33,767 nt of DNA from Acidobacteriota bacterium (GTDB lineage Bacteria; Acidobacteriota; Terriglobia; Acidiferrales; UBA7541), in contig QHZD01000052.1 in assembly GCA_003225315.1 (NCBI GenBank), positions 1 to 33,767 on the forward strand. The letters are read 5' to 3'. The position numbers were made by a program, and so were the translations under genes. This document shows positions 1 to 33,767 of this stretch, piece by piece (position 1 is the stretch's first letter; each line of letters opens with the position of its first letter). The notes below the pieces were generated by a model, which was given only the letters and a program-made list of their open reading frames with translations, was not told the DNA's origin and did no database searches.

Positions 1-2
1 GG

Positions 3-449
3 TGTTCCTCCCCACGGTTGTCCAGCCAAAGCCGCGGAATTGGCACACGCCGCGTTATGCACCAGCGCCGGTGTCCCCGAACCCGTAGAACTTGAAACGG
101 TGAAGCTCACACCATTACTCGCCACTCCTCCAACCGTCACCACAACGTTGCCCGTCGTTGCTCCCGTCGGCACTGGCACAACGATGCTCGTCGCGCTCCA
201 ACTTGTTGGCGTCGCCGCAATACCGTTGAACTTCACCGTGCTCGTCCCTTGCGTCGCCCCAAAGTTCGCGCCCGTGATCGTCACCGATGTCCCCAGAACT
301 CCAGATGTTGGATTGAGGCTTGTAATGCTGGCCGGAGAAGGATTTCCTCCACCGCCCGGACTCGAGCTTCCTGCTCCGCAGCCGACTGTAGTTATGGCTA
401 ACGCCAAAACGAGCATCCATCGCGCAAATTGCCTGGTGGTGGCCCTCAA
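3..449 (-). CDS. TIG/IPT-domain lipoprotein, 3' part missing
   Basis: A surface lipoprotein whose C-terminal part runs off the left edge of the window. I chose the TTG start at 449 because a GAGAGG ribosome site lies 7 bases upstream and the frame then opens with a lipoprotein signal: basic RATTRQFARW, a hydrophobic stretch, then LAITTVGCG with the lipobox cysteine near residue 25. A Gly/Ser/Pro-rich linker follows, then one IPT/TIG immunoglobulin-like domain (about residues 40-120) with the family hallmarks NPTSG, VTITGANFG and VTVGGVASNGVSF. TIG domains occur in exported adhesion or carbohydrate-associated proteins. What follows (CANSAALAGQPWGGT) starts another module that I cannot identify. 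Frame and signal are clear; the function is not. Confidence 0.72.
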   Translation of the reverse strand, partial: MRATTRQFARWMLVLALAITTVGCGAGSSSPGGGGNPSPASITSLNPTSGVLGTSVTITGANFGATQGTSTVKFNGIAATPTSWSATSIVVPVPTGATTGNVVVTVGGVASNGVSFTVSSSTGSGTPALVHNAACANSAALAGQPWGGT

Positions 450-512
450 GAGAATTCCTCTCACTGCCCAAGGATACTATGTCAGGGCTTAGTGGGAACA
501 GTCGGCTGGTTT

Positions 513-1589
513 TCAATCCGGGGAGCGAGGAGAAGGATTTACTTCCTGAGTTGGCTTCGTCGTTTGTTTTTGGAGTCTCTTTGAAGGCAATCCTATCTCT
601 CGAATCTCATAGAGAAGCGTTCGGTAACTTATCTTCAGATCCCTCGCAGCTCTTCTGCGATTCCAGTGATTTGTCCGCAAGGCCCTTAGAATCAATTCCC
701 GGCTCATCGCTCGACCCGCCTGTCGCGCGATTCGTTTGAGCGGAATGCCACCATCAGACAGTTCGTATGGTTTCCCTGAGTATTGATGCTTCGCTACGAC
801 CAATTCCTGCAATAGCTCATCTTCTCCAAGTAGAACATGGCGCGAAATCCAGTTTTCCAATTCCCGGATGTTTCCGCGCCATTCATGGTTTTGCAACAGG
901 CGGAGCTTACTCGCTTCAAGCGTCGAGGCTTCGCGTTGAAAGCGCTCGCTTAGTTGCCTCAGTAAGTAACTCACAATCGTTGGAATGTCCTCTCGACGCG
1001 CGGACAGGGGAGGCAGGACAATTTCGAAGACATTGATGCGGTAGTAGAGATCCTGGCGAAAGTGCCCCTCGCTGACCGCTTCATGTACTCGGCGAGTACT
1101 GGCGCAGATAATACGCGCCTCGAGTCTTCTCTCTTGCTGATCGCCCAAGCGAGTAAAAATTCCATCCTGAAGCAGTTGCAATAGCTTCGCTTGGAACGTG
1201 GGCGCTAGATCCGTGATCTGATCCAGGAAGAGAGTGCCGCCTTGAGCCATCTCAACAAGGCCAATTCGAGTCGTGTTAGCGCCGGTGAAAGCACCCGCCG
1301 TGTAACCAAACAATTCACTTTCGAGCAGGCCACCGGGAATCGCCGCAAAGTTGACTTTGATAAATGGCCCCGACCTCCAGGGCGACCGAAGGTGCACCCA
1401 CCTGGCTAGAGTCTCTTTGCCGGTTCCGCCATCACCCTGAACAAGCATGGGGATGTTAGTGCTACACACCTTTTTAAGCTGTTGACGGATCGCCAGCATT
1501 CCAGGAGTGCAGCCAAAAACAATGTCGTCAGGCGGTACAACGAACTGAGCCCCCGCCGGACTCATCTCAGGTGAACCGTTCCTAGCCAT
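513..1589 (-). CDS. Sigma-54-dependent activator without receiver domain (AAA+ plus Fis-type HTH)
   Basis: A bacterial enhancer-binding protein of 358 aa that would remodel RNA polymerase with sigma-54. It lacks an N-terminal receiver or sensor domain and starts almost directly with the AAA+ module. Visible motifs are Walker A GDGGTGKE (52-59), the sigma-54 contact loop GAFTGA (99-104), a Walker B segment TLFLDQ (119-124) and a NIRELENW region near the end of the AAA+ domain. A Fis-type helix-turn-helix follows (about 290-335, NHWNRRRAARDLKISYRTL). The residue after the Walker B aspartate is Gln (codon CAG on the minus strand), where the family has the catalytic Glu; the second activator in this window keeps DE. 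It may be weakly active or a modulator. Family assignment is firm; the target is unknown. Confidence 0.93.
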   Translation of the reverse strand: MARNGSPEMSPAGAQFVVPPDDIVFGCTPGMLAIRQQLKKVCSTNIPMLVQGDGGTGKETLARWVHLRSPWRSGPFIKVNFAAIPGGLLESELFGYTAGAFTGANTTRIGLVEMAQGGTLFLDQITDLAPTFQAKLLQLLQDGIFTRLGDQQERRLEARIICASTRRVHEAVSEGHFRQDLYYRINVFEIVLPPLSARREDIPTIVSYLLRQLSERFQREASTLEASKLRLLQNHEWRGNIRELENWISRHVLLGEDELLQELVVAKHQYSGKPYELSDGGIPLKRIARQAGRAMSRELILRALRTNHWNRRRAARDLKISYRTLLYEIREIGLPSKRLQKQTTKPTQEVNPSPRSPD

Positions 1590-2010
1590 TTCAGCGGCCC
1601 TTTAATCATCCTCAGGGCTTAATGACATTGCATACGAGTCTCCAAATGAACAGGGCCTCAGAATTACAAGAAACCGGAAGCCGAATCGAAAAAAAATATA
1701 CTAAGGCTCTTTTTCCTCGTCACTTACGATAGCCCTGGCCACTCCTTGCGCGTCGAACACCCAGAGTACGCACTTCGTCTTCTCAACGTTTTGGAGGAGG
1801 GGGCATGTGAAGTTAGCTATGCTGCAAGGGAAATGAATTACCAGATTTGTCCAACCTGTCTCGTCAACAATTTATTGACAGCGTGCGCGATGAACAGTTT
1901 CTAAATGGTTGCTACTGTCAATTCAACAAGTAGCGAGGGCTTCGGTTCTCATCCATGAAGGCTTAAGGGCGTGTCGGGAAGCCTGCCCAGTGGCCGGCGC
2001 GGCAGAGTTC
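1590..2010. other. Intergenic stretch with no supported gene
   Basis: This 421-base gap separates two minus-strand genes. It is AT-richer than its surroundings. I found no start codon with a ribosome site leading a plausible frame, no clear hairpin followed by a T-run, and no convincing sigma-54 (GG-N10-GC) element. It should contain the promoter of the activator that begins at 1589. A plus-strand open stretch at about 1690-1900 lacks a start codon and resembles no family I know. Confidence 0.5.
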
Positions 2011-2445
2011 CTATCTAGACGGAAAAATAAACGATTCCAGCAAGTCTGCTCGTGCTTTTTCGTCCGACGCCACCACTCGTAATATGTCGCTGACAGAGAG
2101 CATGCCCAGAAATCTTTGTTGCTCATCCAGGACGATAAGATGAAAAATCGTGTTCTGCTCCATCAAACGTAGGCAGTCTTCCACAGTCATTTCCGGCGTT
2201 ACCGTGACGAGTTCGCGCGTCATGATATCCGAAGCCTTCATCCAGGCAGGACACTTGTTTTCCGCGGCAACTTTATCGGAAACATCGCTGTGCGAGATGA
2301 CACCAGTAAGTTTGCCGTCCGCGTTCATCACTCCGACCGACCGCACCTGCTTCTCACGCAGATACTGCGCGGCTTGATGCACGCTCGCGTCCTCGGTGAT
2401 GGAAAAAACTTCTTTTCGAGAGCCAATGAGATCCGAAACCTTCAT
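2011..2445 (-). CDS. CBS-domain pair protein
   Basis: A 144-aa stand-alone CBS-pair (Bateman) protein. These modules bind adenosine ligands and usually act as energy or ionic-state sensors for a partner. Repeat 1 spans about 1-60 (MKVSDLIG, SVGVMNADGKLTGVISHSDV) and repeat 2 about 70-130 (ASDIMTRELVTVTPEMTVEDC, FLGMLSVSDIL). I chose the start at 2445 because GGAGGG lies 4 bases upstream and the domain begins at this Met; the frame stays open further upstream, but that stretch runs antiphase through the PilZ gene. It is downstream of the histidine kinase, regulator and PilZ genes on the same strand with a gap of about 107 bases, so co-expression is possible. Confidence 0.9.
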   Translation of the reverse strand: MKVSDLIGSRKEVFSITEDASVHQAAQYLREKQVRSVGVMNADGKLTGVISHSDVSDKVAAENKCPAWMKASDIMTRELVTVTPEMTVEDCLRLMEQNTIFHLIVLDEQQRFLGMLSVSDILRVVASDEKARADLLESFIFPSR

Positions 2446-2552
2446 AGGACCCTCCGAAGCAGATTCTGGCCGGATAGTAGGCCTAACTTGGTCTTCATTG
2501 CAAGATGAATTCCAATTGTTCCAGGCAAGATAGGCTGGGGCAAAAAGAGGGA

Positions 2553-2891
2553 TTAAGCTCGCGCCGCTTCCCCGCGGATAATATCGTATCGTTCGATAAC
2601 CGCAGCAACTCCCATTCGCGCGCTGCCGTCTTCCATTCGCCGCTCCACTCGTATAACTCTGCCTAGGGCTCGCACAAAAACGTCGGAACCACGAGTTACC
2701 TCGGAAGGGAGCGTCAGCGTCATGTCCAGTTGTGAACCGGATTCCATTTTCTGATCTACCACAAAATACAGACCGCGCGTCGAGATGTCGCGGGTCTTGC
2801 CCCGTTGCGGAACCAGCGCCCGGTGCGCGGGCCCCCGGATGATAATTGGCAAGGATAAATCGTAACGTCGAGTTGTGCGTCGTTCCGTCAT
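2553..2891 (-). CDS. PilZ-domain protein (c-di-GMP receptor type)
   Basis: A single-domain PilZ protein of 112 aa. PilZ domains bind cyclic di-GMP through an RxxxR motif and a (D/N)xSxxG motif. Here the basic N-terminus MTERRTTRRYDLSLP supplies the first and DISTRGLYF, near residue 35, supplies the second. The beta-barrel core ends with a VIRVERR...GVAAVIERYDII stretch. It lies 93 bases downstream of the NtrC-type regulator on the same strand and may be part of that operon. Single-domain PilZ proteins act by touching a partner, and the partner is not identifiable here. A second PilZ protein and a GGDEF-PilZ fusion are encoded within 4 kb. Confidence 0.9.
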   Translation of the reverse strand: MTERRTTRRYDLSLPIIIRGPAHRALVPQRGKTRDISTRGLYFVVDQKMESGSQLDMTLTLPSEVTRGSDVFVRALGRVIRVERRMEDGSARMGVAAVIERYDIIRGEAARA

Positions 2892-2984
2892 TTCCTCGTC
2901 CCCCTGCCACGCGAGGATAGCTTGCCTTACTCGCGTTCCTCTGAAAAGTTCATTGCCACAATTGCGCCGGGAAGGCTGGTGGTG

Positions 2985-4445
2985 TTAATCGCGGCGCGTT
3001 CCTACCGCTGAAGTGGCTTCCTCTACTGCTGATGGGGAAGCCGGTTTCCTCGCCCGCGGCGTATCTAGATTGAATTGCCGCATCTTGTACAGAAGCGCTT
3101 TGTAACTGATCCCTAGCATTTTTGCGGCGTCTTTCCGGCACCAGCGCGTCTTCTCCAGCGCGTCGGCGATCGCTTCCATCTCGGCCTCGTCTTTTAAGCC
3201 ACGCACCAGAGCCTTTAGTCCCTGCTCCTTGGGTAGCGCAGGTTCCTCCCGGGGCGAAGTGCGTTGGCGCGTGGCGGACATTTCCACCAACTCGCGCAAG
3301 CTGCCTTCATCGTCTTCAAGAATGACGTACCTCTTTACGAAATTCTCCAGTTCCCGCAAGTTTCCGGGCCAGGGATAGTTCACTGCGGCATCCAGAAGAT
3401 ACTTGGAAGGTCCCGGCGGCGTCTTGCCGAATTTCTCGCTGTATTTCGTAAGGAAATGGCGGAACAGCAGCGGAATCTCGGCAGTCCGCTCGCGGAGCGG
3501 CGGCACATTGATAGACAAAACATTCAGCCGGTAATAAAGGTCTTCGCGGAAGCGTCCTGTCTTCATCGCCTCGTGAACATCCACGTTTGTCGCCGCCAGC
3601 ACACGAACGTCGGTCTCCACCAGGTGCCTTCCGCCCAGCCGCGAATACTGGTGATCCTGCAACACATGCAGCAGTTTTGCCTGCAAATGCGTGCTCATTT
3701 CCGCGATTTCATCCAGGAAGATTGTGCCTTTGTTGGCCATTTCAAACTTTCCCGGCTTGCTGCGCACTGCTCCTGTGAATGCGCCCTGCTCAAACCCGAA
3801 AAGCTCCGATTCCAGCAATTCTCCAGGCAGGGCAGCGCAATTCACTTTTACAAACGGCTGGTTTCGCCGCTTCGAACGCAGGTGAATCATTCGTGAAACA
3901 ACTTCTTTTCCCACGCCGCTTTCGCCACAGATGAAAACAGGCACGTCTACCGGCGCGATCTGCAGAATCTGCTGGCGGATTCGCACCATCTGCGGGCTGG
4001 CAGCCAGAAAGCTTAAATCCTCGGTCACTTGGTCGCAATAATCGCGCAGCGCTTGATTCTCCGTGGCCAGTTGTTTCTTTTGGCGCGACTTCAGCATCGC
4101 TGCGTCCAGTTCCGTTTTCTCAAACGGCTTGGTCAGATAATCGTGCGCTCCGATTCGGATGGCCTCGACAACCGTGCCTACTTCGTTCGAGCACGAAAGC
4201 ATGATCACGTTGAGGCTGCGATCCACCTGCATCAACTCCTTCAACGTTTCGATGCCGTTCATTTCCGGCATCAATACATCCAGAATGATGAAGTCGGGCC
4301 GTTCTCCCTTGTTCACCCTCGCAAGCGCGTCTTTTCCGGAGCTGACGGCTTCCACATCGAATCCGTCAACTTCCAGAAGCGTCTGCAAATACTTTCGAAT
4401 GCTCGGCTCGTCATCCACCACAAGAATTTTTTCTTTCACGGCCAT
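2985..4445 (-). CDS. NtrC-family response regulator (receiver, sigma-54 AAA+, Fis HTH)
   Basis: A 486-aa sigma-54-dependent response regulator, most likely the partner of the upstream histidine kinase (gap 32 bases). The receiver domain covers about 5-120, with the acidic pair DD at 11-12, phospho-acceptor D56 in DFIILDVLMP and a conserved Lys in DYLTKPF. The AAA+ domain has Walker A GESGVGKE (174-181), GAFTGA (221-226) and Walker B TIFLDEI (241-247), all intact. The C-terminal Fis HTH is KTRWCRKDAAKMLGISYKAL. I chose Met at 4445 because the receiver starts there; a longer in-frame extension to 4541 overlaps the end of the kinase gene and adds no domain. Signal and target promoters are unknown. 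Confidence 0.95.
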   Translation of the reverse strand: MAVKEKILVVDDEPSIRKYLQTLLEVDGFDVEAVSSGKDALARVNKGERPDFIILDVLMPEMNGIETLKELMQVDRSLNVIMLSCSNEVGTVVEAIRIGAHDYLTKPFEKTELDAAMLKSRQKKQLATENQALRDYCDQVTEDLSFLAASPQMVRIRQQILQIAPVDVPVFICGESGVGKEVVSRMIHLRSKRRNQPFVKVNCAALPGELLESELFGFEQGAFTGAVRSKPGKFEMANKGTIFLDEIAEMSTHLQAKLLHVLQDHQYSRLGGRHLVETDVRVLAATNVDVHEAMKTGRFREDLYYRLNVLSINVPPLRERTAEIPLLFRHFLTKYSEKFGKTPPGPSKYLLDAAVNYPWPGNLRELENFVKRYVILEDDEGSLRELVEMSATRQRTSPREEPALPKEQGLKALVRGLKDEAEMEAIADALEKTRWCRKDAAKMLGISYKALLYKMRQFNLDTPRARKPASPSAVEEATSAVGTRRD

Positions 4446-4477
4446 TGACTTTTCCCTTTCAACCAACACACTTCGCG

Positions 4478-5704
4478 TCAGCCCTGATCCATCGGCAGTA
4501 AAAATGTAAATCTGCTCCCCCGAGACTCGCTCTCGACCCATATCTTCCCGCGATGCGCCTGGATAAGCCGTTTCGCGATAGCCAGCCCCAGACCCATTCC
4601 AGAAGTGTTCCTATCCACGCGAACAAAATCCTCAAAAATCTCTTGATGATGTTCCGCCGCGATGCCTGGTCCGGAATCCGTCACGCTTACTTCCACGCTG
4701 TTTGGCCGCGGCAACCGGAACCTGCGCCGCTCTTCCACAGGAGCCAGCGCGGCCACACGTCGTTCCCAGAAGTGCGGCGCCGCCCTCAGCGTTACGGTTC
4801 CCCCGCTCGGAGTATGCTTCAACGCGTTATCGAGTAGATTCGCCGCCGCCTGCTGCACCTTTTGGTAATCGAAACGAAATGTCGGAATTGACGGGTCAAA
4901 GCTCGCATCCAGCTTCACGCTCTTGCGTTGAAACGCTTCCACCCAGCGTTTGGAAAGCTCATCGAGACAATCTCTGAGATCATTCTCCCGAAGCTGCAGA
5001 ACTAGTTTCCCGCTTTCTAGCGCCGAATAGTTCAAGAACATGGACACCAGACGCACCAAGCGTTCGCAACTGTCCTTTGACTCTTCCAGAATATCCCGCT
5101 GCTTGTCCGTCAGGCGCCCGAGAGAACCGGCTAGGAGGAGATCGTAATAACCTTTGATCACCGCTAGCGGCGTTTTTAATTCGTGAGCCGCAGACGCGAG
5201 AAACACCGTCTTCTGCCGGTTCACCTCCTGCAATTTCAGGTAGGCAGCCAGCAAATTCCGGTAAGTGATTTCGCGTTCCTGCAGAAGCTCTTGCACCGTG
5301 AGTTGCGTCGCAGGGTCCGCACCCGTCTGCGTCTCGGATTTGCTCTTAATTTCCACCACCAGCCAGTCTGGCCCCGGCATCCACTGCACCAGCACAGTGG
5401 ATTTCACTCCTCCGATTTGGAAGTGGTGTTCTAACCTGTGTTCTCCCTTTTCCAGCTCCTCGAAGATTTTCCGGGCATCCGTCTTCAAGAGATCTTTAAA
5501 CAGATTCAAACCCGGAGTTATCGCGTATCCATGAGATTCCACGAATTGCTCTGCCCGCGTATTGACCAGGAGCAAATTGCCGTTTCGCTCGGCTACGATC
5601 AGCGGTTTTTCTATGGTGTTGAACAGCCCGCGCACGAAGTCGAGGGGAATTAACGCCCGGCTACCCTCTTCCGCCATCGGCGGCACAGCAATTCGTCCGG
5701 CCAT
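4478..5704 (-). CDS. PAS-domain sensor histidine kinase
   Basis: A 408-aa HPK of the HisKA/HATPase_c type, first gene of a kinase-regulator pair. A PAS-like sensor domain covers about 22-120 (LDFVRGLFNTIEKPLIVAERNG), followed by a helical linker (135-165). The H-box is SAAHELKTPL with phospho-acceptor His174. The ATP domain shows the N-box NLLDNALKHTPSGG, the G1 box VTDSGPGI, the F-box IFEDFVRV and the G2 box GMGLGLAIAKRL. No membrane segment is visible, so this looks like a soluble cytoplasmic sensor. It is read divergently from the PilZ gene at about 6 kb, and the 280-base gap between them must hold both promoters. The signal is unknown. Confidence 0.95.
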   Translation of the reverse strand: MAGRIAVPPMAEEGSRALIPLDFVRGLFNTIEKPLIVAERNGNLLLVNTRAEQFVESHGYAITPGLNLFKDLLKTDARKIFEELEKGEHRLEHHFQIGGVKSTVLVQWMPGPDWLVVEIKSKSETQTGADPATQLTVQELLQEREITYRNLLAAYLKLQEVNRQKTVFLASAAHELKTPLAVIKGYYDLLLAGSLGRLTDKQRDILEESKDSCERLVRLVSMFLNYSALESGKLVLQLRENDLRDCLDELSKRWVEAFQRKSVKLDASFDPSIPTFRFDYQKVQQAAANLLDNALKHTPSGGTVTLRAAPHFWERRVAALAPVEERRRFRLPRPNSVEVSVTDSGPGIAAEHHQEIFEDFVRVDRNTSGMGLGLAIAKRLIQAHRGKIWVESESRGSRFTFLLPMDQG

Positions 5705-5996
5705 CAGTCCAGCTCACTCATCGTGAAAGTGGTAAAAATTTTCCCTAGTTTGCATCCTTACAGAGGGGCATCGAAGAGTCAATGGTAAAAGCGTTCCATT
5801 TGCACATTTGCGGAAAGGAAGTGGATTTCTCAAGCACCACGTACACGTCAACAAATTGTTAGCGTCCATGTCCGCCTACAATCGACTCATAATAAATAAC
5901 TTGCCCCAACTCTTGATTCTCTCCTCTGGTATTCCAGATGCATGCACCCGTACTAGGGCGTTGGTACTAGGGTGCTGACATCACTTGAAGATCGAC

Positions 5997-6335
5997 ATGC
6001 TCAAGAAGAGGCAGTTCGCGGAATCCTCGTCGACCAGGCGCTCTCCGCGCATTCGTCTACAAGTGCCCGTATTCGTCAGAGGAACAGATGCCTCCGGCGC
6101 TGAATTCATCGAGCTCACGAAGACTCTCAATATCAGCGCTAATGGCGCCTGTATCGCCTCAGCCTACATTCTGAGGCCCAACCAAACAGTTCACTTAACG
6201 ATCCCCGCTCCCTCTCCAGCGTCTTCGAGCCTGGTTCCCAGCGAGACTCCGCCGATTGTGGCAAAGGTCTTGCGCCAAGACTCGGCAGGCGAGATGCGCC
6301 TCTTTGGCTTGGAATTCCTTCGACCTCTTGAGTAA
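5997..6335 (+). CDS. PilZ-domain protein
   Basis: A small PilZ protein (112 aa from the ATG at 5997; a TTG at 5985 in the same frame would add four residues). The c-di-GMP motifs are present: RRSPRIR near the N-terminus (RxxxR) and NISANGACI (NxSxxG). The C-terminal barrel strands end in GEMRLFGLEFLRPLE. Neither start has a strong ribosome site, so the start is uncertain. It stands alone between the divergent kinase and the GGDEF-PilZ gene; in this context it is likely another c-di-GMP responder. Its sequence is clearly different from the PilZ protein at 2.6 kb, so it is not a recent duplicate. Confidence 0.85.
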   Translation: MLKKRQFAESSSTRRSPRIRLQVPVFVRGTDASGAEFIELTKTLNISANGACIASAYILRPNQTVHLTIPAPSPASSSLVPSETPPIVAKVLRQDSAGEMRLFGLEFLRPLE

Positions 6336-6503
6336 TCCGGATAGCCCTTCCTTATGGGTCGTTTTGTTACATAACTCGTCCCATGCGCATCTAACACTTT
6401 TTGGTGCTATATACTCTGCTTGTGTAATAGGATACACCCCGCAATTTCGGAGGTTCGGTTCCCAAAATGGACAGGGCTAGGCCCAGTACGAATGGACTCT
6501 TGC

Positions 6504-6533
6504 TTGCTCCATTAGGATAGCGGAAGCTATAAT
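6504..6533 (+). promoter_or_regulatory. Candidate sigma-70 promoter of the GGDEF-PilZ gene
   Basis: TTGCTC (6504-6509), an 18-base spacer and a perfect TATAAT (6528-6533) lie about 50 bases ahead of the GGDEF gene start. The expected transcription start is near 6541. This is a sequence match only. Confidence 0.45.
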
Positions 6534-6584
6534 CGCTTTCCCCAAACCCCGCGGGGATAGGCAGAGGTTAGGTCCATACCTGAT

Positions 6585-7865
6585 ATGCCCAGCCCCGGCG
6601 TCCCTGCGCCCCCGCGCTTGCCGATTGAGGATTCCTATTTCGAGCTCTTAGCAGATACGCTCGAGAGCCTCGACCTGCCTGCGCGCGGCCAGTTTCTTCA
6701 GCGATACTTCCGCGCCCTCGCTCACGTCGATCTGCGTGAATCCCAAAGTGTGCAGATTTGGGACGAAATGGTTTCTCGTCGCCGTGAGCTCACCGGTCTC
6801 CTCGGCCGTCAAGTTTCTCTGAAAACTGCCCTTACAGATGTACTCTCGTCCTCCGGTTTTCTTCGCGTTCCCATCCTCATCGAGTATGACGATCTTAAAA
6901 GGCTCGAACTCAATGCCGTAACCGATCCTTTGACGGGACTTTACAACCGCCGGCTCTTCGCTGAAACATTCGAAAAGGAACTCAATCGCGCGCGACGCTA
7001 TAGCCAGCCTCTGGGTTTGGTTACTCTCGACCTGCATCGGTTCAAGGAAGTAAATGACAAGCACGGCCATCCGCGCGGCGATGACGTGTTGCGCGCCGCC
7101 GCGGCTACTTTGAAGAAGGCCCTGCGTACTTCGGACTCGGCTTTTCGCATCGGTGGCGATGAGTTCGCTTTATTGCTGCCGCAGACGGATTCCGCGCAGG
7201 CGCTTGCGTTGTGCCGTCGCGTCGAAACCGTATTTGCCGAGATGCTCCAACCGCTCCAACTTTCCGTCACTGTAGCTATGGATCACGGCGTCGCGATTTT
7301 CCCTCAGGATGCAGAACAGGCTGATCAGTTGATTCGCATCGCTGATGAGCGTCTCTATCGCCTGAAGCATGCGAACCACACCAAAACCACCAATGGCTCA
7401 ATGTTGAACGGCGTTACGCCGCCGACTGCGTTACCGGCATCACCGGCTCCTGAACGCTCTGCTTCTGTCGCGCAGCCCATTTCGATCGAAACCGGACGCG
7501 CAAATGAAAAAGTAGAATCGAGCATTGCTGAAGCTACCGCTGCACCTTCCGCAACGCCCTCCGCGGAAATCGTCTCGCCTCCTGCGCGCGTCTTTGCCGT
7601 CCAGCGCAAGGCCGAGCGCGTCTCCATGACCGGCACCAATGCCTATGCTGTTCTCGGTGAACAAGGCGCCAAGCGCGCCCGCGTCCTCGACCTTGGATTT
7701 GGCGGCGTCGCGATGGAACTGGATTCCTCGGAAGATCTTCCTGAGAATCTTCTTGCAGTCTTGCACGTGCCTATTCTCCCGCCGGTCCGCGTCAATCTTA
7801 GGCCGGTCTGGAAACAACAGACCAATGAGGGCATTTTCCGCGTCGGATGCTCTTTCGTTTCCTGA
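6585..7865 (+). CDS. Diguanylate cyclase with C-terminal PilZ domain (GGDEF-PilZ fusion)
   Basis: A 426-aa protein expected to make cyclic di-GMP from two GTP. An N-terminal helical region of about 105 residues is unassigned. The GGDEF domain (about 108-265) has TDPLTGLYNRR, the metal and substrate segment DLHRFKEVNDKHGHPRGDD, and an intact active-site GGDEF (190-194). An inhibitory I-site R181-T-S-D184 sits five residues before it, so product feedback is expected. A low-complexity Ala/Pro/Ser linker (270-335) leads to a PilZ-like domain with RKAER (341-345), but the second motif reads DLGFGG (369-374), with Gly replacing the usual Ser. The PilZ part may therefore bind c-di-GMP weakly or not at all. 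No membrane segments are seen. Start Met 6585 is the first plausible one. Confidence 0.93.
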   Translation: MPSPGVPAPPRLPIEDSYFELLADTLESLDLPARGQFLQRYFRALAHVDLRESQSVQIWDEMVSRRRELTGLLGRQVSLKTALTDVLSSSGFLRVPILIEYDDLKRLELNAVTDPLTGLYNRRLFAETFEKELNRARRYSQPLGLVTLDLHRFKEVNDKHGHPRGDDVLRAAAATLKKALRTSDSAFRIGGDEFALLLPQTDSAQALALCRRVETVFAEMLQPLQLSVTVAMDHGVAIFPQDAEQADQLIRIADERLYRLKHANHTKTTNGSMLNGVTPPTALPASPAPERSASVAQPISIETGRANEKVESSIAEATAAPSATPSAEIVSPPARVFAVQRKAERVSMTGTNAYAVLGEQGAKRARVLDLGFGGVAMELDSSEDLPENLLAVLHVPILPPVRVNLRPVWKQQTNEGIFRVGCSFVS

Positions 7866-7986
7866 ACCTTGCTTAGATTCCTCGGGCTGCTTCTACTCGC
7901 ACCAAAAAAAATCAAGATCTCATCAGCCTGATCCTCGTCCGCCTGCTACAATTCCGCCGAATCTCTTTGCTTGGAAAGGACTCGCG

Positions 7987-8484
7987 ATGCTCGAACCAAA
8001 GGCCAGCCGCCCTCATTGGCCTGATGCTCTGCAAAATCCGCCGAAAGACTTGAGCGGACTAAAACCTTGGCACTGGGCCCTCGAGCGTCTCGAAAAATCG
8101 CACAACTATTGGATCGCCACCACGCGTCCTGATGGCCGTCCTCATCTCATGGTCGTTTGGGGCATCTGGTGGAGGGGCGCTTTTTGGTTTAGCACTGGCC
8201 CGCGCACGCGAAAAGCAAGAAACATCGCCGCCGACCCGCACGTTGTCATCGGCACCGAAAAGGCGGACGAAGCCGTCATCCTCGAAGGCACTGCCGAAGA
8301 AATCAAAGACCGCGCCGTTTGGAAGCAACTCGCACAAATCTATAACGCGAAATACGGCGGGGACGTCGAACCGATTCTGATGGCTTCCGACGGATGCATC
8401 TTTCGCGTCACCCCACAGATCGCTTTCGGCCAGGACGAGCACGCTGAAAACTTCGCGGACGCAGCCACCCGCTGGCAATTCTGA
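7987..8484 (+). CDS. Pyridoxamine 5'-phosphate oxidase-like (split-barrel) flavoprotein
   Basis: A 165-aa protein of the PNPOx-like split-barrel fold, whose members bind FMN, F420 or heme. Typical features are HNYWIATTRPDGRPHLMVVWGIW near residues 39-60, GAFWFSTGPRTRKARNI, and a strand-helix end with VILEGTAEEI. The start at 7987 is supported by AAAGGA seven bases upstream; the frame is open further upstream, but that stretch overlaps the GGDEF gene in another frame. It resembles the small oxidoreductase families annotated as pyridoxamine 5'-phosphate oxidase family protein more than true PdxH, so a role in vitamin B6 synthesis should not be assumed. Substrate unknown. Confidence 0.85.
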   Translation: MLEPKASRPHWPDALQNPPKDLSGLKPWHWALERLEKSHNYWIATTRPDGRPHLMVVWGIWWRGAFWFSTGPRTRKARNIAADPHVVIGTEKADEAVILEGTAEEIKDRAVWKQLAQIYNAKYGGDVEPILMASDGCIFRVTPQIAFGQDEHAENFADAATRWQF

Positions 8485-8534
8485 GCCGCGATGCTTCGTT
8501 TCATGGATTCGAGCTGGTTGTTGATAAGGCTAGA

Positions 8535-8566
8535 ATTGTCATTCTGAGGGCATCCGACAAGGATGA
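8535..8566. repeat. Inverted repeat of the TGTCAT...ATGACA type
   Basis: TGTCAT and ATGACA arms enclose a short spacer after the PNPOx-like gene. It could act as a weak terminator or be one of the dispersed palindromes common in such genomes. There is no strong T-run. Confidence 0.35.
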
Positions 8567-8602
8567 CAGTCTCCCTGCTCCCGTTCGCAAATCCGTGCCA
8601 TT

Positions 8603-8630
8603 TTGTGGAATTTGACACTTCGCGTATGAT
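8603..8630 (+). promoter_or_regulatory. Possible promoter of rpmE
   Basis: A TATGAT -10-like hexamer (8625-8630) has TTGTGG 16 bases upstream; a consensus TTGACA lies within the spacer but at the wrong distance. It lies about 90 bases before the rpmE start. Weak evidence. Confidence 0.3.
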
Positions 8631-8719
8631 AAAGAATTGCCTCGCGACCAAGCGACGCGGCTGTAGTCCCCGACCTTGTCGAGGTGCCGTGCAGACCGGA
8701 CGCGACAGAATGGAGCTTC

Positions 8720-8953
8720 ATGAAACCCGGTATTCATCCCGACTATCACCCCGTTACAGTGCACTGTGCTTGCGGCCACACCTTTCAGACTCGCTCGACC
8801 ATCAAGGGCGACATGTTGCGCGTGGAAATCTGCTCGAGCTGCCATCCTTTTTTCACTGGCAAGCAGAAGCTGGTTGACACCGCCGGTCGCGTCGAGCGCT
8901 TCACTAAGAAATACGCCGACGCCGCTGCCAAATCCACCGCCGCAAAAAAGTAA
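8720..8953 (+). CDS. rpmE: 50S ribosomal protein L31 (zinc-binding type)
   Basis: Large-subunit ribosomal protein L31, 77 aa. The N-terminus [12 protein letters not shown] and the core [20 protein letters not shown] are diagnostic. The four cysteines (CxC in HCACGH and CxxC in ICSSC) mark the zinc-binding C+ form; the zinc-free paralogue used under zinc limitation is not seen here. The chosen ATG has GGAG at a normal distance; the frame extends upstream without sense. An Ala/Lys-rich tail follows the conserved part. A palindrome with a T-run 22 bases downstream is a likely terminator. Confidence 0.97.
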
Positions 8954-8974
8954 AGCAAATTAGCGCAACCTTCT

Positions 8975-9012
8975 GTGGGACAGTCACTCCTGGCTGTCCT
9001 TCTTCTTTTTTC
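8975..9012 (+). terminator. Probable rpmE terminator made from a REP-like palindrome
   Basis: GGACAG and CTGTCC arms (8978-8999) are followed by a pyrimidine run ending in TTTTTT. The palindrome belongs to the five-copy repeat family described at 14072, 14130, 17118 and 17175. Confidence 0.6.
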
Positions 9013-9076
9013 CAACCTTTAATCTTCGACTTTCAACTTCCTTGCACTCTCCGCCCGTGTACAATGAAGTTCCATC

Positions 9077-10666
9077 GTGGCTACCCAATCTCGCATGTTT
9101 GATGGCGCGCGCCCTGGCGAACTCGTCGAATCCGGCCCGCCACGCATCACTCTCCGCAACGCTTTCGCTCACCCTTTTGATTCCGCCATCGCTGCCGCGC
9201 GCACTTGCTACGCGCCGCGCCTCATCAGCCCCGAAGAAATCACCGACAAGCAGCGCCTCAACATCGGCGCCGCCACGTTCTACAGTGGCCATCACACCGT
9301 CTATCAGCACGCCCATTTCGAATTCGGCCTTGAAAACGTCAGCCGCCAATTCGTCTGGTCTTTTCTCCACGCGCATCCCTTTTACAATTCCGAGCAGCAA
9401 AGCCAGCGCTACGTTCGTCTGGACCGCGCGCAAGCTTATGTTCCGCCCACCTCGCTCTTCTTCGACGAGAAGTCCAAGGAATTCTACGAAGCCGCCATCG
9501 CCCGCGCCTGGAATTACTACCGCGAACTTTCTTCTCTTTTGATCGCCGACGCGCGCGCCATTCTCAATGACATCTGGCACATTGGTCCCATGTCCCACGC
9601 CAAGCGTCTCCAGAAAATCGAACGCTCCGCCGAAAAACGCGCTATCGAAATCGCCCGATATGTCTTGCCTGTCGCCGCTTTCACCACCATGGTCCACACC
9701 ATCTCCGGTATCGTTCTCCATCGCCTCTGGCGCATGAGCGCCGCCTCGGACACGCCCAGCGAAGCCCGCGCCGTCATCGGCGCCATGGTCGCTCACATCA
9801 AGGAAATCGACGCCCAATTTTTTGATCGCTTCGGAACAGAACCGCTCGAAGAATTACCGGAATGGAAGAACACGCAGTTAAATGTGAACGCCGGTGAAGG
9901 TTTTGCCCGCGAATTCGACGCCAAACTCAAGGGCAAAACTTCCCGCCTCGTCGACTACTCCCCCAACGCCGTCCGCGTCATGGCCGAATCTTATCGCGCC
10001 GTCACCGGCCTAACCGAATCTCAGTGCAAAGATCTCGAAGCGATCGACCGCCTTCTGAATCCCGCCCGCAATCTCTATCGCCTCGAAACTCTAAACGTCG
10101 GCGTCCACGCCCCCATCATGCGCGCCCTCCAGCACGCCAATTACACTTTCGCCAAAAAAATCAGCCACACCGCCGACAGCCAGGACCAGCGCCATCGTAT
10201 GGTCCCCGGCTCGCGCCCACTTCTCACTCTCGCCGATACTCGCGAACCCGACTACATCACGCCCATGCTCCTCAAAGCCAATCTCCGCGCCAAGGAAATC
10301 TACGACCGCGCCATGCACGACGCCTGGTCCGCAAAAAACCAGCTTCTTGATCGCGGCGTCTCTCCCGAAATCGCCCTCTATCTTCTTCCTAACGCCAAAT
10401 CCATCCGCCTCTACGAATCCGGCTCGCTCCTCCATCTCATCCACAAATGGACCATGCGCACTTGCTTCAACGCCCAGGAAGAAATCTATCAAGCCTCCAT
10501 GGACGAACTCGCCCAGCTCCGCGAAGTCCACCCCGAGCTCACCCGCTACATCGGTCCGCCCTGCCACATTCGCGCCAGCATCACCACGCCCATCTGCACC
10601 GAAGGCTCCCATTTCTGCGGCATCAAAGTCTGGCTCGACTTCCCCAATATCACCCGCCGTATCTGA
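9077..10666 (+). CDS. thyX: Tandem-domain flavin-dependent thymidylate synthase (ThyX)
   Basis: A 529-aa protein built from two ThyX-like halves; a normal ThyX is about 220-250 aa. ThyX makes dTMP from dUMP using FAD and methylene-tetrahydrofolate. The first half (about 20-270) keeps the QQSQRYVRL end of the ThyX signature (107-115) but has FLHAHPFYN where the RHR motif belongs. The second half (about 290-529) has SQDQRHRMVPGSRP with R372-H373-R374. The active-site elements therefore look shared out between the halves. I use the GTG at 9077; a TACAAT hexamer ends 12 bases before it, so the mRNA may be nearly leaderless. A Met at residue 7 is the alternative. The last 60 bases are duplicated at 12069-12128. 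Confidence 0.88.
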   Translation: MATQSRMFDGARPGELVESGPPRITLRNAFAHPFDSAIAAARTCYAPRLISPEEITDKQRLNIGAATFYSGHHTVYQHAHFEFGLENVSRQFVWSFLHAHPFYNSEQQSQRYVRLDRAQAYVPPTSLFFDEKSKEFYEAAIARAWNYYRELSSLLIADARAILNDIWHIGPMSHAKRLQKIERSAEKRAIEIARYVLPVAAFTTMVHTISGIVLHRLWRMSAASDTPSEARAVIGAMVAHIKEIDAQFFDRFGTEPLEELPEWKNTQLNVNAGEGFAREFDAKLKGKTSRLVDYSPNAVRVMAESYRAVTGLTESQCKDLEAIDRLLNPARNLYRLETLNVGVHAPIMRALQHANYTFAKKISHTADSQDQRHRMVPGSRPLLTLADTREPDYITPMLLKANLRAKEIYDRAMHDAWSAKNQLLDRGVSPEIALYLLPNAKSIRLYESGSLLHLIHKWTMRTCFNAQEEIYQASMDELAQLREVHPELTRYIGPPCHIRASITTPICTEGSHFCGIKVWLDFPNITRRI

Positions 10667-10672
10667 AACGTC
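10613..10672 (+). repeat. 60-bp direct repeat, copy A (3' end of thyX)
   Basis: Covers the last 18 codons of thyX, its stop and six bases beyond. Copy B at 12069-12128 has the same length and differs at four positions by my alignment. The pair encloses a 1.4-kb AT-richer segment. Confidence 0.9.
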
Positions 10673-10719
10673 CTAGCGGTTCCAATCAGAATAGCGATAT
10701 CGGGCCTGGTTTAACGTTT

Positions 10720-10736
10720 GATATTTCCATAATATC
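10720..10736. promoter_or_regulatory. Palindromic operator candidate
   Basis: A perfect 6-base inverted repeat (GATATT, 5-base spacer, AATATC) lies about 80 bases ahead of the membrane-protein gene, in an AT-rich stretch where its promoter is expected. Possible repressor site; HicB from the same segment is one candidate ligand, which is speculation. Confidence 0.3.
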
Positions 10737-10814
10737 TAGGCCTTTTGATTTCTCCATTAGCCAGCATTTCTTCGGGTTATGGTAAGCTCCTGGCAAACTC
10801 GGAATGGTGAAACG

Positions 10815-11600
10815 ATGACAGAAAGAAAACAAAGAGGTGAGCAACCTGGCCAGATTCTAAAAGTACAAGTTCCTGTGACGGCCTCTCTCCTGCTCTTGCT
10901 GGCAGTCACAGCGCTGACCCTCTTGTATGTATTCGAGCAGAATTGGAGACACGAAATTGAATTCTTTGGAATCTCTACTGGCGTAGCGGCTGGCCTTCTC
11001 AGCGCATTTTACGTGGGACAGGCCTTGAAGATCACGATAGAGCAGAGAGACAGAGCTTTGACGGATGACAAAATTGCAAGAGCCTTTTCGTTCGCACTAA
11101 GATGGAACGACCCCAATTTTGCCCAGTTGCGCGCTGATTGGCGCGCAGTACTGGATGAACTAGACGCAAAAACAGATGACGAAATATGTGATTTCATTAG
11201 AGGCGAACACAAAAATAAGACTGTTGTGGCAGACGTTCTAAACTTCTTTGAAGAGATGAGTTATGCCGCGAAGAGTGGGGTTGCAGATACCCTAACGCTG
11301 AGAAATATTTTTCGCAGCATTGGAGTACGTTACTACACGTCTCTATCCCCGTGGATTGATCGCTATCGGAAGGACAAACATCAACCGACGGCGTACGAAC
11401 ACTTTCAATGGCTTACGAACAATGGAAAACGCAATGACTGCGGGCTGCACTACGGATCGCCGATATCCTTGCCCCTCATTTTTCTCCTCCTAGAGCGACT
11501 TGCTTTTAGCTTACCGGAACTTCAAAGTCAACTCAAATCTGCGTGCCTTCGCTGGCCTACTATTAGACGCACGGCTGAAGCCAAAGTAACGGACATCTAA
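10815..11600 (+). CDS. Membrane-anchored protein of unknown function (DUF4760-like)
   Basis: A protein of 261 aa (273 if the ATG at 10779 is used; the ATG at 10815 has GGTGA close upstream). Two hydrophobic segments near the N-terminus (TASLLLLLAVTALTLLYVF and ISTGVAAGLLSAFYVGQAL) should anchor it, leaving a soluble domain of about 190 residues. That domain (RAFSFALRWNDPNFAQLRADW, VLNFFEEMSYAAKSGVAD, IDRYR, YEHFQWL) resembles the DUF4760 group, whose function is unknown; I rate this resemblance as moderate. Codon use is more AT-rich than in flanking genes. It sits inside the segment flanked by thyX-end repeats, which suggests acquired DNA. Confidence 0.75.
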   Translation: MTERKQRGEQPGQILKVQVPVTASLLLLLAVTALTLLYVFEQNWRHEIEFFGISTGVAAGLLSAFYVGQALKITIEQRDRALTDDKIARAFSFALRWNDPNFAQLRADWRAVLDELDAKTDDEICDFIRGEHKNKTVVADVLNFFEEMSYAAKSGVADTLTLRNIFRSIGVRYYTSLSPWIDRYRKDKHQPTAYEHFQWLTNNGKRNDCGLHYGSPISLPLIFLLLERLAFSLPELQSQLKSACLRWPTIRRTAEAKVTDI

Positions 11601-11809
11601 GTCGTTTAGATTCAATGTCTCTTGTGCTCGACGTGTCCGTTTCTTATTTCTTAGAGTACTTTATGGGTGAAAATGACCCAAATTCGTCCACAAAATTGTG
11701 TCACTGCTATCACAAGGATACGCATAGTTCGATTCAATATAAAGGCCGCTAAAAGGGCCCATGCTTTTTAAGTCAACGTGCGCCTTGCGGTCCCTTCGCG
11801 GCTTTCGTG

Positions 11810-12043
11810 CTAGGCCGCTTGGCTCACGTTCGCAGCTTCGATGGAAACAGTGACAGTCTCCGTGGGTTCTTTCTGTTGTTCGATGCGATCAGCGAGGAGG
11901 CGCAGTGCAAGCGCTTGAGCCGACGTCACGGCTTCTTTTTCCGTTGCACCGTAGGTCATTACACCAGGCACGTTCACGATCTCGGCAATCCAGCGCCCGT
12001 CGGCCTCAAGCTCCGTTTCCACCTTGTACACAATATGAGACAT
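11810..12043 (-). CDS. HicB-family antitoxin-like protein (orphan)
   Basis: A 77-aa HicB-like protein. The partial RNase-fold core DGRWIAEIVNVPGVMTYGATEKEA is the family signature, followed by ALALRLLADRIE. HicB proteins normally neutralise the HicA mRNA interferase and bind their own operator. No HicA (about 60-80 aa with a GSH motif) is found on either strand beside it, so this is an orphan copy, either a remnant of a lost pair or a stand-alone regulator. The start ATG at 12043 has AGGA nine bases upstream. The thyX-end repeat copy B begins 25 bases upstream of the start. Confidence 0.85.
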   Translation of the reverse strand: MSHIVYKVETELEADGRWIAEIVNVPGVMTYGATEKEAVTSAQALALRLLADRIEQQKEPTETVTVSIEAANVSQAA

Positions 12044-12068
12044 ACTTCATATCCTATCACGCAGCCGA

Positions 12069-12128
12069 TTCTGCAGCATCAAAGTCTGGCTCGACTTCCC
12101 CAACATCACCCGCCGCATCTGAAACGCC
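12069..12128 (+). repeat. 60-bp direct repeat, copy B (duplicate of thyX 3' end)
   Basis: Matches 10613-10672 over 60 bases with four differences. It would still encode the ThyX C-terminus and its stop (IKVWLDFPNITRRI), with three of the four differences silent or after the stop, but no thyX body precedes it. Confidence 0.9.
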
Positions 12129-12170
12129 GCCACGGGTTTAGGCATCCTATTCCATAGCTGGAGGCCCATC

Positions 12171-12839
12171 ATGTTTCGGAGTTTCGCTCGCCCCATCGCC
12201 TCAGTCCTCGCGGTGCTCATGCTCTCGACGCCTTCCTCCTTCGCTTTCGACACGCCTCTCTCCGACCAAGCCGTCCGCGAAGCCTATTTCCTGGGCCAGC
12301 GCCGTGACGAAACCATGGCCGCTTTCCTCAACAAGTATTCAAAGTATTTGGAGGCGCCGAAAACCGGCCCGCACATCACCTCTATCACCTTCTTCACTCC
12401 CTTCGCTCTTCTCGTCCAGCAATCGAGCCAGCACACCTCGGGTTATAGCGCCCAGCAAGCGGCTCTCGATCATCGCGATCAGCCCGAATTCGTAAGAATC
12501 ATCGTGCAGATCCAGCTCACCGATTCCTATGGCGCTTACATCATTCGCCCCACGAGTTCCCGTTCGGGCTCGTCCGCCGGCTTCGTCCCCCGCCCTTATG
12601 ACTTCTGGAAAGACTTCGACGTTCAGGTTTCCAGCAAAGACCAAAACCTTCGGCCGTTCTCTTCTTCCGGTCAACCTGACGTTCTTTGTTCCTATGAAGG
12701 TGGCTGCGAACTCACCGGCGCCACTCTCCAGTTCGATTTCAACGCCGAAGACTTTGCCTCCGGCTCCGCCGTCATTGACGTGATCCCCCCGGAGGGTGAT
12801 CCCCTTTCGGTCGATTTCGATCTCGGCCACCTCCGCTGA
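12171..12839 (+). CDS. Secreted protein of an unrecognised paralogous family, copy 1
   Basis: A 222-aa protein with a signal peptide (MFRSFARPIASVLAVLML, cleavage expected near SSFA-FDTP, residue 25). GGAGG seven bases upstream supports the start. The mature part has conserved blocks shared with the neighbouring copy: DTPLSDQAVREAYFLGQR, KTGPHITSITFFTPFA, YSAQQAALDHR, YDFWKDFDVQVS and the C-terminal VIPPEGDPLSVDFDLGHLR. I do not recognise the family. No membrane anchor, lipobox or catalytic motif is visible; two Cys (LCSYEGGCEL) might form a disulphide. Exported, probably periplasmic; function unknown. The adjacent frameshifted copy indicates tandem duplication. Confidence 0.85.
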   Translation: MFRSFARPIASVLAVLMLSTPSSFAFDTPLSDQAVREAYFLGQRRDETMAAFLNKYSKYLEAPKTGPHITSITFFTPFALLVQQSSQHTSGYSAQQAALDHRDQPEFVRIIVQIQLTDSYGAYIIRPTSSRSGSSAGFVPRPYDFWKDFDVQVSSKDQNLRPFSSSGQPDVLCSYEGGCELTGATLQFDFNAEDFASGSAVIDVIPPEGDPLSVDFDLGHLR

Positions 12840-12941
12840 CCCTTTCTCGACTGCGCCCTTTCACTGCACCCATGCCGAAGACCTCATTGTGCTGTAGCCG
12901 GCCCCCGAATCAGCGTTATACTTCCCTCTAGGAAAGCCTTA

Positions 12942-13596
12942 ATGCGTCACCTCAGTCGCTTCTTCAGTTGCCTGCTTACGGTTTTTTGTGTGTCTCTGCC
13001 TGCCTCTCCCTTAGACACTCCTCTTTCCGACGAAGCCGTCCGCGAAGCTTATTTCCTCGGCCAGCGCCACGACGCGTCCTTCCTGGGCAATTACATCAAA
13101 TTTCTCCCGCGGCCCAAGACCGGCCCGCACATCTCCTCCGTTACTTTTCTCACTCCCTTCGCTCAGCTTGCCCAGATCTCCAGCAATTACGTCGGGAACT
13201 ACAGTGCGCAGCAAGCCCTGCTGGATCAACGCGGCCAGCAGGAGTTCGTCAAGATCACTATCGAAATCTATCTGACCAATATCTTACGGCGCCATGATCC
13301 CTAATCCGCAGAGCCCGCGAACAGCCTCTTCGCCCCCTCTCATCCCGCGTCACTATGATTTCTGGAGAGACTTTCACGTCCAAGTGTCGGACGCTCACCA
13401 GGTTCTTTCGCCCTCCGACATCGGAGGCCGCCCGCTCTATCGTTGCGGCCGCTATGGCCCTTGCCGTCCGAGGGGCGCTGCCATCGATTTGGAGTTTCCC
13501 GTTGGCGCATTCGTCTCCGACTCTGTCACCGTCAAAGTCATTCCCCCCGAAGGCGACCCCGTCTCCGTCGACTTCGATCTCACCCACCTCCGTTAA
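12942..13596 (+). pseudogene. Secreted-family paralogue, copy 2, frameshifted
   Basis: A tandem relative of the preceding gene. The first frame (12942-13304) gives a signal peptide, DTPLSDEAVREAYFLGQR and KTGPHISSVTFLTPFA, then leaves the family pattern after IYLTN and stops. The second frame resumes at about 13282 with YGAMIPNPQ and runs through YDFWRDFHVQVS to VDFDLTHLR. Copy 1 reads TDSYGAY at this point, so one extra base near 13281 (an A between AAT and TCT) explains the break. Repaired, it would encode about 217 aa. Either a recent pseudogene or a sequencing error; the remainder of both frames is well conserved, which fits a fresh event. A GA-rich start signal is weak. Confidence 0.8.
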
Positions 13597-13666
13597 ATAT
13601 CCTTCAGCCAGCTCCTCCGGCGGAATCACCGCCCAGCAGGGCAAAATTTCCAGCAAAGTTTTCGCG

Positions 13667-13721
13667 GGTCAGTTTGAATTTTCTTAATCGTGACAGTAGG
13701 GGTCAAAATTCAGACTGATCC
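13667..13721. mobile_element. IS/MITE-like scar with imperfect terminal inverted repeats
   Basis: Arms at 13667-13682 (GGTCAGTTTGAATTTT) and 13705-13721 are near-perfect reverse complements, with one mismatch and one extra base, around a 22-base centre. The arms resemble ends of small insertion elements, but no transposase gene is present. Located 70 bases after the frameshifted paralogue. Confidence 0.4.
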
Positions 13722-13735
13722 ATGCCAAGTTTTCC

Positions 13736-13763
13736 TTGACTTTTCTCTAATTCTGTGTATACT
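13736..13763 (+). promoter_or_regulatory. Strong sigma-70-type promoter
   Basis: TTGACT (13736-13741), 16-base spacer, TATACT (13758-13763): each hexamer matches consensus at five of six positions. No coding frame follows; a hairpin plus T-run ends the unit about 50 bases after the expected start. Confidence 0.65.
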
Positions 13764-13769
13764 TAACCC

Positions 13770-13820
13770 TGTTGAGAACTACGTTTGGCCTGCGGGAGCG
13801 TGCTCCCGCTTTTCTTTTTT
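13770..13820 (+). ncRNA. Candidate small RNA of about 50 nt
   Basis: Defined by the promoter at 13736-13763 and an intrinsic terminator at 13792-13820. The predicted transcript has an unpaired 5' part of about 20 bases, then a 7-bp GC-rich hairpin and a U-run. No start codon with a ribosome site lies inside, and no plus-strand gene follows for over 2 kb, so it is not an ordinary leader. Identity unknown. Confidence 0.5.
13792..13820 (+). terminator. Intrinsic terminator of the candidate small RNA
   Basis: GCGGGAG and CTCCCGC arms around a CGTG loop, followed by TTTTCTTTTTT. Confidence 0.75.
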
Positions 13821-13938
13821 CAGTCAGCCATTTCGGCGTTTGCCAGTCCCCAACAACCAAAACGGCGTCCTTTAGAATCAACCACTTACGAATTGCAAAT
13901 TTTGTAAAACCTTTGTTTTGATATTCATGCAAATTGAT

Positions 13939-13951
13939 GGGGGGTGGGGGG
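13939..13951 (+). repeat. G-tract
   Basis: Two runs of six G separated by one T. Possible slippage site or quadruplex-forming stretch; no associated gene. Confidence 0.5.
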
Positions 13952-14026
13952 TGCGAATGACCTCGGTTGACCTGGCGTTGCGCCCTCATTTCGACTTCAG
14001 GTCAGAACCAGTCTTTCGAGGGAGTC

Positions 14027-14067
14027 TTCGATTTTCGATTTTCGATTTTCGATTTTCGATTTTCGAA
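14027..14067 (+). repeat. Tandem heptamer repeat (GATTTTC unit)
   Basis: More than five copies of the 7-base unit GATTTTC without interruption. A shorter tract of the same unit occurs at 15980-16000 ahead of prfA. Too short a period for CRISPR. Confidence 0.9.
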
Positions 14068-14071
14068 GTGT

Positions 14072-14091
14072 GACAGGCACTCTTGCCTGTC
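14072..14091. repeat. REP-like palindrome, copy 2
   Basis: GACAGGCA and TGCCTGTC arms with a 4-base loop, one of five related palindromes in the window. It directly follows the heptamer tract. Confidence 0.75.
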
Positions 14092-14129
14092 GCCTCGTTC
14101 ACGACCGCCATGGCAGCGTCACGGCCAAA

Positions 14130-14154
14130 GTAGGACAGGCATTCCTGCCTATCC
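14130..14154. repeat. REP-like palindrome, copy 3
   Basis: GTAGGACAGGCATTCCTGCC core, ending five bases beyond the stop codon of the minus-strand Rieske gene. With copy 2 it forms a closely spaced pair. Confidence 0.75.
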
Positions 14155-14158
14155 TCCC

Positions 14159-15277
14159 CTACGAGCGCCAGCGCAAGGTCACCGGCCCATCCATCGGATG
14201 CGCCATCGGCGCGCCCGTCCGCCGCGACGCGATCAAATTCGCTTTCAGTGCGAAATACCATTTCGCCGGCCGGTCCGCATCATCAATCAACATCAACCGC
14301 GGATTGTGCTTCAATCCTTCCGCCTGCTGGATCATCGTCTTCTGATCCTGCCGCAGAAAAATCTTGCCGAAGATCCGGAAAACCCAAACCGGCAGAAAAA
14401 ACAAATTCCACGCCGCCACGAAATCGATCCGGCAAAGATCCCTCCGCACCGGCGTCACTGTCGCGCGGCTCGAGAACCACATCTTCCCGCTTTGATCGAT
14501 CTCCGTGCGAATGTTCGGCAGCACAAAGTCGATCGTCGTCCTCACCGGCTCGCCGGTGATTTTCTTCAGCAATTGGTACGGCGCGCTGTTCGTGCTCGGT
14601 GAATGCGGGCTCATCCGAAACCCGTTCGGAATCGGCTCGAACTGCTTAGCTTTTTCGTGAATGCTTCCGCGCTTTCGCCAGAACCACGATTGGTGCACAA
14701 ACGGTCCGTGCGCCGGGTCCATTAGTCCGATAATTCCGTGGTCAATGTGCGAAGGCAGCTCGCAGGAAAGATGCGTGATCTTGTATTTGTCGCTGAAAAC
14801 GGTAAGCGCCGGCGCCGCCGGAATCTTCTCCGGCATTCGCGTCCCTGGTACGTTCATAAAAACCCAAACGTAGCCGTCCCGCTCTTCGCAAGGAAAATGT
14901 CCCGCAAAAATGCGCTCCACTTTCAACTTGTCCTGGCTCGAGAGCGATGGAACCTCCACGCACTGCCCGCTGCAAGCATCGAACCGCCATCCGTGGTAGC
15001 AGCACTCCACCACTTTCCTGTCGAGCCGCCCGTAAGAAAGCGGAATCCCGCGATGCGGGCAAGAATCCCGCATCGCAAACACTTTTCCTTCGGACGTTCT
15101 GCCCAACACCAGCGGCACTTCCAGGAGCATCGCCTTGATCAGCTTCTGCCCGCGAATCTCCTTGCTTCGTATCGCCGGATACCAGAAGTCCCACAGAAAA
15201 CCGGCATCCGCCTGCGCCGCAGCTTCCTGCGCCGCCTCGGCATCCATTCGCATCATCGTTCGTACCGCTTCGCTCAT
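14159..15277 (-). CDS. Rieske [2Fe-2S] non-heme iron oxygenase (PaO-like)
   Basis: A 372-aa oxygenase alpha-subunit-type protein. The Rieske cluster ligands are C73-x-H75 (SCPHRGIPLSYGR) and C92-x2-H95 (ECCYHGWRFD). The mononuclear iron region is HIDHGIIGLMDPAHGPFVH, and the C-terminal half (EPVRTTIDFVLPNIRTEI) resembles the pheophorbide a oxygenase branch. Such enzymes hydroxylate or demethylate ring substrates using electrons from a separate reductase, and none is encoded nearby. A hydrophobic stretch near 300 (AAWNLFFLPVWVFRIFG) may touch the membrane. The ATG at 15277 lacks a strong ribosome site; internal Met residues at 8, 9 and 11 are alternatives. Substrate unknown. Confidence 0.9.
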   Translation of the reverse strand: MSEAVRTMMRMDAEAAQEAAAQADAGFLWDFWYPAIRSKEIRGQKLIKAMLLEVPLVLGRTSEGKVFAMRDSCPHRGIPLSYGRLDRKVVECCYHGWRFDACSGQCVEVPSLSSQDKLKVERIFAGHFPCEERDGYVWVFMNVPGTRMPEKIPAAPALTVFSDKYKITHLSCELPSHIDHGIIGLMDPAHGPFVHQSWFWRKRGSIHEKAKQFEPIPNGFRMSPHSPSTNSAPYQLLKKITGEPVRTTIDFVLPNIRTEIDQSGKMWFSSRATVTPVRRDLCRIDFVAAWNLFFLPVWVFRIFGKIFLRQDQKTMIQQAEGLKHNPRLMLIDDADRPAKWYFALKANLIASRRTGAPMAHPMDGPVTLRWRS

Positions 15278-15313
15278 CGTCGCCGCCGCATCGTAGTATA
15301 CCGCCTTCGACTC

Positions 15314-15829
15314 CTACGAATGCTCAGGTGGAGCCGAAGTAAGACGCCGGATAAACCAGCCCAAGGAGAAGAGAAAGGCGCCCGTCAGAAAGATGGGAAC
15401 GCGCGGCGGATTAATCCAAGTGTGGTCGATATCCTTGCCAACGTTCAGAAGAGGCCAGAGAAGGAGCGGGCCTGTGCCGAAATCCTGAACGATCTGGGCA
15501 GCTTGGTTCGGAATCGAAGGAAGGCTTTTGCGACTGGAAGTAGCGGAGAGATCGTCAAAGTCCGATTGAGTAAGGCCGAGTCCTTCGGATGATTTCCGCA
15601 GAAGGAAAATGCCCTTAAGGAGCAGCGTGAGGCTGCCGAGACCGAATACAAGAGGAGTAGTTCTGAATTTAATCTCGGGAGAAGAGAAGATCCAAAAACA
15701 TAAAGCAGCCGCAGAAAGAGCCAAGTAGAGGATTGCGCGACGCGGATGGTATTCCAGGTCGCCGGCGAAGTTCTCCAGGAAAAATTCGCGCAGCGTCACG
15801 GCTCGCAATTTATCACAAAAGGGGCGCAT
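15314..15829 (-). CDS. Small membrane protein of unknown function
   Basis: A 171-aa protein with about four hydrophobic segments (ILYLALSAAALCFWIF, LVFGLGSLTLLLKGIFLL, a weaker one at TGPLLLWPLL, and VPIFLTGAFLFSLGWFI). I recognise no family. Its stop lies 36 bases before the Rieske start on the same strand, so the two may be co-transcribed. The ATG at 15829 has no ribosome site; a GTG at 15799, giving VTLREFFLENF, is a reasonable alternative start. Confidence 0.7.
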   Translation of the reverse strand: MRPFCDKLRAVTLREFFLENFAGDLEYHPRRAILYLALSAAALCFWIFSSPEIKFRTTPLVFGLGSLTLLLKGIFLLRKSSEGLGLTQSDFDDLSATSSRKSLPSIPNQAAQIVQDFGTGPLLLWPLLNVGKDIDHTWINPPRVPIFLTGAFLFSLGWFIRRLTSAPPEHS

Positions 15830-15834
15830 ACGTG

Positions 15835-15864
15835 TTGACGGAAGACTGGCCCATTCCGAATACT
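15835..15864 (+). promoter_or_regulatory. Possible prfA promoter
   Basis: TTGACG (15835-15840), an 18-base spacer and AATACT (15859-15864) lie about 160 bases ahead of prfA. Moderate match to consensus. Confidence 0.35.
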
Positions 15865-15947
15865 AATTTGCACGAATTTGACATCGGGGTTATTCTTAGT
15901 GCAGAGCAATTCGATGTACGCCGCGTTCTATTAGCTGACTCTCCCAC

Positions 15948-15965
15948 CGCTCCGGTACCGGAGCG
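15948..15965. repeat. Perfect 18-bp palindrome in the prfA leader
   Basis: CGCTCCG and CGGAGCG arms with GTAC at the centre, 60 bases upstream of prfA and followed by a T-rich stretch. It may be a hairpin in the prfA leader or a terminator. Confidence 0.6.
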
Positions 15966-15979
15966 CCGCGATTCTTTCT

Positions 15980-16000
15980 ATTTTCGATTTTCGATTTTCG
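15980..16000 (+). repeat. Short tract of the same heptamer (GATTTTC)
   Basis: About three units of the heptamer seen at 14027, here 25 bases before the prfA start and just ahead of its ribosome site. Confidence 0.75.
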
Positions 16001-16025
16001 TGTTTCGTTTTGAAGAGGATTTGCC

Positions 16026-17117
16026 ATGGCTACATTGACCCTTACTGAAAAATTGGACCAACTAGGCGCCCGCTACGACGAGCTGACCCAGCAGCTTTCG
16101 ACTTCCGAAGTGGCTTCCGATTCCGCGCGCTACCAGAAAGTTGCGAAGCAGCACGCCGAGCTCGAGGAAATCGTCGAGAAACACCGCGAGTATAAGCAAA
16201 TTGAAAAAGATCTCGCCGGCGCGCACCAGATGTTGGTCGAAGCGGAAGACCCCGAGATGAAGCAGATGGCGCACGACGAAGAAAAGGAATTGACAGCGCG
16301 CAAGGAAGCCGTCGAGCGCGAGCTAAAACTACTGCTCCTTCCGAAAGACCCCCTCGACGAAAAGAGCGTTATCGTGGAAATCCGAGCCGGAACCGGCGGC
16401 GACGAAGCCGCTCTTTTTGCCGCGGAGCTTTTCCGCATGTATTCGCGCTACGCGGAAACGCAAGGCTGGAAAGTTGAAATTCTGGAAAGCTCTCCTTCTT
16501 CGCTCGGCGGGCTCAAGGAAGTCGTCGCCGCGATTCAGGGCAACAAGGTTTATTCAAAATTGAAATACGAAAGCGGCGTGCACCGCGTCCAGCGCGTTCC
16601 CGCCACGGAAACGCAAGGCCGCATCCACACTTCCGCAGCCACCGTCGCGGTTCTCCCCGAAGCCGACGAAATCGACATTAAGATCGAAGCCAAGGACTTG
16701 CGCATCGACACATTCTGCTCTTCCGGTCCCGGCGGCCAGTCCGTCAACACCACGTATTCCGCCGTCCGCATCACGCACATACCCAGCGGACTGGTCGTTT
16801 CCCAGCAGGACGAAAAATCGCAAATCAAGAATCGCGCCAAAGCCATGCGCGTTCTCCGCGCGCGTCTCTACGAGCAGGAACAGGAAAAGCGCCAGGCCGC
16901 TCTCTCCGCCGAGCGCCGCGGCCAGATCAAAACCGGCGACCGCTCGGAAAAAATCCGCACCTACAATTTCCCGCAGAACCGCGTCACCGATCACCGCATC
17001 AGCCTGACGCTCCACCAATTGACCGAAGTCATGGAAGGCAAGCTCGGCCCGCTCGTCGATGGACTCGTTTCACATTACGAATCCGAGCGCCTCCAGCAGG
17101 AACTCGCGACGGCCTAA
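16026..17117 (+). CDS. prfA: Peptide chain release factor 1
   Basis: Release factor 1, 363 aa, the normal length. It reads UAA and UAG stop codons and triggers peptide release. The GGQ motif is at 236-238 ([20 protein letters not shown]) and its Gln is the target of PrmC methylation. The codon-recognition tripeptide PAT at 192-194 ([18 protein letters not shown]) identifies RF1 rather than RF2. The N-terminal helical domain has the usual charged coiled-coil. GAAGAGGA upstream supports the ATG at 16026. The gene is followed immediately by a REP-like palindrome and then by prmC, the common order prfA-prmC. Confidence 0.98.
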
Positions 17118-17142
17118 GTAGGACAGACATTCCTGTCTGTCC
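17118..17142. repeat. REP-like palindrome, copy 4 (abuts prfA stop)
   Basis: Starts at the first base after the prfA stop codon. GTAGGACAG and CTGTCC arms, then a pyrimidine run CTCTTTCTTTTTC, so it may serve as the prfA terminator. Confidence 0.75.
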
Positions 17143-17174
17143 TCTTTCTTTTTCTTCGCACCTCGGTAAGCGAA

Positions 17175-17201
17175 GGGGACAGGCAAGAATGCCTGTCCTA
17201 C
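17175..17201. repeat. REP-like palindrome, copy 5 (inverted to copy 4)
   Basis: GGACAGGCA...TGCCTGTCC in the opposite orientation to copy 4, 32 bases away. The pair is arranged like a BIME (two inverted REP units around a short spacer). Confidence 0.75.
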
Positions 17202-17285
17202 GGAAAACTTCTCCGAGAAACTCTGCGGCCTCTGCTCTGCGTTATATTTTCTTTGTTCTGTTTGTCAATCGACTACAGTGAAGAA

Positions 17286-18254
17286 ATGACGGACGTCCGC
17301 TCAGCACTTAAGCAAGGACTCGCCCAACTGCGCGAAGCGCAGGTTCCTTCCTATACGCTCGCAGCGGAGCTTTTGCTTCTACACGTTCTCGGCCGCGATC
17401 GAACTTGGATTTATGCTCATCCGGAACAGGAAATCTCTGCGGCAGATGCAGCGCGCTATTTCGAGCTTATCGTGCGGAGGGCCTCAGGAGAGCCAACGCA
17501 GCACCTCACCGGCAAACAGGAATTCTGGGGTCTCGAGTTTGAAGTAACGCCCGACGTCCTGATTCCCCGCCCCGAGACCGAGCATGTCATCGAAGTCGCC
17601 CTCGACCGTCTCGCCGTAGGCGAACTCCGCGCCGGCCGCAAACAAACGTTAACCGGCGAGGGCTTGCAAATCGCCGACATTGGCACCGGCTCCGGCTGTA
17701 TCGCTATCGCTCTCGCCAAGGAATTGCCACATGCCGTGATTTTCGCCACAGACATTTCCTGCGCCGCGCTCGCCGTCGCCCGCCGAAACGCTACGCGCCA
17801 TTCCGTTTCCGATCGCGTCCATTTCCTCGAATGTAGCTTGATCGATAAAGTTCCCACTGTAGGGGCACGATATATCGTGCCCCTACGACCGGAAGGCTCG
17901 AACTCCGGACTTCACGGGTCACGGATCACGGAATACGAATCGCGTTTCTTCGATCTCATCGCCAGCAACCCGCCATACGTCGGCCGGCGTGAAGCAGCGA
18001 CGCTGATGCGCGAAGTCCGCGATCACGAACCAGAAATCGCGCTCTACGGCGGCGAAGAAGGCTACGAACTTTACGCCGGTCTCATCACTCAATCCGCCGC
18101 GCATCTCAAGCCTGGCGGCATCCTCGTCCTCGAACTCGGCCACAACAGCTTGCCCGCTGTTCAGCCGCTCCTCGACGCAATAAACTGGACAAACGTCGGC
18201 GTAACCAACGATCTCGCAGGCATGCCCCGCGTCCTCACCGCCGAACGAATGTAA
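17286..18254 (+). CDS. prmC: Release factor glutamine methyltransferase
   Basis: S-adenosylmethionine-dependent methyltransferase that modifies the GGQ glutamine of release factors, 322 aa. The N-terminal helical domain is followed by IPRPETE, the SAM-binding IADIGTGSGCIAIALAKE and the catalytic NPPY at 228-231. The ATG at 17286 starts the conserved part; an upstream TTG at 17253 is less likely. Between the SAM domain (ECSLIDKV) and FFDLIASNPPYV there is an extra in-frame stretch of about 30 residues (PTVGARYIVPLRPEG...ITEYES) that includes a perfect 28-bp DNA palindrome. Most family members are about 280-290 aa, so this looks like an insertion in a surface loop. Confidence 0.95.
   Translation: MTDVRSALKQGLAQLREAQVPSYTLAAELLLLHVLGRDRTWIYAHPEQEISAADAARYFELIVRRASGEPTQHLTGKQEFWGLEFEVTPDVLIPRPETEHVIEVALDRLAVGELRAGRKQTLTGEGLQIADIGTGSGCIAIALAKELPHAVIFATDISCAALAVARRNATRHSVSDRVHFLECSLIDKVPTVGARYIVPLRPEGSNSGLHGSRITEYESRFFDLIASNPPYVGRREAATLMREVRDHEPEIALYGGEEGYELYAGLITQSAAHLKPGGILVLELGHNSLPAVQPLLDAINWTNVGVTNDLAGMPRVLTAERM
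17859..17886. repeat. Perfect 28-bp palindrome inside prmC
   Basis: GTAGGGGCACGATA and its exact reverse complement, adjoining without a loop. It translates in frame as part of the extra PrmC loop and is followed by TCACGG-type short repeats at 17916-17933. Confidence 0.9.
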
Positions 18255-18266
18255 TTGTCTCTGTAG

Positions 18267-18286
18267 CTCAGGCCTTCAGGCCTGAG
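18267..18286. repeat. Palindrome after prmC
   Basis: CTCAGGCC and GGCCTGAG arms around a TTCA loop, 13 bases beyond the prmC stop. No T-run follows. A different dispersed palindrome type from the GGACAGG family. Confidence 0.7.
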
Positions 18287-18368
18287 GTTCTGGTGCGGCA
18301 GTGCGCCGAGTCTGTCATCCGAGGCTAGGACATTGTAGCGATGGAAATCCCAGCGTAGGCTATGGGGC

Positions 18369-19619
18369 ATGCCGGACCTCGCGCGATTTCGAGCCAAGCA
18401 TGGGCCCCTCGAGGAGCGGTCGGCGGAGGCGACAGCATCAATCCTTCACGTCGACATGGACGCGTTTTTCGTCTCCGTGGAATTGCTCGATCGCCCGGAG
18501 CTTCGTGGCAAGCCGGTAGTCGTCGGCGGGCGTCCGGACCAGCGCGGCGTAGTTTCCGCGGCGAGCTATGAAGCGCGGAAATACGGCATTCATTCGGCGA
18601 TGCCGCTGCGCACCGCGGGACGGCTTTGTCCGCACGCGGTTTTCCTGGACGGCCATCACGAAAAATACGGCGAATGGAGCGACCGCGTCGCGACCATCCT
18701 CGCGAGATTTTCTCCCGTTGTCGAAATGGTTTCGATTGACGAAGCCTATCTCGATCTCGCCGGTACCGAACGATTGCACGGACCGCCGCTCGCCGCCGCG
18801 GACAACCTGCTGCGCCAAATTACGCGCGATACTTCGCTGCCCTGCTCCGGCGGACTCGCCACGACACGGCTCGTTGCCAAGGTCGCTTCTGATCAAGCCA
18901 AGCCGCGCGGCCTTGTGTGGGTTCCCGCGGGCAGCGAGCAGCGATTTCTTGCTACACTGCCGGTCAGAAAAATTCCCGGCATCGGCGAAGTCACGGAGCG
19001 CGCGCTGCGCGCCCTCGGCATTCAGACCGTCGAGCAAATCGCGGCCATGCCACAAGAAAAGCTCGAAAGCATTTTCGGCCAGTGGGGAACCGCGCTTTAC
19101 AGGAAGTCGCGCGGCGGCGATTCCTACGAATTTGTCATTGACGCTGAGCCAAAATCGATCTCGCACAATCACACGTTTGGCGAAGACACCCACGACGTGG
19201 ACGCTTTGTCCGCCATGCTCAGCCATCTCTCGCAGAAAGCCTGCAAACGATTGCGCGAAGCCGGTCTCGCCACGCGCACGCTCACGTTGACCATTCGCTA
19301 CGCCGGCTTTGACACGCACACGCGCTCCAAGACTCTGGGAGAACCGACGCGGCTCGATTCCGATATTTTTGCCGTGTTTCAGGAACTTTTTCGAATCCAT
19401 CGCGACGTGACGCGAAAAGTCCGCCTCCTTGGAGTCAGCCTCAGCGGGCTGACTCACGGTAATGCGCAACTCGATTTGCTGGACGCCGAACGCCGCGCCA
19501 AGCTGGAAAAACTCACCAGCGCCGCGGACCGTCTCCGCGACCGTTTTGGCTTCGGCAAAGTACAATTTGGCGGCTCGCTACGCCACGACGAATCCGGTCA
19601 CGATCGCGACGATTCGTAA
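18369..19619 (+). CDS. dinB: DNA polymerase IV (Y family)
   Basis: Error-prone translesion polymerase, 416 aa. Catalytic motifs are HVDMDAFFVSVE (about 27-38), a YEARKYGIHSAMPL finger segment and SIDEAYLDL with the paired acidic residues. A helix-hairpin-helix region (VRKIPGIGEVTERALRALGI) and the little-finger domain follow. NAQLDLLD near 375 resembles a beta-clamp binding motif, and a hydrophilic His/Asp-rich tail ends the protein. About 26 residues precede the usual start. The following phosphatase gene begins 21 bases after its stop, suggesting shared transcription. No LexA-type box could be recognised upstream with confidence. Confidence 0.96.
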   Translation: MPDLARFRAKHGPLEERSAEATASILHVDMDAFFVSVELLDRPELRGKPVVVGGRPDQRGVVSAASYEARKYGIHSAMPLRTAGRLCPHAVFLDGHHEKYGEWSDRVATILARFSPVVEMVSIDEAYLDLAGTERLHGPPLAAADNLLRQITRDTSLPCSGGLATTRLVAKVASDQAKPRGLVWVPAGSEQRFLATLPVRKIPGIGEVTERALRALGIQTVEQIAAMPQEKLESIFGQWGTALYRKSRGGDSYEFVIDAEPKSISHNHTFGEDTHDVDALSAMLSHLSQKACKRLREAGLATRTLTLTIRYAGFDTHTRSKTLGEPTRLDSDIFAVFQELFRIHRDVTRKVRLLGVSLSGLTHGNAQLDLLDAERRAKLEKLTSAADRLRDRFGFGKVQFGGSLRHDESGHDRDDS

Positions 19620-19640
19620 CTTCCAGCGCGTAGCCGCCGA

Positions 19641-20810
19641 ATGTCCTATACTTTATCTTCCGAGAAACCATCATCCATGAGCGCTTCCCCCACGCCCGGC
19701 GTCAGTTCTGCAACTCCCCGGCTCCACGGAATGGATCGCCTGCGCCACTTCTGGCAGCGCGTCAGCGAAGGCCGGCAGCTGGATGATCTCTGGTCGCAGT
19801 TCGCCGCCGACGCGCGCTCCAGCTACGGTTTCTATGACCGCGACGTCGACTGGGAAGAAATTCACAAGCTTTCGCCCTGGCGCCGGCCGCCTCACGTAGC
19901 GAGGCAATTTTTCTGGGCGCTGCTTCTGAAAATGTCTCCTGCCCGCCGCGTCCTTCTGCTCATGGCTTTCGTCATGCTGGCGCTGTCTGCCATCAATTCC
20001 CAGAAGAACTTCGAGGTGATTGCCGTTTTGCTCTTCGTCCTGCTGCTTTCGCTGGAATTGGCTGATAAGGTCACGATGAAGCGCGACCTGGAAATCGCGC
20101 GGGAGATTCAAACCTGGCTGGTGCCTTCGCAGCCGCCGGAAGTCGCCGGCGCCAACATCGCCTTTGCGACGCGTCCGCAGAATTCCGTAGCCGGCGATTA
20201 TTACGACGCGTTCTATCCCGATCCGGAGGATCGCGAGAAGCTGATGGTGGTAATCGCCGATGTCGCGGGAAAAAGCGTTCCAGCGGCGCTACTCATGGCG
20301 ACCCTGCAGGCAAGCCTGCGAACCATCGCCGGAGAAAACGCTCCGCTCGCGGATTTGGTGGCGCGGCTGAATCGCTATGCCTGCGCGCACAGCCTGAATG
20401 GCTTGCGCTTCACGACTGCGGTTCTTTCCGAATACAACACGGCTTCGCGCACTCTGACCTACGTCAACGCCGGGCACAACGCGCCGATTCTTCGCCGCGC
20501 AAATGGCGTAGTTGAAACGCTGGAAGTTGGTGGCGTACCGCTCGGCATCCGAAGCGCGGCCAATTACGAGACTGCGTCCCTGGAGCTCAAACCGGGCGAC
20601 GCTTTGATTTTCTTCACCGATGGCGTGGTCGAAGCGTTCAACGAATCGGGAGAGGAGTTCGGAAACGAGCGCTGGCTCGGCGCGATCCGCAGTCTCCCCG
20701 ATTGGGACGCCTCGCAGACCCTTCAATTCCTTATGAAGCGCGTCGATGAATTTGTTGGCGCCACGCGCCAGTCCGACGACATTACCTGCCTAGTCTTTCG
20801 CAGCCGGTAG
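19641..20810 (+). CDS. SpoIIE/RsbU-type PP2C serine phosphatase, membrane-anchored
   Basis: A 389-aa protein. A cytoplasmic N-terminal part of about 95 residues leads into two adjacent hydrophobic helices (RRVLLLMAFVMLALSAI and FEVIAVLLFVLLLSLELA, about 103-137). The C-terminal PP2C-SpoIIE domain (about 140-389) has VAGDYYDAF, VIADVAGKSVPAALLMA, YVNAGHNAPIL, FFTDGVVEAFN and SDDITCLVF, which together supply the Mn-binding acidic residues. Such phosphatases dephosphorylate anti-anti-sigma factors of the RsbV type; an RsbV/RsbW pair is encoded at about 31 kb. No PAS, GAF or receiver domain is seen, so the signal may come through the membrane. Alternative start at 19677. Confidence 0.93.
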   Translation: MSYTLSSEKPSSMSASPTPGVSSATPRLHGMDRLRHFWQRVSEGRQLDDLWSQFAADARSSYGFYDRDVDWEEIHKLSPWRRPPHVARQFFWALLLKMSPARRVLLLMAFVMLALSAINSQKNFEVIAVLLFVLLLSLELADKVTMKRDLEIAREIQTWLVPSQPPEVAGANIAFATRPQNSVAGDYYDAFYPDPEDREKLMVVIADVAGKSVPAALLMATLQASLRTIAGENAPLADLVARLNRYACAHSLNGLRFTTAVLSEYNTASRTLTYVNAGHNAPILRRANGVVETLEVGGVPLGIRSAANYETASLELKPGDALIFFTDGVVEAFNESGEEFGNERWLGAIRSLPDWDASQTLQFLMKRVDEFVGATRQSDDITCLVFRSR

Positions 20811-20874
20811 TCCCAGCGGAACTCTCGAACACTCGGCTTTCCCTTCATGGCCCCGTCTGTCGCATAATCACAGC

Positions 20875-22221
20875 GTGACGCCACGCGAAATGGCCAACTC
20901 GATTTGCGACACGCTCCGCCGCAACGGCTACCAGGCGCTGCTTGTGGGTGGCTGCGTGCGCGATCTGCTGCTTGGCCGCGAGCCCGCCGACTACGACGTG
21001 ACCACGGATGCAACGCCGGAAGAGGTAGTAAAGCTGTTTCCGGAAAGCGTTGCGGTCGGCGCGCAGTTCGGCGTAATCCTGATTCCGCGTGACGGACTGA
21101 AAGTCGAAGTGGCTACCTTCCGCTCGGACATAGGTTACAGCGACGGCCGTCACCCGGACAGCGTGGTTTATTCGAAGATGCCGCAAGAGGACGTGCAGCG
21201 CCGCGACTTTACCATCAACGGCCTTCTGATGCGCCACGACACCGGCGAAGTGCTCGACTACGTCGGCGGGCAGGGCGATCTCAAGACGCACGTGATTCGA
21301 GCTATCGGCGAGCCGGACCGCCGCTTCTCCGAAGACAAACTGCGAATGATGAGGGCTGTGCGCTTCGCCGCACGCTTTGGATTCGAAATCGAGACCGAGA
21401 CTTTTCGTGCCATCCGCCGCCATGTGGCCGAAATCCCCCAGGTTTCTCCCGAGCGCCTCCGCGACGAACTTACAAAAATGCTCAGCGAGGGCGAAGCCCG
21501 GCAAGCGTTCGAACTGCTGGATGAAACCTGGCTCCTCCAACAGGTGCTTCCGGAAATTGGAGCGATGAAAGGCGTGGAGCAGCCGCCGCAATACCACCCC
21601 GAAGGCGACGTGTGGATTCACACGCGCATGATGCTCGAAGGTTTGCCCAAGGACGCGTCCCCGACGCTGGCGTGGGGTGTTCTTCTCCACGACGTCGGCA
21701 AGCCCCCGACGTTCCAATCTGCCGCAGAGACGGGGGACCGTATTCGCTTCAACCATCACGTGGAAGTGGGGGTGCGCATGGCCGAAACGATCTGCCGGCG
21801 ATTGCGTTTCTCCAACGAAGACACCGAGCAGATCGTCGCCCTGGTGGGCAATCATATGAAGTTCGGAGCGGTCGAGGAAATGCGCGCCTCAACGCTCAAG
21901 AAATTTGTGCGGCTTCCGCGCTTTGAGGAACATCTGACGCTGCATCGGCTCGATTGTCTTTCCAGCCACCGCCACCTCGATTCCTATGAATTCGTCCGTC
22001 GGTTCCTGGAAGTGACCCCTCCGGAGCAGGTGCACCCGGAACGCCTCTTAACGGGAGACGACCTCCAGACTATGGGGTTTCAGCCTAGCCCTCTGTTTTC
22101 TCGGATTCTTCGGGCCCTGGAGGATGCCCAACTGGAGGGCCAGATTGCGACTCGCGAAGAGGCGGAGAAGTATGTTTTGAGCAGATTTGGCGCGAAGGAA
22201 CGAAAGGCGTCAAGTAACTAG
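20875..22221 (+). CDS. cca: CCA tRNA nucleotidyltransferase / poly(A) polymerase family, with HD domain
   Basis: A 448-aa class II nucleotidyltransferase that adds or repairs the tRNA 3'-CCA end. The head domain has LLVGGCVRDLLLG and the metal-binding DYDVTTDA, then RRDFTINGL and the RRFSEDKLRMMRAVRFAARF neck motif. The C-terminal part holds an HD phosphohydrolase domain (WIHTRMMLEGL, VLLHDVGKPPT, HHVEVGVRMAE). The start is GTG at 20875; an ATG at 20890 is possible. The family also includes CC- or A-only enzymes and PcnB, so exact specificity is not settled by sequence alone. Confidence 0.92.
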   Translation: MTPREMANSICDTLRRNGYQALLVGGCVRDLLLGREPADYDVTTDATPEEVVKLFPESVAVGAQFGVILIPRDGLKVEVATFRSDIGYSDGRHPDSVVYSKMPQEDVQRRDFTINGLLMRHDTGEVLDYVGGQGDLKTHVIRAIGEPDRRFSEDKLRMMRAVRFAARFGFEIETETFRAIRRHVAEIPQVSPERLRDELTKMLSEGEARQAFELLDETWLLQQVLPEIGAMKGVEQPPQYHPEGDVWIHTRMMLEGLPKDASPTLAWGVLLHDVGKPPTFQSAAETGDRIRFNHHVEVGVRMAETICRRLRFSNEDTEQIVALVGNHMKFGAVEEMRASTLKKFVRLPRFEEHLTLHRLDCLSSHRHLDSYEFVRRFLEVTPPEQVHPERLLTGDDLQTMGFQPSPLFSRILRALEDAQLEGQIATREEAEKYVLSRFGAKERKASSN

Positions 22222-22470
22222 CCTTCAGGGTGACGAAGGGGGAAAACAGACTGGCTAAGCTTCTCTGAGCATTCTTACCGTAAGCTATTGAACATAATGA
22301 GTTTATATGCTGCTTGTAACGAGGGTGCAACTATTGGTAGAATGTGAGTGTTGAATACTAAGATTTTATGCTAGCAACTTTTATACTTTCGCGCACCCTT
22401 TCCGGCACGCCCGCATCTAAAATCGTATCGAGAGGCTCTACCCGAGCTTCGTCGGTAACTAGGGGAAATC

Positions 22471-24897
22471 ATGGCTGAGAAAAAATATAACGTACCAAAC
22501 GTTCTTCCCATTCTGCCGGTTCGTGACACCGTCCTGTTTCCGGGCGCTGTCCTGCCTTTGACCGTGGGACGGGAGAGTTCTTTGGCGTTAGTGAATAGCC
22601 TGCATGGCGACGAAAAGCTTTTGGGAGTGGTGGCGCAGCTGGACCCGCGAATCGAGGATCCTGCCGCCGCCGACCTGCACAAAGTCGGAACGCTGGCTAA
22701 GGTACACAAGACCGTAAAAATGCCGAACGGCAACGTGGTGATCTTTTTGGAAGGCTTGCAGCGCATTCAAGTGCTGGAACTGATCGGCTTGCGTCCATTT
22801 CTGCAAGCCCGCGTGCAGCCGGAGCCGGACATCATCGGCGAATCCGATACGGAACTGGAAGCTTTGCAGCGGAACGTGCAAGAGCTGTTCCGCGACGTGG
22901 TAAGCCACTCGCCGCAGCTTTCCGACGATCTGCAAACCGCGGCAATAAATATCGATCATCCGGGCCGTCTGACGGATTTCATCGCCGGGACCTTGCCGTC
23001 ACTTTCAACGCTGTTGCGCCAGGAATTAATAGAAACCGCCAGCGTGCGCAAGAGGCTGGAAACGCTGATCCGCGAACTCTCGAAGGAACTCGAGGTTCTG
23101 GAGCTGCGCTCGAAAATCCACGAGCAAGTGCAGGAACAGGTGAGCCAAAACCAGCGCGAGTACTTGCTGCGTGAGCAGATGAAGGCGATTCAAAAGGAAC
23201 TTGGCGAATCCGACGATACGATGCAGGAGATCGACGAACTCCGGAAAAAAGTGGAAGAAGCCGGCATGACCGCGGAAGCCAAGAAAGAGTGCGAACGCGA
23301 GCTCAAGCGGCTGTCGAAAATGACTCCTGCTTCCGCGGAGTACATGGTTTCGCGGACATATCTGGAATGGATGACTTCGCTGCCGTGGAGCAAGTCCTCG
23401 GGCAGCTCGGAAATCGACATCGTGAAGGCGCACGAGATTCTCGACGAGGACCACTACGATCTGCAGAAGGTGAAGGAGCGCATCCTCGATTACCTGGCGG
23501 TGAAGAAGCTTCAGCCGGGAATGAAGGGACCGATTCTTTGCTTCGTGGGCCCTCCGGGCGTGGGCAAGACGTCGCTTGGCAAGTCCATCGCGCGTTCTCT
23601 GGGGCGCAAGTTCGTGCGCATCGCTCTTGGCGGTATGCACGACGAGGCGGAAATCCGCGGCCACCGGCGCACGTACATCGGCGCGTTGCCGGGACAAATT
23701 ATTCAAGGATTGAAGCGCGGGGAAACAAACGACCCGGTGATGATGCTGGACGAGGTCGACAAGCTCGGGCGCGATTTCCGCGGCGATCCGTCCTCGGCAC
23801 TGATGGAAGTTCTCGACCCGGAGCAGAACAGCTCGTTCCGCGATCACTATCTGGACGTGCCATTCGATCTCTCGAAGGTGCTGTTCATCGCCACGGCGAA
23901 CTGGATGGATCCCATCCCGGAGCCGTTGCGGGACCGCATGGAGATCATCGAATTGCCCGGGTACACAGGCGAAGAGAAGCTGCACATCGCGCATAAGTAC
24001 CTGATCCCCAAGCAGGCCAAGGAACACGGCCTGACAGTGGGCGAACAGATCGAGTTCACGAACGAAGGCTTGCAGGAGATCATCCACAGCTTCACGCGAG
24101 AAGCCGGTGTGCGCAACCTGGAGCGCGAGATCGCCACGATCACACGCAAACAGGCGCGGCGCATGGCCGAAGGCAAGATGGAGAAGATGGTCGTCACACC
24201 GGAAGTGGTCCGCGAATTCCTGGGCGTGCCGAAATTCCGCACGGAAAAGGAAGTCGAGGAGCGCGTCAAGAGGCCCGGCGTTGCCGTCGGACTGGTCTGG
24301 ACGCCGGTGGGAGGCGACATCATCTTCATCGAAGCGACGCGCATGCGTGGCGGCAAGCAATTCACCATGACCGGACATCTGGGCGAGGTCATGCAGGAAT
24401 CGATGACCGCAGCACTGACCTGGACGCGCGCGAACGGCGAACGCTACGGCATCGATCCGGACTTCTTCCGCAAGCAGGACATTCACATCCACGTGCCTTC
24501 GGGCGCGGTTCCGAAGGATGGACCGTCCGCCGGAGCAGCCATGGTGACTGCGCTGGTGAGCTTGCTGAGCGGGCGTCCGGTGAAGGACCGGCTGGCAATG
24601 ACCGGCGAAATGACACTCTCAGGTGTGGTTCTGCCCATCGGCGGCGTAAAGGAAAAGGTGCTCGGCGCAAAGCGGGCCGGAATCAAGGAAGTTCTGCTGC
24701 CTGCGGACAATGAGCCAAATGTCGTGGCGGATCTCACGCCAGAGATTCTCGGCGACATCAAAATTACGTACGTGCATACGCTGGACGAAGTTCTCGAACA
24801 TGCGCTGCAGAAAGAGGCGGTGACCCCGCCGATCGTTCCGCAGCCGGAGCCAAAGCAGAAGCGCCTTGGCCCCGAGGGACCGCGGGCCATTCACTGA
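22471..24897 (+). CDS. lon: ATP-dependent protease Lon (LonA)
   Basis: The 808-aa cytoplasmic AAA+ protease that degrades misfolded and regulatory proteins. The N-terminal substrate domain (PNVLPILPVRDTVLFPGAV) is followed by the coiled-coil QREYLLREQMKAIQKELGE, Walker A GPPGVGKT (360-367), Walker B MMLDEVDK, and the protease domain with the Ser686-Lys729 dyad (KDGPSAGAAM and GGVKEKVLGAK); their spacing of 43 matches E. coli Lon. AGGGGAA before the ATG is a good ribosome site. A strong hairpin terminator lies 60 bases after the stop. No CIRCE or clear heat-shock sigma element was seen in the 249-base upstream gap. Confidence 0.98.
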   Translation: MAEKKYNVPNVLPILPVRDTVLFPGAVLPLTVGRESSLALVNSLHGDEKLLGVVAQLDPRIEDPAAADLHKVGTLAKVHKTVKMPNGNVVIFLEGLQRIQVLELIGLRPFLQARVQPEPDIIGESDTELEALQRNVQELFRDVVSHSPQLSDDLQTAAINIDHPGRLTDFIAGTLPSLSTLLRQELIETASVRKRLETLIRELSKELEVLELRSKIHEQVQEQVSQNQREYLLREQMKAIQKELGESDDTMQEIDELRKKVEEAGMTAEAKKECERELKRLSKMTPASAEYMVSRTYLEWMTSLPWSKSSGSSEIDIVKAHEILDEDHYDLQKVKERILDYLAVKKLQPGMKGPILCFVGPPGVGKTSLGKSIARSLGRKFVRIALGGMHDEAEIRGHRRTYIGALPGQIIQGLKRGETNDPVMMLDEVDKLGRDFRGDPSSALMEVLDPEQNSSFRDHYLDVPFDLSKVLFIATANWMDPIPEPLRDRMEIIELPGYTGEEKLHIAHKYLIPKQAKEHGLTVGEQIEFTNEGLQEIIHSFTREAGVRNLEREIATITRKQARRMAEGKMEKMVVTPEVVREFLGVPKFRTEKEVEERVKRPGVAVGLVWTPVGGDIIFIEATRMRGGKQFTMTGHLGEVMQESMTAALTWTRANGERYGIDPDFFRKQDIHIHVPSGAVPKDGPSAGAAMVTALVSLLSGRPVKDRLAMTGEMTLSGVVLPIGGVKEKVLGAKRAGIKEVLLPADNEPNVVADLTPEILGDIKITYVHTLDEVLEHALQKEAVTPPIVPQPEPKQKRLGPEGPRAIH

Positions 24898-24958
24898 GAA
24901 ACATTTAGCCTCGACTAGGAGCGCGACATGTCGTGCCCCACAAAGAAAGCATGTCATA

Positions 24959-24990
24959 GGCCCCCGATCGAATCGGGGGCCTTTTCATTT
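24959..24990 (+). terminator. Intrinsic terminator after lon
   Basis: A perfect 10-bp GC-rich stem (GGCCCCCGAT and its complement) with a 3-base loop, followed by TTTTCATTTT. Its stem is nearly identical to that of the terminator at 28451, so the two may share an origin. Confidence 0.9.
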
Positions 24991-25042
24991 TCGGCGACAC
25001 TAGCGGCCTGGAAACAAAGTCCTGCTAACATGTGTCTGAAAG

Positions 25043-25648
25043 ATGCCTCACGAAAAATCAATTGCAACGGATGCCCCGGCGGACCTTGCCAAGCGCATTA
25101 CGGAAGCGCTGCTCCGAGAGCGCGTCGTGCCGCGGTTTGTGGATTCTTACGTCGTTGAAAACGGCCGTCATGCGCTGCAGGTTCACGCTTCGCTTTATCG
25201 CGATCTTCTGACGCTATTGCAGCGGGAGGCGCTGCTGGCGCTGACGGTGCGGGCCCTGGCCATCGTTTGCGACGAGCCGCACGCCGCGGGAAAATCCAAG
25301 CCATGTCCCATGTTGCGGCGGGACGCCACGGCGTTTCGCAGAAAGTATCTGGCGTCGCTCGCACGGCAGCAGGGTTGGAGTGCAGGCGACGCGCTGGATT
25401 TTCAGCGGGACCTGCAGATCTACCAGGAATTGCTGGCGCGCGCGGCAGCGAAACGGCGCACGCGAAAGCCCTTTGAAGCCGCGGACCATCCCTTCGTCGA
25501 CCGTTGCGCCTTTCTGCTGGATTCGTCGTTCATGGAAAACGCACGGCTGGCGGCAAGCCGCACCTTGGCGGGGATCGAGGAGCTGGCGGCACAACTCACT
25601 GCTTTGCCCGATGCGGAGACGAAGACAAAGGCTTCCGACACAAGTTGA
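25043..25648 (+). CDS. Hypothetical protein, helical, unknown family
   Basis: A 201-aa soluble protein rich in Ala, Arg and Leu, predicted mostly alpha-helical. I recognise no family. Visible stretches are SYVVENGRHALQVHASLYRDLLTLLQREALLALTVRALAIVCDE near the N-terminus and FVDRCAFLLDSSFMENARLAASRTLAGIEELAAQL near the C-terminus. There is no signal peptide or membrane segment. Codon use matches the neighbours, and it stands alone after the lon terminator. The ATG at 25043 has only GAAAG before it. Real gene likely; function unknown. Confidence 0.7.
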   Translation: MPHEKSIATDAPADLAKRITEALLRERVVPRFVDSYVVENGRHALQVHASLYRDLLTLLQREALLALTVRALAIVCDEPHAAGKSKPCPMLRRDATAFRRKYLASLARQQGWSAGDALDFQRDLQIYQELLARAAAKRRTRKPFEAADHPFVDRCAFLLDSSFMENARLAASRTLAGIEELAAQLTALPDAETKTKASDTS

Positions 25649-25741
25649 GCGAAGAATTCTTTGGGATGGTTCTAGTTATCGAGCCACGTCGCTGAGAAAA
25701 GCGCGTCGCGGAATTGCCTCGCCACCAGCATGCAGGAACAG

Positions 25742-26083
25742 CTAGGAAATGCGTTCTACCTGGACGGCTGTTCCATAGGCGAGAACTTCGGTTACGCCTT
25801 GCATTACTTCGGTGGCGTCATAGCGCATGCCCACAACAGCATTCGCTCCGTGCTGGCCGGCGTGCTGCAACAGAAGTTCGAAGGAATCTTCGCGCGTCTT
25901 CTCGCAGAGGTTCGTTAGTATGGTGATGTTTCCGCCGACGATAGTTTGAAGCGCGGCGCCTAGGTTCCCGATCAGGCTGCGCGAGCGCACGACAATTCCC
26001 CGCACAATCCCTAAATTCCTGACGATCCGGTAGCCTGGCAGTTCGAGCGCTGAAGTGACCATACTCGCATCCACTAGTGGCAT
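25742..26083 (-). CDS. YbjQ/UPF0145 family protein
   Basis: A 113-aa protein of the YbjQ family (formerly called heavy-metal-binding domain, DUF74). The pattern [19 protein letters not shown], then [31 protein letters not shown] and VLAYGTAV, is diagnostic. These proteins form pentamers; their cellular role is not established. AAGGAG seven bases before the ATG supports the start. It is divergent from the glycosyltransferase gene, with 93 bases between the starts that must hold both promoters. Confidence 0.92.
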
Positions 26084-26176
26084 TTTGTTCTCCTTGGTAA
26101 TGGGCGTTTACCGGTGCGATTCTAACCGTTCAAAGGGCGCACTGCGAGCAATGTTCGTCTGCTATCCTCAGACAAC

Positions 26177-27370
26177 GTGGAAACATTATTCTATTTTCTG
26201 GTGTTCCTGCAGATTCTCCTTGGCGTGTACCTCATCTGGCACGCTTGGCAGTGGCTCGGTTACGTGCGGCGGCGTCTGCACTCGGATCCGGGATTCTACA
26301 CGCCACGCGTAGCCGTGCTTTGCCCCTGCAAAGGCATGGAGCCGGGCCTGGAGCGCAACCTGCTGTCGCTCACGGAATTCGAGCGTCAAAACTACGAAAT
26401 CTTTTTCATTCTGGCTTCAGCTTCGGATCCGGCGCGCAGCATTGTCGAGCGGGTAGCCAAAAATTCTAGGGTGAAAGCCAATGTAATCATCGCGGGAAAC
26501 CCGGCTAACTCCGGCGAAAAAGTGAACAATCTGCGCGTGGCGGTGGAACAACTGCCGCCAGAATTTGAAGTCCTCGTCTTCACCGATTCCGATGGCTGTC
26601 CAGGGAGACGCTGGCTGCACCATCTCGTGTCGCCGCTGGGGGATGTGAGAATCGGAGCGACAACCACCATGCGCTGGCTGCTTCCGAATCGCAGCAATCT
26701 GCCTACTGCACTGCTCGCCGCGTGGAATGCGCCGCTGGCCACCATGCTCACCGAGAAGAGCAAAAACTTCTGCTGGGGCGGCGGCACGGCCATCCGCCGG
26801 AGCACTTTCGAACAGTCGGGTGTCATGGACGTGTGGAGGAATTCCGTTAGCGATGATTATTCCTTGACCCGAGCGCTGGAGCGCACGAACCGCCCGATCG
26901 TTTTCATTCCGGAGTGTTTGACGCTCTCTTACGCCGAGACCGATTTGCAAGGACTGCTCGAATTCACAAACCGACAAGTATTGATCACGCGTGTGTACGC
27001 GGGAAATATTTGGAGGACCGCGGCAGCGACGCATCTTCTCTACTGCATGACGTTCTTATTCGGCGTCATTCTGTTCCTTAGCGTTACTTTCGAACAGCGG
27101 CCTGCATTCCATATCGCTGCTTTGACTTTTCTTCCGCTTGTCCTTTCTTCGATCCGCAGCGCCATCCGCCTCGTCGGTGTAACGGAAGCTCTCCCGGCTG
27201 CCCGCTCGCAAATCATGGGGCAAGCCTGGATTTATGTCCTGTTAACACTTCTTGTTCCATTTCTGTACATCGTGAATTTTGTGAACTCTCTCGTCACGCG
27301 CAAGATTCGGTGGCGCGGTGTAACCTACGAATTGATTGGTCCGGAACAAACGCGAATCATCCAGTATTGA
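26177..27370 (+). CDS. Membrane glycosyltransferase, GT2/GT21 (ceramide glucosyltransferase / HpnI-like)
   Basis: A 397-aa integral membrane glycosyltransferase. An N-terminal membrane helix (LFYFLVFLQILLGVYLIW) precedes the GT-A catalytic domain: CPCKGMEPGL, FTDSDGCPG (the DxD-type metal site) and SDDYSLTRALER (catalytic Asp). Three C-terminal hydrophobic segments follow (about 285-305, 310-330 and 350-372). The place of the usual (Q/R)xxRW motif is taken by RQVLITRVY, with Val for Trp. The closest known groups are ceramide glucosyltransferases and the hopanoid enzyme HpnI, so a lipid-linked acceptor is likely. No hopanoid genes are nearby. The start is GTG at 26177. Confidence 0.87.
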   Translation: METLFYFLVFLQILLGVYLIWHAWQWLGYVRRRLHSDPGFYTPRVAVLCPCKGMEPGLERNLLSLTEFERQNYEIFFILASASDPARSIVERVAKNSRVKANVIIAGNPANSGEKVNNLRVAVEQLPPEFEVLVFTDSDGCPGRRWLHHLVSPLGDVRIGATTTMRWLLPNRSNLPTALLAAWNAPLATMLTEKSKNFCWGGGTAIRRSTFEQSGVMDVWRNSVSDDYSLTRALERTNRPIVFIPECLTLSYAETDLQGLLEFTNRQVLITRVYAGNIWRTAAATHLLYCMTFLFGVILFLSVTFEQRPAFHIAALTFLPLVLSSIRSAIRLVGVTEALPAARSQIMGQAWIYVLLTLLVPFLYIVNFVNSLVTRKIRWRGVTYELIGPEQTRIIQY

Positions 27371-27405
27371 GCCTGTCGATAGAATGAGGTGCTGGCGGAG
27401 ATCTA

Positions 27406-27443
27406 TTTTCCCTCTTGGAGAATTCCTCATTAGGGAGGGAAAA
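27406..27443 (+). terminator. Possible terminator of the glycosyltransferase gene
   Basis: TTTTCCCTC and GAGGGAAAA arms, nine perfect pairs, with a 20-base loop, 36 bases after the stop. The long loop and lack of a T-run on the plus strand make it uncertain. Confidence 0.4.
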
Positions 27444-27530
27444 ATTTCGTCTAGCGTGCAATTCCTACCGTCAAATGGGCTTAAAAATGCCTAATGTCGC
27501 GCATAAGTCCCCAAAATTGAATAGGTTGCA

Positions 27531-27580
27531 TATTCTTCCATTCGGAAGAATATTTGCATACAACGAAGGTTCGGTATAAT
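27531..27580 (+). promoter_or_regulatory. Candidate promoter with operator-like inverted repeat, LuxR-type gene
   Basis: TATAAT (27575-27580) with TTGCAT 15 bases upstream (27554-27559), and a perfect palindrome ATTCTTCC-ATTC-GGAAGAAT just before (about 27533-27552). This would start a leader of about 200 bases. Confidence 0.4.
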
Positions 27581-27586
27581 TTGACG

Positions 27587-27791
27587 CGGGCGAAAATTTC
27601 GGGGAGCCCTGCCCACGCCTGGTCATTTTCGATACGTAGACAAGAGTCGCGAAGCCTTTCAGTTCTCTCTTTTGGCTTCTTGGCTGACTTGTCTACCCAT
27701 CTGGGGAGTCACGCCCCGCCGAGGGGCGAAGAAAAATAAAACTTAATAGGCTTCGGTTCCGTCACTGAGGCTGCATTCTGAGGGGGTGCAC
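27587..27791 (+). promoter_or_regulatory. Structured 5' leader of the LuxR-type gene
   Basis: The long untranslated stretch contains a 9-bp perfect stem (27636-27644 with 27688-27696) enclosing a second 6-bp stem (27651-27656 with 27674-27679), then a separate 6-bp GC hairpin (27712-27717 with 27723-27728). Nested, well-spaced stems suggest a folded RNA that may control expression. It does not match the c-di-GMP-I, fluoride or purine riboswitch consensus that I know. Confidence 0.45.
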
Positions 27792-28406
27792 GTGAAGGTG
27801 ATCCGCAGAAGTGAACACCTGCAACAATTGGCAAGTTCTCGCCCGCATTTTCCCCGCGATGTCTATTTTTTCTATGAAAAAGGCACCGGAGTCGCCCACT
27901 TTCATGTCGAAGCCGGACCAGACGGCCGGTTTCCGGTGGACCAAGCCGCCGGTCTGCTGGCAATGCACTGCATGGTAAGGGGTCAGTCCACGGACGATTA
28001 CGTTGTCATGGTCCAGGCCGAAGACGAGATCCTGGAAGGCCTCAAAGAGAAAGCAAACAAGCTCCTGGAAGCAGGGAAATCGGTCTGCAGTCAGGTGAAG
28101 ATGACGCGGCGGGAGGAAGAAGTTCTCTCCGGCCTAATGAAGAGTCTCGCCAACAAGGAAATCGCCGCCAACCTGAATCTCTCCGAGCGCACCGTGAAAT
28201 TCCACGTCTCCTCGCTGCTCGCGAAGTTCCGTGTGCGCGGCCGCATGGAGTTGGTTCGGGAAGCTTCGCGGCAAACCGCCGGCGCTATGTCGATGGGGAT
28301 GCCGACGGCGACGCGAGAGGCGCGCGCTCTGGCGCCGAGGAATTATCCCTCGACCCGGCAACCGGTATCCGTTGTTCCACTAACCAAGCGGCAATTGATG
28401 GCATAA
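27792..28406 (+). CDS. LuxR-family HTH transcription regulator with atypical N-terminus
   Basis: A 204-aa DNA-binding protein. The LuxR/GerE helix-turn-helix lies at about 104-160 (MTRREEEVLSGLMKSLANKEIAANLNLSERTVKFHVSSLLAKF). The N-terminal 100 residues are not a receiver: no phospho-Asp pocket is visible, and I recognise no domain there (FYFFYEKGTG-like start, a hydrophobic GLLAMHCMV, then a charged helix DEILEGLKEKANKLLEAGK). A Pro/Arg/Thr-rich tail of 40 residues follows the HTH. I prefer the GTG at 27792 because AGGGGG lies five bases upstream; a GTG at 27786 would overlap that ribosome site. Targets unknown. Confidence 0.88.
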   Translation: MKVIRRSEHLQQLASSRPHFPRDVYFFYEKGTGVAHFHVEAGPDGRFPVDQAAGLLAMHCMVRGQSTDDYVVMVQAEDEILEGLKEKANKLLEAGKSVCSQVKMTRREEEVLSGLMKSLANKEIAANLNLSERTVKFHVSSLLAKFRVRGRMELVREASRQTAGAMSMGMPTATREARALAPRNYPSTRQPVSVVPLTKRQLMA

Positions 28407-28444
28407 TCATAATTCGGATTCCATTCCAATTTTTCAAGGCATAT

Positions 28445-28479
28445 AAAAAAGCCCCCGATTTGATCGGGGGCTTTTTATT
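28445..28479. terminator. Bidirectional intrinsic terminator
   Basis: A-run, then GCCCCCGAT-TTG-ATCGGGGGC, then a T-run. It can serve the LuxR-type gene on the plus strand and the convergent superoxide dismutase gene on the minus strand. Confidence 0.92.
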
Positions 28480-28503
28480 TCTCGAAGGCTGGTAGGTGAA
28501 GAA

Positions 28504-29259
28504 CTATTTTTTCGCGGCATCGAAGAGTTCGGCGGCTTTGTCCCAATTGACGACGTTCCACCAGGCCTTGATGTAATCCCCGCGCAGGTTTTGATACTTC
28601 AAGTAGTAGGCGTGTTCCCAGACGTCCAGACCTAGAACAACCTTGCCGCCGCCCGAAAGCAGATAAGGAGTGTCCTGATTTGGCGTAGAGTCGATGGCAA
28701 GTTTCCCGTCGCGGACGACCAGCCAGGCCCATCCGGAACCAAAGCGGCCCAAGCCGGCAGCGGCAAACTTCTCCTGAAATCCGGCAAAGGAACCAAACGC
28801 CGAATTGATCGCGGCCGCAAGATTCCCCTTGGGATCTCCGCCACCGCCCTTTTTCATGAGCGTCCAGAAGAGCGTGTGGTTCCAATGGCCGCCGCCGTTG
28901 TTGCGGACGGCGTTGCGAATATTCTCCGGGACGGAATCGAGGCCTTTGAGCAGATCGTCGATGGACTTCGCCTGCAAACTGGCCTGACCCTCCAGGGCCT
29001 TGTTAAGGTTGGTCACGTAAGCGCCGTGATGTTTGTCATGATGGATCTCCATCGTCTTGGCGTCGATGTAGGGCTCAAGTGCGTCAAACGAGTACGGCAA
29101 CGGGGGCACAGTAAATGCCACGGGTTTATCCTCCAGAGTAAGATTTGAATCCGAGTTGGTAGCGTTGCCGGCGCGCAAAAAGCCAGGTGCAGCACTTCCT
29201 GCCCCAAGCAATCCAGCGCCGACGATACCCGTATCCAACAAAAAATTACGGCGATTCAT
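28504..29259 (-). CDS. Superoxide dismutase (Mn/Fe), exported with Tat-like signal
   Basis: An iron/manganese superoxide dismutase, 251 aa, that converts superoxide to peroxide and oxygen. The metal ligands are in [24 protein letters not shown] and [19 protein letters not shown] and the Gln in PNQDTP favour the manganese type. The protein is about 45 residues longer than cytoplasmic forms because of an N-terminal leader [21 protein letters not shown] with adjacent arginines ahead of a hydrophobic stretch, which looks like a Tat signal. A periplasmic enzyme is therefore likely. Convergent with the LuxR-type gene and sharing its terminator. Confidence 0.95.
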
Positions 29260-29346
29260 GGGAACCTCAGCAATGCGGAGGGCGAATCGACCTGCGGGTG
29301 GAATTATACCGCTACCTGTCGCTCTCGCAACTTTTCCCTTGCGCTC

Positions 29347-30480
29347 TTATTGGATGCGCGAAAGCGCCCAACGGGCAGATTCCGCGAGAACCTGATCCTC
29401 GGAAACCGCCAGCCGCTCTACCAGGGATCGAATGCGGCCGTGATCCGTCATACCCGGCCGCAGACCGGAATTCCCAAGCGCCATGCACGCGTTGCGCATC
29501 AGGCCGCGCCATTTAGCGCGTTTGACGGCGCTTCCGCGAAACAATTCGCGAAAGTCAACTTCGCTCAGCCCGAGGAGCCACTCCAGTCTCGGAAGGTAGA
29601 GCGATTCCTCTTGCGGCGGCAGAGACGTGCCGCGATTTTCTTCGCGCGCGGGAAAAACTCTCGGCTGGAACTGCGGAGTGCTAACAATCGGTGCGCGCCG
29701 GTTCCACGGACAAACATCCTGGCAGATATCACAGCCGAAAACGTGATTTCCCATCGGCTCGCGGAACTCTTCAGGGATCGATCCCCTCAGCTCGATGGTC
29801 AGGTAGGAAATGCACTTTCGCGCGTCCATGACGTAGGGTTCGACGAAGGCCTGCGTGGGGCAAGCGTCCAGGCAACGCCGGCAGCTTCCGCACAAATCCG
29901 GCGGAGGCAGCTCGTTCTCCCCGAGCGTCGGTTCGAGATCGAGAGTGGTGAGTATGACACCGAGAAAAAAGAACGAGCCCAGCATTTGATTGAGCAGCAG
30001 CGTGTTTTTCCCAAGCCATCCCAAACCGGCATATTTAGCGAGCACGCGCTCCTGAATCGGTCCCGTATCGACGTAAGCGCGCGCCTCGAATGGCTCCGTA
30101 AAGCGTTCGCGCAAGGATTCCACCAGCGCGTCCAGTCTCTCGCGCAGTACATCGTGGTAGTCGTCGCCCCAGGCATAACGGGAAATCCACCCGGTCGGCT
30201 TGCTGTATTCGATTGGCAAGGCAGGATCGCTGGAGAGAGGCCGCTCCGTGTTGTAGTTGAGCAAGCATACGATGACACTCCGGATTCCCGGCATGGCAGT
30301 TTGCGGGTCGGAGCGCCGAGGATCCTCGAGGTACTTCATCTCGCCGGCGTAGCCTCGGGCAAGCCAGTCGGGCATTTGCTCGAGTTCGGGAAATTTTTCC
30401 GCGCGCACTAGGCCACAGAGGTCGAACCCTAGAATCTTCGCCTGGTCGACAATCCAAAGCGTATCGGCGAGGAGCATCAT
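29347..30480 (-). CDS. queG: Epoxyqueuosine reductase
   Basis: Cobalamin- and iron-sulphur-dependent enzyme for the last step of queuosine synthesis in tRNA, 377 aa. Two [4Fe-4S] motifs are present, CGSCRRCLDACP and CDICQDVCPWN. The N-terminal half shows AKYAGLGWLGKNTLLL, typical of QueG, and RYAWGDDYH near the cobalamin region. A C-terminal HEAT-like part (GLMRNACMALGNSG) is present, so it is QueG rather than the unrelated QueH. Two ATGs begin at 30480 and 30477; no strong ribosome site is seen. It lies 93 bases downstream of the RsbV-like gene on the same strand. Confidence 0.96.
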   Translation of the reverse strand: MMLLADTLWIVDQAKILGFDLCGLVRAEKFPELEQMPDWLARGYAGEMKYLEDPRRSDPQTAMPGIRSVIVCLLNYNTERPLSSDPALPIEYSKPTGWISRYAWGDDYHDVLRERLDALVESLRERFTEPFEARAYVDTGPIQERVLAKYAGLGWLGKNTLLLNQMLGSFFFLGVILTTLDLEPTLGENELPPPDLCGSCRRCLDACPTQAFVEPYVMDARKCISYLTIELRGSIPEEFREPMGNHVFGCDICQDVCPWNRRAPIVSTPQFQPRVFPAREENRGTSLPPQEESLYLPRLEWLLGLSEVDFRELFRGSAVKRAKWRGLMRNACMALGNSGLRPGMTDHGRIRSLVERLAVSEDQVLAESARWALSRIQ

Positions 30481-30573
30481 CGAGATGATTGTGCCGTAGT
30501 CCCGCGAATCCGGCGAGCCTTACGAAATTCCGACATGGTGCTGGGGAAGATTGATCAGATGGAATCAGACGAA

Positions 30574-30918
30574 TCAGGTGAAACTTCGCAGCGCGGCGCT
30601 CTCGTCAGTAAAAACATCAAATACCGTGTAGAGTTTGGTGATCTGAAGAAGATCTTTGACTTTCTTGGTCAGGTGCAGCAACTTCAAGTCCCCGCTCTGA
30701 TTCTTCACCGCCGTAAACCCGCTGACCAATTCGCCGATTCCCGAACTGTCGATGTAGTCCACGTCCGCGAGATTCAGAAGAATCCTTCTCCTTTGATCCT
30801 CCAGCAACCCGCGGATGGTCTTTCGCAACAAAGCGCTGCCATCTCCCAGCGTGATCTTGCCGCTTAGATCCACAACGGTGACTTGCCCGGCATCGCGGTG
30901 CGTCGCATGTAGTGACAT
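30574..30918 (-). CDS. STAS-domain anti-sigma factor antagonist (RsbV/SpoIIAA type)
   Basis: A 114-aa single STAS domain. The phosphorylatable serine lies in DYIDSSGIGELV, following the strand ILLNLADV. Members bind the anti-sigma kinase when unphosphorylated and so release a sigma factor. It begins 8 bases after the RsbW-like gene, and the gap contains the ribosome site GGGAACAG, so the two are translated from one message. A SpoIIE-type phosphatase that could reactivate it is encoded at 19.6-20.8 kb. Confidence 0.94.
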   Translation of the reverse strand: MSLHATHRDAGQVTVVDLSGKITLGDGSALLRKTIRGLLEDQRRRILLNLADVDYIDSSGIGELVSGFTAVKNQSGDLKLLHLTKKVKDLLQITKLYTVFDVFTDESAALRSFT

Positions 30919-30926
30919 CTGTTCCC

Positions 30927-31412
30927 TTACGCTTCCCGTTTGCGCGTGGCGTTTTGCCCGCTCTGGCCATTCGGCGAAGCACTCCCCGGGGCAGGCAGCT
31001 TCTTGGACATCACGATTTCCGCGCCACCTGTTTTGCCGGGAACCACATCGAACTCGTCCATAAAAGCGCGCATCAGGAAAATTCCGCGGCCGGAGGTGCT
31101 AAGCAGATTCTCTTCCGCGAGGGGGTCCGGCACATCCGCGAGTTTAAAACCGATTCCTTCGTCCAACACGTGAATAATCATCTTTTCTGCGGTAAGGTCC
31201 ACGGCAAGGTGGATCTTCTTTTCCGGGCGTTCCTCGTTCCCATAGTGAAAGGCGTTGATCACGCCTTCGCGCACGCTCATCCCAATGCGGTAGCAGTCGT
31301 CCTCGCCAAATCCCGCCGCTTCCGCCACGCGCAGGCACATCTCCTCGGCCAGATTGACGCTCTCGACTTGCGTCTCCAGCGTCATTTCAAGGTGCTTGGT
31401 GGTGAGCGCCAT
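30927..31412 (-). CDS. RsbW-type anti-sigma factor / serine kinase
   Basis: A 161-aa HATPase_c protein of the RsbW/SpoIIAB group. The ATP-binding boxes are the N-box VREGVINAFHYGN, DEGIGFKLADVPDP and STSGRGIFLMRAFMD. Such proteins bind a sigma factor and phosphorylate the antagonist. An Ala/Pro/Asn-rich tail of about 25 residues follows the domain. No sigma factor gene is in the window, so the target is unknown; some acidobacterial homologues may instead regulate other partners. The ATG at 31412 has only a weak purine stretch before it. Confidence 0.93.
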   Translation of the reverse strand: MALTTKHLEMTLETQVESVNLAEEMCLRVAEAAGFGEDDCYRIGMSVREGVINAFHYGNEERPEKKIHLAVDLTAEKMIIHVLDEGIGFKLADVPDPLAEENLLSTSGRGIFLMRAFMDEFDVVPGKTGGAEIVMSKKLPAPGSASPNGQSGQNATRKREA

Positions 31413-31570
31413 CTTTTGCGTTGCGGCTGCCCCGGGAGCCCCTAATGTCAGCGCTTTATGGGTAACATAGCCAAGGAAACAGAGTCAATGGAGCGAGCCG
31501 GCCATCCTTCCATTTATATTAGATGCTGCGTGTGGCAACGAGGCAACCGCAGCCGGATGGACGCCAGCAG

Positions 31571-33112
31571 TCAAGCCCAGTAAGAACGATCGAGCGTCCT
31601 GTACTGTATGGCCTCGCTGAGATGACGCGGCTCGATGTCTGATCCACCGTCGAGGTCTGCAATCGTGCGCGCTACTTTCAGGATGCGATCGTGAGCCCGC
31701 GCGGAAAGCCCGAGCCGCGTGATGGCGTTTTCCAGCAGCTTTTCGCCTTCGGCCGAAATCGCGCAATGCTTGCGAATCATCTTCGGCATCATCTGCGCGT
31801 TCGCGTAAGTCTTTTTTTCGCTCTTGAACCTTTCAAGCTGCCTGTCTCGCGCGGCGATCACGCGTTGCCGGACGGAGGCGGAATCCTCCGCGGAGGATGG
31901 CGCGCGCAGTTCCTTGTATTTCACGGCAGGAACTTCAATATGAATGTCGATGCGATCCAGCAGCGGACCTGAGATTTTCGAAACGTAGCGCTGAATCATG
32001 GGGGGCGTACAGTGGCACTCCCGAGTCGGATCGCCAAAATAGCCGCACGGGCACGGATTCATCGCCGCCGCCAGCATGAAGCGCGACGGAAACGTCACCG
32101 AAACAGCGGCGCGCGAAATAGTCACCGCCCCGTCTTCGAGCGGCTGCCGCATCACTTCCAGAACATTTCGTTGAAATTCGGGAAGCTCATCCAAAAAGAG
32201 CACGCCGTTGTGCCCCAGCGACACTTCCCCCGGACGCGGCACGGCGCCTCCGCCAATCAATCCCGCATCGCTGATGGTGTGGTGCGGGGAACGATAGGGC
32301 CGCGTGCCGACCAGGCCACGGCTGTCTTCCAGCACGCCTGCGACGCTGTGAATGCGCGTCGTCTCGATGGCTTCTTCGAGCGACATCGGCGGCAGGATCG
32401 TCGGGATGCGCTTCGCCAGCATGGTTTTCCCAGCGCCGGGCGGCCCGATAAATAAAATGTTGTGCCCGCCGGCGCAGGCCACTTCCAGCGCGCGCTTGGC
32501 GGCCTGCTGTCCGTGTACATCGCGCAAGTCCACCGAGTACTGCGCGGCTTCTGAAAGCATCTGCTGCGCATCCACTTTTACGGGAGCGAAGGATTCCGGC
32601 GAGTTCACCAAGTCCACGGCTTGCGGGAGTGATTTCAGCGCATACACGTCCACGCCTTCGACCACCGCCGCTTCCTTCGCATTCGCTTCCGGAACCGCAA
32701 GCGCCTTCAACCCAAACTCCCGCGCCGCGAGCGCCGCCGAAAGCGCCCCGCGCACCGAGCGCACGCCGCCGTCCAGCGAAAGCTCGCCCAAAAACATCAT
32801 TTTGTCCAGTTGCTTGCCGAAAAACTGTCCCTGGCAGCCCACCAGTCCCAGCGCCATTGGCAGATCGAATCCCGACCCTTCCTTGCGCACGTCCGCGGGA
32901 GCCAAATTAATCGTCACCCCTTGTCCGTGAGGAAATTCGAATCCGCAGTTTCTCAGCGCGCTTTTGATCCGTTCGCGGCTCTCCTTGACCGCGTTGTCCG
33001 GCAGTCCCACGACGTTGAAGTCCTGCATGCGCGCGGATCCCACGTCCACCTCGACTTCCACGAGGTAGGCGTCGATCCCATACACCGAAGCGCTCTGCGT
33101 CTTGAAGAGCAT
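31571..33112 (-). CDS. comM: YifB/ComM-type Mg-chelatase-like AAA+ ATPase
   Basis: A 513-aa protein of the ComM family, a hexameric helicase that promotes branch migration during natural transformation in Gram-negative bacteria. The N-terminal LonC-like part begins at [26 protein letters not shown] and contains the [15 protein letters not shown] and [10 protein letters not shown] motifs. The AAA+ core has Walker [10 protein letters not shown], Walker [11 protein letters not shown], and the arginine-bearing [10 protein letters not shown]; a zinc-finger-like [15 protein letters not shown] sits in between. I place the start at 33112, where the family begins; the open frame upstream to 33373 runs antisense to the small CxxC gene. 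It is 158 bases from the RsbW-like gene. Confidence 0.95.
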
Positions 33113-33303
33113 GGTGTAGACTTGGCCCCAGCTCGGTCGGGGGGCAGTAGAAGAGCGGCAATCTCCGCGCGCAGCATAAATCAATCCGGCAAGATACACC
33201 AGCGATACTCTTGTGCCCGAGATGGTGATTCCTACTGTCATGACACCCGAGGCCATTTCTGTCGCCGCGGAATGCGAGACAGAAAACGCAAGGTCAGGGG
33301 GCG

Positions 33304-33309
33304 TATAAT
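33304..33309 (+). promoter_or_regulatory. Possible -10 element of the CxxC protein gene
   Basis: A perfect TATAAT 20 bases before the start codon; no convincing -35 hexamer upstream. Confidence 0.3.
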
Positions 33310-33329
33310 GGTGCTCAGGAGAACAGTCG

Positions 33330-33545
33330 ATGCCGAAGATGGAAGAGTGTTTGATCCACGTTGACCTGGCCAACGCGCTCAGAGAGGTTGTAGATAAAAT
33401 GAGCTTGAGACCGCCAGAAGGATTTATCGGACTTAGTTGTCCCGCGTGTCACAAGCCGGTGAAACCGATGAAGGCTGGAACGACTGGCGCGGCTGCGCAT
33501 TTCGAGCATCTGGCTAGAAATCCACAGTGCTCCTTGAGCGATTGA
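33330..33545 (+). CDS. Small CxxC protein, putative zinc-binding
   Basis: A 71-aa protein with AGGAG 8 bases before the ATG. The C-terminal half holds [12 protein letters not shown] and [17 protein letters not shown]; two Cys in CxxC plus the HFEH histidines and a last Cys could bind zinc. This looks like a short zinc-ribbon related to the zinc-binding end of CoiA-like or endonuclease-associated proteins, but I am unsure. It is transcribed away from comM. Confidence 0.7.
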
Positions 33546-33622
33546 TGGTAAGCCGGATGCCGCAGCCTTCGGTGCCCGACTCTTAAGCGGCTGACGCCCC
33601 CGTTTCGGTTAATTCCTCTGTT

Positions 33623-33671
33623 GTTAGCAAATCGAGATGTCCGCTTTTGTTAGCACGTGGTGTGTCCGCTT
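33623..33671. repeat. Two direct-repeat units (GTTAGCA...TGTCCGCTT)
   Basis: Units at about 33623-33646 and 33650-33671, each with GTTAGCA, a variable 7-8 bases and TGTCCGCTT. Multiple short direct repeats at an end are a feature of IS21-like insertion elements, but no transposase gene is inside the window. Confidence 0.45.
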
Positions 33672-33734
33672 GCCTTTGGTTTTTCCTCCCCCTGAATCGA
33701 GAAGGGAAGACTGTTGTTGGAGCTGTGGGAAAGT

Positions 33735-33763
33735 GGGAATCCCGCGTCTTTTGCGGGATTCCC
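33735..33763. repeat. 11-bp perfect inverted repeat at the right edge
   Basis: GGGAATCCCGC and GCGGGATTCCC around a 7-base loop. It may be a terminator for a gene beyond the edge or another dispersed palindrome. Confidence 0.6.
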
Positions 33764-33767
33764 AAGC

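Follow-up and report, generated by a model that had tools for sequence, protein, structure and literature searches.

The window analyzed here, a stretch of 33,767 nucleotides from a soil acidobacterium (Acidobacteriota), contains thyX (9077–10666, forward strand), which encodes a double-length FAD-dependent thymidylate synthase of 529 amino acids (PF02511, with two matched stretches) and is 98% identical to its orthologue in G013, the closest relative of the window. The end of this gene is present twice: a near copy (10613–10672, forward strand) comprises the thyX end, its stop codon and six further bases, and a far copy (12069–12128, forward strand) lies downstream. In pairwise comparison within the window the copies, 58–60 bp long, are identical at 56 of 60 bases; one difference is non-silent (Gly to Ser), two are silent, and one lies past the stop codon, which bears out the preliminary description of a repeat with four differences beside an intact thyX. 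The local alignment score of the repeat is 93 (maximum of 28 across 20 shuffles), ruling out a chance origin, and the same junction between hicB and the thyX end in the independent assembly G027 rules out an assembly error. Only seven repeat pairs, including that of the window, were found in 1.06 Mb (the window plus related loci) when pairs of 45–400 bp with at least 85% identity and no more than 6 kb apart were counted. No tRNA that could have served as an insertion site was found in the window. Beyond the far copy lies a conserved gene (12171–12839, forward strand; no Pfam match), recognized by synteny in relatives, which adjoins thyX at empty sites.

The 1.4-kb insert is composite, and not the single element previously described: the unit bracketed by repeats was hicA–hicB, and the remainder is a separate AT-rich block (10671–11791) sitting where G027 has most of hicA, as delimited by its GC content and an alignment break. 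The block has a GC content of 46.2% and the hicB part (11792–12068) 56.0%, compared with 56.4% for the whole window, so that the lower GC content attributed to the insert holds for the block and not for the hicB part. The block encodes a DUF4760 membrane-type protein of 273 amino acids (10779–11600, forward strand; PF15956, E 4e-20), which was searched for in 35 other genomes of the genus without a match and has three further matches among 299 class genomes (E 2e-37, 2e-11 and 2e-6); a plasmid or phage source was rejected, with no match in the plasmid or phage collection. The hicB part contains an antitoxin-like gene of 77 amino acids (11810–12043, reverse strand), which is weak as an isolated open reading frame (UPF0150, E 0.048) and is identified through the G027 gene adjacent to hicA, with which it shares 90% identity over 71 residues; the membrane protein and orphan HicB of the preliminary description are thereby both confirmed. 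The HicA/HicB adjacency is intact in G027 (PF07927, E 3e-12), whereas in the window the pair is broken: a remnant of the hicA 5′ end (11793–11827, reverse strand) aligns to G027 hicA until a sharp break, only about the first dozen codons remain alignable, and hicB is an orphan because hicA has been lost. Defence-system models gave a single weak HicA-like match (E 0.025). The cargo consists of hicA–hicB, reduced in the window to hicB, plus DUF4760, with no restriction-modification genes. In line with the earlier observation that an integrase is missing, the tyrosine integrase profile PF00589 has no match on the window's contig (C48) and ten elsewhere in the genome.

In G027 the gene order is thyX, hicA, hicB, thyX end, and the 0.5-kb insert consists of hicA–hicB only, without a mobility gene. 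The right part of the window insert (hicB and the second thyX end) is common to G027; the alignment of 11792–12122 includes 277 identical bases in 334 columns and runs through the hicB/thyX-end junction, which is shared by both genomes. These are the only two of 32 thyX loci with a second thyX end downstream, and the other 30 have a single end in the DNA examined, up to 6 kb downstream (seven of the 32 have less than 6 kb, the shortest being 701 and 895 bases; G026, in which thyX is cut by a contig edge, is outside the 32). In several relatives thyX stands directly before the next gene. The existence of these empty sites, and of relatives without the insert, agrees with the earlier proposal of an insertion behind thyX that left the gene whole. 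Among 80 named loci, 79 have no comparable second thyX end (two of these had fewer than 100 bases downstream), a count in which L074 (score 74) was included and five matches scoring 34–36 (shuffle maxima 25–43) were left out. The gap between thyX and the next conserved gene is at least 1.2 kb in 10/30 genomes (excluding G012, where only 701 bases of contig follow thyX), compared with 0/18 for the prfA–prmC gap in the 18 genomes with both genes in the DNA examined; the expectation of other inserts at the same point thus held. G013 has neither a second thyX end nor a HicB match, and a single ancestral insertion would therefore require losses. The far copy in G027 differs from the near copy at 8 of 54 positions, three of them consecutive, and the distances among the thyX-end copies do not separate single from repeated duplication. 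In G030, an ectopic thyX end of 147 nt has fragments of a methylase and of an integrase C-terminus nearby; the gene that follows it shares 67% identity with the gene directly after thyX in G013, a family also found behind thyX in G032, G018 and G012 (weak ectopic matches in G025, E 0.006, and G004, E 0.018, were left uncounted).

The same layout recurs around toxin-antitoxin operons at other genes, at least eight besides thyX, with gene-end repeats of 39–137 bp, some at gene 5′ ends. A repeat scan of the window's genome yielded 11 pairs, six of which, left aside here, have 3–17 copies in the sample; it recovered a DUF433–DUF5615 operon between 128-bp copies (88% identical) of the 3′ end of an HD-domain gene, and a third bracketed insert carrying an open reading frame resembling a PBECR2 nuclease toxin. 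The HD-gene insert is shared with G013, which counts against assembly error; before the second gene end there is another DUF433–DUF5615 pair in G027, and in G028 an insert with no recognized toxin (as is also the case for L203), so that bracketed inserts occur in 4 of 20 HD-gene loci, with three cargoes across four genomes. In G177, hicA–hicB is flanked on both sides by the 3′ end of a nuclease gene, duplicated over 119 bp (91% identical). The pgsA end is doubled solely in G066 among the matches listed from 60 genomes, and the pgsA loci of 29 relatives, examined with 1.5-kb flanks, lacked both the neighbouring gene and the toxin-antitoxin pair seen in G066, so that none offered an empty site with matching flanks. 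Across bracketed toxin-antitoxin loci, the repeat copies are recognizable gene ends in 9 of 14, the five without a clear gene end being L254, L318, L421, L426 and L455.

DUF5615 loci in class genomes are bracketed by direct repeats in 11/70 cases, compared with 63/3000 random windows. These random windows sample the genome of the window and the 80 named thyX loci, not the genomes in which the DUF5615 loci lie, and they include the repeat cases found in the window's genome. Two samples gave 5/30 and then 6/40 (binomial P 4e-4 and 2e-4 against random windows); the second comprised 40 loci from 44 consecutive listed matches, after three at contig edges and the case that prompted the test (G000:C39) were left out. 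PIN loci were bracketed in 1/30 cases, without significant enrichment (P 0.47), and SnoaL loci in 0/30, and DUF5615 differs from the two combined (1/60; Fisher P 0.005). The counts include some weak repeats (37 bp or 79% identity) and two orthologous DUF5615 cases; with weak repeats and orthologues removed, 7/69 DUF5615 loci are bracketed (P 6e-4 against random windows, 0.048 against 1/60). The hicA loci are not significantly enriched (2/30, one of them G027; P 0.13), and the claim of enrichment therefore rests on DUF5615.

We consider it probable (roughly 0.6) that hicA–hicB was inserted behind thyX with a long target duplication, and that a DUF4760 segment later replaced most of hicA. The pair would have entered together with a second copy of approximately the last 60 bases of thyX, the target copy arriving in the insertion event itself; such a duplication would preserve thyX intact and place one of its ends ahead of the next gene, so that neither neighbour would be broken. 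Subsequently, in the window's lineage, most of hicA would have given way to the AT-rich segment with the DUF4760 gene, and hicB would have become an orphan. Most simply, and without an integrase, a circular or end-joined molecule bearing both the operon and a duplicate of the gene end would have recombined with the chromosomal gene end by single crossover, and the addictive operon may help to prevent the collapse of such repeats.

A direct repeat this long, rebuilding a gene at its 3′ end, would also be expected if the thyX 3′ end were an attachment site and the 60-bp copies attL and attR of an element that has lost its integrase; the variable inserts behind thyX and the ectopic thyX end of G030, close to integrase and methylase fragments, fit the same reading. 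We regard it as quite unlikely, as the window's contig is devoid of matches to PF00589 and the small form in G027 carries hicA–hicB alone. Nothing links the insert to a larger island, of which it had been suggested to be the remnant. The earlier view of thyX as a recurrent site stands insofar as other inserts occur there, but no single integrase accounts for a layout with unrelated targets, varied repeat lengths and some 5′ ends, which argues against an integrase site specific to thyX.

An identical final order would arise if thyX or its 3′ end had first been doubled in tandem, the second copy decaying and cargo settling between. The decay of the G027 far copy and the differing cargoes between the HD-gene end copies are compatible with a pre-existing repeat; however, the relatives examined contain no second thyX body or bare tandem end, and in both genomes the far copy begins at one common short stretch adjoining the hicB start; we judge this origin unlikely. 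The varied HD-gene cargoes, together with the difference in cargo between the window and G027, could also reflect repeat pairs that serve as landing pads, with cargo swapped by homologous recombination and toxin-antitoxin pairs as one cargo among several; the G030 thyX end, standing before a relative of the G013 post-thyX gene, is consistent with such reuse. Apart from those of the window and G027, no variable insert at thyX has a second end, and exchange and independent insertion are indistinguishable in the present data; we consider reuse of this kind unlikely.

Under insertion with target duplication, the sequence comparisons suggest that toxin-antitoxin pairs may insert while duplicating part of the target gene, often at gene ends. 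More tentatively, toxin-antitoxin operons of soil Acidobacteriota might be integrase-free cassettes that attach by homology to a carried gene end and replace one another at a given gene end in different species, with addiction guarding the repeats. Toxins of these families are thought to act on RNA, not DNA (for PIN as an RNA nuclease, see PMC2701414), and the cargo would therefore not have to cut DNA for a long target duplication to arise. DNA cleavage is one of the two connections with restriction activity considered in PMC3031569. The recurring signature of an operon flanked by duplicated gene ends could be used to find such insertions, the divergence of the repeats would allow insertions to be ranked by age, and a test of whether addiction protects direct repeats against deletion would become possible.

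Tyrosine recombinases integrate genomic islands at gene 3′ ends, and the thyX locus resembles such islands in the duplicated 3′ end and rebuilt gene, but differs in the contig lacking PF00589, in the sub-kilobase unit of G027, and in the many targets, including 5′ ends. Superintegron cassettes likewise place a toxin-antitoxin operon between repeats, with a possible stabilizing role (stabilization model, PMC2654758); at thyX, unlike the cassettes, the repeat is host coding sequence. The insertion of toxin-antitoxin operons with long target duplication was not described in the accessible parts of the open-licence literature searched. Restriction-modification genes, in contrast, insert with long target duplication (Nobusato 2000; Furuta 2010; as relayed in PMC3874152, PMC1643837 and PMC3031569), and their direct repeats of approximately 100 bp and variable length, one copy being the target, match the present loci, as do an addictive cargo and a unit without its own mobility gene. 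The differences are that the cargo here is type II toxin-antitoxin (HicAB, DUF433–DUF5615), the phylum is Acidobacteriota, the repeats are gene ends in most bracketed loci, and several repeats are 5 to 16% diverged. On these comparisons, a second type of addiction module would share the insertion mode described for restriction-modification genes.

The two copies of the thyX 3′ end in the window (10613–10672 and 12069–12128) are identical at 56 of 60 bases, and when the last 100 bases of thyX and the stop codon are locally aligned with the DNA downstream, the score is 93 (maximum in 20 shuffles, 28). The duplication noticed in the preliminary description is therefore present, and its interpretation of the enclosed DNA proved partly right. 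The thyX product is 529 aa long, with PF02511 matched in two stretches. The host genome (G000; 5.0 Mb, 57 contigs, of which the window is C48) has Acidobacteria metagenome assemblies as relatives, many labeled gp2 and some Candidatus Acidiferrum. From left to right, the insert consists of a 1.1-kb block (46.2% GC) with the gene for a DUF4760 protein (PF15956, E 4e-20), then a short hicA remnant recognized by sequence comparison with the related genome G027, and then hicB on the minus strand, after which comes the second thyX end. A lower GC content had been ascribed to the whole insert; this holds for the DUF4760 block but not for the hicB part, which at 56.0% resembles the window (56.4%), so that the low GC is limited to the former. 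DUF4760 was matched neither in the remaining 35 genomes of the genus nor in the plasmid and phage collections; the search of 299 class genomes gave three further matches (E 2e-37, 2e-11, 2e-6). At 12171–13596, behind thyX, the window also carries an apparently exported protein family in two tandem copies, the second split into two ORFs by a frame change.

G027, a genome of the same genus whose thyX is 90% identical, has thyX followed by hicA, hicB, the second thyX end, and the next gene; hicA (PF07927, E 3e-12) and hicB both lie on the minus strand, and the insert totals ~0.5 kb. Window positions 11792–12122 align with this locus at 277 identical bases over 334 columns, unbroken from hicB across the junction with the second thyX end; to the left of 11792, nothing aligned above background. 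Based on this alignment and where it stops, we read the repeat-bracketed unit as the hicA–hicB toxin-antitoxin pair, in which the DUF4760 block has taken the place of most of hicA in the lineage of the window. In the closest relative, G013 (98%), thyX is followed by a 741-aa ORF (lipoprotein-like by eye, without a Pfam match), and neither a second thyX end nor a HicB match was found; thus, the history of the locus includes losses or transfers, whose order base differences among the thyX-end copies do not settle.

Sites without the duplication, which the preliminary description had proposed seeking in relatives, were found: among 32 thyX loci (available DNA up to 6 kb downstream, seven loci having less), only the window and G027 have a second thyX end, and several relatives have thyX immediately adjoining the same next gene. 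Among 80 named thyX loci (two with <100 bases downstream), a second end occurs in G027 only. The gap between thyX and the next conserved gene is at least 1.2 kb in 10 of 30 genomes, vs. 0 of 18 for prfA–prmC in genomes with both genes in reach (Fisher P 0.005), but large gaps other than those of the window and G027 contain no thyX-end repeat; gap variability and the bracketed insert therefore count as two distinct observations. The genus search also located a thyX end that is not behind thyX, in G030 (L061, contig C115, 8397–8543; ~147 nt), 0.2 kb before a 750-aa ORF. This ORF has no Pfam match; it shares 67% identity with the ORF that immediately follows thyX in G013, and its family lies behind thyX in G032, G018, and G012 too. 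On the other side of this thyX end are two gene fragments, both C-terminal, one of a DNA methylase and one of a tyrosine integrase. The thyX end and its neighbor seem to have moved together.

The operon-between-repeats layout is not confined to thyX. A scan of 1.18 Mb of G000 (the window and 59 stretches; pairs of 40–250 bp, spaced about 250 bp–4 kb) gave eleven direct-repeat pairs, five of which, including the window's, occur exactly twice in the sample. Of the other four of these five, one consists of 128-bp copies (88%) of an HD-domain gene's 3′ end, with a DUF433–DUF5615 toxin-antitoxin operon between them. In another, 127-bp copies that include an 86-aa ORF's 5′ end enclose an ORF bearing a PBECR2 nuclease-toxin-like domain. 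The third, of 87-bp copies, holds a pentapeptide-repeat ORF that has no toxin match, and the fourth (L245) has only 249 bp between its copies. The HD-domain gene is present in all 36 genus genomes, and in 4 of 20 loci its end recurs in the available downstream DNA: G000 and G013 hold the same operon, G027 a different DUF433–DUF5615 pair, and G028 two other ORFs, one matching DUF2255. Insertion may have been repeated at one place, or cargo may have been exchanged between existing repeats. The last ~20 codons of the HD-domain gene (L400–L419) differ by genome group, and the tail in G032 resembles the G000 tail and not the one in G018 and G025, as though gene ends had been exchanged. Immediately after the HD-gene end in G027 (L402, 1109–1200), where the insert starts, lies a near-palindrome (CCGCACCCT-loop-AGGGTGCGG type), with partial versions at the same place in G000, G013, and G032.

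Bracketing was scored as a direct repeat of 35–600 bp (≥75% identity, E ≤1e-4) enclosing the match within 1.5-kb flanks. DUF5615 loci were bracketed in 5 of 30 cases in a first batch and 6 of 40 in a second, taken after the pattern had been seen; the counts for other families were 2/30 (hicA), 1/30 (PIN), and 0/30 (SnoaL), and 63 of 3000 random 3330-bp windows were bracketed. Because the random windows were drawn from G000 and the named thyX loci instead of the genomes in which the DUF5615 loci lie, and each 30-locus set consists of best matches, the statistics are indicative: binomial P against the random-window rate was 4e-4 for the first DUF5615 batch, 2e-4 for the second, 0.13 for hicA, and 0.47 for PIN, and DUF5615 (11/70) vs. 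PIN plus SnoaL (1/60) gave Fisher P 0.005. With one orthologous duplicate and three weak repeats removed, DUF5615 stands at 7/69 (P 6e-4 vs. random windows; P 0.048 vs. 1/60). Among hicA loci, L168 (G065, contig C100) has a 49-bp direct repeat (84%; 1751–1799 and 2408–2456) beginning ~40 bp after hicA and enclosing the greater part of an ORF (188 aa) of unknown family. L153 (G030, contig C124; 5385–5804) has a decayed hicB–hicA pair with broken reading frames, between a ligD-like and a glyoxalase-like gene (named by eye), and no bracketing repeat under the same thresholds.

Recognizable gene ends form the repeat copies in 9 of 14 bracketed loci (named from Pfam matches where scanned, otherwise from reading of the sequence). 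They are 3′ ends of thyX, a PD-(D/E)XK nuclease, a tRNA thiouridylase, a beta-lactamase-fold gene, pgsA, and an RDD-family gene, and 5′ ends of a cysteine-synthase-like gene and a nucleotidyltransferase-like gene (two genomes of one genus). The pgsA end (copies of 137 bp, 98%) is doubled only in G066 of 60 genomes of its genus, among the matches listed. In the other five loci (L254, L318, L421, L426, and L455), the repeat is intergenic, gene-internal, or unclear.

A single crossover between a gene end and circular or joined DNA bearing an operon and the same end would yield an intact gene, then the foreign operon, then the gene end once more, ahead of the next gene. The observed end product is what such a crossover, as the presumed joining step, would leave. 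We consider that the window most likely shows a toxin-antitoxin insertion with long target duplication that has decayed and was later overwritten by an unrelated gene, and regard the recurrence around DUF433–DUF5615 in the class as the more valuable result. An addictive operon may shield its repeat pair from deletion, in line with the stabilization model (PMC2654758); the window does not require this protection, since hicA was lost yet the repeat was kept. The layout fits insertion with long target duplication, the term applied to restriction-modification genes in published work (PMC3874152, PMC1643837, PMC3031569).
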